A stretch of 64,000 nucleotides of DNA from Demequina sp. NBRC 110053 (lineage in GTDB: Bacteria; Actinomycetota; Actinomycetes; Actinomycetales; Demequinaceae): positions 1,550,817 through 1,614,816 of the forward strand of contig NZ_BBRJ01000002.1 in assembly GCF_002090095.1 (NCBI RefSeq), read 5' to 3'. A program made the position numbers and the translations under genes. This document shows positions 1 to 64,000 of this stretch, in pieces. The notes below the pieces were generated by a model. It was not told the DNA's origin and searched no databases. It saw nothing but the letters and a program-made list of their open reading frames with translations. Numbering within the stretch: the first letter of the stretch is position 1; every line of letters begins with the position of its first letter.

Positions 1-1
1 C

Positions 2-598
2 AAGGGCATTCCATTGCGGAGCAGTGACGGGCGCCTAGTCCTGTACCTTCAGGCAAAGTTCAACTGCCGCTTCAGCGCGATGCACGATTACCTCAAGGTC
101 GAGCGATCGTCCTTCTCGGTCTTCCCAGCTCTCGACGAAACGCCGGCAGAGCCCGTTGTGCGCTACGACTTCAATGAAGATCCTGTGGGAGACGTTCCAG
201 CTGCGCACGTGCAGTTCCACGGTTCCCACCGGGGCCTCGAAGCGGTCTTGGCGGTGTCCGGGGACTCAACTCGGCGTGGACGCCGCCGCCGCAGGGCCGC
301 GGATCGCGGTGACGCTATGCACATCCACCGCCTGCACTTTCCGGTCGGTGGCCGACGTTTCCGACCCGCACTCGAGGACGTTCTAGAGATGCTTATTGTC
401 GAGTTCGGGATCAGTCATGTCGAAGGCTCTAGGGAGGCGATAGCCGACGAACGCGAGCACTGGCGACGAATCCAACTGCGAGCGGCCGTGGCGGACGCTC
501 CCGAGGTCGCAGTGCAGGAACTAGAACGGCGTGGCTACGTTGTCGACAACTCGAAGGCGGACCGCGTCGGCAGCCCTAATCGAATGCGCGAGGCCTAG
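2..598 (+). CDS. Hypothetical protein of the integrated element, 5' end outside the window
   Basis: The reading frame is already open at the first complete codon of the window and runs to a TAG at 596-598, so the true start probably lies upstream. An internal TTG at 14 is the first possible start, but it has no visible ribosome binding site. The visible part is about 198 residues with no signal peptide or membrane segment. It has an arginine-rich stretch near the middle (GRRRRRA) and a charged C-terminal half that looks helical. I do not recognise the family. Codon use is less GC-biased in the third position than in the housekeeping genes further right, which fits a mobile-element cargo gene. 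Its neighbours are other small unrecognised genes and an attachment site at 2625-2673. Confidence 0.5.
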   Translation, partial: KGIPLRSSDGRLVLYLQAKFNCRFSAMHDYLKVERSSFSVFPALDETPAEPVVRYDFNEDPVGDVPAAHVQFHGSHRGLEAVLAVSGDSTRRGRRRRRAADRGDAMHIHRLHFPVGGRRFRPALEDVLEMLIVEFGISHVEGSREAIADEREHWRRIQLRAAVADAPEVAVQELERRGYVVDNSKADRVGSPNRMREA

Positions 599-828
599 TT
601 GCGCGCGGATAGGATCCCTAGGATCGCCTGCCGGTCTTCGCAACTCACACGCAGATCGTTGGCACTGGGCGAGGTGTAGACCTCGACTGGGCTGTCGCGG
701 CTCGCCACGTTGATTGCGAGGAATGCCGATCCTGGCCGCAACCGTTCGACATTGCGTGCATCACTCGCGAGCCCTCGGAGCCCCGCAAGTTCCGTCCACT
801 GACCGCACCGGAGCGCTACCGTCGGGTC

Positions 829-990
829 ATGGAGAAGCGTAATGGCGTGTGGACCTCGCAAACGCGCGAGGATGACGCTCGAGACATCGCGTCGCTCGCG
901 CGGCGCATCGCTGAGTCGACTGACGACCCGCAGGTCAAGGAGTGGGCCGAGAAGATTCGCAGGCTCGCGCGAGACCTCGAGGACAGTTAG
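829..990 (+). CDS. Small hypothetical protein (53 aa)
   Basis: An ATG at 829 opens a 53-residue, highly charged, probably all-helical protein (ends RRLARDLEDS). I do not recognise it. The same frame is open upstream from 622 without any ATG, GTG or TTG that I would trust, so the gene could be a remnant of a longer one that lost its start. Support for the plus strand comes from a strong hairpin followed by a T-rich stretch 14 bases after the stop (1005-1046), which works as a terminator only in this direction. An overlapping minus-strand frame (595 to about 830) also reads plausibly as protein, so the strand is not certain. Confidence 0.35.
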   Translation: MEKRNGVWTSQTREDDARDIASLARRIAESTDDPQVKEWAEKIRRLARDLEDS

Positions 991-1004
991 CCCAGTGGAC
1001 ACAC

Positions 1005-1046
1005 CACCGCCCCACCTAGCCGCAATGGTCGGGTGGGGCGGTGTTT
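1005..1046 (+). terminator. Intrinsic terminator after the 829-990 gene
   Basis: A perfect 12-bp stem (1005-1016 with 1032-1043, CACCGCCCCACC and its complement) closes a 15-base loop and is followed by TTTGTGT. The T-rich side lies on the plus strand, so it ends plus-strand transcription. Confidence 0.75.
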
Positions 1047-1336
1047 GTGTCCGACGCGCAGGAGATGGTCCGTCGCTCCGCGTTCGCGCTAGGAAAGGCG
1101 ATTCGCGCTGGGCAAGAGACCGGGACGATTCGCCGTCAAGGGTAAGAACGTGGTTACACCCAACAACTTCCGATGCCCACCGACTTCGCAAGCCACGACG
1201 AACCGATGGGCAACGAGGCCGGCATCTACCAGATGTCCGACGGCCTGGACGAGGCTGAGTTCGAGTCTGCTCTGTCCGAAGCCCGCGCCGAGGGCAACGT
1301 CTCCCGCGCCAACGTCGTGCGCGCTAGGGTTCCCTC
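1047..1336 (+). pseudogene. Possible broken small gene of the mobile element
   Basis: A GTG at 1047 opens a 32-codon frame that reads as protein (DAQEMVRRSAFALGKAIRAG) and stops at TAA 1143-1145. The same frame resumes with an ATG at 1173 and reads as an acidic helical protein (FESALSEARAEGNVSRANVV) up to about 1330. After that it loses protein character where the next gene starts. Read together these look like one gene with an in-frame stop codon. The alternative is two independent small genes. The family is not recognised; short helical proteins of this sort are common cargo on actinobacterial integrative elements. Confidence 0.3.
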
Positions 1337-1573
1337 ATGGAAACCGTTGCAGTCCGAGACATCCCCGAAGACTTCACCAAGGGCTCGTATCGCATCATTG
1401 TCGATGGAGACGAGTACCGTGTGAGCCGGTTTCAGTCGAACGTGATGCTCGACCGACTCGACACCAAGAGCCACATCGGAGAGGTCTATCCAGTAGAGGG
1501 GGGCTGGACCAGCGACGGCGCGCCAGTCGACGCGTCCCTCGAGGACGCCATCATGCGTTTTTTGACACGGTAA
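1337..1573 (+). CDS. Small hypothetical protein (78 aa)
   Basis: An ATG at 1337 opens a 78-residue acidic protein (METVAVRDIPEDFTKGSYRI at the start) ending in TAA at 1571-1573. It has alternating hydrophobic and polar residues that suggest a small beta-rich fold, and no membrane segment. The ribosome binding site is weak. A GC-rich hairpin directly after the stop (1578-1611) resembles the one after the 829-990 gene, which supports the strand. I do not recognise the family. It lies in the mobile element, facing the regulatory operon at 1622-2408 tail to tail. Confidence 0.5.
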   Translation: METVAVRDIPEDFTKGSYRIIVDGDEYRVSRFQSNVMLDRLDTKSHIGEVYPVEGGWTSDGAPVDASLEDAIMRFLTR

Positions 1574-1577
1574 CCGC

Positions 1578-1611
1578 CACCGCCCCGCCAGCCCAAGCCG
1601 ACGGGGCGGTG
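1578..1611 (+). terminator. Hairpin between convergent genes, terminator-like
   Basis: A 10-bp perfect stem (1578-1587 with 1602-1611, CACCGCCCCG and its complement) follows the stop of the 1337-1573 gene by four bases. No T-tract follows on either strand, so its strength as an intrinsic terminator is uncertain. It shares the core CACCGCCCC with the terminator at 1005-1046. Confidence 0.5.
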
Positions 1612-1621
1612 CTCATGCGTG

Positions 1622-1939
1622 TCAGGCGCCCTGCATCGCCCAGCCCTCGCGCCGGGCAGCCTCGACAACCTCCTCGAAGTCGACCTCGACAGGCGCAGCG
1701 TCGACGTCCCCTGCGACCCCCGACAACACCGCACTCGTTCCGACGCGCAGTGCTCGAGCAAGTCTCGCCACGTGGTCGGTGTTGAACGGCAGATCGCCGT
1801 TGATCATCGTGGCGAGTTGAGTGGGACGAATCTCCGCGGCCTCTCCGAGTTGCTTGATGGTGAGGCCTCGCTGATCTGCCAACTCCGAGATCGTCGCACC
1901 GATGGCGAGCGCGAGGTTCGCCCCCTCGTGCCGACTCAT
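1622..1939 (-). CDS. XRE-family helix-turn-helix regulator
   Basis: This is a 105-residue protein. Residues 10-70 form a lambda-repressor-like (XRE) DNA-binding fold: the GLTIKQLGEAAEIRPTQLA stretch is the helix-turn-helix, followed by a helix with LARALRVG that closes the domain. The C-terminal 30 residues are acidic and may form a partner or dimer contact. It is the last gene of a three-gene minus-strand operon; its ATG overlaps the stop of the gene before it by four bases (1936-1939, ATGA), so translation is probably coupled. In integrated elements such proteins usually control lysogeny, transfer or excision. That role is inferred from position. It differs clearly in sequence from the neighbouring regulator at 1936-2178. 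Confidence 0.8.
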   Translation of the reverse strand: MSRHEGANLALAIGATISELADQRGLTIKQLGEAAEIRPTQLATMINGDLPFNTDHVARLARALRVGTSAVLSGVAGDVDAAPVEVDFEEVVEAARREGWAMQGA

Positions 1940-2178
1940 GATGCCGCGGCTTCCGCTCGGTACATCACGTCACTCAGCCTCTCGCCGAGTGCGTTCGCCA
2001 GCACGCGCGCCTCATCGACCCGCATCTTGCGAGGGTGCCCGCTGAGCTTGTTGGCGACGGTTGACCACGCCATGCCGGTACGCCGTGCCAATTCAGCACG
2101 TGTCACCCCGGCCTCGTCTGCCATGCGCGCGAGCTCGCGGCTCAGAGCGAACGCGGGGTCGTAGTCCGCTGGCTTCAT
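1936..2178 (-). CDS. Small helix-turn-helix regulator, XRE type
   Basis: This is an 80-residue protein that is almost entirely one DNA-binding domain. The helix-turn-helix is at about residues 25-48 (VTRAELARRTGMAWSTVANK), followed by the fifth-helix pattern RVLANALGERLSDVM typical of the XRE fold. There is no effector domain. Its ATG at 2178 overlaps the stop of the 2175-2408 gene by four bases and its own stop overlaps the next gene by four bases, so three genes are read as one coupled unit. Small XRE proteins of this size act as Cro-like repressors or antitoxins. No toxin-like partner is recognisable, so a phage- or ICE-style switch is the more likely reading. Confidence 0.75.
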   Translation of the reverse strand: MKPADYDPAFALSRELARMADEAGVTRAELARRTGMAWSTVANKLSGHPRKMRVDEARVLANALGERLSDVMYRAEAAAS

Positions 2179-2408
2179 CGCGCATCCCCGAACGCGCGCT
2201 GCATCACATCGCCGGGCATCACGCCCCTGGCCCTGCAGGCGCGTACGAACGCGACGATGCCGATTTCCTCACCGTCCTCATCCTTGACGGGGATGCCGTA
2301 GTGCTCGAGGGCGAGCTGCCACTTCGCTTCGTCGAACACGCGCGCAACATCGCGGCCCGACTCATCTGCCTCGATGAGCACGTCAGTCGCTGTCTCGTAC
2401 TTGGTCAT
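2175..2408 (-). CDS. Small hypothetical protein, first gene of the regulatory operon
   Basis: This is a 77-residue acidic soluble protein starting at an ATG at 2408. The start is chosen because the sequence just before it carries a perfect AGGAGG ribosome binding site (minus strand, about eight bases upstream). The longer open frame upstream has no such signal and crosses the attachment region. The sequence (ends GVMPGDVMQRAFGDAR) matches no family I recognise. It leads the operon with two XRE regulators, with a four-base ATGA overlap to the next gene. Such leading small proteins are sometimes anti-repressors or recombination directionality factors; nothing in the sequence proves either. Confidence 0.65.
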   Translation of the reverse strand: MTKYETATDVLIEADESGRDVARVFDEAKWQLALEHYGIPVKDEDGEEIGIVAFVRACRARGVMPGDVMQRAFGDAR

Positions 2409-2480
2409 GATTCCTCCTGTAGTTGTCGTGCGCGGCAGCGCACCATCGGAGGCCGTGCGCCCCCGAAGATCTGAGGGCGC

Positions 2481-2511
2481 GAGTCCGCGCCAGTCCGCAA
2501 ACAGTCCGCAA
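2481..2511. repeat. Three short direct repeats near the attachment site
   Basis: The core AGTCCGC occurs at 2482-2488, 2492-2498 and 2503-2509; the last two lie in the perfect 10-mer CAGTCCGCAA (2491-2500 and 2502-2511). Spacing is about one helical turn. Such repeats 110-140 bases from a tRNA attachment core are what arm-type integrase or excisionase sites look like. The role is inferred from position only. Confidence 0.5.
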
Positions 2512-2597
2512 GAACTCCACAAACGACCACTAACAGCCAATGGGCCGATGCGCGCGGGGAATTGGTTTGGCCTGCTATTCCGCAATGGCCGTCGGTG

Positions 2598-2615
2598 GCC
2601 ACCAAGTGCCACCAA
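2598..2615. repeat. Tandem GCCACCAA repeat next to the attachment core
   Basis: GCCACCAA occurs at 2598-2605 and 2608-2615, ten bases apart, immediately before the tRNA-derived attachment core. It may be a second set of recombinase sites. Confidence 0.35.
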
Positions 2616-2624
2616 CCGCCGGTG

Positions 2625-2673
2625 CGCTCTCCTAAAGCGGGTGTCGCGCGTTCGAATCGCGCCAGGCGCACCA
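2625..2673 (+). other. tRNA-Arg(CCU) 3' half: attachment site (attR) of an integrated element
   Basis: The sequence contains an anticodon arm with loop CTCCTAA (2629-2635, anticodon CCU), a complete T arm (GCGCG TTCGAAT CGCGC), a 3' acceptor strand CAGGCGC, discriminator A and an encoded CCA at 2671-2673. The matching 5' acceptor strand and D arm are absent upstream, and the first base pair of the anticodon stem is broken. So this is not a functional tRNA gene. It is the piece duplicated when a tyrosine integrase uses the anticodon loop to 3' end of a tRNA gene. Given the orientation, the element lies to the left and the intact tRNA-Arg(CCU) should be at its other end, outside the window. Confidence 0.8.
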
Positions 2674-3025
2674 CCTCGCCCCACGTGCGGATCGCGAGCG
2701 CCAGAGCCGCCGCCCGTGAGCGCCGAGCCCCTGAGGCGTCTCGCGGGCGCCGACACCTTCATCGGCATCGGACCACGAGGCCGCTGCGTGTCCGGGTCGG
2801 TGTCCGACGGCACGCTGGAGACGGAGACTTAGGGCGTCATCATGGACGGCGCGTGCCACCCCGCCACCGGCTGCTGACGGCGTCACGCCGAGCGCTCTCG
2901 CGGCGCTACGATCTGCGTAACAGTGCGTGTCGGCTGCATAAGTCGGCGCGCACTGTCTCGTTCTCGGGGCGGGTGCGGCGGCGTGGTGGCGAGGTGCCTC
3001 AGACGCGGGCGGATACCGTAGGGGA
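2674..3025. other. Gene-free stretch at the element-chromosome junction
   Basis: About 350 bases between the attachment core and the next gene. I see no RNA gene and no convincing protein gene. A 38-codon plus-strand frame (GTG 2716 to TAG 2832) is the only open one, with no ribosome binding site. The 3' end carries the promoter of the large gene at 3026. Confidence 0.5.
3014..3019 (+). promoter_or_regulatory. -10 hexamer (TACCGT), leaderless geometry
   Basis: TACCGT ends six bases before the GTG at 3026, so transcription should begin at or next to the start codon. No ribosome binding site is present. Confidence 0.5.
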
Positions 3026-6000
3026 GTGGTGGATTACATCGGACGCGCGCTGGTCGCCGACGCCCTTCGCGAGTGGCGCGAGCAGCTCCACGACCACGCG
3101 TCCGCGTCCCCGCTGCGCGACCTCGACGGCGCGCGCGCGAGGCTGATCGACATCCGCGCGGGCCACCCATCTGGACTGGCCCAGCTGTTCGCCTCGCGCC
3201 CCACCGCGGTCTCCGCGATCCTTCGCGACCCCCAGGTGCGCGAGGCCGGTCTGCATCGCGCGCGGCTCATGCTCGACGAGGCCGAGCGCGTCCGCGCGGC
3301 GACGGGGGCGTGGACGGCGGCACTCGTGGTGGGCACGGTCGCCTGGACCGAGGGCGAGCGCCCGGTCGAGATGCCATTGCTGATGCGGGCGATCGAGCTC
3401 GAGCGGTACCGCTCGGACGACGTTCAGGTGACGCTCGGCCCGCAGACCGAGCTCAATCCGGTGTTCCATGGCGTGCTGCGCGAACGCGCCGCCGTCGCCG
3501 GTCGCGAGCTGTCGTTGCCGCAGGTCGCGGGCGGGTCCGACTTCGATCCGCGTCCGCTGTGGGACGCCGTGCGCGAGCTCACCGACCTGCTCGGCGAGGA
3601 CCTGGAGGTCAGGGACCGCCTCCTGCTGGGCGCGTTCGACGATCCCGAGCAGAGGCTGCTGGACGACCTCGACGACTGCGACCCCGTCATCGCAGGGTCG
3701 ACCGTGCTCGCCGCCGCCGCCGGAGACCACGACGCGCGTGGCCAGCTGGGCGAGCCCCTGCCGGCCTTCCCCCGCGGTGACCGCGATCCCTTCGCCGAGC
3801 GCGGGGTGGGCGACCTCGACGACGTGCAGTTCGCGGTGCTCGACCTCGTGGCGACCGGCCGCGACGTGTTCCTGCAGTGCCCCCCTGGAGCCGATGCCGT
3901 GGGCATGGCTGCGGCGCTCGCGGCCGACGGCGCGGCATCCGGTCGCACGGTCGGTGTGATCGGCGGCGCTGAAGGCACGCTCGCGGCCATCGCCTCCCGG
4001 CTTCGCGCGCTCGGCGCCGCCGACCTGGTGGTGGACGCGACGGTGCCGTCGTGGAACGCGGAGGCCCGCTCGCGCCTGCTCGAATCCATCACGATGGGCA
4101 CGCCGCCCGTCGACGATGCGGCACTGCGCGCCTCCGGCGAGACGCTGCTGCGCACGCGCGCCGAGCTGCACCGCCGGTTCGACGCCCTGCACCGCTCGCA
4201 TCGCCCATGGGGAGTCAGCGCCTTCGAGGCCGTTCAGGCGATCGTCCGCCTCACCACGTCGGAGCCAGCTCCGGCCACGGGCCTCAGGCTCAGCACTCAG
4301 GCGGGCACCGTCGTGGCTGAGCACGGGTTCGCCTCGGTCGCGTCTGCGCTGAGCGCGGTGGTGCGCCCGCCGACCGCTGACGCCGAGCCCGAGCAGGAGC
4401 GTCAGCCCGCGCCTGTCGACACTTCTGGGCACGAGCCGTGGTGGACGGCGGTTGCGGAGCCCGAGCAGGGCGCGCGGCTCGACGAGGCTCTCGCGACGCT
4501 GCTGGGGCGCGTGGTGCCCAAGCTGCGCGCCGAGGCCGCGATCGCCGCGCACGAGACGGGCGTGGATGAGGCCGGCTCGATGCTCACGTGGATCGACCAG
4601 GTGCACATGTTCGAGGACCTGCGCGAGATCCTCGAGATCTTCTCACCCGCCGTGTTCCATCGTTCGCTGCATGACCTCGTCGCCGCCACCGCGCCCCACG
4701 GCTCGCCGCGGCACGTGGACCTGCCACGTCGCGAGCGCCGGGCGCTGATGCGCCGTGCGGTCGAGCTGCTGCGGCCGGGGCGCGGCAAGGAGTCGCTGCA
4801 CGCTGACCTGGTGCGCGCGCACGAGCTGGCGCTGCGCTGGCGCTCCCACTGCTCCGCGGGCGGCTGGCCCGCCGTCCCCGACGACTACGACATCTTCACG
4901 GAGCGCGTCGCGGAGGCGACGGCCCTGTGGGAGACCCTGCGCGTGCCCGTCGAGACCGTGGGCGAGGAGGCCGAGGTCGCGTCGCAGCCGTGGGATGACA
5001 TGGTGAACCTCCTCGACCGGCTCGGCCAGGGGCTGCCGGGCATGCTCGAGTTCGCCGGAGCCGAGCCCCTCGAGATCGATGTCGAGGCGACGGGGTTCTC
5101 GCCGCTCATCGACGATCTCCGGGGACGGGACGCCTCCGACGCGCAGGTCCGCCGCGACCTCGAGTTCGCGTGGTGGGCGGCGGCGTTCGACGCGATCGTC
5201 ACCGCTGATCCCTCGCTGACCGAGTATGGCGCTCTCGGCGACGCTGTCGAGCGGTTCCGCGGTGCCGATGCGTCCTTCGCCGAGTCTCGCATCGGTCCTC
5301 TCATGCGCGCCGCCGCGGAGCGACGGCGCACGGCGATCGCTCGGCACCCCGACGTGGCACGCGACCTGTTCGCCGCGCTGGTCGAGGGCGGGAACGCATC
5401 CATCAAGGAGCTGTGGCGTGACTATGGGGCGCTGACCTCCGCGCTTCGGCCCGTGCTCGTGTCGAAGGCAGAGCAGGTGTCCCGACTCGCGCCGCCCACG
5501 CGCGTGTTCGACGTGGTCGTGCTGGTGGCGAGCGAGTCCCTCGCACTCGCGGAGCTGGTGCCGGCTCTCGCCCGAGCCAAGCAGGTGGTGGTCGTGGGCG
5601 ACGCCCACGCCGCGACGCGCTCGGCCGTCGCCGCGCTCGCGTCGATGCTCCCTCGCGTCACTCTCCACGCCACCCCGCAGCCACGCGATGTCCGTGTCAC
5701 CGCCGTTCTCTCCCGCGCGGCGTACGGGCGCAGTCTCGAGGCCCTCCCCGCCGCCCAGGACGCAGGCGCCTTCGCAGTCCACCACATCGACGGCGTGGGT
5801 GCTCCCGTCGCGGGCTCCTCGGTGGTCGAGTCCACGCGCGCCGAGGTGGCTGCCGTGGTGGAGCACGTCGAGCGCGCGCACGCCTCGCTGCCGCGCCGCT
5901 CGCTCCAGGTGATCGCCGGCAACGAGCTGCACGCCTCGCGCATTCGCGACGCGCTCGCCGAGCGTTCCGCTCGACTCGCTGCGACCGTCCCTGTCGCCGC

Positions 6001-7267
6001 GCTGGGAGACGTCGCCGGACCAGTGGTGGATGAGGCAGTGCTCGCCCTGGGCTTCGCGCGAGACGCACGCGGCACCGCGCCAGAGCTGCTGGGGGTGCTG
6101 TCCGAGCCCTGGGGCCACGAGGCGTTGGTGCAGGCGCTCGTTGCGACGCGCGAACGGCTGGAGGTGTTCACCGCGCTGGACCCCACGCATCTGCCGAGCG
6201 ACTCACCTGAGGGCGCGGGCGTCGACGATCTGCGAGACCTCCTGCATGCCGCGTCCGAGCGTGCGATCCCGCCCGAGCGGCCCGAGCCCGCGCCCAGCGA
6301 CTGGCTGCTCGCCGACGTGGCGCAGCGGCTGCGTCTGCAGGGCTACGGCGTGCACGTGCGCTACGGAGCCGGACCCGATGCGGTGCCGATGGTCGTGGGC
6401 GGCAAGCGCGAGCGCGGCTATCGCGTGGCAGTCGTCACCGACGAGGCCGCGCCCGCGGGGTCCGCATCGCTTCGCGACCGCATGCGGTGGCAGCGCGCCT
6501 CGCTGGAGGCCCTCGGCTGGACCGTCGTCCCCCTGTGGACCATCGACGTCTTCATGGACCCTGATGCCGCCGCGGCACAGGTGGTCGAGGTGCTTGAGCA
6601 CACCGACCCGAGCGGCGTGCAGGACGCGCTGGAGATCGAGCTTCCGCCGGTTGCGCAGGCGGCGCCGGTCGACGACGACTCGGCTCCCGAGGCCGACGGT
6701 GACGCCGATGTCGAGGTGACGACTGCGCCGGCCCCCGAGGTCGACGCTGACGCCGACCTCGAGGCCGCCGATACGTCTGCTCCTGGGGCCGACGGCGACA
6801 GCGACCGCCCCGGCGCATCGGCTCTCCAGGATGACCGTGACCTCGACGACGACCCGGCCACAGCCTCGCCCACATCGTCAGACGACGAGGGCGACGAGGA
6901 CGAGGCGGGCGGCGACGACGGCCCGGCCGCCGCATCGGCCCCCGACGCCGATGACGACCGTGAGGGCGACGCGGCGAGCGCATCGGCGGCCGAGGTGCCG
7001 GGCATGCTCGACCTCGATGGCCTTGGCGACGACGGCGCCGCAGGCGACGAGGGCGACGATCCCGACCCCGACCCCGAGCGTGATCCCGAGCCCGAGTCGA
7101 GCGCTGGCCCGGCTCCTGTGCCGCCGACGCTGCCTGTCACCTCACGCGGCGCCGACCGCCCGCTGATCCCCACGCGCGCGCGAGAGGACCTCGACGAGAG
7201 CTGGGGCGGCGCCGACCATGACAGCCGGGACGACGAGATTCTCCGGGAGCGGCCACCGCACTGGTGA
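3026..7267 (+). CDS. Very large degenerate SF1 helicase-like protein with nuclease-like domain and acidic tail
   Basis: A 1413-residue soluble protein. The middle resembles actinobacterial superfamily 1 helicases fused to an MTES_1575-type restriction-endonuclease-like domain. The key motifs are damaged: the P-loop position reads PPGADAVGM (residues 286-294) with no GK[ST], and the Walker B/DExx position reads VASE (834-837) before the recognisable QVVVVGD (853-859). The nuclease-like domain (about 1093-1190, WLLADVAQRL to LWTIDVFMDP) keeps the fold pattern, but where active relatives have an Asp in the second strand and Glu-x-Asp in the third it reads VPMVVGG and VVTDEA. Residues 1217-1380 are low-complexity, rich in Asp, Glu and Ala. 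I infer a structural or regulatory DNA-associated role rather than an active helicase. The start at the first of two tandem GTG codons is supported by a leaderless -10 at 3014-3019. Confidence 0.75.
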   Translation: MVDYIGRALVADALREWREQLHDHASASPLRDLDGARARLIDIRAGHPSGLAQLFASRPTAVSAILRDPQVREAGLHRARLMLDEAERVRAATGAWTAALVVGTVAWTEGERPVEMPLLMRAIELERYRSDDVQVTLGPQTELNPVFHGVLRERAAVAGRELSLPQVAGGSDFDPRPLWDAVRELTDLLGEDLEVRDRLLLGAFDDPEQRLLDDLDDCDPVIAGSTVLAAAAGDHDARGQLGEPLPAFPRGDRDPFAERGVGDLDDVQFAVLDLVATGRDVFLQCPPGADAVGMAAALAADGAASGRTVGVIGGAEGTLAAIASRLRALGAADLVVDATVPSWNAEARSRLLESITMGTPPVDDAALRASGETLLRTRAELHRRFDALHRSHRPWGVSAFEAVQAIVRLTTSEPAPATGLRLSTQAGTVVAEHGFASVASALSAVVRPPTADAEPEQERQPAPVDTSGHEPWWTAVAEPEQGARLDEALATLLGRVVPKLRAEAAIAAHETGVDEAGSMLTWIDQVHMFEDLREILEIFSPAVFHRSLHDLVAATAPHGSPRHVDLPRRERRALMRRAVELLRPGRGKESLHADLVRAHELALRWRSHCSAGGWPAVPDDYDIFTERVAEATALWETLRVPVETVGEEAEVASQPWDDMVNLLDRLGQGLPGMLEFAGAEPLEIDVEATGFSPLIDDLRGRDASDAQVRRDLEFAWWAAAFDAIVTADPSLTEYGALGDAVERFRGADASFAESRIGPLMRAAAERRRTAIARHPDVARDLFAALVEGGNASIKELWRDYGALTSALRPVLVSKAEQVSRLAPPTRVFDVVVLVASESLALAELVPALARAKQVVVVGDAHAATRSAVAALASMLPRVTLHATPQPRDVRVTAVLSRAAYGRSLEALPAAQDAGAFAVHHIDGVGAPVAGSSVVESTRAEVAAVVEHVERAHASLPRRSLQVIAGNELHASRIRDALAERSARLAATVPVAALGDVAGPVVDEAVLALGFARDARGTAPELLGVLSEPWGHEALVQALVATRERLEVFTALDPTHLPSDSPEGAGVDDLRDLLHAASERAIPPERPEPAPSDWLLADVAQRLRLQGYGVHVRYGAGPDAVPMVVGGKRERGYRVAVVTDEAAPAGSASLRDRMRWQRASLEALGWTVVPLWTIDVFMDPDAAAAQVVEVLEHTDPSGVQDALEIELPPVAQAAPVDDDSAPEADGDADVEVTTAPAPEVDADADLEAADTSAPGADGDSDRPGASALQDDRDLDDDPATASPTSSDDEGDEDEAGGDDGPAAASAPDADDDREGDAASASAAEVPGMLDLDGLGDDGAAGDEGDDPDPDPERDPEPESSAGPAPVPPTLPVTSRGADRPLIPTRAREDLDESWGGADHDSRDDEILRERPPHW

Positions 7268-7281
7268 GCCGCCGGGCGACG

Positions 7282-7485
7282 TCAGGAGTCGGACGAGCTC
7301 TTGGCCGCGGCGCGGGAGTCGGTGCGGTAGAAGCCGGAGCCCTTAAAGGTCACGCCGACGTTGCCGAACACGCGGCGAACGGCACCATCGCAGGACGGGC
7401 AGGCTTCAAGCGCATCGTCGTGAATCGACTGGACAGCATCGAAGGTGTGTCCGCAGGCGCGACAGGCGTAGGCGTACGTGGGCAT
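7282..7485 (-). CDS. FmdB-family zinc ribbon protein
   Basis: A 67-residue protein whose N-terminal half is the FmdB (CxxC_CxxC_SSSS) zinc ribbon: Cys8-x2-Cys11 and Cys29-x2-Cys32, with the typical opening MPTYAYACRACGHTFD. The C-terminal tail is serine-rich (AAAKSSSDS), also typical. The family is named after a regulator of formamidase in Methylophilus, but most members have no known function. It starts nine bases after the stop of the 5-formyl-THF cyclo-ligase gene, so the two are one minus-strand operon, a neighbour relation common in actinobacteria. It is tail to tail with the giant gene at 3026-7267, only 14 bases away. Confidence 0.9.
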   Translation of the reverse strand: MPTYAYACRACGHTFDAVQSIHDDALEACPSCDGAVRRVFGNVGVTFKGSGFYRTDSRAAAKSSSDS

Positions 7486-7494
7486 GCGCGTATT

Positions 7495-8121
7495 CTACGC
7501 CGTCAGAGAGGTGAATCCCTCCGGCGTGATGACGGCGTGGACGCCCACGTCGTGCGCCTCGCGCGGCAGCGGCAGGTCGTCGGGCCCGCGGAACTCCGCG
7601 GCGAAGGCGAGCGCGACGATCGGCACGCGCGGATCCAGGCCCTCGAGAGCGCGGTCGTACCAGCCTCCGCCCTGCCCGAGCCGGGTTCCGCGCGAGTCGA
7701 CGGCGAGCGCCGGCACGACCACGACGTCGGCTTCGCCGATCGCGTCGGAGCACAGGAACTCGCCCGACGGCTCGGGCGGGCGGCCAGGGGCGCGCTCGAT
7801 GAGGTCCTCGGCGCCCTGGTAGGGGGACCAGCCGCGCTGGAGGCCGTCGCCCAGGCGCGGGATCAGCACGCGCACGCCCCGCTCGTGGAGCGCCTCGATG
7901 AGCGGCAGGGTCCCGGGCTCGTGGGCGCGCGAGGCGTACACGGACACGCATGTGGCCCCCGCGATCGCAGGCATGGCGAGCACGTGGTCGCGCAGCAGCA
8001 GGGCGAGCTCCTCGCGCCGACGCTCCGAGCGGTGCAGGCGGGCCTTGCGGATCGACGTTCGCAGCTGCGCCTTCGCGTCCTCCGGAGCCGGTGCGCGGGT
8101 GCCTTGCTGTGACGTCGACAT
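7495..8121 (-). CDS. 5-formyltetrahydrofolate cyclo-ligase
   Basis: A 208-residue cytoplasmic enzyme that converts 5-formyl-THF to 5,10-methenyl-THF with ATP, returning a storage and inhibitory folate to the one-carbon pool. The family signatures are visible: the N-terminal basic helix LRTSIRKARLHRS, and the nucleotide- and substrate-binding loop VVVPALAVDSRGTRLGQGGGWYDRAL near residues 140-165, where GxGxGxYDR is read here as GQGGGWYDR. The ATG at 8121 is chosen because GGGTGG lies four bases upstream; ATGs at 8130 and 8133 would extend it by a few residues. It is the first gene of the pair with fmdB, divergent from the MoeA-like gene at 8239. Confidence 0.9.
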   Translation of the reverse strand: MSTSQQGTRAPAPEDAKAQLRTSIRKARLHRSERRREELALLLRDHVLAMPAIAGATCVSVYASRAHEPGTLPLIEALHERGVRVLIPRLGDGLQRGWSPYQGAEDLIERAPGRPPEPSGEFLCSDAIGEADVVVVPALAVDSRGTRLGQGGGWYDRALEGLDPRVPIVALAFAAEFRGPDDLPLPREAHDVGVHAVITPEGFTSLTA

Positions 8122-8238
8122 GCCACCCATCATGTCAGTCATGTGCGTCCGGCACCTGACGCGCGCCGCACGACGTCGCGGTTGGCTGCTGGGCCGGCGT
8201 TGTTTGCCCAGCCCTGTGCGCCACGGGACAATGGCGTC

Positions 8239-9465
8239 ATGACCGCTCGCAGCCTGGCCGACCACCGCGATGCCGTGGCAGCGGCGCTGAGGCCGAGCCT
8301 CGTCCTCGACGTCCTGCTGGCCGACGCGGTGGGCGCGACGCTCGCCGAGGACCTCGTCGCTCCTTCCGACCTGCCGCCCACGCCAGTCGCCGAGCGCGAC
8401 GGCTACGCGGTGGTCGCGGCTGACACGGCGACCGCCAGCGCCGATGCGCCCGTGTCGCTGGCCGTCTCCCATGACGTCAGCTTCGACGTCCGCGCGCCGC
8501 GCAGGCATGTGCGGGGGGCCGCGGCGCGCGTCCCCTCGGGTGCTGCCGTCCCCACGGGAGCCGATGCGGTGGTGGCCCTGTCGGACACCGACATGGGTGT
8601 GGCGAAGGTGGGGATAGCGCGGCCCGTCCAGCGCGGCGAGGGTGTGCGCGAGGCCGGGTTCGACGCGCGCGGAGGCACCGTACTGGTTGCCGCCGGCACC
8701 AGGCTGGGCCCGCGTCAGGTGGCAGCTGCGGCCGCGCTCGGCCGCGCACGTGTGCGCGTTCGCCCGGTGCCGCGCGTCGTCGTGCTGGCCGTGGGCGACG
8801 AGCTGATCGAGCCGGGCACCTCTCGACCTGGCGGCGGGGTCGCGGAGGCCACCACCCACATGATCGCCGCCCTGGTCCAGGAGGCCGGTGCCAAGCCGTA
8901 TCGCGTGGGGGCGGTGCCGGATGACGCGCTGCAGCTGCGCGGCGCGATCGAGGACCAGCTGGTGCGCGCTGACATGGTCATCACGACTGGCGGGCTGTCG
9001 GACGGACCGCAGGACACCGTCGCGGACGTGCTCGCCCGCATGGGCCGCTTCACCGCCGTCGACCTGCAGCTGCGCCCCGGGCGGCGGCACGGGCTGGGCG
9101 TCATCGATGCCGGTGACCGGGAGGTGCCGGTCGTGGCGCTGCCGGGCTCCCCCGCCGCTGCCGCCATGGGGTTCGAGGCCTACGTGCGGCGCGCGGTGCG
9201 CGTGCTGTGCGGTCACCCCAACGTCGAGCGGGCTCCCTTCGCGGCGCGTGCGCGCCGCCGTTGGATCGCGGCGCCTGGGGTCGTGACGGGCATGCCGGTG
9301 GTCGTCGAACGCGATGCTGACGGGATGCTGTCCGTGACGCCCCTCGGAGCCGAGAACCTCTCGCTCGCTGACCTCGCCAGGGCCGATGCGGTGGTCTGGT
9401 CCGGCCCCGATGCGCACGTCTTCGACGTCGGCGACACGGTGTCGTGCACCGTGTGGGGGGGCTAG
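8239..9465 (+). CDS. MoeA/gephyrin-like protein, possibly the cell-division protein Glp
   Basis: A 408-residue protein with the full MoeA domain order (MoeA_N, MoCF-binding domain, C-terminal beta domain). True MoeA inserts molybdate into molybdopterin. Here several conserved active-site segments differ: the first motif reads PVAERDGYAV (residues 49-58) instead of NSAMDGYA, the GxD segment reads GFD (140-142) instead of GED, the molybdopterin loop reads GGLSDGPQD (251-259) instead of GGVSxGxxD, and LPGNP is LPGSP (301-305). No other molybdenum cofactor gene is nearby. In corynebacteria a MoeA-like protein, Glp, encoded near a membrane partner GlpR, binds FtsZ; the position next to cyclo-ligase, acetyltransferase and a membrane protein fits this. 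The start follows a GACAAT -10 by six bases. Confidence 0.85.
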   Translation: MTARSLADHRDAVAAALRPSLVLDVLLADAVGATLAEDLVAPSDLPPTPVAERDGYAVVAADTATASADAPVSLAVSHDVSFDVRAPRRHVRGAAARVPSGAAVPTGADAVVALSDTDMGVAKVGIARPVQRGEGVREAGFDARGGTVLVAAGTRLGPRQVAAAAALGRARVRVRPVPRVVVLAVGDELIEPGTSRPGGGVAEATTHMIAALVQEAGAKPYRVGAVPDDALQLRGAIEDQLVRADMVITTGGLSDGPQDTVADVLARMGRFTAVDLQLRPGRRHGLGVIDAGDREVPVVALPGSPAAAAMGFEAYVRRAVRVLCGHPNVERAPFAARARRRWIAAPGVVTGMPVVVERDADGMLSVTPLGAENLSLADLARADAVVWSGPDAHVFDVGDTVSCTVWGG

Positions 9466-9468
9466 CCG

Positions 9469-10044
9469 GTGAAGCCCGTCGAGCTTCTCGCCGGCCCGAT
9501 CACTTTGCGTGCCCTCGCGCGAGCGGACGAGACCGCGTGGATGGCGGTGCGCCGCCGGCACCGCGCCTGGCTCGCGCCGTGGGAGGCCGCGTCGCCCCCC
9601 GAGCGCGCCGAGAAGACCGTCACGTTCCCGCAGCTCGTGCGACGGGAGCGCGCCCAGTGGCGAGAGGAGTCGGCGTATCCCTTCATCGTGGAGCACGACG
9701 GCGAGCTCGTGGGTCGCGTGAGCGTGTCCGGGATCCGCTGGGGAGCGGAGTGCGGCGGCTCGATCGGCTACTGGATCGCGCAGTCGCACGCCGGGCGGGG
9801 GATCACGCCGCGCGCCGTGGCGCTCGCGACCGAGTTCGCTTTCTCGCGGGGGCTCCACCGCCTCGAGATAGCAGTGCGGCCCGAGAACGTCGCGAGCCTG
9901 CGCGTGGCGCACAAGCTGGGCTTCCGCGAGGAGGGTCTGCGCCCGTCGTACCTGTACATCGACGGGGCGTGGCGCGACCACACGATCTTCGCTCTCACTC
10001 AAGGTGAGCCGCGAACCGGCCGATATTGGTCGGATGGCTCCTGA
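9469..10044 (+). CDS. GNAT acetyltransferase, RimJ/RimL type
   Basis: A 191-residue GNAT-fold enzyme. RimJ/RimL relatives acetylate protein N-termini, classically ribosomal proteins S5 and L12, using acetyl-CoA. Visible features are the N-terminal substrate segment ITLRALARADETAW, the beta-4 strand IGYWIAQSHAGRGI with the Q/RxxGxG-type CoA loop read as SHAGRGI, and the C-terminal ENVASLRVAHKLGFREEG motif diagnostic of this branch. The GTG start at 9469 lies three bases after the stop of the MoeA-like gene, so both are in one transcript. The actual protein substrate cannot be told from the sequence. Confidence 0.9.
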   Translation: MKPVELLAGPITLRALARADETAWMAVRRRHRAWLAPWEAASPPERAEKTVTFPQLVRRERAQWREESAYPFIVEHDGELVGRVSVSGIRWGAECGGSIGYWIAQSHAGRGITPRAVALATEFAFSRGLHRLEIAVRPENVASLRVAHKLGFREEGLRPSYLYIDGAWRDHTIFALTQGEPRTGRYWSDGS

Positions 10045-10084
10045 CACGCCGCGCGCCATCCGCGGCTGAGCAGTCCCCGAGCCG

Positions 10085-10090
10085 TACCGT
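10085..10090 (+). promoter_or_regulatory. -10 hexamer (TACCGT) of the membrane-protein gene
   Basis: TACCGT ends six bases before the ATG at 10097, the spacing expected for a leaderless transcript. The gene may therefore have its own promoter in addition to read-through from 8239. Confidence 0.5.
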
Positions 10091-10096
10091 CGTGGC

Positions 10097-11092
10097 ATGG
10101 TTCCCGTTGGACTTCTCGCGATCATCGCTCTGGGTCTCGTGGTCGCGTACGTCCTTCCGCAGCGTGTCCGCGAACGCGGCGAGTACGCGCTGGTCCGCGT
10201 GGATGACCGGTACTCGTCGGACATGCGGGTGGTGAGGTCGTCGGCGCAGCGCGTCGGGCGTGCCGCCGCGCGCCCCTCCACCGACTCGGGGGAGATGCCG
10301 CTGCTGCGCACGGGTGCTGCGCGGGCCGATGCTCGCGTCGAGCACATGTCGCGCCCCGCCACGCCCCTGGATCGCGCTGCGGTGCACGCACGCCGGGAGC
10401 AGTACGCGATGCGGCGCGACCGCGCGCGAGTGGGCGCTGCCCGGGCTGCGCAGGCGCGCCGCCGCGGGCTCGTCGCGCTCGCGGCGACGGTGATGACGCT
10501 GATCGCGTGGGGCCTCGTGGCCTTCGCAGGGGCGTCGGCGGTCCTGGGTGCGGTCGCGACGTCCGTCCTGGTAGGGGTCGTCACGTCGAGCACGCGCGCC
10601 GCGTCGGCACATCGTCGAGCCGACGAGGAGATGGTCGCCGTGTCGCGCGAGGTCGAGGCCGCCGCGACCGCGACGCAGGCGCTGCGGGTGGTGTCGCGCG
10701 AGCGCGCAGCCGGTCACGAGGCCGAGCCGTCGGACGTCGCGACGCAGGCCATCCGTATCGTCACCGCGGAGGACCTCGCACCCCTGGCCGTGCCCGCCGC
10801 GATCCCCGCTCCCGAGCTTCCCGCAGTGGAGGAGGATGCCGGAGCGCCGTGGGTGCCCCAGGGCGTTCCCGCTCCCGCATACACGCTCAAGTCCACGGTG
10901 CGTCAGCGCGAGGCGCGGCCCATCTCGGACGAGGACTACGACGCCGCCGCAGCCCGCGCGGCCCGATGGGGCGACCTGCGTGCCAACGACGCTCCCGAGC
11001 GCTCGACCGCGGCGTATCAGCTCGACGAGGCCGCGCCGACCACCGCCGCGCTCGACGCGATCCTCGCGCGGCGCAAGCGCGCGTCAGCGTAG
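10097..11092 (+). CDS. Membrane protein with three predicted helices, candidate GlpR
   Basis: A 331-residue protein of no family I can name with certainty. Residues 3-21 (VPVGLLAIIALGLVVAYVLP) are a membrane segment. A basic Arg-rich region follows, then two further hydrophobic segments at about 124-145 and 147-166, and a long acidic, Pro/Ala-rich C-terminal part of about 165 residues that should be cytoplasmic and flexible. It is the last gene after cyclo-ligase (divergent), MoeA-like and acetyltransferase genes, an order shared by many actinobacteria. By position it could be GlpR, the membrane receptor of the FtsZ-binding MoeA-like Glp; this is an inference from context. The last 22 bases of the gene, including the stop, are repeated 34 bases downstream. 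Confidence 0.7.
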   Translation: MVPVGLLAIIALGLVVAYVLPQRVRERGEYALVRVDDRYSSDMRVVRSSAQRVGRAAARPSTDSGEMPLLRTGAARADARVEHMSRPATPLDRAAVHARREQYAMRRDRARVGAARAAQARRRGLVALAATVMTLIAWGLVAFAGASAVLGAVATSVLVGVVTSSTRAASAHRRADEEMVAVSREVEAAATATQALRVVSRERAAGHEAEPSDVATQAIRIVTAEDLAPLAVPAAIPAPELPAVEEDAGAPWVPQGVPAPAYTLKSTVRQREARPISDEDYDAAAARAARWGDLRANDAPERSTAAYQLDEAAPTTAALDAILARRKRASA

Positions 11093-11126
11093 AGCAGCAG
11101 CGGGGCGCAAGCGCGCGTCAGCGTAG
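11071..11126 (+). repeat. Tandem duplication across the stop of the 10097-11092 gene
   Basis: A 22-base sequence starting GCGCAAGCGCGCG and ending in TAG is present at 11071-11092, where TAG is the gene's stop, and again at 11105-11126. The period is 34. It looks like a small tandem duplication of the gene's 3' end. Confidence 0.85.
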
Positions 11127-11258
11127 GCGCACACCGCGTGCGCGGTGCGGGCTGTTGCGGGCTGCCGAGCCGCGCCCGCACGGGTCGGCACGACACCTGA
11201 GCGCCCTCGCGACTCGCGCTGCTCGCACCCATCAGTCGTGAACGCGCGCATGCGTCGG

Positions 11259-11332
11259 TTCCTGCGGGCGATCGGGCCGCCGTCCCCGCGGGAACCTGCG
11301 AAGATGCACTTCCTGCGGGCGATCGGGCCGCC
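11259..11332 (+). repeat. Second short direct repeat, period 51
   Basis: A 23-base sequence beginning TTCCTGCGGGCGATC occurs at 11259-11281 and 11310-11332 in the same intergenic region as the 11071-11126 repeat. Read on the plus strand it gives a repeated peptide FLRAIGPP, but there is no ribosome binding site, and I treat it as non-coding. The whole gap 11093-11373 has no gene that I can support. Confidence 0.8.
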
Positions 11333-11373
11333 AGACCCTCGCGATCCGTCGGAGCCGCCGCCGGCGCCCGCGG

Positions 11374-12657
11374 TCAGTGGTGCGCCACCACCGCGACCTT
11401 CTCGAAGAGCCGGTCGAACACAGGCTCGCGATCGAACTGCATGGCGAACACCCGCGCCCGGGCGCGGTGAGCGGCCCGCGCTGCGGCGCTCATCCCGAGC
11501 ACGGCCGTGTCGATCGCACCGGCGATCGCGGCCGGATCCTCCACGGGGACCATGAGCGCCGTGTCGCCCACCGCCTCGGGGATGCCTCCCGTCGGGCAGG
11601 TGATCACCGGCCCGCCGCCCGCCAGCATCTCCTCGACGAGCGCGATCCCGAACGTCTCCGTGAACTCCCGCCCAGGCTTCGACGGCAGCGCGTAGGCGGC
11701 GCAGGCCGCCATGAGGTGGGGCTTCTCCTCGTCGCCCACGTCGTCGAGGAACACGATCCGGTCCGCGGCGTCCGAGCTGGCGGCATGCGCGCGCAGCGCC
11801 TCGGCGTCCGGCCCCCGCCCGGCGATGACCAAGGTGGTCGAATGCCCCGCCATCGAGGCCGCGAAGCCGTCGATGAGGTCAGCGACGCCCTTCGAGAACC
11901 CGAGCCGCGACAGATACAGGATGTACCCGTCTCGCGTGAGGCCGCGGGCGGCGAGGAACCGCTCCGTGTCCGCGGGGTCGAGGTCAAGGTAGGCGGACGT
12001 GTCGATCGCGGGGAAGGAGATGCCGATGCGGTCGCGGCACCGGGGCGCGAAGCGCGTGCCATGCCGGGCGTCGATCTGTTCGGCCGCCTCGACGATGACG
12101 TCCTTGGTGTACTGGGAGACGGCGACGCAGACGTCCTGCTCGAGGTAGGCGGACAGCACGTGGGCCGCCGCGCCGAAGCGGTCGGCCTCGACGCACTCCT
12201 GCACCACCGCCGTGACGTCCGAGCCCACGGCCTCGGCGATGGTGGTGACGTCCATCGGCAGTCCCGTCGAGCGTGCGACTCGCACCGCATCGGCGACCGC
12301 GAGGGTGTGGGGCGACAGGTACAGCGACATGCACACCGTGGGGACCCCGTCGGTGAACAGCTCGACGAGCCGTCCGACGAGCCCGGAGAGGTAGCGCCCG
12401 TCGGGGATCTTGTACCCCCCCACGGGCTCGGGGCGCTCCACGGTGATGCCAGGGCTGTAGGGCAGCACGCTGTCGACGGGCTTGAGGGGCAGCCCGGTCC
12501 GCTCGAGCAGCTCGATGGGCCACGACAGGATGCGAACGTCGTCGAAGCCGCGCGCGAGGGCGGCCTCGGCCAGGTTGCGCGCCTCGCCGGAGTGACCGCA
12601 GATGACGGGATCGGCGCGGACGACGATGACCAGCCGGCGGTCGGGCTTGACGTTCAT
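11374..12657 (-). CDS. Glycosyltransferase, GT4/GT-B type
   Basis: A 427-residue cytoplasmic GT-B enzyme. The C-terminal Rossmann half is clear: YILYLSRLGFSKGVADLIDG (strand and donor loop), TTLVIAGRGPDAEALR, and EFTETFGIALVEEMLAGG, the E-x7-E donor-binding motif of retaining GT4 enzymes. The N-terminal half (MNVKPDRRLVIVVRADPVIC) is less typical and may set acceptor specificity. The ATG at 12657 has a GAGGAG ribosome binding site and overlaps the stop of the GH92 gene by four bases (ATGA), so the two proteins are made together. Donor and acceptor cannot be read from the sequence. Coupling to a mannosidase-type enzyme suggests mannosyl or related glucan chemistry. Confidence 0.85.
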   Translation of the reverse strand: MNVKPDRRLVIVVRADPVICGHSGEARNLAEAALARGFDDVRILSWPIELLERTGLPLKPVDSVLPYSPGITVERPEPVGGYKIPDGRYLSGLVGRLVELFTDGVPTVCMSLYLSPHTLAVADAVRVARSTGLPMDVTTIAEAVGSDVTAVVQECVEADRFGAAAHVLSAYLEQDVCVAVSQYTKDVIVEAAEQIDARHGTRFAPRCRDRIGISFPAIDTSAYLDLDPADTERFLAARGLTRDGYILYLSRLGFSKGVADLIDGFAASMAGHSTTLVIAGRGPDAEALRAHAASSDAADRIVFLDDVGDEEKPHLMAACAAYALPSKPGREFTETFGIALVEEMLAGGGPVITCPTGGIPEAVGDTALMVPVEDPAAIAGAIDTAVLGMSAAARAAHRARARVFAMQFDREPVFDRLFEKVAVVAHH

Positions 12658-14939
12658 GATGTCTCCTCGATGACCTCTGGCGCCGATGCGGGGATCGGCT
12701 CGGGCTCGACCTGGAAGGTCGGGTTCGGGTGGGGCGGCTGGGCCCCAGCCGGTCGGAAGGATGGGGGCCGATGCGCTCGTCCCCAGTCGCTCGGCTCGGG
12801 ACCGAGCGAGATGTGAAGCCTGCCGCCCTCGTGGAGGTCGGTCCCCGACAGCCACGATGAGTCGAGCGATGCACCGTTGAAGCTGACGGACTGGATGTAC
12901 TGCACAGGGCCGCCCGGCGTGGGCTCGACGAAGCCTGAGGTGTCGATGGTGAGCGACCCACGGGCCATGGGCATGGTCGAGTAGCGGAAGGCCGGTGGAT
13001 GGATGAGGAAGAGGTTCTGGCCCGCCACGGGGAACAGCCCGAGCGCCGCCCAGAGGTACCAGCTCGACAGTCCGCCCGAGTCGTCGTTGCCCGGCAGGCC
13101 GCCGCGCCCGGTGCCGAACTGCTGGGTCACGATCGCGTGCACGATCTCGGCCGTGCGGTCCGGGCGGCCCGCGTAGTAGTAGGCCCACGGGGCCTCCATG
13201 TCGGGCTCGTTGTTGAGACCCTCGAAGCGGCCCAGCTCGTACCCTGCCGTCATCTCCTCCGACGACGGGGACTCGCCAGGCTGAACCACCGCATCGGCCC
13301 CATACCCGAAGAACTCGTCGAGGAGCGCGACGAACCGGTCGTCGCCGCCCGCCAGAGCGATGCGCCCCTCCATGTCGTGCTGGAGGCGGAACGAGTAGTT
13401 GTGCCGCGTGCCCTCGTAGTAGGTGGAGTCCTTGAGCAGACCTGTGCTCGCGTCGTAGGCGTTGACCCACCGCTCGGCGAGCTGGTCGAACTCCTCGGCC
13501 AGCGCATCGTCCCCGACGACGGACGCGACGTGTCGCGTGCACCAGTAGCCGAACGCAAGGTCGAGGGTGTGGCTGATGGGGTGCGCATGCCCGTGCAGCA
13601 GGTAGTCCTCGCCGTAGGTGCGGCGCAGGTCGGTGGCGAGGTGCACGAGCGCCCAGTCCCAGTCGATGCCCGGCAGCCCGAGCTGGCAGATGTCGGACAG
13701 CAGGGTGTGCGCGAGGGCGCTGCCCTGACGCCCGAAGCGGTCGGAGCCGCGAGCCATCCGGTAGCCGATGGGCAGGTTGCCCTCCTCCTCGCAGATCGTC
13801 AGCAGCGCGTTCGCGAGCTCGACGGACTTGTGCGGCAGCAGGGCGGTGAGCAGCGGCAGCTGGGTGCGATAGATGTCCCACATGGTGGAGACGTCGAACA
13901 CCCACGGCCCCTTGGCGGGCCAGAAGGGGCTCTCGTCAGCGGCGAACGACGGCTTGATGAGCGAGTGATACAGCGCGGTCGCGAACACCTGACGACGGGC
14001 GGGGTCGGCGGTCTCCACGCGGATCGCGTCCAGCCGCTCGCGCCATTGCTCCTCCGTGTCGGCTCGCCTGCTGTCGAAGGCGGGAACGACCTCCGCGGTG
14101 TCGCGGTGCAGGTTCTTGCGCGCCTGTCCCTCGCCGCGCAGCGAGAAGCCGATCCGCAGCTCGACGGTCTGGCCGGCCAGCGACGGACCGGCCCACATGA
14201 GGCCGAAGGGGCGCAGAGTGGTGGGCCGGATGTGGTCGAGGTCGAGCCGGGTGCCGCCCGGCATGAGGCGCCGGTCGTACCAGAGCATCTGACGCCAGCC
14301 CTCGACGTCGCACTCGAGGTGCACGGCGAGCGGGGCTCCCTCGACAACGATCTCGCCCTGGGCCACGCCCGGTGCGACGGACTCGAGGTGGCCGCGCAGC
14401 GGCACCGTCGCCCCGTAGGGGATCTTCAGGCCGCCCATCGAGAAGTCGACCACGACGCGGGCGTCGCGGTGCTCGGGGAACGTGTACCGATGGATCGCGG
14501 ACTTGGGGCCCACGGTGATCTCGGCTCGCACGCCGGAGTCGAGCGTCGCCGCGTAGTACCCGGGGTTCGCGGCCTCCTCAGTGAGCTCCCAGGTGCGTCC
14601 CAGCACGTCGAGCGGTTCGAGCATGGGGCTCACGCGGAAGTAGTTGTAGTACTTGCGGATCGCTCCCGTGCCTGACTGCTGGAAGTGGGTGAAGCCCGAG
14701 GCGTGGTCGCCGTCGTGCAGCCGCGGCGGCAGCCCCTCGGTGGACAGGTCGAACGGGCCGTAGCCGGTGGGGTAGCCGCCCGAGTACGCGCATGCGCTCA
14801 CCATCCCCAGCGGGTACGTGGCGCCCGGGTGGGTGTTGCCGACCTGCGGCTTGGGCCACCACCAGGTCGCGGCCAGGCCGGTCTGCGCGGGCAGGTCGGT
14901 CCGGCCCGTCCCGATGAAGGGATCGACGTCGTCGAACAC
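12654..14939 (-). CDS. GH92 family glycoside hydrolase (alpha-mannosidase type)
   Basis: A 761-residue enzyme. GH92 members are calcium-dependent inverting exo-alpha-mannosidases. The family signature GNDDSGGLSSWYLWAALG, with the catalytic Asp pair in GNDD, is intact near residue 615, and the N-terminal VDPFIGTG plus the GNTHPGATYPLGMV segment are the usual start of the fold. The C-terminal 60 residues are proline-rich and probably disordered. There is no signal peptide, so the enzyme should be cytoplasmic, unlike the secreted GH92 enzymes of Bacteroidetes. The GTG start at 14939 has GGAGG five to seven bases upstream. It is translationally coupled to the glycosyltransferase after it. A cytoplasmic role in recycling or trimming mannosides is an inference. 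Confidence 0.92.
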   Translation of the reverse strand: MFDDVDPFIGTGRTDLPAQTGLAATWWWPKPQVGNTHPGATYPLGMVSACAYSGGYPTGYGPFDLSTEGLPPRLHDGDHASGFTHFQQSGTGAIRKYYNYFRVSPMLEPLDVLGRTWELTEEAANPGYYAATLDSGVRAEITVGPKSAIHRYTFPEHRDARVVVDFSMGGLKIPYGATVPLRGHLESVAPGVAQGEIVVEGAPLAVHLECDVEGWRQMLWYDRRLMPGGTRLDLDHIRPTTLRPFGLMWAGPSLAGQTVELRIGFSLRGEGQARKNLHRDTAEVVPAFDSRRADTEEQWRERLDAIRVETADPARRQVFATALYHSLIKPSFAADESPFWPAKGPWVFDVSTMWDIYRTQLPLLTALLPHKSVELANALLTICEEEGNLPIGYRMARGSDRFGRQGSALAHTLLSDICQLGLPGIDWDWALVHLATDLRRTYGEDYLLHGHAHPISHTLDLAFGYWCTRHVASVVGDDALAEEFDQLAERWVNAYDASTGLLKDSTYYEGTRHNYSFRLQHDMEGRIALAGGDDRFVALLDEFFGYGADAVVQPGESPSSEEMTAGYELGRFEGLNNEPDMEAPWAYYYAGRPDRTAEIVHAIVTQQFGTGRGGLPGNDDSGGLSSWYLWAALGLFPVAGQNLFLIHPPAFRYSTMPMARGSLTIDTSGFVEPTPGGPVQYIQSVSFNGASLDSSWLSGTDLHEGGRLHISLGPEPSDWGRAHRPPSFRPAGAQPPHPNPTFQVEPEPIPASAPEVIEETS

Positions 14940-15000
14940 TGTGGCCTCCGTTCCCGCGCGCTGGACCGCCCTCGCTCCCGCCGTGACACTCCTGACGGTA

Positions 15001-15024
15001 CGGCCGCGGCTTTGCGCGGCCGTT
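15001..15024. other. GC-rich inverted repeat upstream of the GH92 gene
   Basis: CGGCCGCG and CGCGGCCG form an 8-bp stem around a short loop between the divergent-side end of the GH92 promoter region and the 15102 gene's stop. It could act as a terminator for the 15102-15725 gene, which runs toward it. Confidence 0.4.
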
Positions 15025-15101
15025 GCGACTGTGTGACGGTCTGATGACGGCCGATGCGCCGGCTGGGCGGTCGCTCTCGCGACAGGCGGGCGCCGGGCGG
15101 G

Positions 15102-15725
15102 TCAGGCGTCGATGGTCGCTGGACCCTTCGGGACGGCCTTGCCCAGCATGTATGCCTGGATGAGTCCCGCGACGCCGAGGAGCACCAGCGACACCCCCGT
15201 GACGATGACGAGAGCGAGGGCGCTCCAGCCGGGGACGACGAGCACCACGATGCCGGCGATGATCGCGATCGCGCCGCGCAGGTATCCCCACGCCGAGCCC
15301 TGGCCCCGGCCCGTCTGAGCCAGCGTCGCGATGCCCTCGATGATCCATCCGATGCCGATCAGCACCACCACGATGAGTGTCAGGACCCCGGTGGCCGCCG
15401 CGAGATTCTTCAGCACCACGATGCCGCTGATGAGGAGGAACAGGCCGAGGATGATGTTGAGGACGCGGAAGCCGGTCGAGCTGTCGCCCATGAAGATGCC
15501 CACGCCGATGCGCACGACGCCCGTGATCGCGAAGAACGCTCCGGTGAGCGCGCCGAGCACCACCAGCGTGGCCTCGGGCCACACCACGAGAGCGACGCCG
15601 ATCGCGAGGGCGAGGAATCCGAGGACGCCGATCATCACGCGCGCCATCCCCACCGCCTTGCGGCCGAGTTGATCCGCGTCGAGCGCGATGCCATCGAGGT
15701 TGAACTGCGGGGACTGCTGCGACAT
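15102..15725 (-). CDS. HdeD-like (DUF308) membrane protein
   Basis: A 207-residue protein with six hydrophobic helices arranged as three hairpins, from about residue 27 to 195 (MIGVLGFLALAIGVALVVWP is the first). This DUF308 pattern, including GDSSTGFRVLNIILG between hairpins, is that of HdeD family proteins, which in E. coli contribute to acid resistance; in actinobacteria the function is unknown. The ATG has AGGAG eight bases upstream. It is a single-gene unit ending before the GH92 operon promoter and divergent from tRNA-Ala. Confidence 0.88.
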   Translation of the reverse strand: MSQQSPQFNLDGIALDADQLGRKAVGMARVMIGVLGFLALAIGVALVVWPEATLVVLGALTGAFFAITGVVRIGVGIFMGDSSTGFRVLNIILGLFLLISGIVVLKNLAAATGVLTLIVVVLIGIGWIIEGIATLAQTGRGQGSAWGYLRGAIAIIAGIVVLVVPGWSALALVIVTGVSLVLLGVAGLIQAYMLGKAVPKGPATIDA

Positions 15726-15830
15726 GGCTGCTCCTGTCGGGTCGGGTGATGCCTCGACCTCATGCTAGCGACGGATGCCTCGCGAGTGTCGGACGAGTGT
15801 GCGCAGGTGGTAACCTGTCATCTGCACTTT

Positions 15831-15906
15831 GGGGCTGTGGCGCAGTTGGTAGCGCGTCTCGTTCGCAATGAGAAGGTCAGGGGTTCGATTCCCCTCAGCT
15901 CCACCA
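15831..15906 (+). tRNA. tRNA-Ala(CGC)
   Basis: All four arms are present: acceptor GGGGCTG with CAGCTCC, D arm, anticodon stem TCTCG/TGAGA around loop TTCGCAA (anticodon CGC, reads GCG), and T arm AGGGG/CCCCT with TTCGATT. Discriminator A is at 15903 and CCA is encoded at 15904-15906. GCG is a frequent Ala codon in this DNA. Confidence 0.95.
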
Positions 15907-15908
15907 CC

Positions 15909-15937
15909 GAGGGCCGCCTGATGATCAGGCGGTCCTC
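15909..15937 (+). terminator. Terminator of tRNA-Ala
   Basis: A 13-bp stem (15909-15921 with 15925-15937, one G-T pair) around loop TGA begins two bases after the tRNA CCA. The downstream T run is weak (TGCCGTTT). Confidence 0.8.
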
Positions 15938-15978
15938 TGCCGTTTCGGTGCACTGGTCTTCGCCGTGAGGGAGGCGCC

Positions 15979-16314
15979 GTGAGCGACGCGCAGGACATCG
16001 AGTCGCGGTGCGACTATTGCGGCAAGGTCGTTTCCGACCGGGGCTGGATCGGCCTCGAGGTCTCGAGACCCAGGGTAGCGCCGGAGGAAGCCAACTATCC
16101 CTTCCCTGACTACCTCAACGAGATCTTCTGCAGCCAGGAGCACGCGGCCCTGTGGCTACAGCAGCCCCTCCCCGACCCCGAGCCGGTGAAGCCGTACGTA
16201 CCTTCCTGGCGGGAGCGGCTCATGGACGTCGGTCTGGTGAGTGCACTCGTGGTGACGGTCGCCTTCGCCGCGGTCGGGCTGACCCTGACGCTGCGGTGGC
16301 TCCTGTTCGACTGA
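15979..16314 (+). CDS. Small zinc-finger membrane-anchored protein
   Basis: A 111-residue protein. Cys11-x2-Cys14 and a later FCSQEH segment give a C-C-C-H set that resembles a small treble-clef (TRASH-like) zinc finger. The last 30 residues (VGLVSALVVTVAFAAVGLTLTL) are one membrane helix, so it is probably a C-terminally anchored protein with its zinc finger in the cytoplasm. GTG start at 15979 with GGGAGG just upstream. I do not recognise a named family. It follows tRNA-Ala and precedes the glycan cluster, with no overlap to either. Confidence 0.75.
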   Translation: MSDAQDIESRCDYCGKVVSDRGWIGLEVSRPRVAPEEANYPFPDYLNEIFCSQEHAALWLQQPLPDPEPVKPYVPSWRERLMDVGLVSALVVTVAFAAVGLTLTLRWLLFD

Positions 16315-16456
16315 CCGGCGCGATGCGGACGTGCGGCCTGCACCGCCGTCCCGACCGAGGCGGTCACCCGCCTCAGCCGACGTGCGAGGCCGCGAGGCCC
16401 GCGCATCGGCCCTGTGCAGTCTCGTCAGCCGGCCCAGGAGGTGAGACGATGCCGCC

Positions 16457-17248
16457 ATGACACGCGACGTGCGCTCCAGCCTCACCATCGATGCGAGCGG
16501 CCCCGTCCGCCTGGTCCTCGCGATCGCCGTGGCAGAAGGGCAGCGGGTGAAGGAGACCCTCGCCGTCACCCAGGACGGCCAGCCCGTCGAGGTCCACGAG
16601 CTCAGCGAGGAGCATGGCGGTCGACTCCACTCGTGCGACGTGACGCAGGGCCGCATCGAGGTCTCCTACTCTGCGACGGTCGACGGCCGCGCCGAGCCGG
16701 CCCTGTTCGACCCCCTCGACGAGATCCGCTATCTGCGACCGAGCCGCTACTGCGAGTCGGACACGCTGCTGGCGGTCGCGGCGGCGGAGTTCGAGGGACT
16801 GGCCTCCTTCGAGCTGCTGGCGGCCGTGTCGAGCTGGGTCGGGACCCGGCTCACCTACGATGGCGCGTCCACCGACCCCACCGATGGCGCCGCCGCGACC
16901 CTGCTGTCGCGCCGCGGCGTCTGCCGGGACTTCGCCCACCTGGTCGTGGCGCTGCTGCGCGCGCTCGACGTCCCCGCCCGGGTGGTCGCCGTCTACGCCC
17001 CCGGCCTCGAGCCCATGGACTTCCATGCCGTGGCGGAGGCGATGATCGACGGCCAGTGGTGGGTCGTGGACGCGACCACGCTCGCGCCGCGCCAGAGCAT
17101 GGTCCGCATCGCCACCGGGCGCGACGCCGCTGACACGGCGTTCCTCACGAGCATCGGCGCCGACATCCAGCTGGTGTCGATGGAGGTCGTCGCGACAGCC
17201 GATGCACTCGCCGAGGACGACGTGCGCGCGCCGGTCCAGCTCGGGTAG
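16457..17248 (+). CDS. Transglutaminase-like cysteine protease-fold protein
   Basis: A 263-residue protein with the bacterial transglutaminase-like core. The catalytic triad is visible: Cys156 in GVCRDFAHL, His190 in MDFHAVAEA and Asp205 in VVDATTLAP. Residues 1-90 form the usual N-terminal beta domain with DEIRYLRPSRYCESD before the core. There is no signal peptide, so it should act in the cytoplasm. Members cleave or cross-link peptides or amides; the substrate is not known. The ATG follows a GACGAT -10 by six bases, so it is probably translated from a leaderless message. The next gene starts 44 bases later with its own -10, so the gene may or may not belong to the glycan operon. Confidence 0.9.
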   Translation: MTRDVRSSLTIDASGPVRLVLAIAVAEGQRVKETLAVTQDGQPVEVHELSEEHGGRLHSCDVTQGRIEVSYSATVDGRAEPALFDPLDEIRYLRPSRYCESDTLLAVAAAEFEGLASFELLAAVSSWVGTRLTYDGASTDPTDGAAATLLSRRGVCRDFAHLVVALLRALDVPARVVAVYAPGLEPMDFHAVAEAMIDGQWWVVDATTLAPRQSMVRIATGRDAADTAFLTSIGADIQLVSMEVVATADALAEDDVRAPVQLG

Positions 17249-17280
17249 CCGCGGCGCGGGGCACCGAGGTCCTCCCGCAC

Positions 17281-17286
17281 TACGGT
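17281..17286 (+). promoter_or_regulatory. -10 hexamer (TACGGT) of the glycan operon
   Basis: TACGGT ends six bases before the GTG at 17293; no ribosome binding site is present, so this is a probable leaderless promoter. Confidence 0.5.
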
Positions 17287-17292
17287 GGAGCC

Positions 17293-18516
17293 GTGGACAT
17301 CCTGGTGGTCGCCTCGACCGTGCCGGCGCACGCCGACGATGCGGTGCCGCGGTTCGTGCTCGACCAGGCGCTCGCGCTTGCTGCAGGCGACCCGGGCGTG
17401 ACGGTGCGGATCCTCGCGCCGCACACGCCAGCGTCGCGCAACCGGCAGTGGCCACAGGCCGAGTCCGCTGACGGGCGCGTGACCCAGGATCGGTTCTCCT
17501 ACGCGCCGCGCTCGCTCGAGACGCTGACCGCGCGCGGCATCATGCCGGCGATTCGCGAGCGCCGCGCGATGGCGGCGGTGGTGCCGCTGCTGGTCGCGGG
17601 CGAGCGCCGTGCGCTGGCCAGGGAGGTCGCCCGCACCCGGCCCGACGTGATCTACGCGCACTGGTTCACTCCACAGGCGATCGTCGCAGCGGGGGTGGCG
17701 CGGCGCGCGGGCATCCCGTTCGGCTTCACGACCCATGCGGCCGACGTCGCCGTCCTGCGGCGGCTGGGTCCGGTCGGGCGATCCGTGGTGCAGCGCGTCA
17801 CCGGCAGGGCCTCGTTCGTGACCGCCGTGAGCCGCCAGACCGCGGAGCGGCTGCTGTCCTTCTACCGTGCCGAGCTGCGCGGCAGCGTCCGCGGCCGGAT
17901 CGCCATCGCCCCCATGGGCGTGAACCTGCCGGAGCAGCCCGCTGCGCCGGGCGATCCACACGCCGTCGCGGTGATCGCTCGGCTGGTCGAGAAGAAGGGC
18001 ATTCAGGTGCTGCTCGAGGCGTGGCCGGCGGTGCGCGCCGCCGTCCCCGACGCGCGACTCGTGATCGCCGGCGACGGGCCGATGCGCGGGCAGCTGGAGC
18101 GGCAGGCGAGCGGCCTCGACGGAGTCGAGTTCGTCGGCTTCGTCACGGGGGACGCGAAGGCTGCGGTCGAGTCCGGGGCCGGCATCGTGGCGGCGCCGTC
18201 CGTCTCCGCTTCCGATGGGGACGTCGATGGGCTGCCCGTCGCGGTGCTCGAGGGCCTCGCTCGAGGTGCGTTCGCCGTGGTGAGCGACGCCTCGGGCGCT
18301 CAGGACATCCTCGGGGGAGGTCCTGCCGGAACCGTGGTGCCCGCCGGCGATCATGCCGCCCTCGCATCGGCCCTCATCGATGCCATGCGACGCGGCGACG
18401 GCGAGACCGACCGCGACGCGGCCGCCGCGCGTGCCGTGGCGGAGACGGTCAGCTGGGACCACCTCGCCCCCCGGATGCTGGCCACCCTGCGGGCTGTGGC
18501 AGGGTTGCCCGCGTGA
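17293..18516 (+). CDS. Glycosyltransferase family 4
   Basis: A 407-residue GT-B enzyme. The N-terminal domain carries the GT4 acceptor side with YAHWFTPQAIVAAGVARRAG and the TTHAADV segment. The C-terminal domain has AVIARLVEKKGIQVLLEAWP, RLVIAGDGPMRGQLER and the donor-binding stretch SDGDVDGLPVAVLEGLARG, where the first Glu of the usual E-x7-E is replaced by Asp. Its stop overlaps the start of the pyruvyl transferase gene by four bases (GTGA, 18513-18516). It probably adds a sugar to a lipid-linked or peptide-linked glycan that the next enzyme modifies. Donor sugar unknown. Confidence 0.9.
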   Translation: MDILVVASTVPAHADDAVPRFVLDQALALAAGDPGVTVRILAPHTPASRNRQWPQAESADGRVTQDRFSYAPRSLETLTARGIMPAIRERRAMAAVVPLLVAGERRALAREVARTRPDVIYAHWFTPQAIVAAGVARRAGIPFGFTTHAADVAVLRRLGPVGRSVVQRVTGRASFVTAVSRQTAERLLSFYRAELRGSVRGRIAIAPMGVNLPEQPAAPGDPHAVAVIARLVEKKGIQVLLEAWPAVRAAVPDARLVIAGDGPMRGQLERQASGLDGVEFVGFVTGDAKAAVESGAGIVAAPSVSASDGDVDGLPVAVLEGLARGAFAVVSDASGAQDILGGGPAGTVVPAGDHAALASALIDAMRRGDGETDRDAAAARAVAETVSWDHLAPRMLATLRAVAGLPA

Positions 18517-19769
18517 GGGTGCTCGTCGTCAACTCGGACCTCGCCGCGAACCGCGGGGACCGCGCCATCGCGGCCGGCCTGGTCACGCTGATCCGCGACG
18601 TCCTCCCGGGAGCGGACATCACGCTCGTCTCCCAGCATGCCGAGCGAGACGCCGCATGGTTCGGCACCGAGGTGCTCGCGCAGGGCATCCACTCGCTGTC
18701 GCCGCTGGGCCTCGTGCGCCTCATGCGCGCCGCACGGAAGGCGGACGTGGTGCTGTGGGGCGGTGGCGAGCTCTTGAAGGACTACACGAACCGCCTGGGC
18801 GTCTGGTACTGGGCGGTGAAGATGAGGTGCGTGGCCTGGGCCAACCCTCGGGTGATCGGAGTCTTCCAGGGCATCGGCCGCACCGAGGGGGCGTCCAGCC
18901 GGCGTCTCATCGCCGCGACGGTGCGCCGCACGCGCGCGTTCCTCACCCGCGACGAGCAGTCGAAGGGGCTGCTCGAGTCATGGGGAGTCCCGCCCGGCCT
19001 GGTGACCGCGAGCTTCGACAGCGCGGTCTACGCAGCGGGTGTGCCCGATCGCGAGCTGCCCGAGGGGCTGACCGACCTGCTCCCCGACCGCTACGCGGTG
19101 GTGGCACCACGGCGCTGGTTCCACTACGCCCAGGGAGGCTGGCTGCCCCACCGGTGGCGTCGCGGCTCCGGCACCTCGCGCGGTGGCGGCGGCTCACGAC
19201 GCGCCGAGCTGTTGACGCAGCGCCTGGTCGCGGCGATCGACGCGCTCGTCGAGTCGCACGGCGCCGTCGCCGTGGTCCCCATGCACATGGACGAGGACCC
19301 CGCGTACGCGATCGAGCTGCGAGCGCGCGCCGCCCGACCCGACCGCGTGGTCGCGCTCACGGCGGACTCGCTGGGTCCTGAGGATGTGCGCGCGGTCATG
19401 GCCGGCGCGGACGTGGTGGTCGCGCTGCGACTGCACGCGGGCATCGTCGCGATGTCGGCAGGCGTGCCCACGCTCACCTACTACTACGTCGACAAGGGCA
19501 GGCTCTTCGCAGGCCAGGCGGGCGCGAGCGCCTATGCGCGCCCCATCGAGAGACTTCTCGAAGCCGATGCGCTCGCGGAGCTGGAGGGCCTCGTTGCCTC
19601 GGTCGAGGCGGACGGGGCGCAGCGGGACGAGTCCGCAGCGCGGCTGGCCGACATGCGCGATCGGCTGCGCGAGGACTTCGAGGCCGCGCTCGCCCAGGCG
19701 GGCGTGACGACCGCGGCGGCGAGCCCCGGTGAGCGGGGCGCTGACGAGACGCTCGGGGACGGCGCATGA
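18513..19769 (+). CDS. Polysaccharide pyruvyl transferase family protein
   Basis: A 418-residue protein of the family that includes CsaB, which adds ketal-linked pyruvate from phosphoenolpyruvate to sugars of cell-wall or exopolysaccharides. Visible features are the N-terminal NSDLAANRGDRAIAAGLV segment, the Gly-rich loop LWGGGELLKDY, VIGVFQGIGRT, and the C-terminal LRLHAGIVAMSAGVPTL, the conserved His segment. A low-complexity Gly/Arg-rich insert at about residues 208-230 is unusual. It overlaps the GT4 gene by GTGA and the next gene by ATGA, so the three are made together. Pyruvylated wall glycans can anchor S-layer (SLH) proteins; whether that applies here is inference. Confidence 0.88.
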   Translation: MRVLVVNSDLAANRGDRAIAAGLVTLIRDVLPGADITLVSQHAERDAAWFGTEVLAQGIHSLSPLGLVRLMRAARKADVVLWGGGELLKDYTNRLGVWYWAVKMRCVAWANPRVIGVFQGIGRTEGASSRRLIAATVRRTRAFLTRDEQSKGLLESWGVPPGLVTASFDSAVYAAGVPDRELPEGLTDLLPDRYAVVAPRRWFHYAQGGWLPHRWRRGSGTSRGGGGSRRAELLTQRLVAAIDALVESHGAVAVVPMHMDEDPAYAIELRARAARPDRVVALTADSLGPEDVRAVMAGADVVVALRLHAGIVAMSAGVPTLTYYYVDKGRLFAGQAGASAYARPIERLLEADALAELEGLVASVEADGAQRDESAARLADMRDRLREDFEAALAQAGVTTAAASPGERGADETLGDGA

Positions 19770-20752
19770 CGGGGGAGTCGACGGGGCGCGCCGAGGTCCC
19801 CGCCCGTCCGCCGGCGCCCGCGCCAACACGCTCCCGGTGGCGCACCGGTGCGACGTGGGCGTTTTACGCGGCGATCGTGGCGGCGTTCGCCTGGTTCGCG
19901 TGGACGGTCGACTGGCAGGCGCTCCAGGGGATCGACCTCGGCTGGGCATGGGTCGTCGCAGCCACGGCCGTGGCGATCGCCTTCCGCTACCTGGGCGTCG
20001 TGGTGTGGCGCGTCGTCCTCGTCCGGCTCGGCGCGCGCCGCATGCCTCCCATGCGCGTGCTCGCCGACGTCTACGCGCGGGCGTGGCTCGCGCGCTACAT
20101 CCCCGGCACGCTGCCGTGGATCGCCGGCAAGATCTACCTGGCTGCCGAGCAGGGCATCTCGAAGTCCCGCCTCGCCGTGTCGACGCTGGTCGAGTCGGCG
20201 GCGCAGGTGGTCGCGGTCGGTGCGGTTTCGCTCACGCTGCTGGCGACGGATCCGCGCCTGGGCGAGATCTCACCGACGCTTCGGGTGCTGGTGGCCGCAG
20301 GCGCGGTGGCCGCGTTCGTCGCGATGGCCCCGCCGGTCTTCAATCGCCTTCTGGTGCTGGGCTTCAGGCTGCTGCGGCGCGGGGCCGCCGTGCCGGTGGG
20401 GTGGCCCGTCGTGCGCGACGCGGTGCTGCTCTACGGCGGCGGAGCTCTGCTGTCGGGGCTGGCGTATGCGCTGCTCATGCGCTCCGTGGTGCCGGACGCC
20501 GTCGGCCGCGACCTGCTGTTCGCCGTGGGCGCGTTCGGCTTCGCGGGCGTCGTCGGAATCCTGACGCCCTTGGTTCCGAGCGGCCTGGGGACCAGGGACG
20601 CGACCCAGCTGGTGCTGCTGCTGCTGATCCTGCCCGCGCCCACCGCGGCGCTCGTGGTGCTGCTCAGCCGCGTGTGGTCCGCAGCTGTGGACGTGCTGTT
20701 CTGGGCGATCGCCGCCGGGTGGGCGAGGCTCAGGCCCGTGCGTGCTCCGTGA
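19766..20752 (+). CDS. Flippase-like integral membrane protein (UPF0104/LPG synthase TM family)
   Basis: A 328-residue protein with about eight membrane helices, the first at residues 30-47. Two signatures of the lysylphosphatidylglycerol synthase TM-region family are present: RYIPGTLPWIAGKIYLAAEQGI and the late loop GILTPLVPSGLGTRDATQL. In LPG synthases the domain flips aminoacylated lipid; stand-alone members often sit with glycosyltransferases and are thought to move lipid-linked products. Here it is translationally coupled (ATGA, 19766-19769) to the pyruvyl transferase, so moving a glycan intermediate is a reasonable guess. Its 3' end overlaps the convergent ornithine cyclodeaminase gene by 23 bases. 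Confidence 0.88.
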   Translation: MTGESTGRAEVPARPPAPAPTRSRWRTGATWAFYAAIVAAFAWFAWTVDWQALQGIDLGWAWVVAATAVAIAFRYLGVVVWRVVLVRLGARRMPPMRVLADVYARAWLARYIPGTLPWIAGKIYLAAEQGISKSRLAVSTLVESAAQVVAVGAVSLTLLATDPRLGEISPTLRVLVAAGAVAAFVAMAPPVFNRLLVLGFRLLRRGAAVPVGWPVVRDAVLLYGGGALLSGLAYALLMRSVVPDAVGRDLLFAVGAFGFAGVVGILTPLVPSGLGTRDATQLVLLLLILPAPTAALVVLLSRVWSAAVDVLFWAIAAGWARLRPVRAP

Positions 20753-21761
20753 CGGTGAGACCGAACAGGTCCTTGGGGTCAGCCGGATCCGCGATGAGGT
20801 CGATCTCCTCGACGAAGTCCGTGCCGTGCACGGACGCGAGCAGGAATCGCAGCGCGGAGAAGTCCTCCATCGCGAAGCCCACCGAGTCGAAGACGGTGAT
20901 CTGCGCATCGGCCGTGCGCCCCGGCGCCTCGCGGTTGAGCACGTCCCACAGCGCCGTGACCGGGAAGTTGGCCGGCATCTGCTGGATCTCGCCCTCGATG
21001 CGCGTCTGCGGCTCGAACTCGATCGCGACCACGTCCGCCTGCGTCAGGATCGCCGCCTCCAGCTCCGTCTTGCCGGGGCAGTCGCCGCCGATGGCGTTGA
21101 CGTGGACGCCAGGCTCGATCATGTCCGCCGTCAGGACCGTGGCATTGGTCTTGTCGGCGGTGCACGTCGTGATCACGTCGGCGCCGGCGACGGCGTCCGC
21201 TGCCGACGACGCGCGGCGCACGCGCAGGCCAGAGCCCCGCATGTTGCGCTCGAACTTGTCGAGAGCGGCCGGATCGGTGTCCCAGACGGCGACGGACTCG
21301 ATGCCCACGGCGGCCCGCATGCCGAGCGCCTGGAACTCCGCCTGGCTGCCGGCGCCGATGAGGGCGAGGTGAGTGGAGCCGGGACGCGCCAGCGCGCGCG
21401 CCGCCACTCCCGAGGTCGCCGCGGTGCGCAGGGCGGTGAGCAGCGTCATCTCGGCCATCAGCACGGGGTAGCCGCTGGACACGTCGGCGAGCACGCCGAA
21501 CGCCGTCACGGTCTGCAGCCCGCGCGACGGGTTGGAGGGATGGCCATTGACGTACTTGAAGGCGTACTGCGCGCCGTCCGAGGTGGGCATGAGCTCGATG
21601 ACGCCCACAGGGGAGTGCGAGGCGATGCGAGCCGTCTTGTCGAACCGACGCCAGTGGCGCAGGTCCTCCTCGACCGCGTCCATCATTGCCGCGACGATGG
21701 GCTCGGCTCCGACGGTCGCGATCCACCGCCGCATCTGCGGCACTCCCACGAACTGCACCAT
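20730..21761 (-). CDS. Ornithine cyclodeaminase family protein
   Basis: A 343-residue enzyme of the ornithine cyclodeaminase/mu-crystallin family, which converts L-ornithine to L-proline and ammonia using NAD as a hydride carrier. The dinucleotide fold is clear (LALIGAGSQAEFQALG), followed by ITTCTADKTNATVL, and HVNAIGGDCPGKTELE, which carries the catalytic Asp region (GGDCPGKTE) typical of true ornithine cyclodeaminases of this branch. The ATG at 21761 is chosen for its GGAGG ribosome binding site; the open frame extends 49 codons further but crosses the promoter of the divergent regulator. A dimethylargininase gene lies 5 kb to the right and an Lrp regulator is divergent, pointing to arginine/ornithine catabolism. 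Confidence 0.92.
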   Translation of the reverse strand: MVQFVGVPQMRRWIATVGAEPIVAAMMDAVEEDLRHWRRFDKTARIASHSPVGVIELMPTSDGAQYAFKYVNGHPSNPSRGLQTVTAFGVLADVSSGYPVLMAEMTLLTALRTAATSGVAARALARPGSTHLALIGAGSQAEFQALGMRAAVGIESVAVWDTDPAALDKFERNMRGSGLRVRRASSAADAVAGADVITTCTADKTNATVLTADMIEPGVHVNAIGGDCPGKTELEAAILTQADVVAIEFEPQTRIEGEIQQMPANFPVTALWDVLNREAPGRTADAQITVFDSVGFAMEDFSALRFLLASVHGTDFVEEIDLIADPADPKDLFGLTVTEHARA

Positions 21762-21841
21762 GTGCCGCCTCCACCTGAGCTCCATGCCGCGCGCCTGCCG
21801 CGAGGACCCTGCCAGTCTCGCAAAGTGGAGGTGAGGATTTC

Positions 21842-21872
21842 TTGACAGAAGGAGGGGTTCCTTGCGTAGTCT
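21842..21872 (+). promoter_or_regulatory. Promoter of the Lrp-type regulator gene
   Basis: A perfect -35 TTGACA at 21842-21847 is followed by TAGTCT 19 bases later. The spacing is longer than ideal. The 161-base region is shared with the divergent ornithine cyclodeaminase gene and is the natural place for regulator binding. Confidence 0.5.
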
Positions 21873-21922
21873 CATGCCCAATCGCATGATTCGTGCGGCT
21901 ACGCGCAACTCTTGGGGAGAAG

Positions 21923-22390
21923 ATGAGCGTCGACGCCCTTGACCGGCGAATACTGGCCATGCTGCGAGCCGACGGCCGCGCGAGCTTCGCCCAGATGGGG
22001 GACGAGGTGGGCCTCTCGCCCTCGGCGGTCAAGCGGCGTGTCGACCGACTGGTCGCCGACGGCGTCATCCAGGGCTTCACGGCGCTCATCGACCCAGAGA
22101 TCGAAGGGCGCTCGACCGAGGCGTACGTCGAGCTGTTCTGCCGCGGCACCGTCGCCCCTGCCGAGCTCACCCGCATCCTCAGCCAGATCCCCGACGTCGA
22201 CGAGGCGTTCACCGTGACCGGCAGCGCAGACGCGATCGTGCGCATCCGCGCGGTCAGCCCACCGGCGCTCGAGATCGCGCTCGAGCGGGTCCGACTCGCG
22301 CCCCAGGTCGACTCCACGCGGTCCGCGATCGTCCTGTCACGACTCTTCGGCCCGCACGCGGCTGACCCGCTCGACGGCGGTTCGCGGTAA
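21923..22390 (+). CDS. Lrp/AsnC family transcriptional regulator
   Basis: A 155-residue protein with the classic two parts: an N-terminal winged helix-turn-helix (VDALDRRILAMLRADGRASF, then VGLSPSAVKRRVDRLVADGVI) at residues 3-55 and a C-terminal RAM ligand-binding domain (about 65-140). The ATG at 21923 has GGGGAGA upstream; an in-frame ATG at 21893 would add ten residues without a binding site. Lrp proteins sense amino acids and usually control the divergent gene; here that is ornithine cyclodeaminase, so ornithine, arginine or proline is the likely ligand. This is an inference from position. Confidence 0.92.
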   Translation: MSVDALDRRILAMLRADGRASFAQMGDEVGLSPSAVKRRVDRLVADGVIQGFTALIDPEIEGRSTEAYVELFCRGTVAPAELTRILSQIPDVDEAFTVTGSADAIVRIRAVSPPALEIALERVRLAPQVDSTRSAIVLSRLFGPHAADPLDGGSR

Positions 22391-22536
22391 GGTCACGGAA
22401 CAGCCACGACGGCCGCGGGTCGGGAACCATTCACCGTTCCCATCGGTTGTCGAGGTGCCCCAGCGGCCCGCGCGGCCGCTCTCGCGCGCCTGGTGAACGG
22501 CCTGCGCCACCTGAACTACGCAAGGAGCCCTTTCCT

Positions 22537-23514
22537 GTGAACAAGCACCTGCCCTGGGCTGCGGCCTCCGCCGCGGCCGTCCTGGTCCTCGCCGGCTGCG
22601 CGAGCGGCGGCGACGATCCGCAGGATGGCGGCGAGTCCCAGCAGCCGTCCGCGGACGCCAGCACCAACGCCTCCGGCGACGGCTTCGGAGCGCCTGAGGA
22701 CATCGCGATCCTCGAGGGCCTCACCTGGACCGAGGACGCCGAGGGCAATCCCACCCTCGAGTTCGAGTCGCCCAGCTCGGTGAGCGCCGTCGCCACCCTG
22801 GTCAAGGATCCGGGCGAGGGCGACCCCGTCGCCGCCGGCCAGCTGGTCGCGCTCGACTACACGATGGTGAACGGGTCGGACGGCAGCGTCCTGTACTCGA
22901 CCTACACGGCCGGCGCACCCGAGGCGATCCTCCTCCAGGAGGACACGTTCGACCCCGAGCTGTGGAACGCGCTCCTGTCCACAGGCGAGGGCGGCGAGCT
23001 CATCTACGCGAGCGTGAACCCGGAGGCCACCTCCGCCGACGAGTCGACCACGTACATGGCGATGACGGTCACGGAGGTCGTGGCGCCCCTCGACGAGGTG
23101 GCCGGCGCTGAGGTCGAACCCGAGGCCGGCGTCCCGACCATCACGTTCGGCGAGGATGGGATCCCGGCCGTGTCCTTCGAGGGCGCCGAGAAGCCGGACG
23201 AGCTCGTGATCCAGCCCTTGGTCGAGGGTGAGGGCGCGGTGGTCGAGGAGACCGACACCGTGCTCGCGCACTACACCGGCTGGGTGTGGGATGGCGAGCA
23301 GTTCGACTCATCGTGGGACCGCGGCGCTCCCACCTCCTTCTCGCTGCAGGGCGTGATCCCCGGGTGGACCCAGGGACTGGCCGGGCAGACGGTCGGCTCG
23401 CGGGTGCTGCTGGTGATCCCGCCGGACCTGGGCTACGGCGAGGCCGGCCAGGGCGAGAGCATCCCCGGCGACTCGACGCTCGTGTTCGTGGTCGACATCC
23501 TGGGCGCGATCTGA
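22537..23514 (+). CDS. FKBP-type peptidyl-prolyl isomerase lipoprotein with two FKBP-like domains
   Basis: A 325-residue exported lipoprotein. The N-terminus is a lipoprotein signal (AAVLVLAGC, lipobox LAGC, modified Cys at about residue 23), followed by an acidic, Gly/Ser-rich linker. Two FKBP-like regions follow: a first, degenerate one (about 90-205) and a clear C-terminal one (about 230-325) with VLAHYTGWVWDGEQFDSSWD, FSLQGVIPGWTQGL and LVIPPDLGYGE, the usual FKBP active-site segments. It should assist folding of secreted proteins on the outer face of the membrane. GTG start at 22537 with AAGGAG ten bases upstream. Two FKBP-like domains in one lipoprotein is a known actinobacterial arrangement. 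Followed by a strong terminator. Confidence 0.93.
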   Translation: MNKHLPWAAASAAAVLVLAGCASGGDDPQDGGESQQPSADASTNASGDGFGAPEDIAILEGLTWTEDAEGNPTLEFESPSSVSAVATLVKDPGEGDPVAAGQLVALDYTMVNGSDGSVLYSTYTAGAPEAILLQEDTFDPELWNALLSTGEGGELIYASVNPEATSADESTTYMAMTVTEVVAPLDEVAGAEVEPEAGVPTITFGEDGIPAVSFEGAEKPDELVIQPLVEGEGAVVEETDTVLAHYTGWVWDGEQFDSSWDRGAPTSFSLQGVIPGWTQGLAGQTVGSRVLLVIPPDLGYGEAGQGESIPGDSTLVFVVDILGAI

Positions 23515-23539
23515 CGCCCCCCTGAAGCACTCGGTCGAG

Positions 23540-23572
23540 CGCCGGTCACCCCGCCAAGGGTGACCGGCGTTC
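23540..23572 (+). terminator. Terminator of the FKBP lipoprotein gene
   Basis: A perfect 12-bp stem (23540-23551 with 23558-23569) with loop CGCCAA and a short TT downstream, 26 bases after the stop. Confidence 0.8.
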
Positions 23573-23863
23573 GCCGCTTGTGGCGTGCGCGCGCCGAGGC
23601 GAGCCGCTCACCACACGCGTGCGACTGGTGGGACGCGAGGGACGGATGGGACGGCACACGGTCCTCTCGAGTCACTCCTGTCCCAGCCGTGTGTTGGCGT
23701 GCACGCACGGAGGGCTGCTGCACGAGCGCTCGACCGTGCCCGCGCATCGGCCCCCCGAACGTGCCAGCACTTGGACAGCCCGAACCACGTCAGGGTCGAC
23801 ACGCCGGTGGCGCCACCGGCGGGGGTGCCACGAGCGGGGCCTCGGGCGCGCCAAGGTTCGCGG
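23573..23863. other. Gene-free stretch with a perfect 20-bp palindrome
   Basis: About 290 bases between the FKBP terminator and the stop of the AI-2E family gene. No gene is supportable. It holds a 20-base perfect palindrome at 23812-23831 (CGCCGGTGGC and its complement), which may terminate the minus-strand gene that runs toward it, and one copy of the 9-mer GCCGATGCG (minus strand, 23743-23751). Confidence 0.6.
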
Positions 23864-25072
23864 CTAAGGGCGAGCGTCCTCTGGGGGAGAGGTCTTCTCC
23901 GGCGCGTGGCCGGGCAGACCGTCGCCGTCGGCGTCCTCGAGCACCTCGTACGTCCTGCCCGTGTTCTTCGCGATCGACGTGATGAGCGCGGCGACGGGCA
24001 GGGCCATGAACGCGCCCATCGGCCCAGCGACCGCGCCGCCGGCCATGGCGCCGCCGAATGCGACGGCGCCATTGAGCTCCATCGTCTTCGATGACAGTCG
24101 CGGGCTGAGCAGGTAGTTCTCGATCTGCTGGTACACCAGCACCCAGCCCAGTAGCACCAGCCCCGGCACCAGGCCCTGCACCGCGATCACCACGAGGATC
24201 GGGATCGCGGCGCCGATGTACGTGCCGATGAACGGGATGAACACGGACACGAAGCCCATGAACAGCCCCAGCGGCAGCGCGTAGACCATGGGCAGGCCCA
24301 CGATCAGCATGACCACGAAGCCGGAGCCGCCGCACACGATCATGAGCAGCAGGCGCGAGTAGAAGTAGCCGCCGGTCTGCTCGATCGACGTGCGCAGCAC
24401 CCAGGCGGCGACCTTCTGGCGCTCAGGCGGCATGCGCCGCATGATGGCGCGCGTGAGGCGCGGGAAGTCGGCCGCGAAGTAGAAGGTGAACATCGCGATG
24501 GTGAGCAGGTCGAACGCGATCCCGAGCCCCGAGGTGAGAAGCCCGAAGAGATTGTCGCCCCACTGCTGGACGGCGTGCAGCAGCGCCTCGGTACCGCTGG
24601 CCGCGGCCTCCGAGTCGATGACCTCACCCCCCGTCTGGGACGCGAGCCAGCCGTCGAGCTGCTCGTACCAGCCCGCCACGTTCGAGCTGACGGCCGCGGC
24701 GAACTCCACGATCGCGGGGATGAGCACGGAGACCATGAAGATCAGGAATGCGAGCGCCGCGAGGTAGATGATTCCCACGGCGGCGCCGCGGCGCATGCCG
24801 AAGCGACGGTTGAGGGCCTCGACGCCCGGGATGATCGCGAGCGCGAAGAACAGCGAGATGACCAGCGTCGAGATCAGGCTCCGTAGGTCGATGACGACGA
24901 ACACGCCGACCGTGACGAGCACACCGACCGCGACGACCTTCCATAGGACGGTCCACACCCACCGGTTCAGCCACGCCGGCGGCGCTGGAGCGTCGCCCTC
25001 GTCCGCCTCGGCGGCGATGACCGCGTGCCTCACCTCCGTGGGCGGCTGTGCGGGCGGCTGTGCATCGGACAT
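23864..25072 (-). CDS. AI-2E family transporter
   Basis: A 402-residue membrane protein of the AI-2 exporter (UPF0118/PerM) family. It has about eight hydrophobic helices, a large loop after helix 3 and the conserved late segment FIPFIGTYIGAAIPILVV followed by VYQQIENYLLSPRL, diagnostic of the family. Members include TqsA (AI-2 export) and sodium/proton antiporters, so the substrate is open. The N-terminal 40 residues are Pro/Ala-rich and cytoplasmic; the last 25 are acidic. Start at ATG 25072 has a poor ribosome binding site; I chose it because the frame upstream lacks protein character. Confidence 0.9.
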   Translation of the reverse strand: MSDAQPPAQPPTEVRHAVIAAEADEGDAPAPPAWLNRWVWTVLWKVVAVGVLVTVGVFVVIDLRSLISTLVISLFFALAIIPGVEALNRRFGMRRGAAVGIIYLAALAFLIFMVSVLIPAIVEFAAAVSSNVAGWYEQLDGWLASQTGGEVIDSEAAASGTEALLHAVQQWGDNLFGLLTSGLGIAFDLLTIAMFTFYFAADFPRLTRAIMRRMPPERQKVAAWVLRTSIEQTGGYFYSRLLLMIVCGGSGFVVMLIVGLPMVYALPLGLFMGFVSVFIPFIGTYIGAAIPILVVIAVQGLVPGLVLLGWVLVYQQIENYLLSPRLSSKTMELNGAVAFGGAMAGGAVAGPMGAFMALPVAALITSIAKNTGRTYEVLEDADGDGLPGHAPEKTSPPEDARP

Positions 25073-25146
25073 GGTGTCATCGTGCCAGGGACGGCGCCGA
25101 TGCGCGGGCCAGCCACGCGCGCGGGTGCGACCTCGGCTGCGCCGAG

Positions 25147-26628
25147 TCAGACCCAGCTGGGCAGCCACATGTGCAGCTGCCAGTACCCGAAGGGGATGGG
25201 ATCGCCTATCCAGATGGGCGCGAAGAAGCCCGCCACGACGATGGTCGCGGAGACGAACACCGCGGCGGCTATTGCGCCCGGCGGCCACCAGCGTCCCGCC
25301 AGGCGCGCGGGCTGCGCGAGGCGGCTGAGCCCCCACACCAGCACCAGCACGAGGAACGGCGCCATCGCGACGGTGTAGAACGTGAAGATCGTGCGGTGAG
25401 CGTACGGCAGCCAGGGCAGCCACGCGGCGAGCACGCCGGTGGCGACGGTCAGCGCGAGCAGGTCGCGGCGCACCACGATCCGCCACAGCGCGTACGCCAG
25501 GACGATGGCGCCCGCCCACCAGATGAGGGGGTTGCCGATCGCGTGGATGGCGCTCACGCAGCGGTCGGCGCCGCAGTCGACGTCGACGACGTCCTCGAAG
25601 TAGAAGGCCGTGGGTCGGTACTGGATGATCCACAGCCACGGGTTCGACTCGTAGTTGTGCGGGCTGTCCAGGGTGCGATGGAACTCGTACGCGGTCTGGT
25701 GGTAGTGCAGCAGCGAGTTGAGGCCGTCGGGCAGCCACGTGACGCCCTCGCCGGGGTGCTCCGCCGCCCAGTCCCTGCCATAGCCGTCGGGGGACCGGAA
25801 CCAGGGAATCCACGTCGCGAGGTACGTCAGCGGCAGCAGGACCAGCGTGGCGACGAAGGCTGCGACGCCGCGCACCAGGCCGCCGGCGAACCATCGCTCG
25901 GCGCCCGCCTCGCGACGGTCCGCCCAATCCCAGATGACCGACAGCAGCAGGAACGCGGCCGCGAACCACAGGCCCGACCACTTCACCCCGGTCGCGAGCC
26001 CGAAGGAGACGATCGCCGCGAGCCGCCACCACCTGACCCCCGTCCGCGGGCCGAGGCCCGTGACCACCGCATCGGCGCTGAGGAGGCGCCGCCGCGTGCG
26101 CGCGCGATCGACCAGCAGCAGGGCGAAGCCTGCGACCACGAAGAACGTGAGGTAGATGTCGAGCAGCGCCGTGCGTGACAGCACGATGTGCGCGCCGTCG
26201 ACCGCGAGCAGCACGCCCGCCACGGTCCCCCACAGCGTGGACCGCAGCAGGTGGCGCGCGATGAACGCGACCATCACGACGGTGATGACGCCCAGCAGCG
26301 CGCCCATGAATCGCCAGCCGAACGGCGTGGGCCCGAACATCTGCATGCCGAGGGCGATGAGCAGCTTGCCGACCATGGGGTGGACGACATAGTCGCCGTC
26401 GGTCGACAGCTGCGAGACGTCGCCCGATGCGAAGTCCTGGTTCTCGCCGCCCCACTCGCCTTCGAAGCCCTGGGTGAGCAGCGAGTAGGCGCCGCGCGCG
26501 TAGAACACCTCGTCGAAGACGAGCGCCTGCGGCGACCCGAGGTTGGCGAAGCGCAGCAGCGCCGCGAGAGCCGCGACACTTACGGCCATCAGCGCGACGC
26601 GCCAGCGGTACGCGGTCTCGACGATCAC
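25147..26628 (-). CDS. pmt: Dolichyl-phosphate-mannose--protein mannosyltransferase (GT39)
   Basis: A 493-residue polytopic enzyme that transfers mannose from polyprenyl phosphate to Ser/Thr of proteins being exported by Sec. The catalytic DE pair is at residues 39-40 (VFDEVFYARGA), right after the first membrane helix, and the PMT_4TMC C-terminal block with YAHRTIFTFYTVAMAPF is present. The gene is next to and divergent from rsmI with one gene between, close to the mycobacterial arrangement. The start is set at GTG 26628 because a TAGGCT -10 ends seven bases before it, leaderless geometry. Exported lipoproteins in this window (FKBP type, 53084 type) are plausible substrates, as is known for actinobacteria. 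Confidence 0.93.
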   Translation of the reverse strand: MIVETAYRWRVALMAVSVAALAALLRFANLGSPQALVFDEVFYARGAYSLLTQGFEGEWGGENQDFASGDVSQLSTDGDYVVHPMVGKLLIALGMQMFGPTPFGWRFMGALLGVITVVMVAFIARHLLRSTLWGTVAGVLLAVDGAHIVLSRTALLDIYLTFFVVAGFALLLVDRARTRRRLLSADAVVTGLGPRTGVRWWRLAAIVSFGLATGVKWSGLWFAAAFLLLSVIWDWADRREAGAERWFAGGLVRGVAAFVATLVLLPLTYLATWIPWFRSPDGYGRDWAAEHPGEGVTWLPDGLNSLLHYHQTAYEFHRTLDSPHNYESNPWLWIIQYRPTAFYFEDVVDVDCGADRCVSAIHAIGNPLIWWAGAIVLAYALWRIVVRRDLLALTVATGVLAAWLPWLPYAHRTIFTFYTVAMAPFLVLVLVWGLSRLAQPARLAGRWWPPGAIAAAVFVSATIVVAGFFAPIWIGDPIPFGYWQLHMWLPSWV

Positions 26629-26635
26629 AGGCGTC

Positions 26636-26641
26636 AGCCTA
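26636..26641 (-). promoter_or_regulatory. -10 hexamer (TAGGCT) of pmt
   Basis: On the minus strand TAGGCT is followed by seven bases and then the GTG of pmt. It decides the start codon of that gene. Confidence 0.55.
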
Positions 26642-26751
26642 GTTGTGGCCGCCCTGCGCACGATGCCGGGCCAGGGTGTCGCGCGCGGCGGGGGTTCGTG
26701 CCGTCAGGGCGCTGCGCCGAATGGGGCCGCAGCGCCGATGCGCCGGCTGGG

Positions 26752-27606
26752 TCAGGCGACGGCCTCGCGTGCCGCCCGCGCGGGCCGCACCTCGAGCGTG
26801 CAGCACTTGACGCCACCGCCGGCGAGGCGCAGCTCGCTGAGATCCACGCCCACGGGGACGAAGCCATGGGCCGCGAGCTGGGCGTGGAAGCGCGTCGCCT
26901 GCGCGGCCGTCACCACGTGGAGGCCGTCGGACACGGCATTGAGGCCGAAGACCGCGGCGTCCTCCTCCGACACCTCGATCGCATCGGGGTATCGACGGCG
27001 CAGCTCCGCGAGGCTTGCCGCGTCGAACGCACTCGCCAGGAAGGCCACCTGCTCGTGGCCGGGGCGGGCATCGAGCACGGCGATGGCGGTGTCGAGGTGG
27101 TAGTAGTCGTCGCGCACGAGCGTGAGCGGCACGACCTCCATGTCGATCAGCTCGCTGAGCTCGTCATGCGACCCTGGCGTCGAGCGGAAGCCGGTGCCGG
27201 CGAGGATCGCGTCGCCGACCACCAGGAAGTCGCCCTCGCCCTCGTTGACGCACGCCGCGCGCGCGACCTCGAGCCCCGCCGTCGCGAACCAGTCCGCGTA
27301 GGCGTCCGCCTCGGGCTGGCGCTGCGCGTGACGGAAGCTCGCCGTGTACGCGAGTCCGTCGACCACCAGCCCCCCGTTCGCCGCGAACACCATGTCCGGC
27401 AGTCCGGGCACGGGCTCGATGAAGGACACCGAGAAGCCGAGCGACCGGTAGGTGGCGACGAGCGCATCCCACTGGGCGATCGCGCGGGCGGTGTCGGTCG
27501 GGGTCGCGGGATCCATCCACGGGTTGATGCTGTAGGACACCGTGAAGTGGGTGGGGCGGCACATGAGGACCGACAGGGGGCTGGGGTGGCGCGCGGGAAC
27601 GGTCAT
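26752..27606 (-). CDS. ddaH: Dimethylarginine dimethylaminohydrolase / citrullinase-type amidinotransferase-fold enzyme
   Basis: A 284-residue enzyme of the guanidino-group modifying (pentein) superfamily. The catalytic Cys is in GGGVKCCTLEVRP near residue 268, the catalytic His in DYYHLDTAIAVL, and the substrate Asp/Glu segment in NEGEGDFLVVGD. The opening (VLMCRPTHFTVSYSINPWMD) is that of actinobacterial dimethylargininase-like proteins often placed with ornithine cyclodeaminase. It would hydrolyse a substituted arginine or ornithine-type guanidine to citrulline or ornithine. The ATG has a strong AAGGAGG site. Arginine deiminase activity cannot be excluded by sequence alone. Confidence 0.88.
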   Translation of the reverse strand: MTVPARHPSPLSVLMCRPTHFTVSYSINPWMDPATPTDTARAIAQWDALVATYRSLGFSVSFIEPVPGLPDMVFAANGGLVVDGLAYTASFRHAQRQPEADAYADWFATAGLEVARAACVNEGEGDFLVVGDAILAGTGFRSTPGSHDELSELIDMEVVPLTLVRDDYYHLDTAIAVLDARPGHEQVAFLASAFDAASLAELRRRYPDAIEVSEEDAAVFGLNAVSDGLHVVTAAQATRFHAQLAAHGFVPVGVDLSELRLAGGGVKCCTLEVRPARAAREAVA

Positions 27607-27777
27607 GGCACCTCCTTCGGGTCAAGGATGACAGCGATCGCGCGCACGCGTGGGGGGTTCCGGAACAGGAAAGCGGCGAGAAGGACCCATTGTGCGCTCG
27701 ATTGTTGCGTGGGAGGCACCTGTGGCGCTCGAAGCGACGTGACGCTCGGCGCCGGTGCGCTGTGGGACGCTGGAGTC

Positions 27778-28617
27778 ATGACCGGACGCATCGTGCTGGC
27801 GGCGACGCCCATCGGCAACGCCGCCGACGCCTCCGAGCGACTGCGCGAGGCCCTCGCCAGCGCCGACGTGGTCGCTGCCGAGGATACCCGGCGCGCGCGC
27901 GATCTCGCGCGTCGCATCGGCGCGGAGATCGCCGGAGACCTCATCGCAGTCCACGACCACAACGAGGCGGACCGCGCGGCCGCGCTGGTGGAGCGCGCCT
28001 CGGCAGGGGCGACGGTCGTGCTCGTCTCCGATGCCGGCATGCCCACGGTGTCCGACCCAGGCTTCCGACTCGTGGAGGCCGCGACCGCCGCCGGCGTCGA
28101 CGTGACGGTCCTGCCCGGCCCGAGCGCGGTGCTCGCCGCGCTCGCTCTCTCTGGACTGCCCACCGACCGCTTCTGCTTCGAAGGGTTCGCCCCGCGCAAG
28201 GCCGGCGAGCGGCAGCGAGCCTTCGCTGCGCTCGCCGCGGAGGCGCGGACCATGGTGTTCTTCGAGGCCCCGCACCGGCTCGTCGACACGCTCGCGGCGA
28301 TGGTCGCGTCATGGGGACCGGACCGGCGAGCGTCCGTGAGTCGTGAGCTCACCAAGACATACGAGGAGACCAGGCGCGGCACGCTCGGAGAGCTCGCGGC
28401 CTGGGCTCGCCAGTCCGAACCGCGCGGCGAGATCGTGGTGTGCATTGCGGGCAGGCCCGCGCAGGCGCCCTCGATGGAGGCGCTGGTCGAGGAGGTTCTC
28501 GCGAGGGTCGACGGCGGCGAGCGGGCGAAGGATGCCGTCGCGGACCTCTCGCAGACCTCGGGCGTCTCGCGGCGCGACCTCTACGCCCGCGTGCTGCAGG
28601 CGCGAGGCGAGCGCTAG
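27778..28617 (+). CDS. rsmI: 16S rRNA (cytidine(1402)-2'-O)-methyltransferase
   Basis: A 279-residue SAM-dependent enzyme of the tetrapyrrole methylase fold that 2'-O-methylates C1402 of 16S rRNA at the decoding centre. Family blocks are all present: VLAATPIGNAADAS at the N-terminus, VVAAEDTRRARDL, VLVSDAGMPTVSDPGFRLV (the SAM site), VLPGPSAVLAALALSGLP, CFEGFAPRKAGER and FFEAPHRLVDTL. The C-terminus has the short VSRRDLYARVLQA helix typical of RsmI. The ATG follows GACGCT by six bases, leaderless geometry. It is divergent from the ddaH and pmt genes. Confidence 0.96.
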   Translation: MTGRIVLAATPIGNAADASERLREALASADVVAAEDTRRARDLARRIGAEIAGDLIAVHDHNEADRAAALVERASAGATVVLVSDAGMPTVSDPGFRLVEAATAAGVDVTVLPGPSAVLAALALSGLPTDRFCFEGFAPRKAGERQRAFAALAAEARTMVFFEAPHRLVDTLAAMVASWGPDRRASVSRELTKTYEETRRGTLGELAAWARQSEPRGEIVVCIAGRPAQAPSMEALVEEVLARVDGGERAKDAVADLSQTSGVSRRDLYARVLQARGER

Positions 28618-28672
28618 TGGGGCACGGCGGCGGCGCGTCCGCCCGGGCACGGGGTGCTCGCGGGGCACTGGC

Positions 28673-29629
28673 ATGAGCGGCGCGCACGAGCACGATGACG
28701 GCGGGCCGACCGGTGCTCGGCGCAGGCGCCTGGCGCTCGTCGCCACCGCGGTGGTGGCACTGTTCACGTTCGGCGGCGCGCTCGGCGTCGCCGGCGCGCT
28801 GTGGCTCGGCAGCCCTGCCGAGCGGAGTGCGCCGGGGCCGCCGGCTCCCACCGTGACCGTCACGGCTGGCGCCGTCGCGGGCGAGGCTGGCGATGGAGCC
28901 GCGACGGGCGCGCCCACCGACGCCGCCGCGGACGCCCCCGCCACCACCGCGGCGAACACGACGGCGCCCATCACCGCCCCGTCTCTGGACTCGTCGAGCG
29001 CCGCCGCGCCCGAGCCGCGCGTGTCCGTGTCCCCGAGCGTCGATCTCGACGCGCACTCGCTCGACGACCCCGCATCCATATGGGTCGTCGTCAACAAGCG
29101 CCGCCCGATCGATCCGCTCGGGTGGGCGCCGCCCGAGCTCGATCCCGTCCCTGGCGGTGGCCGGATGACGCCCGAGGCGGCGACGGCGATGATCGCCATG
29201 CGCGACGCGGCGGCCGATGCGGGGGCCGGCTTCTCGATCGGCACGGCCTACCGCAGCCACGGCGTGCAGCAGGGACTGTACTCGCGATACGTGGGCACCT
29301 GGGGCACGGAGCGCGCGGACACGTTCTCCGCACGACCCGGCTACTCGGAGCACCAGACGGGCCTCGCCGCCGACATCTATCAGTCGAGCGCGTGCCGACT
29401 GAAGCCATGCTTCGGAGACGAGCCCGCGGGGCGATGGGTGGCGGAGCACGCGCACGAGTTCGGCTTCCACCTGACCTACCCCGAGGGATCGACGGACGTC
29501 ACCGGCTATCGCTATGAGCCGTGGCACGTGCGCTACGTGGGCGTCGAGCTCGCCACCTACCTTCACGACCAGTCGATCGCGACGCTCGAGGAGGCCTTCG
29601 GCCTGCCGGCAGCACCCGACTACGACTGA
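28673..29629 (+). CDS. D-alanyl-D-alanine carboxypeptidase, VanY/LAS type
   Basis: A 318-residue exported protein. One membrane helix at about residues 21-45 anchors it, followed by about 80 residues of Ala/Thr/Pro-rich linker that would span the wall. The C-terminal catalytic domain (about 150-310) is of the zinc LAS type: YRSHGVQQGLY (SxHxxxxA-like segment), PGYSEHQTGLAADIY with zinc-binding His and Asp, and EPWHVRYVG with the second zinc His. It should trim the terminal D-Ala of peptidoglycan stem peptides outside the cell. A CxxxxCF pair in the insertion (ACRLKPCF) may form a disulphide. No ribosome binding site is obvious at ATG 28673. Confidence 0.9.
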   Translation: MSGAHEHDDGGPTGARRRRLALVATAVVALFTFGGALGVAGALWLGSPAERSAPGPPAPTVTVTAGAVAGEAGDGAATGAPTDAAADAPATTAANTTAPITAPSLDSSSAAAPEPRVSVSPSVDLDAHSLDDPASIWVVVNKRRPIDPLGWAPPELDPVPGGGRMTPEAATAMIAMRDAAADAGAGFSIGTAYRSHGVQQGLYSRYVGTWGTERADTFSARPGYSEHQTGLAADIYQSSACRLKPCFGDEPAGRWVAEHAHEFGFHLTYPEGSTDVTGYRYEPWHVRYVGVELATYLHDQSIATLEEAFGLPAAPDYD

Positions 29630-29696
29630 GCGGCACAGGTTTCTGAGCCTGCCCAAGCCCGCCGGCGCCCGCATCAGCGGCACCGCCTGCGGTCAC

Positions 29697-29702
29697 TAGG
29701 AT
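29697..29702 (+). promoter_or_regulatory. -10 hexamer (TAGGAT) of metG
   Basis: TAGGAT is followed by exactly seven bases and then the ATG at 29710; there is no ribosome binding site. It places the start at 29710 rather than at the ATG nine bases earlier, which overlaps the hexamer. Confidence 0.6.
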
Positions 29703-29709
29703 GGTCGCC

Positions 29710-31506
29710 ATGTCTCGCATCCTCTCCGCTGTCGCCTGGCCGTACGCCAACGGGCCCCGTCACATCGGCCACGTGGCCGGTTTCGGCGTGCCATCGGACG
29801 TGTTCAGCCGGTACATGCGGATGGCGGGCGAGGACGTCCTGATGGTGTCGGGCACCGACGAGCACGGCACGCCCATCCTGGTGCAGGCCGAGGGCGAGGG
29901 CGTCAGCGCGCAGGAGCTCGCGGATCGCTACAACAGGGTGATCGTCGAGGACCTCGTGTCGCTGGGCCTGTCCTACGACCTGTTCACGCGCACCACCACC
30001 GGCAACCACTACAAGGTCGCCCAGGCCATGTTCAAGGCCGTCCACGCCAACGGCTACATGATCGAGCAGACCACCCGCGGCGCCATCTCCCCATCGACGG
30101 GGCGCACCCTGCCCGACCGATACATCGAGGGCACGTGTCCCATCTGCGGCTACGACGGCGCCCGCGGCGATCAGTGCGACAGCTGCGGCAACCAGCTCGA
30201 CGCCATCGACCTCAAGAACCCGGTGAGCCGCATCAACGGCGAGACGCCCAGGTTCATCGAGACCGAGCACTTCTTCCTCGACCTGCCCGCGCTCGTGGGG
30301 CCGCTCTCCGAGTGGCTCGGGGCGCGCCACGGCTGGCGGCCCAATGTGCTGAACTTCTCGCTCAACCTGCTGAACGACGTGCGCCCGCGCGCGATGACGC
30401 GCGACATCGACTGGGGCATCCCGGTGCCGCTCGACGGGTGGTCCGACAACCCGAGCAAGCGCCTGTACGTGTGGTTCGACGCGGTCATCGGCTACCTGTC
30501 CGCGTCCATCGAGTGGGCACGCCGCGAGGGCGATCCGGACGCCTGGCGCCAGTGGTGGAACGACCCGGAGGCGCTGTCCTACTACTTCATGGGCAAGGAC
30601 AACATCACCTTCCACTCGCAGATCTGGCCCGGTGAGCTGCTCGCCGCGAACGGCCGGGGAGCGAAGGGCGGCAACCTCTCCGAGTTCGGCGACCTGCAGC
30701 TGCCCACCGAGGTGGTGTCGAGCGAGTTCCTCACCATGGAGTCCAGCAAGTTCTCCTCGAGCCGCGGCCACGTCATCTACGTGCGCGACATGCTCAGCCG
30801 CTACCAGCCCGACGCGTTGCGCTACTTCATCGCGGTCGCCGGACCCGAGTCATCCGACGCCGACTTCACCTGGTCGGAGTTCAAGCGCCGCACCAATGAC
30901 GAGCTGGTCGCCGGCTGGGGCAACCTCGTCAACCGCACCGCGTCGCTGCTGCACAAGAACGTGGGCTCGATCCCCGAGCTGACGGACCTCCAGGACGTCG
31001 ACCGGGCGGCGCTCGCTGGATCGGAGAAGGCCTTCGGCGCGGTGGGCGACCTCATCCGCGGCCAGCGCCAGCGCGCCGCGGTCAACGAGGCCATGCGCGT
31101 GGTGGGCGACGCCAACAAGTACCTCGCGGACACGGCCCCGTGGAAGCTCAAGAACGAGGATCCCGAGCGCATGCGCACCGTCCTGGGCGTCGCGGCGCAG
31201 CTCGTGACCGACGCCAACACGATGCTCGCTCCCTTCCTGCCGCACAGCGCCCAGAAGGTGCACGAGGTGCTGGGCGGCGAGGGCACCTTCGCGCCCATGC
31301 CCGTCATGAACGAGGTCGAGGACCTCGACCTGCCCGACCGGCACTACCCCGTGATCCAGGGTGACTACTCTGCTGCGCACGGCACCTGGGGCAGGCGGCA
31401 GGTGGTGCCGGGCACGCCCATCGGCAAGCCCGAGCCGGCGTTCGTCAAGCTCGACGACGAGATCGTGGAGTCCGAGCTTGAGCGCATGCGCACGGGCGAC
31501 GAGTGA
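29710..31506 (+). CDS. metG: Methionyl-tRNA synthetase
   Basis: A 598-residue class I synthetase that charges tRNA-Met. The HIGH motif is intact ([10 protein letters not shown]), a single zinc knuckle is present (CPICGY ... CDSCGN, about residues 140-160), and the KMSKS loop is replaced by KFSSSRG at about residue 345, the form usual in actinobacterial MetG. The anticodon-binding helical domain follows; there is no C-terminal Trbp111-like domain. The gene opens the run metG-tatD-rpf-rsmA-ispE, a widely conserved actinobacterial order. Confidence 0.97.
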
Positions 31507-31516
31507 CAGGAGCTGC

Positions 31517-32374
31517 GTGAGGGTGGCGCGCTCGGGCCAGTGGCCGCCGACGCCCGAGGCGCTGCCAGCGCCCATCGTCGACAACCACTGTCATCTGGAG
31601 TACCCCGCGGGCGACGGGTCGGAAGGTGCCGCGCCGCGCTCCGTCGAGGATCGGCTCGCCGAGGCCTCCGCGGCCGGCGTGACGCGCGTGGTCCAGATCG
31701 GCTGCGACGTCGAGTCGGCGAGGTGGACGGCCGATGCGGTCGCACGCTTTCCCTCCATGCTCGGGGGAGTGGCCCTGCACCCCAACGACGCGGCGACGCT
31801 GGCGGCGGCGGGGGAGTACGACGACGCCTTCGCGGAGATCGCGTCGCTCGCGCGGGGCGAGCGCATCCGTGTGGTGGGCGAGACCGGCCTCGACTTCTTC
31901 CGCACGGGACCCGAGGGGCATGCCGCGCAGATTGCGGCCTTCCGCGACCACATCGCGCTCGCCAAGGAGCTCGGCAAGCCGCTCCAGATCCACGACCGCG
32001 AGGCGCACGCCGAGGTGATCGACGTGCTGCTGCGCGATGGCGCTCCCGAGGCGACGGTCTTCCACTGCTTCTCCGGCGACGCGGCGATGGCCCGACTGGC
32101 GGCGCACCAGGGGTGGTACCTGAGCTTCGCCGGAACGGTGACGTTCAAGAACGCGCATCCCCTCCGTGCTGCGGCGGCCGTCACTCCGCTCTCGCAGATG
32201 CTGGTCGAGACGGACGCGCCCTTCCTCACCCCGCATCCGCACCGGGGCGCACCGAACGGGCCCGCGCAGGCGGCGCGCACGGCACGCGAGCTCGCGCGGG
32301 TGCTCGACGTGCCGCTGGTCGACCTCTGCACCACTGTGTGGGAGACTTCGCACAGGCTGTATGGTCCCTGGTAG
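31517..32374 (+). CDS. tatD: TatD family metal-dependent hydrolase
   Basis: A 285-residue TIM-barrel hydrolase. Metal ligands are visible: VDNHCHLEY (first HxH), GETGLDFF (Glu), QIHDREAHAEV (His), FHCFSGD (His) and VETDAPFLTP (Asp). TatD proteins are 3'-5' DNA exonucleases or D-aminoacyl hydrolases in different bacteria. The GTG start at 31517 has AGGAG seven bases upstream and lies 10 bases after metG, so it is in the same transcript. The first residues are longer than in E. coli TatD but usual for actinobacteria. Confidence 0.94.
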   Translation: MRVARSGQWPPTPEALPAPIVDNHCHLEYPAGDGSEGAAPRSVEDRLAEASAAGVTRVVQIGCDVESARWTADAVARFPSMLGGVALHPNDAATLAAAGEYDDAFAEIASLARGERIRVVGETGLDFFRTGPEGHAAQIAAFRDHIALAKELGKPLQIHDREAHAEVIDVLLRDGAPEATVFHCFSGDAAMARLAAHQGWYLSFAGTVTFKNAHPLRAAAAVTPLSQMLVETDAPFLTPHPHRGAPNGPAQAARTARELARVLDVPLVDLCTTVWETSHRLYGPW

Positions 32375-32407
32375 ATTGCCGATGCGCGAGCACCTCAGCG
32401 GATCGTC

Positions 32408-32448
32408 TGTGAGATCTCGGCTGGCTTTCTGAGGGTGACGTGTGAGAT
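32408..32448 (+). promoter_or_regulatory. Direct repeats in the rpf-type gene's upstream region
   Basis: TGTGAGAT occurs at 32408-32415 and again at 32441-32448, 33 bases apart (three helical turns). TGTGA is the half-site of CRP/GlxR-type regulators, which are known to control rpf genes in other actinobacteria. A full palindromic site is not visible. Confidence 0.4.
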
Positions 32449-32522
32449 AACAGTTCGGTTACGGACACCCGTGCCCCACGCAAGTGGAGCGCGGGGCGGA
32501 CGCCGAGAGAGGACCTGACCGA

Positions 32523-33320
32523 GTGAGCTACCGACGCAGAGCCGCCGCACCGGGCGGTCGTAGGGACGCGCGCGAGCGCACCGCGACCCGCACGCGCACC
32601 ACACGGACGTTCGCGGGCGGCATCGCCCTCAGCGCCTTCGCGGTCGGCTCGTTCGCCTCCGCAGGGGTGAACGCCTGGGCGCAGGAGACTCCGACTCAGG
32701 ACTCGCAGCTGGCCGTCGCGAGCGAGGTCGCCGCCGTGAACGCCGGCGCCTCCGACCTCGAGGTGGTCACGCGTACCGAGGAGGAGACCATCGCGCACTC
32801 CTCGGTCGAGGAGAAGGACTACGACGAGTACGAGGGCTCGGAGAAGGTCGTCACCGAAGGCGAGGACGGCACCGCGCTGGTCAGCTACACCGTGACCCTC
32901 AAGAACGGCGAGGAGGTCGAGCGTCAGGCGGGCATCCGCGTCGTGGTCGACGAGCCCGTCGACGAGGTGGTCGCCGTGGGCGCCCGCAAGGAGCCCGTGA
33001 TCCCGAAGACGTCGAACGCCGGTGCGAACCGCGCCCTGGGTCGTGAGCTCGCCGCGCAGCGCGGCTGGACCGGATCGGAGTGGGAGTGCCTCAATGCGCT
33101 CTTCACGAAGGAGTCCAACTGGCGCCACAACGCGCACAACCGGTCGTCGGGCGCGTACGGCATCCCGCAGTCGCTGCCTGGCTCGAAGATGGCGTCCGTC
33201 GGCTCGGACTGGCGCACCAACCCTGCGACCCAGATCACGTGGGGTCTCAACTACATCAAGGGCCGCTACGGCACCCCGTGCGGCGCCTGGGGTCACTCGG
33301 TCAACCGCGGCTGGTACTGA
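32523..33320 (+). CDS. Secreted G5-domain muralytic protein of the resuscitation-promoting-factor group
   Basis: A 265-residue secreted protein. A basic N-terminus, a hydrophobic signal (IALSAFAVGSFASAGVNAWA, cleavage after AWA) and an acidic stretch precede a G5 domain at about 80-160 (VVTEGEDGTALVSYTVTLKN). The C-terminal 90 residues are a small lysozyme-like domain with the catalytic Glu in NALFTKESNWRHNA and paired Cys at both ends. It is more like the transglycosylase (aggregation-promoting-factor-like) C-terminus than the classic Rpf fold. It occupies the rpfB position between tatD and rsmA. It should cleave peptidoglycan outside the cell and support regrowth. GTG start chosen for the AGAGGA site upstream. 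Confidence 0.9.
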   Translation: MSYRRRAAAPGGRRDARERTATRTRTTRTFAGGIALSAFAVGSFASAGVNAWAQETPTQDSQLAVASEVAAVNAGASDLEVVTRTEEETIAHSSVEEKDYDEYEGSEKVVTEGEDGTALVSYTVTLKNGEEVERQAGIRVVVDEPVDEVVAVGARKEPVIPKTSNAGANRALGRELAAQRGWTGSEWECLNALFTKESNWRHNAHNRSSGAYGIPQSLPGSKMASVGSDWRTNPATQITWGLNYIKGRYGTPCGAWGHSVNRGWY

Positions 33321-33337
33321 GCGGCCGGTAGACCGAC

Positions 33338-34213
33338 GTGGCGGAGCTGTTCGGTCCCACGGACATCCGCACCCTCGCTGAGTCCCTGGGCACCGCGCCT
33401 CACAAGAAGTGGGGCCAGAACTTCGTGGTCGACCCTGGCACGGTGCGGCGGATCGCGCGCATCGCCGGGGTCGGACCCGACGATCACGTGGTCGAGGTGG
33501 GTCCCGGCCTCGGCTCCCTGACGCTGGCCCTGCTCGAGACGGGTGCGGCCGTCACCGCCGTCGAGATCGACCCGCTCCTCGCGGCGGCGCTGTCCCAGAC
33601 CGTGGCGACCCGCGCCCCGGATGAGGCGGACCGCCTGACCGTCCTCCACCGGGACGCACTCACGGTGACCGGGCTCGACCGCGAGCCGACGGCACTGGTC
33701 GCGAACCTGCCCTACAACGTGTCCGTTCCCGTGATCCTGCACTTGCTCGAGACCTTCCCTGCCATCGGGCGGGTGCTCGTCATGGTGCAGGCGGAGGTCG
33801 CCGATCGTCTCGCGGCGCCTCCGGGCTCGCGCACCTACGGCATTCCGTCAGCGAAGGCGGCGTGGTACAGCGCGACCCGCCGAGCGGGTGACGTGGGACG
33901 CGCGGTGTTCTGGCCGGTGCCGCGCGTCGACAGCGCGCTGGTCCTGATGGAGCGGCGCGATCCGCCGGAGACTACCGCGAGCCGCGAGGAGGTGTTCGCG
34001 GTCGTCGACGCCGCCTTCGCCCAGCGGCGCAAGGGCCTGCGCGGGGCGCTGTCAGGCATCGCCGGCTCGGGCGCCGGGGCCGAGGAGGCGCTGCGCTCGG
34101 TCGGGATCGAGCCGCTCACGCGCGGCGAGCAGCTCGACATCGTCGCGTTCGCGCGGATCGCGGAGGCGTTGGCCTCCCGCAGCCCGGGCACTTCTGACAC
34201 AGTGGGGGCATGA
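33338..34213 (+). CDS. rsmA: 16S rRNA (adenine(1518)-N6/adenine(1519)-N6)-dimethyltransferase
   Basis: A 291-residue KsgA/Dim1-family enzyme that dimethylates two adjacent adenines at the 3' end of 16S rRNA late in ribosome assembly. The SAM site [27 protein letters not shown] and the catalytic [10 protein letters not shown] (NLPY) are intact, and the C-terminal helical domain has [15 protein letters not shown] start 17 bases after the rpf-type gene. Its stop overlaps the ispE start (ATGA, 34210-34213). Confidence 0.96.
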
Positions 34214-35139
34214 CCCGCTCCGTCACCGCGCGCGCCCCGGGCAAGGTGAACCTGCAGCTGTCGGTGGGGCCGGTGCGCGAGGACGGCTATCACCCGCTCG
34301 CGACGGTCTTCCAGGCGGTCGACCTCTACGAGACGGTCACGGCGACGGTCCGCGCCGACGAGGCGATCACGGTGCGCGTCCGGGCCGCCCGCGGCGCGAC
34401 GGTCGACGTCGACGCCGTCCCGCTCGACGAGACCAACATCGCAGTGAAGGCGGCGCAGGCGCTGCGCGCGGAGTTCGGCGTCACCGACGGCGTGGACCTC
34501 GAGATCGTCAAGGGCGTGCCCGTCGCCGGCGGGATGGCAGGGGGCAGTGCGGACGCCGCCGCTGCGCTGCTCGCGTGCGCCGAGGCGTGGGACCTGGGCG
34601 CGTCGCGTGCTCAGCTCGACGAGGTCGCGGCGACGCTCGGCGCCGACGTGCCGTTCATCCTGCATGGCCACACGGCTGTGGGACTGGGCCGCGGTGACGA
34701 GATCACGCCGGCGATGACGCGTGGCGAGTACCACTGGGTGCTCGCGACCCAGTCGGAGGGGCTGTCGACGGCCGAGGTGTACGCGGAGTTCGACCGCATG
34801 ATCGAGCGGGGCCACGTGCCCGCCGAGCAGCCGCAGATCTGTGACGAGGTGATGGTCGCGCTGCGCGCCGGTGACGCCGAGGTGCTGGGCGACGTGCTCA
34901 TCAACGACCTGCAGCCTGCCGCGATCCGGCTCGCTCCCCACCTGCGCGCCGTGATGGAGCAGGCGCTCGAGGCGGAGGCGCTGGGCGTCATGGTGTCTGG
35001 CTCCGGCCCCACGGTCGCGGCGCTCGCGCGCTCGCGCCAGCACGCGCTTGCCGTGGCGGCGCACCTGACCGTCTCAGGTACGGCCGATGCGGTCGTCACG
35101 GCCTCGGGCCCCGCGCCGGGCGCGGTGGTCGTCGGCTAG
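34210..35139 (+). CDS. ispE: 4-diphosphocytidyl-2-C-methyl-D-erythritol kinase
   Basis: A 309-residue GHMP kinase of the MEP pathway; it phosphorylates CDP-methylerythritol with ATP on the way to isoprenoids. The opening [23 protein letters not shown] and the GHMP ATP loop [18 protein letters not shown] are diagnostic. The C-terminal GHMP domain has [13 protein letters not shown]. It is translationally coupled to rsmA. The last four bases (CTAG) overlap the stop of the convergent MFS gene, so both genes end within one four-base palindrome. Confidence 0.96.
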
Positions 35140-36383
35140 CGTGCGTCGGGGGGCGCGGTCGCCGTCTCGTCCTCCACGAAGCTGGGCCGGCAAGCGTAGC
35201 GGCCCGCGATCAGGCCCGGGATGACGGTCGCCGCGAGCACGAGGATCGGGATCGTCCACGAGCCTGTCCACTGTCGCAGCAGGCCCAGCCCGATGGGCCC
35301 GAGGCAGGCGAGTCCGTATCCGATGCCCTGGACGAACCCCGACACCGCGGAGGCCGCCTGCGCAGTCCTGGTCCTCCGGTTGATCAGCGTCATGCACAGG
35401 GGGAACGTGCTCACGCCTATCCCCAGCAGGCACGCCCACAGGACGGTGCCGCTGAGAGGCGCGAGGATCAGTCCCAGATATCCAGCCACCAGCAGCACGG
35501 TGCAGACGATGACGACCACGAAGGGGTTGGCCATCCTCGTGGCGACCTGCGGGACCACCAGAGCGGCGACCACGCCCCACGACGAGTACAGCGCGACCAT
35601 GGTGCCGCCCAGCGTCGCGCTGCCTCCGGCGTCCGTCAGGATGGCGGGCAACCAGGTGATGATCGAGTAGTTCGAGATGGACAGCACCGCGAACAGGCCC
35701 ACCAGGCCCCACACGGTCGCCGAGCGGCTCACGCGGATGCGCTCGAATCTCGACGTGGCCGTCGGAGCTCCAGCGGCTGCGCGGTCGCGTCTGGGCGAGC
35801 CCGCGGCCACGACGATCCACACGATCGCCGTCACCGCGGCCGGCACGGCCCAGACGCCCACCGAGAACCGCCACGACGTGGCCTGGGCCACGGGGACCGC
35901 GAGCAGCGGGGCGATGAACTGCCCCGTCTGCATGAGCAGCAGGTACAGCGAGGTCCACAGCGCGAGGCGATCGGGGAACCACGCCTTGACCAAAGGGACG
36001 ATCACGACGTTCGCCGCTCCGATGCCCGCGAGGGCCAGCACCGTCGATGCCACCAGCGCGGTGGGTGTGGGCGAGAAGGCGCGGAGCGCAAGCGACAGTG
36101 CGGTCAGCGCGAGGGCGACCGCCGCCGTCCGCTCGAGCCCGAAGGAGCGGGTGACGGCCGGCGCGAGGAACCCGAACACCGCGAAGGTCGCCGCCGGCAC
36201 CGTGCCGATCAGACCGGCGACCGCGACGCCGAAGCCCAAGTCGGCGCCCATGGTCTCCAGGAGCGGCGTGAATCCCGTGACCGCGGTGCGGAGGTTGATC
36301 GCGGTGAGCGTGATGGCAAGTCCGGCCCACCACGCGAGGCGGTGGGGCCGCGTTCGAAGACCGGAGGGAAGGGCAGTGGTCAC
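35136..36383 (-). CDS. MFS transporter, CynX/NimT type
   Basis: A 415-residue protein with 12 membrane helices in two halves. The opening ITLTAINLRTAVTGFTPLLE and the pattern GTVPAATFAVFGFLAPAV are those of the CynX/NimT (cyanate or nitroimidazole) group of the major facilitator family. Both half-loops with the basic MFS motif are present in weak form. GTG start at 36383, with GTGGAG upstream. It is divergent from a GntR-type regulator 41 bases away, which probably represses it. The substrate is unknown; related proteins export small aromatic or azole compounds. Confidence 0.88.
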   Translation of the reverse strand: MTTALPSGLRTRPHRLAWWAGLAITLTAINLRTAVTGFTPLLETMGADLGFGVAVAGLIGTVPAATFAVFGFLAPAVTRSFGLERTAAVALALTALSLALRAFSPTPTALVASTVLALAGIGAANVVIVPLVKAWFPDRLALWTSLYLLLMQTGQFIAPLLAVPVAQATSWRFSVGVWAVPAAVTAIVWIVVAAGSPRRDRAAAGAPTATSRFERIRVSRSATVWGLVGLFAVLSISNYSIITWLPAILTDAGGSATLGGTMVALYSSWGVVAALVVPQVATRMANPFVVVIVCTVLLVAGYLGLILAPLSGTVLWACLLGIGVSTFPLCMTLINRRTRTAQAASAVSGFVQGIGYGLACLGPIGLGLLRQWTGSWTIPILVLAATVIPGLIAGRYACRPSFVEDETATAPPDAR

Positions 36384-36407
36384 GCTAGACTCCACGGAAG
36401 GCCGATG

Positions 36408-36421
36408 AATGATGGGGTCAT
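36408..36421 (+). promoter_or_regulatory. Candidate GntR operator
   Basis: A short inverted repeat, ATGA and TCAT around TGGGG (36408-36420 region), sits just before the regulator start in the 41-base gap between divergent genes. GntR/FadR regulators bind such short palindromes. Confidence 0.35.
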
Positions 36422-36424
36422 GGG

Positions 36425-37105
36425 ATGAATGTCGATCAAGATAGCACGCGCGCTCCCATGCGCCGGTGGGGTCTCGTGGGCCAGGCCTCGGAACGCTTCC
36501 GTGACGAGGTGCTCTCGGGGCGATGGCCCGTAGGAGAGCGGATCCCGACCGAGCCCGAGCTGGTGGAACAGTTCGGGATCGGCCGCAACACGGTCCGTGA
36601 GGCGCTCCAGTCCCTGGTGCACGCGGGGCTGCTGCGCCGTGACCAGGGTCGCGGCACCTTCGTGATCTCCACCTCCGAGCTGACGGGAAGCCTCGAGCGT
36701 CAGCTCGCGGGCGGCAGCCGGCGTGACTACCTGGAGCTCCGCCTCGCCCTCGACAGCACCGCGGCCGCGCTCGCCGCCGCACGACGATCCGTGGACGACG
36801 TGGCGCGCCTGCGGGAGCTGTGCGGGCGGCGCCAGGAGGCGTGGCGAAGCGAGGATGTCGCCGACCGCGCGAACGCGGATCTGGCGCTGCATCGCGCCGT
36901 CGTGGATGCGACGCACAACCCGCTCTACGTCACGCTCTACGCGGGCATGCTCGACGTCTTCGCGGTCCACATGCGTGACGACGAGGACTCGGACGCCGAT
37001 GCTGCGCACGACCTCCACCTCGAGCTGGTGGAGGCGATCGCCGACCAGGACGCCGACCGGGCCGCACGGGCCGTCGCGGCGATCATCGATCCCTTCCTGG
37101 AGTGA
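36425..37105 (+). CDS. GntR-family regulator, FadR subfamily
   Basis: A 226-residue repressor-type protein. Residues 18-80 form the GntR winged helix (LSGRWPVGERIPTEPELVEQ, GIGRNTVREALQSLVHAGLL, RDQGRGTFV). Residues 95-220 are an all-helical FCD ligand-binding domain; Asp and His residues (LELRLALDSTAAAL, DLALHRAVVDATHNPL, HDLHLELVEAI) match the metal-binding positions of that domain. The small gap to the divergent transporter at 36383 indicates control of that transporter; the ligand is probably an organic acid or the exported compound. Confidence 0.92.
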   Translation: MNVDQDSTRAPMRRWGLVGQASERFRDEVLSGRWPVGERIPTEPELVEQFGIGRNTVREALQSLVHAGLLRRDQGRGTFVISTSELTGSLERQLAGGSRRDYLELRLALDSTAAALAAARRSVDDVARLRELCGRRQEAWRSEDVADRANADLALHRAVVDATHNPLYVTLYAGMLDVFAVHMRDDEDSDADAAHDLHLELVEAIADQDADRAARAVAAIIDPFLE

Positions 37106-37138
37106 CCGGCGCACGCGCGCCGGGGGCGGCCACGCCCG

Positions 37139-37558
37139 CTATGGGCGGGGACGGGTCCTGAGCTCGTCGCGGATCTCCATGAGGACCTCGACCTCCGTGG
37201 GCCCAGCCTCCTCCACCACCTCGTCGCCCTTCTTGCGTCGCTCGGCGAGCTTGTTGAGCGGCATCACCACGAGGAAGTAGATCGCCGCCGCGATGATGAG
37301 GAAGTTGAGGATCGCGGTGAGGAAGGCGCCGATGGCGAGCACCGCATCGTCGGCGGGGTCGGGCGTGCCGGCGTCGTTGAGCGTCCACACCAGCACCTCC
37401 GAGAGGTCTGGCTTCCCGAACAGCGCTGCGATGATCGGATTGATGACGTTGTCGACGAGCGATGTGATCACCGCGCCGAACGCGGCGCCGATCACGACTG
37501 CGACCGCCAGATCGACCACGTTGCCGCGAGCGATGAAGTCCTTGAAGCCCTTGATCAT
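37139..37558 (-). CDS. mscL: Large-conductance mechanosensitive channel
   Basis: A 139-residue protein that opens under membrane tension and releases solutes during osmotic downshock. The two helices are plain: FKDFIARGNVVDLAVAVVIG (TM1, with the conserved RGNVVDLAV) and AILNFLIIAAAIYFLVVMPL (TM2). The C-terminal charged helix EVEVLMEIRDELR matches the cytoplasmic bundle. The periplasmic loop is longer than in E. coli. ATG at 37558 with GGAGGAGAGG upstream. It is convergent to the GntR gene across a 33-base GC-rich hairpin region. Confidence 0.96.
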   Translation of the reverse strand: MIKGFKDFIARGNVVDLAVAVVIGAAFGAVITSLVDNVINPIIAALFGKPDLSEVLVWTLNDAGTPDPADDAVLAIGAFLTAILNFLIIAAAIYFLVVMPLNKLAERRKKGDEVVEEAGPTEVEVLMEIRDELRTRPRP

Positions 37559-37647
37559 TGCTATGCCCTCTCCTCCGGTGACGATCGTCGTTGACACTGT
37601 AGGGCGCATCGGCGCTGGAGCGGCAGATGCGCGCGACGGAACCGGTG

Positions 37648-38286
37648 CTATTCCGCGGTCGGTTCGCGCGACGGCAGCACCGGATCCGCCTCGAAGTCGC
37701 TGAGGCCGTTCCACGCGAGGTTGACCAGGTGCGCCGCGACCTCCTCCTTGGACGGCTCCCGCACCTCGGCCCAGTGCTGGCCGGTGAGCGCGACCATGCC
37801 CACGAGCATCTGCGAGTAGATGGGAGCCGCGGACGGGTCGAGGCCGCGCTTGGAGAACTGGTGGGCGAGCAGGTGCTCGACCTGGGTCGCGACGTCGCCG
37901 ATGAGTGAGGAGAACGTGCCCGTCGCCTGCGCCACCGGCGAGTCGCGCACGAGGATGCGGAACCCGTCAGGCGAGGACTCGATGTAGCTGAGGAGTGCGA
38001 ACGCTGCTCGCTCGACCAGCTGCTTGGGGTGGCCACGCTCCGACAGGGCGCCGGACAGCGCGCCCAGCAGCGCCTGCACCTCGCGGTCCACGATGACGGC
38101 GTAGACGCCCTCCTTGCCGCCGAAGTGCTCGTAGACGACCGGCTTCGAGACATCCGCGCGAGCGGCGATCTCCTCGACCGACGTCCCCTCGAAGCCGCGC
38201 TCGGCGAACAGCGCGCGGGCCACCGTGAGCAGCTGCTCGCGGCGCTCGCGTGCGCTCATGCGGGCGCGCGGAGCCTTCCTTGGCAT
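37648..38286 (-). CDS. TetR-family transcriptional regulator
   Basis: A 212-residue protein. Residues 13-60 form the TetR helix-turn-helix (RREQLLTVARALFAERGFEG, VEEIAARADVSKPVVYEHFG), a close match to the family. The rest is a helical ligand domain ending in VNLAWNGLSDFEADP. A GTG nine bases earlier (38295) is preceded by CACACT with six-base spacing, so the leaderless start there is an alternative; the ATG at 38286 has AGGAA nine bases upstream. No obvious target lies next to it; the neighbours are tRNA-Gln and mscL. Confidence 0.9.
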   Translation of the reverse strand: MPRKAPRARMSARERREQLLTVARALFAERGFEGTSVEEIAARADVSKPVVYEHFGGKEGVYAVIVDREVQALLGALSGALSERGHPKQLVERAAFALLSYIESSPDGFRILVRDSPVAQATGTFSSLIGDVATQVEHLLAHQFSKRGLDPSAAPIYSQMLVGMVALTGQHWAEVREPSKEEVAAHLVNLAWNGLSDFEADPVLPSREPTAE

Positions 38287-38355
38287 GTCGGTCACGTTCC
38301 TAGTGTGCCGTGAATCCTGGCAGACTTGACCATTCGTGGGGGCCCGACCCCGCGT

Positions 38356-38427
38356 TCCGCCCTGGTGTAACGGCAGCACGCAGGCCTTTGGAGCCTCGCA
38401 GTACAGGTTCGAATCCTGTGGGCGGAG
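38356..38427 (+). tRNA. tRNA-Gln(UUG)
   Basis: A 72-base gene with acceptor TCCGCCC/GGGCGGA, D arm GTGT/GCAC, anticodon loop CTTTGGA (anticodon TTG), variable loop GCAGT and T arm ACAGG/CCTGT. Discriminator G fits Gln. The outermost anticodon-stem pair is C-C. CCA is not encoded. The position just before glmU is conserved in actinobacteria. Confidence 0.93.
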
Positions 38428-38515
38428 CGGTGCGAGCGCGGCGTGCGACCACATGACGCGCAGGTAAAGTGGTGGGTGCATCTGTACCCCCAGCAGGGCG
38501 ATCGAAGGGACCTCG

Positions 38516-40075
38516 GTGAGCCTCACCCGACCCGCCGCAGTGATGATCCTCGCCGCCGGCGCCGGCACCCGGATGAAGTCGGCCACCCCCAAGGTGCTGC
38601 ACCCGCTCGCGGGACGCTCGCTCGTGGGTCACGCTCTCACGGCCGCCGCCGCGCTCGATCCGCATCGCGTCGTGGTGGTCGTGCGCCACGAGCGAGAGCG
38701 CGTGGCGGCCCACGTCGAGGCGATCGCTCCTCACGTCCTGCTGGCCGACCAGGACGAGATTCCCGGCACCGGTCGCGCCGTGTACTGCGGGCTGTCGACC
38801 CTCGACGCCACCGCGGTCGCCGCGCGCGTCGCGGGTGGCGAGGTGGGCGCGGACGTGCTCGACACGCAGCTCGACGGCGCGGTCGTCGTCACCAGCGGTG
38901 ACGTGCCTCTCGTCGACGGCGAGCTGCTGACCGCTCTGGCCGATGCGCACGTCGCCACCGGTGCCGCCGTCACCGTGCTCACGGCGCAGGTGGAGGAGCC
39001 GACCGGCTACGGCAGGATCGTGCGCGACGCCGGCACGGGCGAGGTGGTGGAGATCGTCGAGGAGAAGGACGCGACCGAGGAGCAGCGCGCGATCACCGAG
39101 ATCAACGCCGGGATCTATGTGTTCGACGCCGCGACCCTGCGCGGAGCGCTGGCCCGGCTGGGCCAGGACAATGCGCAGGGCGAGATGTACCTCACGGACG
39201 TCATCGCGATCGCGCGCGGAGACGGCGGTCGCGTCCAGGCCTTCGTCGCCCCTGACGCCGATGCGGTCGAGGGCGTCAACGACCGCGTGCAGCTGGCAGC
39301 AGCCGGGCGACGCCTCAACACCAGGATCGTCGAGCGCTGGATGCGCGAAGGCGTGACGGTCATGGACCCGGAGACCACGTGGATCGACGCGGAGGTGGTC
39401 CTGGCGCCTGACGTCACGCTGCTGCCTGGCGTTCAGCTGCACGGAGCGACCGAGGTCGCGAGCGGCGCCGCCGTAGGCCCCGACACGACTCTGACCGACG
39501 TCTCGGTGGGAGCGGGGGCGACCGTCACCCGCACGCACGGCTCGCGCGCCGTCATCGAGGCCGGCGCGACGGTGGGCCCATTCTCCTTCCTGCGGCCCGG
39601 CACCCACCTGGGCGCGGACGGCAAGATCGGCGCGTTCGTCGAGACCAAGAACTCGACCATCGGGGCGCACTCCAAGGTGCCGCACCTCAGCTACGTGGGT
39701 GACGCCACCGTGGGGGAGCACAGCAACGTCGGCGCGGGCACCATCTTCGTCAACTATGACGGCGTCACGAAGAGCCATTCGACGGTGGGCGACCACGTCC
39801 GCATCGGCTCCGACAACGCGTTGATCGCGCCCGTCACCATCGGTGACGGCGCGTACACCGGCGCAGGCACCGTGGTCCGCCGCGATGTGTCGCCCGGCGC
39901 GCTCGCGCTGAGCGCGGGTCCCCAGCAGAACGTGGACGGGTGGGTGCAGCGGCGCCGTCCCGGCACCCCGTCGGCCGCGGCAGCCGAGCGCGCAGAGCAG
40001 GCACGCGCAGACGGCGACGCACTATCGTCAGACACACAGGCCGGACCGGCCGCGAACTCTCGAGGAGACGCATGA
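38516..40075 (+). CDS. glmU: Bifunctional UDP-N-acetylglucosamine diphosphorylase / glucosamine-1-phosphate N-acetyltransferase
   Basis: A 519-residue bifunctional enzyme that makes UDP-GlcNAc for peptidoglycan. The N-terminal uridyltransferase has MILAAGAGTRMKSATPKVLH (LxxGxGTRM with KVLH) and the C-terminal left-handed beta helix has hexapeptide repeats, with FLRPGTHLGADGKIGAFVE, KVPHLSYVGDATVG and NVGAGTIFVNYDG, the acetyltransferase site. The last 45 residues are disordered and Ala/Arg-rich, as in other actinobacteria. GTG start with AAGGGA upstream. It overlaps prs by ATGA (40072-40075). Confidence 0.97.
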   Translation: MSLTRPAAVMILAAGAGTRMKSATPKVLHPLAGRSLVGHALTAAAALDPHRVVVVVRHERERVAAHVEAIAPHVLLADQDEIPGTGRAVYCGLSTLDATAVAARVAGGEVGADVLDTQLDGAVVVTSGDVPLVDGELLTALADAHVATGAAVTVLTAQVEEPTGYGRIVRDAGTGEVVEIVEEKDATEEQRAITEINAGIYVFDAATLRGALARLGQDNAQGEMYLTDVIAIARGDGGRVQAFVAPDADAVEGVNDRVQLAAAGRRLNTRIVERWMREGVTVMDPETTWIDAEVVLAPDVTLLPGVQLHGATEVASGAAVGPDTTLTDVSVGAGATVTRTHGSRAVIEAGATVGPFSFLRPGTHLGADGKIGAFVETKNSTIGAHSKVPHLSYVGDATVGEHSNVGAGTIFVNYDGVTKSHSTVGDHVRIGSDNALIAPVTIGDGAYTGAGTVVRRDVSPGALALSAGPQQNVDGWVQRRRPGTPSAAAAERAEQARADGDALSSDTQAGPAANSRGDA

Positions 40076-41052
40076 GCGCAGGGATCTCGCACGCGAGCGA
40101 ACGTCGACTGGTGCTGGCGGGCGGACGCGCTCACCCCGAGCTCGCTGAGGCCGTCGCCTCGGCGCTCGAGATCGAGCTGCTGCCCACCACCGCCTACACC
40201 TTCGCCAACGGCGAGCTCTACGTGAGGTTCGGCGAGTCCGTGCGCGGCGCCGACGCCTTCGTGATCCAGTCCCACGCGGCGCCCATCAACGAGGCGATCA
40301 TGGAGCAGCTCATCATGGTCGACGCCCTCAAGCGTGCCTCGGCCAAGCGCATCACCGCCGTGATCCCGTGCTACGGCTATGCGCGCCAGGACAAGAAGCA
40401 CAAGGGGCGCGAGCCCATCTCCGCACGACTGATGGCGGACATGTTCAAGACCGCCGGCGCCGACCGCGTCATGTCGGTCGACCTGCACACGGCGCAGATT
40501 CAGGGCTTCTTCGATGGGCCCGTCGACCACCTGTGGGCGATGCCCATGCTCGCCCAGTACGTGCGCACCCGGGTCGCCCCCGACAACCTCACCATCGTCT
40601 CGCCGGACGCCGGCCGCGTGCGGCTGGCCGACCAGTGGTCGGATCACCTGGGCGCGCCGCTGGCGATCATCCACAAGCGCCGCGACCCCTCGGTCCCCAA
40701 CCAGGTCAAGGTGCACGAGCTGGTGGGCGAGGTCGAGGGTCGCACCTGTGTGCTGGTGGACGACATGATCGACACCGGCGGCACCATCGTGCAGGCAGCG
40801 GAGGCGCTGTTCGAGAACGGCGCCAAGGACGTCATCGTCGCCTCGACCCACGGGCTCCTGTCGGGCCCGGCCGTCGAACGCCTGCGCGACTCTCAGATCA
40901 CCGAGGTCGTCATCACGGACACCCTGCCCATCACGGACGACAAGCAGTTCGACAAGCTCACCGTGCTGTCGATCGCGCCGCTGCTCGCGCGTGCGATCAG
41001 CGAGGTTTTCGACGACGGCTCGGTGACGAGCCTGTTCCAGGGCGGCGTCTGA
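40072..41052 (+). CDS. prs: Ribose-phosphate pyrophosphokinase
   Basis: A 326-residue enzyme that makes PRPP from ribose 5-phosphate and ATP for purines, pyrimidines, NAD, His and Trp. The catalytic loop CYGYARQDKKHKGREPISAR, the metal site VDLHTAQIQGFFD and the PRPP loop VLVDDMIDTGGTI are intact. GAGGAGA lies before the ATG and the start overlaps glmU by four bases, so both products feed sugar-nucleotide supply from one transcript. Confidence 0.97.
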   Translation: MSAGISHASERRLVLAGGRAHPELAEAVASALEIELLPTTAYTFANGELYVRFGESVRGADAFVIQSHAAPINEAIMEQLIMVDALKRASAKRITAVIPCYGYARQDKKHKGREPISARLMADMFKTAGADRVMSVDLHTAQIQGFFDGPVDHLWAMPMLAQYVRTRVAPDNLTIVSPDAGRVRLADQWSDHLGAPLAIIHKRRDPSVPNQVKVHELVGEVEGRTCVLVDDMIDTGGTIVQAAEALFENGAKDVIVASTHGLLSGPAVERLRDSQITEVVITDTLPITDDKQFDKLTVLSIAPLLARAISEVFDDGSVTSLFQGGV

Positions 41053-41096
41053 CCCGCGCGGGCGCGCGGATCTGCCGAGGGCCGGCGGCGGCCGGG

Positions 41097-41948
41097 CTAC
41101 GGCCGCTGCGCCGTACGGCTGGGTGACGTGGTGGCCTCCTCGGGTGCGTCCGCCCGGTCTCCGGTCGCCTCACCGCCATCGGAGATCACGCCGGTCGACG
41201 TCGTGCCGCTCACCACTGAGCCCGTCGTGCGGGTGCTCATGGCCGTGCCGGCCTCAGCGCTCGCCGCGATCACCCCTTCGGCGGCGTCGCGCAGCGGCAG
41301 CCAGTTCCACGCGATGAGGGCGCACGTAGTACCGACCACGAACCCGGCGATCACGTCGGACGGGTGATGCATGCCGCGGTACACGCGTGACACGCCCACG
41401 CCGACGGGCACCGCCACGCAGAGCACCTGGATGGTGATGCGCAGTCCCGCGTTCCCGATCCGCGTCGCGCAGAGAGCGAACGCGAGATAGACCGCGGTCG
41501 AGGCTCCTGTATGCCCGCTCGGGAAGCTCGAGGTGGGAGGCGCGTGGTCCAGCTGCTCCACCTCGGGCCTCGGGCGGCCGATGACGAGGGACGAGGTGAG
41601 GAAGACCAGCGCCTCCAGGCCGAGCGCCAGCGCCGGGACGATCGCGAACCACCATTGCCGGGACTGCCACCAGATGAAGGCGACGATCAGCAGGCACGTG
41701 GCGATCAGCACCTGAGTGTTGCCCATCTCCGAGATGACCGCGGAGACGCTGTCGAGCGTGTCGGTGCGCGCTTCGACGAAGGCATCGCTCACGGCCCTCT
41801 CGTCGAGCGCGATGACATCGACGATCAGCAGGCCCGTCCCGACGACCGCGAGCCACAGGATCGTGGTCGGCAGGAGCACGCGGCGCAGCATCGAGGTGCC
41901 GACGAGCGAGGCGGAGGGCGCTGTCGTGCCCGGGCCATGTCCTATCAC
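41097..41948 (-). CDS. PAP2-family phosphatase, integral membrane
   Basis: An approximately 283-residue membrane protein with six helices. The three phosphatase motifs are present: IGRPRPEVEQLDHAPP (KxxxxxxRP variant), SSFPSGHTGAS, and VSRVYRGMHHPSDVIAG (SRxxxxxHxxxD). It should hydrolyse lipid phosphates, for example undecaprenyl pyrophosphate or phosphatidic acid, on the outer face of the membrane. The C-terminal 60 residues are hydrophilic and Thr/Ser-rich. I place the start at GTG 41948, five bases after the stop of the upstream gene; a TTG at 41981 would overlap that gene by 29 bases. It is cotranscribed with the DUF1206 gene. Confidence 0.85.
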   Translation of the reverse strand: MIGHGPGTTAPSASLVGTSMLRRVLLPTTILWLAVVGTGLLIVDVIALDERAVSDAFVEARTDTLDSVSAVISEMGNTQVLIATCLLIVAFIWWQSRQWWFAIVPALALGLEALVFLTSSLVIGRPRPEVEQLDHAPPTSSFPSGHTGASTAVYLAFALCATRIGNAGLRITIQVLCVAVPVGVGVSRVYRGMHHPSDVIAGFVVGTTCALIAWNWLPLRDAAEGVIAASAEAGTAMSTRTTGSVVSGTTSTGVISDGGEATGDRADAPEEATTSPSRTAQRP

Positions 41949-41952
41949 GGCG

Positions 41953-42744
41953 TCACAGCCGCCCGTAGCGGGCGCGGACAAAGCTGTACAGTCCGTAGGC
42001 GGCGAAGCCCAGCCCCACCAGGATGACGATCACCGGACCCCCAGGCAGGTCGAGCAGCGACTTCACCGCTCCGTCGAGCCCTTCGGCGTTGTCGGGATCG
42101 GCAGTCACGGCGGCGTAGGTGAAGAGCACGCCCACCACACCGAGCGCGACACCCTTCGCGATGTAGCCCGTCATGCCGAGACCCCTGACGACGCGGCCGG
42201 AGCCGCTCGGCACGCCACGAAGGTCCTCCAGGAACTTCTTGCGCGCTCCCTTGATGACGTGGAACACGCCTGCTCCGAGGATCGCGAGGCCGACGGCGCC
42301 CACGATGAACTGTCCGCCCGGCCATCCGAGCGCGGTCGCCACGATGCCCTGGGCCTGCGAGTCCCCGCCGCCCCCGCCAGAGCCCATGGCGATCGACGCG
42401 GCGCTGAACGCGAGCACCGCGTAGACGCCGGCCTTGGCGGCAGCCTTGACGCGGTCCTTGGCCTCGTCGTGACCCCGCAGGGCGTCCGCGAGCTGCCACA
42501 GGGCGAGCGCTGCGAACGCCACGACGGCGATCCACAGGATGACGGCGCCGAAGGTGTTGTCGGCGAGACTGGACAGCGCTTGGCTCGAGCTCGCCTCCTC
42601 GCCCCCTCCGCTGAGCCCGATCTGGGCGATGAGCAGGCCGAGGGCGATGTGGAGGGCTCCCGACACGGCGTATCCGGCCCTGGCGGCCTTCTCCCAGGCG
42701 CCTCCGGCGCTCGACGGCTTCAATGGCGTGTTCGACGTGACCAT
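41953..42744 (-). CDS. DUF1206 membrane protein
   Basis: A 263-residue protein with six hydrophobic helices in three similar pairs (AARAGYAVSGALHIALGLLI, AGVYAVLAFSAASIAM, GMTGYIAKGVALGVVGVLFT), the threefold repeat of DUF1206. Each repeat starts with a Gly-Tyr-rich turn. Function unknown; the family is widespread in actinobacteria. ATG at 42744 is used because the frame upstream of it crosses the rplY promoter and has no membrane-protein character. Cotranscribed with the PAP2 gene, four bases downstream. Confidence 0.88.
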   Translation of the reverse strand: MVTSNTPLKPSSAGGAWEKAARAGYAVSGALHIALGLLIAQIGLSGGGEEASSSQALSSLADNTFGAVILWIAVVAFAALALWQLADALRGHDEAKDRVKAAAKAGVYAVLAFSAASIAMGSGGGGGDSQAQGIVATALGWPGGQFIVGAVGLAILGAGVFHVIKGARKKFLEDLRGVPSGSGRVVRGLGMTGYIAKGVALGVVGVLFTYAAVTADPDNAEGLDGAVKSLLDLPGGPVIVILVGLGFAAYGLYSFVRARYGRL

Positions 42745-42811
42745 GGCTGATGAACTTCCGGCGATGCCCCTCCTATTCCCGCCGACGTCGATCATGCCGC
42801 GCGTGTGCGGG

Positions 42812-42817
42812 TACACT
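42812..42817 (+). promoter_or_regulatory. -10 hexamer (TACACT) of rplY
   Basis: TACACT lies about 112 bases before the rplY ATG, giving a leader of about 105 bases with a ribosome binding site (GAGGAG) near its end. No clear -35 is visible. Confidence 0.4.
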
Positions 42818-42929
42818 GGTGCGGTTCCTCGGCGAGGGAGGCCCACTGGGCGCTCCGTGATCGACGCGGCAGATGCACACCGCAGCCTGCCTTGCCGTGG
42901 CCATCTGACCGATCCCGAGGAGAACCACC

Positions 42930-43568
42930 ATGTCTGACAAGCTCAAGCTCACGGCCGAGACTCGCACCGAGTTCGGCAAGGGCGCCGCCCGCCGCATCCG
43001 CGCAGCGCACCAGATCCCCGCCGTCATCTACGGCCACGGCGAGGACCCCCTGCACGTCGTGCTGCCCGGCCACGACACGATGATGGCGCTCAAGCACCCG
43101 AACGCCTTGCTCACCATCGAGCTCGACGGCGACAAGCAGCTCGCCATCGCGAAGGACGTGCAGCGCGACCCCATCAAGCCCGTGATCGTCCACGTTGACC
43201 TGCTCACCGTGAAGAAGGGCGAGAAGATCACCGTCGACGTGCCGGTGCACCTCGAGGGCGAGTCCGCTCCCGGCACCATCCACGTGCTCGAGAACTCCAC
43301 GCTTCAGGTGCTCGCCGAGGCGACGCACATCCCGGAGTTCTTCACCGTCTCGATCGAGGGCCTCGAGGAGGGTGCGAAGGTGACGGCTGCCGAGGTCGAG
43401 CTGCCCCAGGGCACCGAGCTCGCCGTCGACGGCGAGCTCCTCGTGGTCCACGTCACCGTGCCGCGGGCCGCTGCCGACGACGAGGCCGAGGCGCCTGAGG
43501 GCGACGTCGTGCCCGCGACCGAGGAGGGCGACGGCCCCTCGGAGGCTCCCGAGGGCGACGAGAACTAA
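42930..43568 (+). CDS. rplY: 50S ribosomal protein L25/general stress protein Ctc
   Basis: A 212-residue CTC-type protein. The N-terminal L25 domain (about 1-92, [25 protein letters not shown]) binds 5S rRNA; the TL5-type beta domain follows to about 185; the tail is acidic. The long form is the usual actinobacterial one. It precedes pth, an order conserved in many bacteria. A terminator separates the two genes. Confidence 0.95.
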
Positions 43569-43584
43569 AGTCGTATCCATGCCG

Positions 43585-43616
43585 AGCGCCCGTCACCCTT
43601 GGTGGCGGGCGCTTCG
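43585..43616 (+). terminator. Terminator after rplY
   Basis: A 12-bp stem (43585-43596 with 43602-43613, one G-T pair) around CCTTG, followed by TTC, 17 bases after the stop of rplY. Confidence 0.75.
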
Positions 43617-43686
43617 CATCGGTGGTGCCGGTCGCGGCGCCACTCGAGACGCTGTCGTCCCTGACACGTCCGCGACGAGGGAGATC

Positions 43687-44259
43687 ATGACCGCGCTGGT
43701 GATCGGCCTGGGCAACCCGGGCGAGGAGTACGCGGCGACGCGCCACAACGTTGGCCAGATGGTGCTCGATGAGCTCGCGTCGCGTGGCGGCGGCGCGTTG
43801 AGCGTGCACAAGAAGACCAGGACCCGCTCCGCGACGGTGCGGCTCGCCTCGCAGCCCGTCGTGCTGGGCGTCCCCATGTCCTACATGAACGTCTCCGGCG
43901 GGCCGGTGTCCTCGCTCGCGAAGTACCACTCCGTCGAGCCTGCGGACATCATCGTCATCCACGACGAGCTCGACATTCCCTTTGGCGAGGTGCGGCTTAA
44001 GCGCGGCGGCGGCTCGGGCGGGCACAACGGTCTTAAGGACCTCTCCAAGGCTCTCGGCACTCCTGACTATGTACGGGTCCGCGTCGGGATCGGCCGCCCG
44101 CCGGGTCGCATGGACGCTGCCGCGTTCGTCCTCAAGCCGTTCTCGGCAGCCGAGCGCAAGGAGCTGCCCCTCCTTCTCCACGACGGTGCCGATGCCGTCG
44201 AGACGGTGCTCTCGGACGGACTCGAGGCCGCTCAGCAGCGCTTTCACACCAGGTCATAG
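43687..44259 (+). CDS. pth: Peptidyl-tRNA hydrolase
   Basis: A 190-residue enzyme that recycles peptidyl-tRNA released during translation. The family blocks are [20 protein letters not shown] (with catalytic His in TRHN), [32 protein letters not shown] and [12 protein letters not shown] at 43687 is chosen over the longer frame (43579) because AGGGAG lies just before it and the upstream part crosses a terminator. Confidence 0.96.
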
Positions 44260-44307
44260 AGCGCATCGGCGGTGGGGCCGTCCGCGTGTGATGTGACCGA
44301 CGCGGAA

Positions 44308-44338
44308 TGGACAGACCCCCGGGGCGCGTCACTACTAT
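44308..44338 (+). promoter_or_regulatory. Promoter of the phosphoglucomutase-phosphorylase operon
   Basis: TGGACA (44308-44313) and TACTAT (44333-44338) with 19-base spacing. The region also holds a copy of the 9-mer at 44262-44270. Confidence 0.45.
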
Positions 44339-44404
44339 CGAAGTGCCGGAGCGGGCCCACCGTCGCGCCTGCGTCGCACCACGTCGATTGCACGAGGAGG
44401 ACGC

Positions 44405-45157
44405 GTGACCACCACCGAGAACACCTGGGCGATCCCCCAGACCCCCGAGCGCCTCTATGCTGCGGCGCTCTTCGACCTCGATGGGGTGCTGACGCCTACG
44501 GCCGAGGTCCACATGAAGGCTTGGAACCGGATGTTCACGGACTACTTCACCGCGCATGGCATCACGCCCGAGTACACCGACGCGGACTACTACGCCTATG
44601 TCGACGGCAAGCCCCGCTACGACGGCGTGCGTGCCTGCTTGGCCTCGCGGGGCGTCACCCTGCCGGAGGGCGATCCGTCCGATCCGGCGGGCGCGGAGAC
44701 GGTGTGCGGCATCGGCAACACCAAGAACGATGCGTTCGCGGCCATCCTGCGCGACGAGGGCGTCTCGCCCTTTCCCGGCTCCGTGAGGCTCCTGGACCAC
44801 CTGCGATCGCTCGGCACGGAGATGGCCGTGGTCTCGAGCTCGCGCAACGCTCCGGACGTTCTCGCAGCGGCCGGCATCGCCGATCGCTTCGATGTCGTGG
44901 TCGACGGCAACGTGGTCGCTCACGAGGGTGTGAAGGGCAAGCCCGCGCCCGACATGTTCGAGCTCGCCGCGTCGCGGCTCGGCGTCGCTGGGGCCGATGC
45001 GGTGGTGGTCGAGGACGCGCTGTCAGGCGTGGCCGCAGGGGCAGCGGGGGACTTTGGGCTTGTCGTGGGCGTGGACCGCGGCGCGGGCGCCGATGCTCTG
45101 CGCGCGGGCGGAGCCGACATCGTGGTGGACGACCTCGAGGAGCTGATCGCACAGTGA
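44405..45157 (+). CDS. pgmB: HAD hydrolase, beta-phosphoglucomutase type
   Basis: A 250-residue HAD-fold enzyme. The nucleophile pair is Asp24 and Asp26 in FDLDGVLTP, the cap domain lies at 40-110, VVSSSRN is motif II, and the Lys of motif III and the acidic motif IV (VVVEDALSGVAAG) are present. The residues after the DxD motif and the EVHMKAWNRMF cap helix are those of beta-phosphoglucomutases. It converts beta-glucose 1-phosphate to glucose 6-phosphate. The stop overlaps the phosphorylase start by four bases (GTGA), which couples the two steps. GTG start with GAGGAGG upstream. Confidence 0.9.
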   Translation: MTTTENTWAIPQTPERLYAAALFDLDGVLTPTAEVHMKAWNRMFTDYFTAHGITPEYTDADYYAYVDGKPRYDGVRACLASRGVTLPEGDPSDPAGAETVCGIGNTKNDAFAAILRDEGVSPFPGSVRLLDHLRSLGTEMAVVSSSRNAPDVLAAAGIADRFDVVVDGNVVAHEGVKGKPAPDMFELAASRLGVAGADAVVVEDALSGVAAGAAGDFGLVVGVDRGAGADALRAGGADIVVDDLEELIAQ

Positions 45158-47724
45158 AGGCCGCCAAGCGCACCGTGGGCGACACGTCCGCGCCTGACTA
45201 CCTGGACCGGCTCCGATTCCCCGTCGATCCTTGGCGGCTGGTCGAGACCGAGTTCTCGAAGGAGGACCTGGGCGTCACCGAAACCCTTTTCGCGGTGGGC
45301 AATGGCTACCTGGGGCTGCGGGGCAACGTGGAGGACGGTCACGACGCCCACGCGCACGGCACCTTCATCAATGGCTTCCACGAGACGTGGAAGATCCTGC
45401 ACGCCGAGGAGGCGTACGGCTTCGCGCGCACGGGCCAGACGATCGTCAATGTCCCCGACCCCAAGATCATCCGGCTCTACGTCAACGATGAGCCGCTGCT
45501 GCTGTCCATCGCCGACCTCGTGAGCTATTCGCGCGTGCTGGACATGCGCGAGGGGGTGCTGTCGCGCGATCTGCTGTGGCGCACCCCGTCGGGCAACAGG
45601 GTGCGGGTGCGCTCGAAGCGCATGGTGTCGTTCGCGCAGCGCCACCTGGCCGTCATGTGCTTCGAGGTGACGCTGCTGGACCAGGAGGCCCCCATCGCCA
45701 TCTCGTCGCAGCTGCTCAACCGGCAGGCAGGCCTCGACGAGTACCGCGCGAATCCCTCGCCGGACGTCATCGCCGACCCCCGCAAGGCGGAGAAGCTCGA
45801 GAAGCGGGTGCTGGAGCCCCGCCTGCACCACGGTCAGGATGACCGCATCGTGCTCGGCTACCAGTGCGCAGCCTCTGGCATGACGCTCGCCGCCGCGATG
45901 GAGCACTCCGTGGACTTCGAGGACGACTACGATACGGTCACCGAGGTCGAGGAGGACTACGCGAAGCAGGTCTTCCGGGCGCGCGCCAAGCCAGGACAGA
46001 CGTTCTCTCTCACCAAGGTCGTGAGCTATCACACCTCTCGCGTGGTGCCGCCGCGCGAGCTGGCTGACCGGTGCAACCGCACTCTCGATCGGGTGCGCTC
46101 CGAGGGCCTGTCGACGCAGTTCGAGGACCAGCGCCGCTGGCTCGAGGAGTACTGGGCGAAGTCGGACGTCGAGATCGGCGGCAACGACGCCATCCAGCAG
46201 GCAGTGCGATGGAACCTGTTCCAGCTCGCACAGGCTGCGGCGCGCGGCGACGGCCACGGCATCGCCGCGAAGGGCGTCACCGGATCCGGCTATGGCGGCC
46301 ACTACTTCTGGGACTCCGAGATCTACGCGCTCCCGTTCTTCACCTATACCTCGCCGGTGATCGCGAGGAACGCGCTTCGATATCGGTATCGAATGCTCGG
46401 GCAGGCCGAGAAGCGAGCGGCCGAGCTCGCCCAGAACGGTGCCCTGTTCCCGTGGCGCACCATCAACGGGGAGGAAGCGTCGGCCTACTACGCGGCAGGC
46501 ACCGCGCAGTATCACATCGATGCCGACATCGCGTATGCGATCGACAAGTACGTGCGCGCCACGGGCGACGACGACTTTCTCGCGCGCGAGGGCATCGACA
46601 TCCTCGTGCAGACGGCGCGCATGTGGGCTGACCTGGGGTTCTGGCGCCAGATTCCCGGCAACGGGGAGTCGTTCCGCATCCATGGGGTCACCGGACCCGA
46701 CGAGTACACGACGGTCGTCAACGACAACCTGTACACGAACGTCATGGCGCGGTTCAATCTTCGCTGCGCCGCGCAGAACGTGCGCAAGCTCCAGGATCGC
46801 TGGCCCGATCAGTACGCGCGTCTCACGTCTCGCCTGGGCGTGACCGATCAGGAGATCGCTGAGTGGGAGCGGGCCGCCGATGGCATGGCGATCCTGTGGG
46901 ATGAGCAGCTGGGCATCCACCCGCAGGACGCGCTGTTCAACGAGCGCGAGGTGTGGGACCTCGCCAACACGCCGGCCGAGAAGCGTCCGCTGCTGCTGCA
47001 CTTCCATCCGCTGGTCATCTACCGCTTCCAGGTGCTCAAGCAGGCCGACGTGGTACTCGCACTCTTCCTGCAGGGCGACTACTTCACCTATGAGCAGAAG
47101 AAGGCCGACTTCGACTACTACGACCCGATTACCACGGGCGACTCGACGCTGTCCGGCGTGGTGCAGTCGATCATCGCCGCCGAGGTGGGCTATCACGAGC
47201 TCGCGCTGCGCTACTTCTGGGATTCGCTCTACGTCGACCTGGGAGACCTGCACGCGAACGCTGCCGATGGCGTCCACGTGGCGTCGACCGGCGGCGTGTG
47301 GTCGGCGCTCGCGTATGGGTTCGGCGGTTTCCGTGACCAGGGTGACGTGCTCAGCTTCGATCCGCGTCTGCCTGACTCGTGGGACTCGCTCACGTTCCGC
47401 CTGAGCCAGCGGGGCACTCGCGTGAAGGTGACGGTCCGTCAGGAGGAGGTGACCTTCACCATCGAGGAGGGACCGGGGTTGTCGGTCGAGGTGCGCGGCG
47501 AGCGCTTCTCGCTCACGCAGCTCCAGCCGTTGACGGTGCCGCTCGAGAATCAGGGGCCACGGCTGAGTGGCGCTCCCGATGCGACGGCGTACCACGGCAC
47601 CGTGCGCGCAGATGGCACGGTCATTCGCCCGTCGCTGCCCACCACGGTGAACGAGGAGACCACGATGACGCATGAGATCCAGCTCGACGAGGTGGTTCAT
47701 CACTATGCCGAGGACGAGGACTAG
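45154..47724 (+). CDS. GH65 family disaccharide phosphorylase
   Basis: An 856-residue inverting phosphorylase. GH65 enzymes split maltose, trehalose, kojibiose or nigerose with phosphate, giving beta-glucose 1-phosphate. The catalytic acid is Glu517 in HGVTGPDEYTT, the substrate-binding GYGGHYFWDSEIYALPFF is intact, and the phosphate-binding region reads HVASTGGVWSALAYGFGG. No signal peptide: intracellular. Coupled by GTGA to the beta-phosphoglucomutase, so the product goes directly to glucose 6-phosphate. The disaccharide cannot be decided by eye. The tail (last 30 residues) is acidic. The final bases overlap the stop of the convergent HNH gene. Confidence 0.93.
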   Translation: MKAAKRTVGDTSAPDYLDRLRFPVDPWRLVETEFSKEDLGVTETLFAVGNGYLGLRGNVEDGHDAHAHGTFINGFHETWKILHAEEAYGFARTGQTIVNVPDPKIIRLYVNDEPLLLSIADLVSYSRVLDMREGVLSRDLLWRTPSGNRVRVRSKRMVSFAQRHLAVMCFEVTLLDQEAPIAISSQLLNRQAGLDEYRANPSPDVIADPRKAEKLEKRVLEPRLHHGQDDRIVLGYQCAASGMTLAAAMEHSVDFEDDYDTVTEVEEDYAKQVFRARAKPGQTFSLTKVVSYHTSRVVPPRELADRCNRTLDRVRSEGLSTQFEDQRRWLEEYWAKSDVEIGGNDAIQQAVRWNLFQLAQAAARGDGHGIAAKGVTGSGYGGHYFWDSEIYALPFFTYTSPVIARNALRYRYRMLGQAEKRAAELAQNGALFPWRTINGEEASAYYAAGTAQYHIDADIAYAIDKYVRATGDDDFLAREGIDILVQTARMWADLGFWRQIPGNGESFRIHGVTGPDEYTTVVNDNLYTNVMARFNLRCAAQNVRKLQDRWPDQYARLTSRLGVTDQEIAEWERAADGMAILWDEQLGIHPQDALFNEREVWDLANTPAEKRPLLLHFHPLVIYRFQVLKQADVVLALFLQGDYFTYEQKKADFDYYDPITTGDSTLSGVVQSIIAAEVGYHELALRYFWDSLYVDLGDLHANAADGVHVASTGGVWSALAYGFGGFRDQGDVLSFDPRLPDSWDSLTFRLSQRGTRVKVTVRQEEVTFTIEEGPGLSVEVRGERFSLTQLQPLTVPLENQGPRLSGAPDATAYHGTVRADGTVIRPSLPTTVNEETTMTHEIQLDEVVHHYAEDED

Positions 47725-49328
47725 AGAAGTGTGAAGTGGCCGTCGGGTGGCGGCTGGTCGAGCCAGGACGGTGTGGCGGCGGGCTGAGGGCGCTTGCGAC
47801 GTCGAGGCGACTGCTTGCGCTGTGACCGGTGCTCGGGTCGTGGCACGGCATTCGCAAGGGGCGCGTTGCGGTGCCCGGCCTCGTCGGGCGGTCTGGCTGC
47901 GAGTTCGAGCTCTCGTTGTTCTCGTGCGGTGATGCCGAACTTCGCTGTGCCGCCCAGTTGCCACGGCCGTTTCGGGTCCACCGACCCTGGCGGTCGGAAG
48001 TACACGTCGGTGGCGGTGGCGTCGATGTCCCAGCCGCCGGCATGAACCGTGTGGTGGCAGGCGACGCGCAGCAGGACACCGTTGTCGAGATCGGTGCGGC
48101 CGCCATGGGACCACCAGTCGATGTGGTGGGCTTCGCAGTGGCTCACGGGTGCGCCGCACATCGCGCAGCCCCCATCACGGTGCACGAGGGCGGCCCGCTG
48201 AGCCGGGGTGAACAGCCGCTGCTCACGTCCGACGTCCAGCGGCTGAGAGTCGCCGCCGAGGACGACGGGCAGGAAGCCGGCGTCAACGGCAAGGCGTCGC
48301 AGCTGCGAGATCGGCATGGCGGCACCGTCGATGTCGGCCACGCCCGCGCCGGCACGCAAAGCGTCCAGGTCGATGCGGATCTCCACTCGGGTGGTGGCAT
48401 GCGCGAGGGGTGCCTGGTCGCAGCCGAGCATGTGGGTCGCGAACGACGCCAGCGCGTCGGCGCGGATCTGGCCGGTGGTGCGCTTGTCCTCAGCGAGCGC
48501 ATCACCGTCGCGGCGCCGGCGCAGCGCATCCTTGACCGCACCTTCCAATGCGGCACGGATGGGCGCGGCCGACACGGGATCGAGCACGCCCTTGACCTCG
48601 ATGGCGCCGTCCTTGCGGTCGGACAGGATCAGATACCGGCTGTCATGCAGGTGTTCCTGGCGCCGCTCAGCGGCAGCGGCTTGGAGCTGATGCTGGAAGC
48701 GCCGCACGATCGGCGCGAGCTGGTTGACCGACAAGCCGTTGGCTTTGTCCACCAGCATCGTCTCAACGCGCGCGATCCGCTCCGGTGTCGCATCACAGCG
48801 CGCCGAGTCGAGCATGCTGGTGATCATCGACGCCGCCGCGGCAGAGAGGTCTCCTGTGGCAAGCGCCTTTGCGACCACCGGATACACGGGTGTGTCTGGC
48901 TCGGGTGCGGGGAGGCCGGCTTGCTGGGCCTCGCGGGCCTTCTTCTCATGCTCGGCGGCCTCACCCAGCGTCGCACCGGTGCGGATGAGATCGTGTGCCT
49001 CGCGGCGCGACCCGCCCGTGATCCCGGCCAGGAACCTCTCGGGGGTGGTGTGCCCGTTCTTGCGCGCCAGCCCCTTGGCGCCCAGCTCTGGCGCGGAGCG
49101 CCGGCCGATCTCCGCGGCAGCGGTGGCGACCATCAGGTCCCACTCCTTGCGTGCAGCGGCGGTCGCGTGCTGCAGCTCGAGCAGCGCCCCCTCGGACAGG
49201 TCCCGGACCGTGGCCGCACAGATCAGCTCCTTGGCCTTCGCGCGCGCCACCCGGTCGGCCTCGAGCGCTTGCGCAAGCTCGGCGGGGACCTCCGTGAAGG
49301 AGGACTCAGCAGGGGCCGTGGTGGTCAT
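47721..49328 (-). CDS. DUF222/HNH endonuclease (13E12-type repeat protein)
   Basis: A 535-residue protein of the actinobacterial 13E12 family: an N-terminal DUF222 helical domain (about 20-330) and a C-terminal HNH nuclease (about 420-475). The zinc and metal residues are visible in CAMCGAPVSHCEAHHIDWWS and in LLRVACHHTVHAGGW. The last 70 residues are basic and rich in Pro/Arg/Gln. Proteins of this type occur in many copies per genome and are thought to be mobile or homing-like; the biological role is not settled. Its stop and that of the phosphorylase gene share CTAG at 47721-47724. ATG at 49328. Confidence 0.92.
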   Translation of the reverse strand: MTTTAPAESSFTEVPAELAQALEADRVARAKAKELICAATVRDLSEGALLELQHATAAARKEWDLMVATAAAEIGRRSAPELGAKGLARKNGHTTPERFLAGITGGSRREAHDLIRTGATLGEAAEHEKKAREAQQAGLPAPEPDTPVYPVVAKALATGDLSAAAASMITSMLDSARCDATPERIARVETMLVDKANGLSVNQLAPIVRRFQHQLQAAAAERRQEHLHDSRYLILSDRKDGAIEVKGVLDPVSAAPIRAALEGAVKDALRRRRDGDALAEDKRTTGQIRADALASFATHMLGCDQAPLAHATTRVEIRIDLDALRAGAGVADIDGAAMPISQLRRLAVDAGFLPVVLGGDSQPLDVGREQRLFTPAQRAALVHRDGGCAMCGAPVSHCEAHHIDWWSHGGRTDLDNGVLLRVACHHTVHAGGWDIDATATDVYFRPPGSVDPKRPWQLGGTAKFGITAREQRELELAARPPDEAGHRNAPLANAVPRPEHRSQRKQSPRRRKRPQPAATPSWLDQPPPDGHFTLL

Positions 49329-49598
49329 GACTCCAGTCCACCACCTACGTCTGACACACGAAATCGGCCCACCACCATCCTGTGGACAGACCCAACAGGA
49401 CCCCACCCTGGGGACGCCAACGAGCGCATCGGCCCATTGCACGCGACCCGGCCACGGAACCCGCCCACGGAACCCGACCGCGCGACCTTCGCCAGCCGGC
49501 GGCACCTGCCGGCCACCACCGCGCGACGCGCTGTCACCGTCCACGCCTAGGATGGCCATGCCGGAGATTCCGGTCGTTTGGCATGCCCTGGAGGCTGT
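49329..49598. other. Intergenic region between the HNH gene and mfd
   Basis: Holds divergent promoters. A TAGGAT hexamer at 49548-49553 probably drives mfd. A 14-codon frame (ATG 49558) ends in TGA overlapping the mfd GTG. One 9-mer copy lies at 49425-49433. No other gene visible. Confidence 0.5.
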
Positions 49599-52500
49599 GT
49601 GACCCGCCCGCTCGCCCCCCTGCTCGAGCGCCTCGACGCGCCCGCCATCGATGCCGCGCACCTGGTGGCGCCCACGGCGGCGGCACCCCCGATGATCGCC
49701 CGCACCGTCCGCGATCAGGACGGGCTTCTCGTCGTCGTCACGGCGACGAGCGGTGATGCAGACACGTTCGCGGCGGCCCTCGGCAGTTACCTCGACCCCG
49801 CGCGCGTGACCGTGCTGCCGGCCTGGGAGACCCTCCCGCACGAGCGCCTCAGCCCTCGTTCCGATACCGTCGCGCGCCGCCTCGCGACCCTGCGACGCAT
49901 CGTCCATCCGGAAGCTGTGGCACAGGAGGCCGGCCTCCCGCCCCTGGACGTCGTCGTCGCGCCCCTGCGTGCGATCCTGCAGCCCGTCATCCCGGGCCTC
50001 GCCGACCTCGAGCCGGTCTCGCTCCACGCGGGCGACGTGCGTGACCTGACTGACCTCACCGAGGCGCTCGGCAGCGCCGCCTACACGCGCGTGGACATGG
50101 TCGAGCGCCGCGGCGAGTTCGCCGTCCGCGGCGGCATCGTCGACGTCTTCGCGCCCACGGATCCTCACCCCGTGCGCATCGAGTTCTTCGGCGACGAGGT
50201 CGACTCCATCCGCTCCTTCTCGGTCGCTGATCAGCGCTCGCTCGCGTCCGTCGATCAGCTCTGGGCGCCGCCGTGCCGCGAGCTCCTGCTGACCGAGGAC
50301 GTGCGCGTGCGCGCCGCGGCGCTGCAGGACCAGGTGCCCGCCGCCGCGGACATGCTGGGCCGCATCGCGAGCGGCGTCGCGGTGGAGGGCATGGAGAGCC
50401 TCATCCCGCTGCTCGTCGACCGCCTGGTCCCCGTCACCGATGCCCTTCCGCGCGGAACTCGGCTGGTCGCGATCGAGCCCGAACGCCTCGCGCGCCGCGC
50501 CGAGGATCTGCAGCGCACCGCGCAGGAGTTCCTGGCCGCCGCGTGGGTTGGCGCCGCCGCCGGCGCGGATGCCCCTCTCGAGCCCACGGAGGGCTCGTTC
50601 CTCTCGCTGGAGCAGATCGAGGAGTCGGCCGCCGATCGCGCGCTCCACTGGTCGACCGTCGGTCCGTTCGGCAGCGCCGATGCGGTCGCCACGGGCCTCG
50701 CCGACGTCGAGGACCACCGTGGTCGGCTCGAGGCGGCGCTCGCCGCCGTTCGCACGCGCGTGGCGGAGGGCTGGACGGTCGTGGTCACGGCCGCCGGCAC
50801 GGGCTCGGCTCACCGGATCGCCGAGCAGTGCGGCGAGCTGGAGATCGCCGCCCGCGTCACCGAGGTGTGGGAGCCCGCCGACGGCGTGGTCAGCATCGTG
50901 CCGCACATCACGGGCGCCGGCTTCCAGTCGCCCGAGGCGCGGGTGATGGTGGTCCATGAGTCCGATCTCACGGGACGCGCCGCGGCCGCGGCCGGACCCA
51001 AGGTCAAGGTGCCCAGCCGCCGACGCAACGCCGTCGATCCGCTCCAGCTGCGCCCGGGCGACTTCGTGGTCCACGAGAGCCACGGCGTGGGGCGGTTCAT
51101 CGAGCTCACCAAGCGCACGGTGAGGGGTGTGGAGCGCGAATACCTAGTCATCGAGTACGCGCCCTCGAAGCGCGGCGGGCCCGCCGACCGCCTGTCCGTC
51201 CCCACCGATCAGCTCGATCTGGTCACCAAGTACGTGGGCGGCGAGGCGCCGAGCGTCAACAAGATGGGCGGCTCCGACTGGGCCAAGACCAAGGGGCGGG
51301 CGCGCAAGGCGGTCAAGGAGATCGCTGCGGAGCTCATCCGGCTGTACTCCGCGCGCATGGCCTCCAAGGGCCGCGAGTTCGGCCCCGACACCCCGTGGCA
51401 GCGTGAGCTCGAGGAGGCATTCGCGTTCGTCGAGACGCCCGACCAGCTCAGCACCATCGACGAGGTCAAGGAGGACATGGAGAAGGGCGTCCCGATGGAC
51501 CGCCTCATCTGCGGCGACGTGGGCTTCGGCAAGACCGAGATCGCCGTGCGCGCCGCGTTCAAGGCGATCCAGGACGGCGCGCAGGTCGCGCTGCTGTGCC
51601 CGACCACGCTGCTCGTGAAGCAGCACGCGGACACCTTCGCGGAGCGCTTCGCGCAGTTCCCGGTCAAGGTCGCCGCCCTGTCGCGCTTCCAGACCGACAA
51701 GGAGGCCAAGGAGATCGTCGAGGGCCTCGCGGACGGCACCATCGACATGGTGATCGGCACGCACCGGCTGGTGACGGGCCAGGTGCGGTTCAAGGAGCTC
51801 GGCCTCATCATCATCGACGAGGAGCAGCGGTTCGGCGTCGAGCACAAGGAGACGCTCAAGGCGCTGCGCACCGACGTGGACGTGCTCGCGATGTCGGCGA
51901 CGCCCATCCCGCGAACGCTCGAGATGGCGGTCACCGGCATCCGCGAGATGTCCACGCTGGCGACGCCGCCGGAGGAGAGGCACCCGATCCTCACCTACGT
52001 GGGTCCGCAGGAGAACCCGCAGGTCGCCGCGGCCATCAGGCGCGAGCTGATGCGCGACGGTCAGGTGTTCTACATCCACAACTCGGTCAAGACCATCACG
52101 AGCGCCGCACGGCGCCTCTCCGAGCTCGTGCCGGAGGCACGCATCGCGGTCGCGCACGGTCAGATGAGCGAGAAGCAGCTCGAGCAGGTGATCGTCGACT
52201 ACTACGACCGGCGCTACGACGTGCTGGTGTGCACGACCATCGTCGAGACCGGGCTCGACATCTCGAACGCCAACACCTTGATCGTCGAGCGCGCGGACAA
52301 GTTCGGGCTGTCGCAGCTGCACCAGCTGCGCGGCCGCGTGGGCCGCGCCCGCGAACGCGCGTACGCCTACTTCCTGTACCCGCCGGATCGCACGCTCACC
52401 GAGACCGCGCACGATCGCCTGCAGACCATCGCCGCCAACACGGACCTGGGCGCGGGCATGGCCGTTGCGATGAAGGACCTCGAGATCCGCGGCGCCGGCA

Positions 52501-53078
52501 ACCTGCTGGGCGCGGAGCAGTCGGGCCACATCGAGGGCGTGGGGTTCGACCTCTACATCCGGATGGTGGGCGAGGCCGTCGCCGGCTTCCGCGGCGAGGG
52601 AGGGGAGGAGCGCGCGCCCATGACGATCGACCTACCCATCGACGCCCACATCCCCGAGCAGTACATCGAGCACGAGCGACTGCGTCTCGAGGCGTACCGC
52701 AAGATCGCCGATGCGGCCGACGAGGCCGCGCTCGCCGCGATCGAGGAGGAGCTGCGCGACCGCTACGGCAACCTGCCCGAGCCGGTGGAGCACCTGTTCG
52801 CGGTGGCACGGCTGAGGCTCGAGGTGCGGGAGGCCGGCATCACGGACGTGGTGGCGCAGGGACGGTACGTGCGCTTCTCGCCCCTGGAGCTGCCGGACTC
52901 CGCGACCATGCGCATCAACCGCCTCTACCCCGGCACGCTCATCAAGCCGGCCGTGCGGCAGGTGCTGGTGCCCGCGCCCATGACCTCCCGCGTAGGAGGC
53001 AAGCCCGTCGAGGGTCCCGAGGTGCTCGAGTGGGCACGCGAGGTCATCAAGGCCACCCGTCCCGCGACAGTAGGATGA
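49599..53078 (+). CDS. mfd: Transcription-repair coupling factor
   Basis: A 1159-residue DNA translocase that removes RNA polymerase stalled at lesions and recruits UvrA. Domains in order: UvrB-like N-terminal region (about 1-350), RNA-polymerase-interacting CarD-like domain near 485 (LRPGDFVVHESHGVGRFIEL), SF2 helicase core with Walker A ICGDVGFGKTE (about 638-647), DEEQRFG (about 741), SATPIPRTLEMA, and QLRGRVGRARERAYAYF, then the C-terminal TRCF domain. GTG start at 49599 has GGAGGCT five bases upstream. Opens the conserved run mfd-lipoprotein-mazG-eno. Confidence 0.97.
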   Translation: MTRPLAPLLERLDAPAIDAAHLVAPTAAAPPMIARTVRDQDGLLVVVTATSGDADTFAAALGSYLDPARVTVLPAWETLPHERLSPRSDTVARRLATLRRIVHPEAVAQEAGLPPLDVVVAPLRAILQPVIPGLADLEPVSLHAGDVRDLTDLTEALGSAAYTRVDMVERRGEFAVRGGIVDVFAPTDPHPVRIEFFGDEVDSIRSFSVADQRSLASVDQLWAPPCRELLLTEDVRVRAAALQDQVPAAADMLGRIASGVAVEGMESLIPLLVDRLVPVTDALPRGTRLVAIEPERLARRAEDLQRTAQEFLAAAWVGAAAGADAPLEPTEGSFLSLEQIEESAADRALHWSTVGPFGSADAVATGLADVEDHRGRLEAALAAVRTRVAEGWTVVVTAAGTGSAHRIAEQCGELEIAARVTEVWEPADGVVSIVPHITGAGFQSPEARVMVVHESDLTGRAAAAAGPKVKVPSRRRNAVDPLQLRPGDFVVHESHGVGRFIELTKRTVRGVEREYLVIEYAPSKRGGPADRLSVPTDQLDLVTKYVGGEAPSVNKMGGSDWAKTKGRARKAVKEIAAELIRLYSARMASKGREFGPDTPWQRELEEAFAFVETPDQLSTIDEVKEDMEKGVPMDRLICGDVGFGKTEIAVRAAFKAIQDGAQVALLCPTTLLVKQHADTFAERFAQFPVKVAALSRFQTDKEAKEIVEGLADGTIDMVIGTHRLVTGQVRFKELGLIIIDEEQRFGVEHKETLKALRTDVDVLAMSATPIPRTLEMAVTGIREMSTLATPPEERHPILTYVGPQENPQVAAAIRRELMRDGQVFYIHNSVKTITSAARRLSELVPEARIAVAHGQMSEKQLEQVIVDYYDRRYDVLVCTTIVETGLDISNANTLIVERADKFGLSQLHQLRGRVGRARERAYAYFLYPPDRTLTETAHDRLQTIAANTDLGAGMAVAMKDLEIRGAGNLLGAEQSGHIEGVGFDLYIRMVGEAVAGFRGEGGEERAPMTIDLPIDAHIPEQYIEHERLRLEAYRKIADAADEAALAAIEEELRDRYGNLPEPVEHLFAVARLRLEVREAGITDVVAQGRYVRFSPLELPDSATMRINRLYPGTLIKPAVRQVLVPAPMTSRVGGKPVEGPEVLEWAREVIKATRPATVG
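53071..53076 (+). promoter_or_regulatory. -10 hexamer (TAGGAT) of the 53084 lipoprotein gene
   Basis: TAGGAT overlaps the stop codon of mfd and ends exactly seven bases before ATG 53084. It makes the third of three close ATG codons the likely start. Confidence 0.55.
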
Positions 53079-53083
53079 TGCCC

Positions 53084-53693
53084 ATGCCTCAGCTTCACCG
53101 CCGTTCGCTCGTGGCCGCCGTGTGCGGCGCGCTCGTCCTCGCCGGCTGTGCCGTGCCCGGTCAGCCTGCGCCCGCTGGAGTGGCGGCGGAGCTCGATGGC
53201 GTGCAGCTCACCAACAGCGAGGTCACGGCGCTGTCCGACGCCTGGCTCGAGGACATCGGCGCTCCGGCGGACCGACGTCAGGTCATCACCCTCGAGATGA
53301 TGCGCGAGCCGCTCCTGGCGGCGACGGACCAGATCGATCTCGAGTACACGCGCTCGCAGTCCCGCCAGCAAGCGGAGGCGCTGCTCGAGCTGCAGGGCGT
53401 CACGACGGAGCCGAGCGAGGAGATGGTCGATGCCGTGGAGGGCGCGCTCATGATCGCGGCCTTCACGGTGCTGCCCGCGGACACCTCGGTCATCCAGTCG
53501 GTCGCCGAGCAGGTCGAGGCCGACGCGACGACCAACGCCCGCACCGGCTCGTTCAGCACCGACGCCTTCATGGAGTCGCTGGTGGTCACCGCGGAGAAGG
53601 CGGCTGCCGCCGCGCAGCAGGGCCAGCCCGCGTGGTTCCTCGAGTTCAACGATGTCGTCGGCCTCACCGAGCCCGACGCGTCCTGGATCGTCA

Positions 53694-53701
<8 letters not shown>
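53084..53701 (+). CDS. Small lipoprotein with SurA-N-like helical domain
   Basis: A 205-residue exported lipoprotein: signal RRSLVAAVCGALVLAGC with lipobox LAGC and modified Cys at about residue 21, then a helical domain with VAAELDGVQLTNSEVTALSD, which resembles the N-terminal chaperone region of SurA-type parvulins but has no isomerase domain. It sits between mfd and mazG, where many actinobacteria have a SurA-N-like lipoprotein gene. A chaperone-like role on the outer face of the membrane is inferred. Its stop lies inside the mazG start region (8-base overlap). Confidence 0.82.
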
Positions 53702-55690
<1,989 letters not shown>

Positions 55691-55701
55691 GCGCACGGCT
55701 T

Positions 55702-55741
55702 CGACGGCCGCGGCTCCCACGTGAGGGGGTCGCGGCCGTCG
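55702..55741 (+). terminator. Hairpin after eno
   Basis: An 11-bp GC stem (55702-55712 with 55731-55741) starts 11 bases after the eno stop. There is no T run, as is common for high-GC terminators. Confidence 0.55.
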
Positions 55742-55803
55742 TGCTGTCCGGCCCTCCGCGCGCCTGACCGGAACCGCGCCGCGCTCCGGAGAGAATCATC
55801 GCC

Positions 55804-56577
55804 ATGAGTGTGCCCAGCCGCCCCGGTGCGCCGCGAACGTCCCCCACGACGCCGCGGCGCGCTGCGACAGGCCCGGCGGAGCGCGCGCGCACTCGCGCCA
55901 AGGCGGAGCCCCAGCACGCCCCGTCCGCGCCAGCGCGCGGCAGCGCCAAGCCCACGCGGTCGTCCTCGACGTCCACGCGCCGCGGTCCGACGACGGGACC
56001 CATCGCCAAGCCGAGCAGCCGTCCAGGCGGCCCCACCGCATCGGCCCGTACGAATCGGGACGCGGGACCGCGCATCGACCCCTCCCGCCCTCAGGGATCG
56101 TGGACGGGCATGCTCACCTGGCGCACGGCCGTCATGGTGGGCGTCATCGCCATCGCGTTCGCGGTGGTCGCACCGTCGGTGCGCGCCTACCTCAACCAGC
56201 AGGCGATGCTCGAGTCGCTGCGCACGGAGGCCCAGGCTGCACAGACGGAGGTCGACGACCTCGAGGCAGATGTCGCGCGCTGGGACGACCCCGCCTTCCT
56301 GGTCGCGCAGGCGCGCGAGCGCCTCGCCTACGTGTTCCCCGGCGAGACGCCCTACCGCGTGATCGATCCCGAGTCCGTGGGCAGCGCGAGCGAGGGATCA
56401 CCCATGGAAGGCACCACACCCGAGTCGCTGGTCGACGCCGCGTGGTACGACCGCCTGTGGGGCTCGGTGGTCGAGGCAGGGGAAGGCGCCGATGCGGTTG
56501 CGCCGTCGCCGCAGGATGTGTCGGCGCCGCCGGAGCCGGGCGAGGCGTCCGTCGACGCCGGCGGCGAGTCCGGGTAG
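55804..56577 (+). CDS. FtsB/DivIC-type septum formation initiator
   Basis: A 257-residue bitopic membrane protein. The first 100 residues are a basic, Pro/Ser/Arg-rich cytoplasmic region. One membrane helix (about 109-126, VMVGVIAIAFAVVAPSV) is followed by a short coiled coil (about 130-160, LESLRTEAQAAQTEVDDLEA) and FLVAQARERLAYVFPGE, the DivIC signature. It joins FtsQ and FtsL in the divisome. The acidic tail of about 80 residues is extra. Position after eno and before DUF501 is standard in actinobacteria. Confidence 0.92.
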   Translation: MSVPSRPGAPRTSPTTPRRAATGPAERARTRAKAEPQHAPSAPARGSAKPTRSSSTSTRRGPTTGPIAKPSSRPGGPTASARTNRDAGPRIDPSRPQGSWTGMLTWRTAVMVGVIAIAFAVVAPSVRAYLNQQAMLESLRTEAQAAQTEVDDLEADVARWDDPAFLVAQARERLAYVFPGETPYRVIDPESVGSASEGSPMEGTTPESLVDAAWYDRLWGSVVEAGEGADAVAPSPQDVSAPPEPGEASVDAGGESG

Positions 56578-56600
56578 CCGACCGACGTAGACTTCGGAGG

Positions 56601-57161
56601 GTGACAGACACGCCCGCGACCGAGAGCGACCTGCGGGTGCTCGCGGCGCAGCTGGGACGCGAGCCGCGTGGCGTGGTCGCGATCGCCGCGCGCTGCGTGT
56701 GCGGCAACCCCACCGTCGTGCACACCGCGCCGCGACTGCCGGACGGCACGCCCTTCCCCACGCAGTACTACCTCACGCACCCCGAGGCGGTGTCCGCGGT
56801 GTCGACCCTCGAGGCCCGCGGCGTGATGAAGGACATGACGGAGAGGCTCGCGGAGGAGCCGTCGCTCGCGGAGCAGTACCGGCGTGCGCACGAGACCTAT
56901 CTCGAGGAGCGCTACGCGCTCGAGGACGTCCCCGAGATCCACGGCATCTCCGCTGGCGGCATGCCCGACCGCGTCAAGTGCCTCCATGTGCTCGTGGGCC
57001 ACGCGCTCGCGGCTGGCCCCGGCGTCAATCCGCTGGGCGACGACGCGCTTGAGATGATCCGCAGCCACTGGCGGCCCGACCGGTGCACGTGCCCCGCGCT
57101 CGGCACCGACCCGGACGCCGCCGTCTCCCTCGACCCCGACGCCTACACCCAGGAGGCCTGA
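56601..57161 (+). CDS. DUF501 family protein
   Basis: A 186-residue soluble protein of unknown function. It has RCVCGNPTVVHTAPRLPDG near the N-terminus, FPTQYYLTHPEAV, and a late MPDRVKCLHVLVGHALA with Cys/His residues and CTCP near the C-terminus, all conserved in DUF501. The Cys-His set suggests metal binding. GTG start at 56601: a TAGACT hexamer ends seven bases before it, leaderless geometry. It overlaps the ppx start by one base (TGATG). Always found between ftsB and ppx in actinobacteria. Confidence 0.93.
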   Translation: MTDTPATESDLRVLAAQLGREPRGVVAIAARCVCGNPTVVHTAPRLPDGTPFPTQYYLTHPEAVSAVSTLEARGVMKDMTERLAEEPSLAEQYRRAHETYLEERYALEDVPEIHGISAGGMPDRVKCLHVLVGHALAAGPGVNPLGDDALEMIRSHWRPDRCTCPALGTDPDAAVSLDPDAYTQEA

Positions 57162-58117
57162 TGCCACGCGTCGCCGCCATCGACTGCGGAACCAATTCGA
57201 TCCGCCTGCTCATCGCCGATGTCGACCTCGCCTCCGGCACCCTCACCGACGTCGTGCGCCGCATGCTGGTGGTGCGCCTGGGCCAGGGCGTCGACCGCAC
57301 GGGCCGGTTCGCTCCCGAGGCGCTCGAGCGCACGCTGGCCGCGACCGACGAGTACGCGGCTCAGTGCCGCGAGCACGGCGTCGAGGCGATCCGGTTCGTC
57401 GCGACCTCGGCCACGCGCGACGCGAGCAACCGAGTGGACTTCATCGAGGGCGTGCGTGCGCGGCTGGGCGTGGCGCCTGAGGTGATCTCCGGGACCGAAG
57501 AGGCAGAGCTGAGCTTCCGCGGCGCGCTGTCCGCGCTCGATGCGTCCCGCCCGGGACCGTACCTCGTGGTCGACCTGGGCGGCGGCTCCACCGAGCTCGT
57601 GCTGGGTCAGTCCACGCCGGACGCTGCCCACTCGATGGACGTGGGCTGCGTGCGGATGACGGAGCGTCACCTGGAGGCCGACCCGCCGACTCAGGAGCAG
57701 GTCGAAGCGGCCCGCGCGGACGTCCGCGCGGCGCTCGACGCAGCATCGCGCGAGGTGCCGCTGGGCGATGCCCGCACGCTGGTGGGCCTGGCCGGGTCGA
57801 TCACCACGGTCACCGCGGCGGCGCTCGACCTGCCCGACTACGACCGCGACGCGATCAACGGCGCCGAGCTCGCCATCGACGATGCCGCGCGCGCGTGCGA
57901 CGAACTGCTCGCCGCCACCCGTGAGGAGCGGGCCGCGATGCCGTTCATGCACCCCGGTCGCGTCGATGTGATCGGTGCCGGCGCGCTCGTATGGCGCGAG
58001 GTCATGGAGCGCGTGCGCGCCGAGGTCGCCGCCGCAGGCGGGGAGCTCGCCACGGCCGTGACGAGCGAGCACGACATCCTCGACGGCATCGCCTTCTCCG
58101 CGGCCGAACGGCTGTAG
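57161..58117 (+). CDS. ppx: Exopolyphosphatase / guanosine pentaphosphate phosphohydrolase family
   Basis: A 318-residue ASKHA-fold enzyme, the short actinobacterial Ppx/GppA form. The phosphate loops are AAIDCGTNSIRLLIAD (P-loop 1) and YLVVDLGGGSTELVLG (P-loop 2), with FVATSATRDASNR between. It releases phosphate from polyphosphate and may hydrolyse pppGpp. The stop is followed by a long perfect hairpin (58135-58174). Start ATG overlaps the DUF501 stop by one base. Confidence 0.93.
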   Translation: MPRVAAIDCGTNSIRLLIADVDLASGTLTDVVRRMLVVRLGQGVDRTGRFAPEALERTLAATDEYAAQCREHGVEAIRFVATSATRDASNRVDFIEGVRARLGVAPEVISGTEEAELSFRGALSALDASRPGPYLVVDLGGGSTELVLGQSTPDAAHSMDVGCVRMTERHLEADPPTQEQVEAARADVRAALDAASREVPLGDARTLVGLAGSITTVTAAALDLPDYDRDAINGAELAIDDAARACDELLAATREERAAMPFMHPGRVDVIGAGALVWREVMERVRAEVAAAGGELATAVTSEHDILDGIAFSAAERL

Positions 58118-58134
58118 CAGCCCCGGCCCAGCCA

Positions 58135-58174
58135 GCGCATCGGCCCTCCGCGCGCGTGCGAAGGGCCGATGCGC
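58135..58174. terminator. Bidirectional hairpin between ppx and the 58185 gene
   Basis: A perfect 13-bp stem (58135-58147 with 58162-58174) whose arms each contain the 9-mer GCCGATGCG in opposite orientation. It lies between convergent genes, so it can end both transcripts. No T run. Confidence 0.7.
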
Positions 58175-58184
58175 CCGCCCGGCG

Positions 58185-58589
58185 CTACTCGACGATGTCG
58201 CGTCCGTGCACCGTGAGCGCCCAGATGACGAACACGGCCAGCGCGATCATGATGATCCCCCACACGGGGTACCAGGGCAGCCACAGGAAGTTGGCGACGG
58301 CGCTGAGCACCGCGAGGATGACGCCGATGGTGCGCGCCCATACCGCTCCGCTGAACACGAACACGCCTGCCAGGGCCACGACGATGCCGAGGATCAGGTG
58401 GATCCACCCCCACGTGCTGATGTCGAACTGGAAGATGTACTCCTCACCGACGACGAAGAACTCGTCATTGAAGAGGGCGATCAGGCCCGTCAGCGCCTGG
58501 ACGAGTCCTGCCGTCATCATCAGGACTCCGGCGAAGACGGTGAAGCCGACCGCTGTGGTGCTGCGGGGCGTGGCGTCGTGCTGCGTCAT
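58185..58589 (-). CDS. Small four-helix membrane protein (DUF7144-like)
   Basis: A 134-residue protein with four hydrophobic helices (VGFTVFAGVLMMTAGLVQAL, WIHLILGIVVALAGVFVFSG, TIGVILAVLSAVANFLWLPW, IMIALAVFVIWALTVHG). The order and the YxWYPVWGIIMIALAVF-like ending fit actinobacterial DUF7144 membrane proteins, function unknown. ATG at 58589 with GGGAGC upstream. It is convergent to ppx across the shared hairpin. Confidence 0.8.
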   Translation of the reverse strand: MTQHDATPRSTTAVGFTVFAGVLMMTAGLVQALTGLIALFNDEFFVVGEEYIFQFDISTWGWIHLILGIVVALAGVFVFSGAVWARTIGVILAVLSAVANFLWLPWYPVWGIIMIALAVFVIWALTVHGRDIVE

Positions 58590-58711
58590 GGCTGCTCCCT
58601 CGAGTGGCGGTTCTGCCTGCGCCTTCGCGTCGTTGCGTCGGCACTGCCAGTATGTCGTGCGCGCCGCCGCGGCGCGCGGCGAGCGTCTCGGATGCGGGAG
58701 GATGGAGGCGC

Positions 58712-58785
58712 GCCCTCGTAGCCCAATTGGCAGAGGCGGCCGACTTAAAATCGGCGCAGTGCGGGTTCGAGTCCCGCCGAGGGCA
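58712..58785 (+). tRNA. tRNA-Leu(UAA), short variable loop
   Basis: A 74-base gene. Acceptor GCCCTCG/CGAGGGC, D arm, anticodon stem GCCGA/TCGGC around CTTAAAA (anticodon TAA, reads UUA), variable loop of only five bases (GCAGT), and T arm GCGGG/CCCGC. CCA is not encoded. Leucine tRNAs normally have a long variable arm (class II); this one is class I. The anticodon assignment is read from the loop; which synthetase charges it cannot be told by eye. Confidence 0.85.
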
Positions 58786-58817
58786 CGGGAATCGGATCGG
58801 GCCGGGCCTGGTTGCAT

Positions 58818-60299
58818 GTGTCCGTGCCGCCCTCCTCAGCCTCGGTGGGCCTGCGCTCCGAGCGCGGGCCCATCCTGCTGTCGTTGATGCTCTCCACCGC
58901 CCTGGTCGCGCTCGATGCGACGATCATCGCCACCGCGTCCGCGACCATCGCGAGCGAGCTCGGCGCCTTCGAGCAGGTTCCATGGCTGTTCTCCGCCTAC
59001 CTCCTGGCCCAGGCGGTCAGCACGCCGCTGGCAGGCCGGCTCTCCGACATCCTCGGCCGCAAGTCGCTGATCGTGGCCGGGATCGGGATCTTCCTGGCGG
59101 GCTCGGTCCTGTGCGGCGCGGCATGGTCCATGGGTGCGCTCATCGCCGGTCGCGTGCTGCAAGGGCTCGGCGCGGGCACCGTGATGCCGGTGGCACAGAC
59201 CATCGCCGCCGACATCTACTCGCTCGAGGAGCGGGCTAAGGTGCAGGGATACCTCGCCTCCGTCTGGGCGATCTCCGCCGTGGTGGGGCCGACCCTGGGG
59301 GGCGTCTTCTCCGAGTTCGTCTCGTGGCGCTGGATCTTCTTGATCAACGTCCCCCTGTGCGCGCTTGCCGCCTGGATGATCCTGCGCCGCTATCACGAGG
59401 CCCCTCGCGAGGGGGCCCGCGAGCCCATCGACTACACCGGCGCGGTGCTGCTCGCGAGCGCCAGCACGCTGCTCCTGTTCGGGCTCCTCGAAGGCGGGAC
59501 CACCTGGGCGTGGTGGTCGGTGCCCTCGGTGCTGGTCCTCGCCAGCGCGATCGCGCTGGGCGCGTGGTTCGTGCGCCACGTCCTGCGCTCGCAGCACCCG
59601 ATCGTCGACCTCCGCCTGCTCCGTCGCCGGGTGATCGGCGTCGCGACGGCCGTGTCCCTCGTGGTGGGCATGGTCGTCCTCGGACTGTCCACCTACATCC
59701 CCATCTACGCCCAGGGAGTCCTGGGCTACGGTCCGCTGATCGCAGGCTTCGCGCTCGCGGCGATGACGATCGGATGGCCCCTCACTGCATCGAACTCCGG
59801 ACGGCTCTACCTGCGCCTGGGCTTTCGCATCACGTCGGTGATCGGAGCCGCGGTGGTGGTGGTGGGCAGCGCCGCCACCCTGCTGCTGACCTCGACGACG
59901 CCCCTCATCGTGACGGCCGCCGCCACCTTCCTCGTGGGCGGCGGCATGGGTCTGTGCGCGATCCCGACCCTCATCGCCGCGCAATCGGCCGTGGGTCGAG
60001 AGATCCGCGGCGGCGTCACCGGGGTGAACATCTTCGCGCGATCGCTCGGCTCGGCTGTCGGCGTCGCCATCTGCGGTGCCATGGTCAACGCGCACGCGCG
60101 GATCGGGCCGGACGGATCGCCGCAGGGCGACGGCCTCATGGAGGGACTGCACCTGGTCTTCATCTTCGTCGCGATCAGCGCCGTCGCCCTTGCGGCGCTC
60201 ACGGCCGCCATGCCGCGCGACCGCGAGGAGGCGCGCGACAGGCGGGCCGCTCGGAGCCGCGAGCAGGAGAGAGCCGTCGAGGGTCAAGGCGCGGAGTAG
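58818..60299 (+). CDS. MFS drug exporter, DHA2 (EmrB/QacA) type
   Basis: An about 493-residue protein with 14 membrane helices, the DHA2 size. Motifs: LDATIIATASATIASELGAF in helix 1 (motif D1), GRLSDILGRKSLIVAG (motif A), and GRVLQGLGAGTVMPVAQTI (motif C-like antiporter region). Proton-coupled export of drugs or related compounds is the usual role. Start uncertain: GTG 58818, GTG 58824 or TTG 58812 are all close after tRNA-Leu; none has a good ribosome binding site. C-terminal tail is basic. Confidence 0.9.
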   Translation: MSVPPSSASVGLRSERGPILLSLMLSTALVALDATIIATASATIASELGAFEQVPWLFSAYLLAQAVSTPLAGRLSDILGRKSLIVAGIGIFLAGSVLCGAAWSMGALIAGRVLQGLGAGTVMPVAQTIAADIYSLEERAKVQGYLASVWAISAVVGPTLGGVFSEFVSWRWIFLINVPLCALAAWMILRRYHEAPREGAREPIDYTGAVLLASASTLLLFGLLEGGTTWAWWSVPSVLVLASAIALGAWFVRHVLRSQHPIVDLRLLRRRVIGVATAVSLVVGMVVLGLSTYIPIYAQGVLGYGPLIAGFALAAMTIGWPLTASNSGRLYLRLGFRITSVIGAAVVVVGSAATLLLTSTTPLIVTAAATFLVGGGMGLCAIPTLIAAQSAVGREIRGGVTGVNIFARSLGSAVGVAICGAMVNAHARIGPDGSPQGDGLMEGLHLVFIFVAISAVALAALTAAMPRDREEARDRRAARSREQERAVEGQGAE

Positions 60300-60307
60300 A
60301 GCGGCCG

Positions 60308-60313
60308 TAGGCT
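60308..60313 (+). promoter_or_regulatory. -10 hexamer (TAGGCT) of the yaeQ gene
   Basis: TAGGCT ends seven bases before the ATG at 60321; leaderless geometry. Confidence 0.55.
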
Positions 60314-60320
60314 CGGGGCC

Positions 60321-60860
60321 ATGGCAGCAGGCGCGACCGTCCACACCTTCGAGATCACGCTCGCCGACGTGGACCGCGGCGTCTACGAGGAGGTGAGCCT
60401 GCGGGTCGCCCGCCATCCCTCCGAGACCGCCGCGTTCATGATGACCCGCGTGCTCGCGTTCTGCCTCGAGCACCAGGAGGGCATCGCCTTCAGCGAGGGC
60501 ATCGCGACCGCCGACGAGCCGGCCATCGTGGTGCGCGACCTGACCGGAGCGCTCGTGGCGTGGATCGAGGTGGGCGCGCCGGATGCGGAGCGGCTCCACC
60601 GGGGCAGCTGCGCCGCGGACCGCACGGCGGTCTACACCCACCGCGAGCCCGCGAAGCTGCTCGCGAGCTGGGAGGGCAAGCGCATCCATCGGCGCGAGGG
60701 GGTCGCGCTCCACTCCTTCGACCGCGCCTTCATCGACGCTGCGGCAGCGCTCGTCGAGCGCCGCAACGCGGCGACGGTCTCCGTGACCGAGCGCCACCTC
60801 TACCTCGAGCTCAACGGCACGAGCATCGACACCGCGATCTGCGATCACCCGCTGACCTGA
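60321..60860 (+). CDS. yaeQ: YaeQ family protein
   Basis: A 179-residue protein of the YaeQ family, a PD-(D/E)xK nuclease-like fold. Family segments: VHTFEITLADVDRGVYEEVS, RHPSETAAFMMTRVLAFCLE, WIEVGAPDAERLHRGSC and LNGTSIDTAICDHPLT at the end. The E. coli protein can compensate for loss of RfaH, but the biochemical role is unknown. Reading frame and length equal those of E. coli YaeQ (about 180). Followed by a long imperfect inverted repeat. Confidence 0.94.
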   Translation: MAAGATVHTFEITLADVDRGVYEEVSLRVARHPSETAAFMMTRVLAFCLEHQEGIAFSEGIATADEPAIVVRDLTGALVAWIEVGAPDAERLHRGSCAADRTAVYTHREPAKLLASWEGKRIHRREGVALHSFDRAFIDAAAALVERRNAATVSVTERHLYLELNGTSIDTAICDHPLT

Positions 60861-60904
60861 GTCCTCGCGCTGTCCCGACCCGCGCATGGGCCCCCCTGCG
60901 CCCC

Positions 60905-60955
60905 AGCAGGTGCTCAGTGCCCAAATCGGCACGAACTGGGCACTCAGGACCTGCT
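60905..60955. repeat. Long imperfect inverted repeat downstream of yaeQ
   Basis: Arms of 19 bases (60905-60923 and 60937-60955) pair with two mismatches around a 13-base loop; the outer part AGCAGGT/ACCTGCT and inner part AGTGCCCA/TGGGCACT are perfect. It lies 45 bases after the stop. It may be a terminator or a repetitive intergenic element. No second copy in this window. Confidence 0.65.
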
Positions 60956-61039
60956 CGGGCGCCGGGCGCGCGAGGAGAGCGCGAGGGCATCGCAGGCCGA
61001 GCCAGCGCCGCCGGCCGAGCCCGCACGCGCATCGGCCCC

Positions 61040-61077
61040 TTGCGCTCCCGCTATTCAGTGTTACTATCTACTGGTAG
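61040..61077 (+). promoter_or_regulatory. Promoter and candidate operator of the PadR operon
   Basis: TTGCGC (61040-61045) and TACTAT (61062-61067) are 16 bases apart. CTACTGGTAG, a perfect palindrome, follows at 61068-61077, where a repressor would block initiation. The AT-rich composition here differs from all surrounding DNA. A ribosome binding site (AGGAGG) precedes the GTG at 61108. Confidence 0.6.
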
Positions 61078-61107
61078 TCAACATCACTGAGTAGTAGGAG
61101 GCCCACC

Positions 61108-61443
61108 GTGGGCAAGCAGATGACCGAGATGCTCAAGGGGACCCTTGAGGGCATCGTCCTCGCGATCCTCGCGGCGAGCCCCGCCTACGGCTACGACATC
61201 ACGGCGCGGCTGCGCGAGCAGGGCTTCGCCGACATCGCCGAGGGCACCGTGTATGCGCTGCTGCTGCGCCTCGAGAAGAAGGAGCTCGTCGCAGTGGAGA
61301 AGGTGCCGTCGGAGAAGGGCCCGCCACGCAAGGTCTACAGCATCACCGCCGAGGGTCAGGGATACCTCGATGACTTCTGGAACACGTGGAGCTTCCTGAA
61401 GGACCGACTCGACCAGCTCCACACGAAAGGACAGGGATCATGA
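61108..61443 (+). CDS. PadR-family transcriptional regulator
   Basis: A 111-residue winged-helix repressor. The pattern LKGTLEGIVLAILAASPAYG, YDITARLREQGF, EGTVYALLLRLEKKELV and KVYSITAEGQGYLDDF is the PadR domain from end to end, with one C-terminal dimer helix. PadR proteins of this size often repress their own operon and the exporter it encodes. GTG start with AGGAGG. The stop overlaps the next ATG by four bases (61440-61443). Confidence 0.95.
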   Translation: MGKQMTEMLKGTLEGIVLAILAASPAYGYDITARLREQGFADIAEGTVYALLLRLEKKELVAVEKVPSEKGPPRKVYSITAEGQGYLDDFWNTWSFLKDRLDQLHTKGQGS

Positions 61444-61820
61444 GCAGGAATTGGATCGAGATCGTCACCGGCTCGCTCGAGGACAAGAAGAAGTACCGCG
61501 AGTACAAGGCGCGCAAGGCCGCACTTCCGGCTCCCTACGAGCAGACGGTGGAGGCCGTCGAGCGCTATCTCAACTACGCAGGGGGCATCTCGAAGGGTGA
61601 CGTGCTGGTCGAGATGTACGAGGACCTCATCGTGCTGTTCGAGCAGGCCGCGGCCGACGGAACGCCCGTGCGCGGCGTGGTGGGGGACGACGCCGTGGAG
61701 TTCGTCGAGGACTTCCTCCGCGGCTACGAGGACGGCCGCTGGGTCGCCAAGGAGCGTGCTCGACTCACGGACGCCGTGGATGCGGCGGCGAAGGAACAGG
61801 GGCACGGCCATGGTGACTGA
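61440..61820 (+). CDS. DUF1048 family protein
   Basis: A 126-residue soluble, mostly helical protein. WIEIVTGSLEDKKKYREYKA and YEQTVEAVERYLNYAGGISK match DUF1048, found in Firmicutes and actinobacteria next to PadR and ABC exporter genes. Function unknown; one to two copies per operon. Overlaps PadR by ATGA and the ATPase by 11 bases, so all four genes are coupled. Confidence 0.9.
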   Translation: MSRNWIEIVTGSLEDKKKYREYKARKAALPAPYEQTVEAVERYLNYAGGISKGDVLVEMYEDLIVLFEQAAADGTPVRGVVGDDAVEFVEDFLRGYEDGRWVAKERARLTDAVDAAAKEQGHGHGD

Positions 61821-62589
61821 CGCCGCCGTTCGGATCGAGGGGCTCGTCAAGTCCTACGGCGATCTCGAGGTGCTGCGCGGAGTCGACCTGGCGGTCTCGC
61901 GCGGCTCCATCACCGCGCTGCTCGGCGCGAATGGCGCGGGCAAGACCACGCTGGTGCGCATCCTGTCCACCTTGGGCAGCGCCGATGCGGGGGTCGCCTC
62001 GGTCGCGGGTGCGGACGTGGACAAGGAGCCGGGGAAGGTGCGGGAGGCTATCAGCCTCACCGGCCAGTTCGCAGCCGTGGACGAGATCCTCACGGGACGC
62101 GAGAACCTGGTGCTGGTGGCGAGGCTGCGACACGTGGACTCACCGCGAGCCGTGGCGGAGCAGCTTCTCGCGCGCTTCAGCCTCTCCGACGCCGCCGACC
62201 GTCGCGTGGGCACCTACTCGGGTGGCATGCGCCGCAGGCTCGACATCGCGATGAGCCTCATCGGCGAGCCGCCGGTCGTGTTCCTCGACGAGCCCACCAC
62301 CGGCCTGGACCCTCAGGCACGCCAGGAGGTCTGGGAGGCCGTGCGCACGCTCGCGGCGGGCGGCACCACGGTGCTGCTCACCACGCAGTACCTCGAGGAG
62401 GCCGAGCAGCTCGCCCACCAGATCGCGATCCTCCACGAGGGCCGCATCATCGTCGACGGAACCCTTGCGGAGGTCAAGGCCCTCATGCCGCCCGCGACCG
62501 TCGAGTACATCGAGAAGCAGCCGAGCCTCGAGGAGATCTTCCTCGCGGTCACCGGATCGAGCATGGCCACGCCTGAGGAGCTGTCATGA
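61810..62589 (+). CDS. ABC transporter ATP-binding protein, DrrA type
   Basis: A 259-residue ATPase. Walker A GANGAGKTTLV, Q-loop LTGQFAAVDEILTGRENL, signature YSGGMRRRLDIAMSL, Walker B VVFLDEPTTGLDP and the H-loop position (TTQYLEEAEQ, with Gln in place of the usual switch His) fit the daunorubicin-resistance (DrrA) group, including the characteristic QYL. C-terminal part is short. ATG at 61810; overlaps the permease by ATGA. Confidence 0.94.
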   Translation: MVTDAAVRIEGLVKSYGDLEVLRGVDLAVSRGSITALLGANGAGKTTLVRILSTLGSADAGVASVAGADVDKEPGKVREAISLTGQFAAVDEILTGRENLVLVARLRHVDSPRAVAEQLLARFSLSDAADRRVGTYSGGMRRRLDIAMSLIGEPPVVFLDEPTTGLDPQARQEVWEAVRTLAAGGTTVLLTTQYLEEAEQLAHQIAILHEGRIIVDGTLAEVKALMPPATVEYIEKQPSLEEIFLAVTGSSMATPEELS

Positions 62590-63347
62590 CCACCCACGCC
62601 CTTGCGGACACCACCACCCTGACGGGCCGCAGCCTGCGCCACATCCTGCGCAGCCCCGACACCATCATCACCACGGTGATGATGCCCATCGCGTTCCTGC
62701 TGCTGTTCGTCTACGTGCTGGGCGGCGCGATCGATGCGGGCACGGAGTCCTACGTGGGCTACCTGCTGCCCGGCATCCTCGTCATCACGATCGCGTCGAG
62801 CGTCTCGTACACCGCCTTCCGGCTGTTCACCGACCTGCAGGGCGGGATCTTCGAGCGCTTCCAGTCGCTGCCCATCACCCGCTCGGGGCCGCTGTGGGCG
62901 CACGTCCTCACGTCTCTTGTGGCGACGGCGGTCTCGCTCGTCGTGGTCGTGGGCGTGGCGCTCCTGATGGGCTTCCGGCCGCAGGCGGACGTGCTCGACT
63001 GGCTCGCGATCGCGGGAATCCTCGGACTGCTCACCCTCGCGCTCACGTGGCTCGCCATCATCCCCGGGCTCACAGCGAAGACGCCCGACGGCGCGGCGGC
63101 GTTCTCCTACCCGCTCATCCTGCTGCCATTCGTGAGCTCGGCCTTCGTGCCCACGGAGTCGATGCCCGGGCCAGTACGAGCGTTCGCCGAGAACCAGCCC
63201 GTGACGGCCATCGTCGACGCGCTGCGCGACCTCATGGCCGGCCAGGCTCCCGGGAACGACCTCTGGGTCGCCCTCGCATGGTGCGCAGGGATCCTCGTGG
63301 TCGGCTACCTGGTCGCCACGGCGCTGCACCGCCGCCGCGCGGCGTAG
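62586..63347 (+). CDS. ABC transporter permease, DrrB type
   Basis: A 253-residue permease of the ABC-2 family with six membrane helices (TVMMPIAFLLLFVYVLGGAI is the first). FERFQSLPITRSGPLWAHVL after helix 2 is the ABC-2 signature region and NQPVTAIVDALRDLMAGQ precedes the last helix. With the ATPase it forms an exporter for a hydrophobic drug or lipid. Translation is coupled to the ATPase gene. Confidence 0.94.
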   Translation: MTTHALADTTTLTGRSLRHILRSPDTIITTVMMPIAFLLLFVYVLGGAIDAGTESYVGYLLPGILVITIASSVSYTAFRLFTDLQGGIFERFQSLPITRSGPLWAHVLTSLVATAVSLVVVVGVALLMGFRPQADVLDWLAIAGILGLLTLALTWLAIIPGLTAKTPDGAAAFSYPLILLPFVSSAFVPTESMPGPVRAFAENQPVTAIVDALRDLMAGQAPGNDLWVALAWCAGILVVGYLVATALHRRRAA

Positions 63348-63411
63348 CGTCACGGGCGCGGCGTCTCCCGATCGTTCGCACGGGGGATGCCGCGCCCGGG
63401 ATGCGCGCGGG

Positions 63412-63417
63412 TATGCT
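63412..63417 (+). promoter_or_regulatory. -10 hexamer (TATGCT) of the BI-1 family gene
   Basis: TATGCT lies about 31 bases before the ATG at 63449, giving a short leader with GAGGAGG as ribosome binding site. No clear -35. Confidence 0.4.
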
Positions 63418-63448
63418 GAATCCGCCAACCCCGTCGAGGAGGACCTCC

Positions 63449-64000
63449 ATGGCCAGCCCCGTTTTCAGCTCGAACAGCGCCTTCAAGCCCGGTCAGACGT
63501 ACGACGTCAACGGCACGCCGGTGACCGAGGCTGACCTCGAGCAGCAGTACGCGATGCCGTCCGCCGGCCCGGTGGAGACCGGCCGCATGAGCTACGAGGG
63601 CGTCATCACCAAGGCCTCCGGCATGATCCTGCTGGCGTTCCTCACGGCGATCCCCGGCTACATGTTCTTCAACTTCGCCGGCCTGATGATCTCGGCGATC
63701 GCCGGCATGGTGCTGGGCCTCGTGCTCGCCTTCAAGAAGGTCACGACACCGGCCCTCGCGCTGGCCTACGCCGCGATCGAGGGGTACTTCCTGGGCTCGA
63801 TCTCGACCTACATCGAGACAGCCTTCGACGTCCCCGGCGCCGCGCTGCAGGCGCTGCTGGCCACGGCCTGCACGTTCGCCGTGTGCCTGTGGCTCTACAA
63901 GTCCGGCCGCGTGCGCTACACGCCCAAGATGCAGAAGTTCCTGATGATCGGCGGCATCTCCTACCTGCTGTTCTCGCTGGTCAACATCGGCCTGATGATC
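63449..64000 (+). CDS. Bax inhibitor-1/YccA family membrane protein, 3' end outside the window
   Basis: The first 184 codons of a membrane protein. The N-terminal 45 residues are hydrophilic (MASPVFSSNSAFKPGQTYDV), then SYEGVITKASGMILLAFLTA begins the series of helices, with FFNFAGLMISAIAGMVLGLV and LALAYAAIEGYFLGSISTYI next; AxxEGxxLG is the BI-1/YccA signature of the actinobacterial branch. Family members are proton-sensitive calcium leak channels in some bacteria. Start chosen for GAGGAGG before the ATG. The end is cut by the window edge. Confidence 0.92.
   Translation, partial: MASPVFSSNSAFKPGQTYDVNGTPVTEADLEQQYAMPSAGPVETGRMSYEGVITKASGMILLAFLTAIPGYMFFNFAGLMISAIAGMVLGLVLAFKKVTTPALALAYAAIEGYFLGSISTYIETAFDVPGAALQALLATACTFAVCLWLYKSGRVRYTPKMQKFLMIGGISYLLFSLVNIGLMI

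Follow-up and report, generated by a model that had tools for sequence, protein, structure and literature searches.

Is the MoeA-like protein encoded at this locus an enzyme of molybdenum cofactor (Moco) synthesis, or is it a repurposed MoeA paralogue of the Glp type that works with a membrane partner, GlpR? The gene lies in the window, by which we mean the whole stretch of 64,000 nucleotides analysed here (C2:1550817-1614816 of a Demequina genome labelled G000). The original prediction was a likely Glp/GlpR division module, and its coordinates are all correct. Its further suggestion that such a module would extend the system to a new lineage does not hold, as the available text of Martinez et al. 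(2023; PMC10522489) already reports that glp and glpr lie together in actinobacterial genomes, chiefly those of the class Actinomycetes, and deals with the Glp-GlpR pair of Corynebacterium glutamicum (Cgl0883/Cgl0885; PDB 8bve and 8bvf); NCBIfam also holds models for both proteins.

The first gene of the cluster (8239..9465, forward strand) encodes a MoeA-fold protein of 408 aa, identified as the glp orthologue from its Pfam domains, NCBIfam and its place in the Glp clade. It is followed by a RimJ-like GNAT acetyltransferase gene (9469..10044, forward strand; PF13302, 74.3 bits), the conserved middle gene of the cluster, and by the glpR/sepX orthologue (10097..11092, forward strand), whose 331-aa membrane-protein product is predicted to have three helices, along with two disordered regions that presumably face the cytoplasm. 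A 5-formyltetrahydrofolate cyclo-ligase gene (7495..8121, reverse strand; PF01812, 113 bits) is the conserved upstream neighbour, which we treat as context outside the module. The order cyclo-ligase, glp, GNAT, glpR recurs throughout the initial set of 15 Demequina Glp loci, two of which have a galU-like gene inserted within the cluster, and the arrangement therefore exceeds chance. A GNAT neighbour match was obtained at 48 loci, and a simple neighbour rule proposed a GlpR candidate at 44 of these; a profile HMM identified GlpR at L114, L135 and L143 and corrected the candidate at L097, and at L096 neither the rule nor the HMM found a GlpR.

Phylogeny, which had been proposed as a check, places the window protein with Glp and not with true MoeA. 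In a 92-row tree, 43 of the 48 synteny-labelled rows form one group with the window protein and C. glutamicum Glp (8bve) at a support of 0.973; the group also takes in three unlabelled rows and leaves out five labelled ones (L110-L112, L131 and L134), and most of its members have the GNAT acetyltransferase gene as a neighbour. The window protein stands apart from the genome's own MoeA, which is encoded 1.28 Mb away next to moaC. In a second tree, built from 46 of the 92 rows, a branch separates 30 Glp rows on one side with an SH-aLRT of 94, just under the star threshold of 95, and a tree joining Demequina Glp and Demequina MoeA was rejected (AU p 0.0086, for a group that was defined after the first tree had been inspected). 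The trees thus support the view that the 8239-9465 product is a Glp orthologue and not the genome's MoeA.

MoeA_N, MoCF_biosynth and MoeA_C are each found in the window protein above the Pfam cut-off, and its best NCBIfam model is NF045515 (Glp_gephyrin), at 315 bits against a cut-off of 475. This score was rejected as a discriminator of the two paralogues in Demequina, because the genome's own MoeA reaches 406 bits, whereas the tree separates them; matches over the cut-off occur in 9 of 59 genomes, none of them Demequina. A structural model of the window protein (monomer only, from a seven-row alignment; pLDDT 78, pTM 0.68) has 8bvf and 8bve as its top PDB matches in Foldseek. Its whole-chain rmsd is about 9-12 Å to almost every full-length entry listed, whether Glp or MoeA, and its TM-scores are 0.59-0.61 to Glp and 0.63-0.66 to E. 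coli MoeA entries, values that favour neither the open hinge of Glp nor a MoeA-like state. A single-protein search of the genome contigs returned four relatives, corresponding to two Demequina and two Lokiarchaeia MoeA loci.

The four altered segments on which the original prediction was built (PVAERDGYAV, GFD, GGLSDGPQD and LPGSP) are all present, unlike in the genome's second MoeA, which has PPFDNSAMDGYAL, GED, GGVSVG and LPGNP at the corresponding places in the alignment. PVAERDGYAV (residues 49-58; 8383..8412, forward strand) stands where the Demequina MoeA rows shown have FDNSAMDGYA, and retains the aspartate that corresponds to D59 of E. coli MoeA. GGLSDGPQD (residues 251-259; 8989..9015, forward strand) retains GG, S and the last D, and in LPGSP (residues 301-305; 9139..9153, forward strand) S replaces N300 of E. 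coli MoeA. T100, N300 and position 279 are changed in the window protein. The alignment holds 14 Demequina Glp rows, L071 and L073 being omitted as identical to L145 and L144 and L075 as 97% identical to L071; T100 is S or R in all 14 and N300 is kept in a single one, whereas all 14 Demequina MoeA rows keep both residues. The alignment thus reveals an active site that appears partly eroded. Of the two hinges that connect domains I and III and are proline-rich in Glp, hinge 1 reads RPSLVL in the window Glp and is incomplete, PxP occurring in some Demequina Glps only, and hinge 2 reads RPVPR, a form (xPxPR) that several Demequina MoeAs also have.

Such a protein might still be an active molybdotransferase, either as a second MoeA or in a moonlighting capacity, since D59, R137, D142, E188, D228, D259, GG-S and both LPGSP prolines are retained. 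We regard this as improbable, as T100 and N300 are so consistently altered, the domain IV segments PxGRxQF and GSH of MoeA are replaced in Glp, and Glp is kept in relatives that have lost the pathway.

Within the window, the searched domains revealed no MoaA, MoaC or other MoeA/MogA-type gene, and to this extent the earlier claim that the window has no other cofactor gene holds. This lack is not telling alone, since Moco genes are present at other places on the same contig (MoeA at 274084, MoaC at 273629, MoaA at 268981 and a MogA-like gene at 267516). Across 44 Demequina genomes, canonical MoeA occurs in exactly the 38 that have MoaA and MoaC, while Glp occurs in 42 and GlpR in all 44; by gene presence, Glp, unlike canonical MoeA, is uncoupled from the Moco pathway. 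Five genomes (G018, G022, G208, G005 and G013) cleanly lack MoaA, MoaC, MoeA and a strong PF00384 match, and four of these keep Glp adjoining GlpR. This retention argues against a cofactor role and favours the non-Moco role that had been proposed.

The molybdoenzyme searches covered PF00384 and PF00174, the latter with no match in any of the 44 genomes. A weaker PF00384 match, mostly of 80-109 bits, which we take to be NuoG, occurs in nearly every genome and is the sole PF00384 match in the clean five. The absence of a strong match is by itself no mark of Moco loss, because five genomes with MoaA (G004, G007, G017, G023 and G028) also show only the weaker one. G029 (88% complete) was dropped from the Moco-less set on account of a 203-bit PF00384 match on its contig C168. 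Across the class, MoaA is missing from 25 of 148 genomes. Two of the genomes without MoaA, G068 and G163 (both 98% complete), have a Glp match over the cut-off, but each also has a second MoeA-family match.

Two of the 44 Demequina genomes lack Glp yet retain GlpR, and the pair is therefore not strictly obligate. Glp also diverges rapidly from species to species, the window protein being 39-88% identical to 12 other Demequina Glps. Together with the two clean losses, this could be taken to mean that Glp is a paralogue in decay that persists through its neighbouring genes. However, Glp persists in all the other genomes, and its dN/dS (NG86) is 0.04-0.15 for three Glp pairs versus 0.19-0.30 for three MoeA pairs. 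Demequina Glp is under purifying selection, and decay is extremely improbable.

The three-helix membrane protein predicted two genes after glp is indeed found at 10097-11092. Its helix count comes from Kyte-Doolittle hydropathy only, which gives a hydrophobic helix at the N-terminus and a hydrophobic stretch of 45 residues (residues 123-167; 10463..10597, forward strand) that fits a hairpin of two predicted transmembrane helices; the sidedness of the disordered regions is assumed. In our own segmentation, the loop before the hairpin (IDR1) is basic (+13, pI 11.8) and the tail after it mildly acidic (net -6, pI 5.0). IDR1 is basic in all 15 Demequina GlpRs and in 20 of 26 other rows, and the acidic IDR1 and basic IDR2 of C. 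glutamicum GlpR were not found in the window protein.

An HMM of 26 non-Demequina GlpR-like proteins finds the window protein at E 1.6e-17 and Demequina GlpRs at 4.3e-16 to 1.7e-24; among 7294 ORFs, the best one that is not at a GlpR position reaches 0.044, and hhalign gives a homology probability of 98.9. In the reverse direction, a Demequina-only model reaches four outside loci better than 0.001 (L098, L102, L094 and L130) and no GlpR of the Corynebacterium-like family (f22, so named because C. glutamicum Glp groups with it). The only NCBIfam match of the window protein is NF050099 (SepX_GlpR_2; 23.3 bits, E 5e-5), under the cut-off of 150. Judged by these profiles, the protein is a GlpR/SepX homologue.

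Several short motifs mark this GlpR. A juxtamembrane DRYSSDMRVV (10205..10234, forward strand) resembles DRFSxAMRVL, which many GlpR-like proteins in the class carry, and the C-terminal ALDAILARR (11048..11074, forward strand) has similar counterparts in L092, L093, L094, L098, L100 and L102. Comparison of GlpR tails yielded the motif WVPQGVPAPAYTLK (10850..10891, forward strand). Its pattern WxP...PxPxY is present in 15 of 15 Demequina tails, a looser form in 21 of 26 other tails, and neither in the five Corynebacterium-like tails, where DDEDPxF replaces it. These 26 tail rows differ from the 26 that trained the HMM, L130 being omitted because its contig ends there and six HMM-found rows being added; the motifs were picked after reading the sequences, and shuffle expectations are therefore not a prior test. 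The difference in tails perhaps reflects two versions of the Glp-GlpR interface.

Overall, we put at roughly 70% the probability that the three genes form a Demequina Glp/GlpR module, in which Glp would be a duplicate of MoeA that Moco synthesis no longer requires, its dimer serving as a scaffold that GlpR holds at the membrane, most likely at the division septum, and that links GlpR to the early divisome. The orthology of Glp and GlpR is backed by phylogeny, synteny and profile homology of the membrane protein, and Glp is retained without the Moco pathway; membrane docking through GlpR and a septal role we infer from work on C. glutamicum and Streptomyces. Also in favour of this reading is a match to the DivIVA family roughly 2 kb from ftsZ. 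As had been anticipated, an annotation as moeA from homology alone would mislead, and the gene should be named glp.

Direct binding of the FtsZ C-terminus is the least certain part of this explanation, because Demequina Glp has lost the residues through which C. glutamicum Glp makes this contact. In the segment aligned with the FtsZ-binding hairpin (residues 356-365; 9304..9333, forward strand), the window Glp has E at M361 and L at Y369, and neither contact residue is present in any of 15 Demequina Glps, so that the predicted FtsZ binding finds no support in this loop signature. The published signature derives from an alignment of Corynebacteriales; beyond Demequina and the Corynebacterium-like family, M361 occurs in 0 of 26 labelled rows and Y369 in 6 of 26, and in our alignment only M361, not Y369, is restricted to the Corynebacterium-like family.

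These observations would fit a rival reading, a Glp-GlpR membrane scaffold in which Glp does not bind the FtsZ tail and any septal recruitment runs through GlpR or another partner, for example by GlpR contacts with DynB or DivIVA. GlpR is present even in the two genomes without Glp, and Streptomyces SepX binds DynB according to the accessible part of PMC8748795. However, the L, V, P and F contacted in C. glutamicum are conserved in the Demequina FtsZ tail (ALDVPEFLR), though the available text of PMC10522489 has SepF binding that tail too. Moreover, the groove could bind through other residues, and Y369 is present in the nearest relatives of Demequina (L098, L100, L102 and L130), which suggests that its loss may be recent. 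On balance, a scaffold of this kind seems somewhat unlikely, and the module described above remains our preferred reading.

A further and more doubtful possibility is that the interface exists in two versions. In most of the class, Demequina included, W..P....PxP[TA]YxxK of the GlpR tail would dock into Glp, and the Corynebacterium-like lineage would have swapped this motif for DDEDPxF while its Glp gained M361. The PxF of DDEDPxF would echo the VPxF of the FtsZ tail, such that GlpR and FtsZ might compete there for one groove, although the PxF, seen in five rows of one family that amount to a single event, may be a chance match. Tight FtsZ binding would then be a later, Corynebacterium-like invention, and Glp would originally have served as a membrane scaffold bound to GlpR, with no dependence on Moco or on the FtsZ tail.

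What is known of how Glp works comes largely from experiments in C. glutamicum, and Demequina provides a natural experiment in which Glp is retained in species without the Moco pathway. This retention, and perhaps a different docking, is what the Demequina branch adds to a system known since 2023. Because the published FtsZ-loop signature does not transfer to Demequina, a few purified proteins would suffice to test whether Glp bound FtsZ from the start or came to do so later. In practice, the NCBIfam cut-offs miss the Demequina branch of both Glp and GlpR.

The Demequina module thus shares with the C. glutamicum system the Glp clade, an altered MoeA active site in Glp, and a GlpR that has two disordered regions and is predicted to form three helices; four Corynebacterium-like loci also have the cyclo-ligase, GNAT and glpR neighbours. 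It differs in the missing loop signature of Glp, in the charge order of the GlpR disordered regions, which is reversed in the window protein, in a GlpR tail motif unlike that of the five Corynebacterium-like rows, and in the eroded positions themselves, as six Corynebacterium-like Glp rows have lost D228, S254 and D259, and five of them also the second G of GG, whereas Demequina Glp rows keep D228, GG and S254. SepX of Streptomyces venezuelae (Bush et al., 2022; PMC8748795) likewise has three helices, two cytoplasmic disordered regions and a role in the divisome, and NCBIfam unites SepX and GlpR in NF050099. However, sequence similarity to SepX is low, its homologues reportedly having less than 10% identical residues, and in the accessible part of that paper the tested partner is DynB, not Glp. 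Canonical MoeA, represented by E. coli MoeA and by the genome's own protein, shares the fold, the domain order and several catalytic residues with Glp, which nevertheless belongs to a separate clade and is untied from the Moco pathway. Finally, eukaryotic gephyrin was repurposed independently (PMC11733289) and has a fused MogA domain that Demequina Glp lacks, but, by the analogy drawn in the available text of PMC10522489, both would be MoeA scaffolds that organise a membrane receptor and a tubulin-like cytoskeleton.

The MoeA-fold protein at 8239-9465 (glp; 408 aa), which carries the full set of MoeA domains, is followed directly by a GNAT acetyltransferase gene (9469-10044) and then by a gene for a 331-aa membrane protein (glpR; 10097-11092), and a 5-formyltetrahydrofolate cyclo-ligase gene lies upstream of glp on the opposite strand. 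The original prediction had taken glp and glpR to be a likely Glp/GlpR division module, and its coordinates and four altered MoeA active-site segments proved right when re-read from the sequence. All 15 Demequina Glp loci first examined share the order cyclo-ligase, glp, GNAT, glpR, and relatives of the locus include those of Demequina sp. NBRC 110056 (88% identity) and D. aestuarii (72%). Two of these 15 (genomes G021 and G035) have a galU-like gene between cyclo-ligase and glp, as do many loci from other families; it is also found in G019, and is absent from the window gap at 8122-8238 and from 13 of the 15 loci. By eye, the 22 bases that close glpR (11071-11092, stop codon included) recur at 11105-11126, and another repeat, of roughly 23 bases, occurs at 11259 and 11310 (within 11259-11332).

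The genome (2.5 Mb, 99.75% complete) encodes a second MoeA far from the window, at position 274084 of contig C2, where it adjoins MoaC, with MoaA and a MogA-like gene some 5-6 kb away. The top NCBIfam model for the window protein is Glp_gephyrin (315 bits, cut-off 475), followed by the actinobacterial MoeA model at 253 bits; because this other MoeA itself scores 406 bits on Glp_gephyrin, such scores alone are not decisive. In a FastTree phylogeny of 92 rows, 48 of them labelled as encoded near a GNAT gene, one group (support 0.973) unites 43 of the labelled rows with C. glutamicum Glp and three unlabelled rows; the remaining five (L110-L112, L131, L134) branch close by, outside it, and the Demequina MoeA paralogues are placed elsewhere. 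An IQ-TREE analysis of 46 of these rows under a mixture model (quick method) repeats the split: a branch with SH-aLRT 94, slightly below the threshold of 95, sets off 30 Glp rows, and within these the window protein belongs to a group of 11 Demequina Glps (support 99, above the threshold). A tree uniting Demequina Glp with Demequina MoeA was rejected (AU p 0.0086, for a group chosen after the first tree). Phylogeny thus bears out the original prediction, in that the protein groups with C. glutamicum Glp and apart from Demequina MoeA, and the Glp/MoeA duplication therefore predates the genus.

The sole NCBIfam match of the membrane protein, NF050099 SepX_GlpR_2, is far below cut-off (E 5e-5), and a profile was therefore built from the GNAT-adjacent membrane proteins of 26 non-Demequina loci and searched against 7294 ORFs. 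It recovers the Demequina GlpRs at E 4.3e-16 to 1.7e-24 (window protein, 1.6e-17), the top ORF not at a GlpR position reaching 0.044, and GlpR profile-profile comparison gave a probability of 98.9. Searching the other way, with a profile of Demequina proteins only, gives a weaker result: L098, L102, L094 and L130 match at E 4e-21 to 1e-8, a few further rows lie just at about 0.002-0.05, and no Corynebacterium-like row (the family with which C. glutamicum Glp groups) is convincingly matched. Judged from these searches, the link to C. glutamicum-type GlpR therefore goes by way of intermediate families and synteny. Common to GlpRs are an N-terminal helix, a juxtamembrane DR[FY]SxxMRV[VL], a hydrophobic hairpin and a proline-tyrosine tail motif.

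The active site was aligned in E. coli numbering for the window protein with 14 Demequina Glp rows, 14 Demequina MoeAs, six Corynebacterium-like Glps and 26 other syntenic Glps. D59, E188, D228, GG and S254 are conserved in the window protein as well as in all 14 Demequina Glps, and most of these also retain R137 (11/14), D142 (9/14) and D259 (11/14). T100 is changed (S in 12, R in 2), N300 is S, R, H, K or P with N in one row, and position 279, where each of the 14 Demequina MoeAs has Q and E. coli has K, is also changed. The Corynebacterium-like Glps, in contrast, keep T100 and N300 and have lost D228, S254 and D259, five of them also lacking the second G of GG; the 26 other rows retain nearly all active-site residues. 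The active site has thus eroded at different positions in two lineages, which fits a release of Glp from enzymatic constraint more than once. Despite this erosion Glp is under purifying selection: across three species pairs its dN/dS is 0.04-0.15, compared with 0.19-0.30 for MoeA in those pairs.

The FtsZ tail of C. glutamicum rests on the domain-IV hairpin of Glp, with contacts that include M361, Y369 and L370, and the published Glp signature comprises the FtsZ-binding loop and two proline-rich hinges (Martinez et al., 2023; PMC10522489). Neither M361 nor Y369 is found in the alignment of 15 Demequina Glps. Of the labelled rows, 26 belong neither to Demequina nor to the Corynebacterium-like family; M361 is absent from all of these and Y369 occurs in six. 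Demequina's nearest relatives (L098 and L130, plus L100 and L102, which are unlabelled) have Y369. The Demequina FtsZ tail, ALDVPEFLR, retains the contact residues L, V, P and F, yet SepF binds the same tail too.

GlpR departs from the C. glutamicum protein in charge as well, the latter having, according to the same paper, an acidic first and a basic second disordered region (IDR1 and IDR2). IDR1 is basic in all 15 Demequina GlpRs (+8 to +13) and 20 of 26 other rows, that is, opposite to C. glutamicum in 35 of 41, the exceptions being the four Corynebacterium-like rows tested, L111 and L112. Because tail charge ranges from -9 to +10 in Demequina (-6 in the window protein) and is near-neutral in those four rows (-3 to +4), IDR1 is the only consistent charge difference.

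The tail motif WxP...PxPxY (window 10850-10891) is shared by most of the class. A looser pattern (W, 3-9 residues, P[TASV]Y) matches 15/15 Demequina, 21/26 other and 0/5 Corynebacterium-like rows (shuffle expectation, 0.1 Demequina and 0.2 other rows; background, 5 of 1368 ORFs). The five Corynebacterium-like tails carry DDEDPxF instead, which is in no further row; both patterns were chosen after reading the sequences. These five loci are the same ones whose Glp bears M361. In C. glutamicum, IDR2 (tail region) deletion partly mimics Glp loss, and removal of the Glp loop abolishes GlpR binding (PMC10522489). A co-evolved switch of the Glp-GlpR docking motif between lineages, giving a possible second version of the interface, would be a reasonable reading, counted as one evolutionary event because it is seen in one family only.

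Across 44 Demequina genomes, MoaA and MoaC occur together in 38 and canonical MoeA in precisely those 38, while hand counts gave Glp in 42 (G203 with its copy in pieces) and GlpR in all 44. Six genomes have neither MoaA nor MoaC. G029 (88% complete) was set aside because of its strong molybdoenzyme match; this PF00384-type match (G029:C168:340-1650), in a draft assembly that lacks MoaA, MoaC and MoeA, probably reflects an assembly gap. In G018, G022 and G208 (99% complete) and G005 (85%) the single MoeA-family gene is Glp, adjoining GlpR, and these four are exceptions to a statement of Megrian et al. (2025; PMC11733289). In the fifth, G013 (94% complete), the cyclo-ligase-GNAT-glpR locus is intact, with a gap of just 67 bases between the open frames of cyclo-ligase and GNAT, and the whole genome gave no match to Glp or MoeA. 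G019 (94% complete, 4% contamination), with the lowest-scoring full-length GlpR, has a nucleotidyltransferase gene directly before GNAT at the expected glp place, most like those of Demequina loci L067 and L084. In both, glpR and its neighbours are kept and Glp is lost from between them (L157, G013:C152:44000-56000, 4574-7080; L158, G019:C129:1-8000, 330-3553), contrary to the co-occurrence of glpr and glp, when present, stated by Martinez et al. (2023; PMC10522489).

Glp-GlpR and SepX have already been published, with wide occurrence in Actinomycetes reported; among the papers listed in literature searches on Demequina with division, moeA or cofactor (20 of 604 matches) and on Glp/GlpR, SepX, moeA and Micrococcales, none concerned the genus by title or abstract. 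Overall, the Demequina module is orthologous to Glp-GlpR and similar in layout, but its Glp fails the published FtsZ-loop signature (M361/Y369), and its GlpR tail motif differs from that of the Corynebacterium-like rows.
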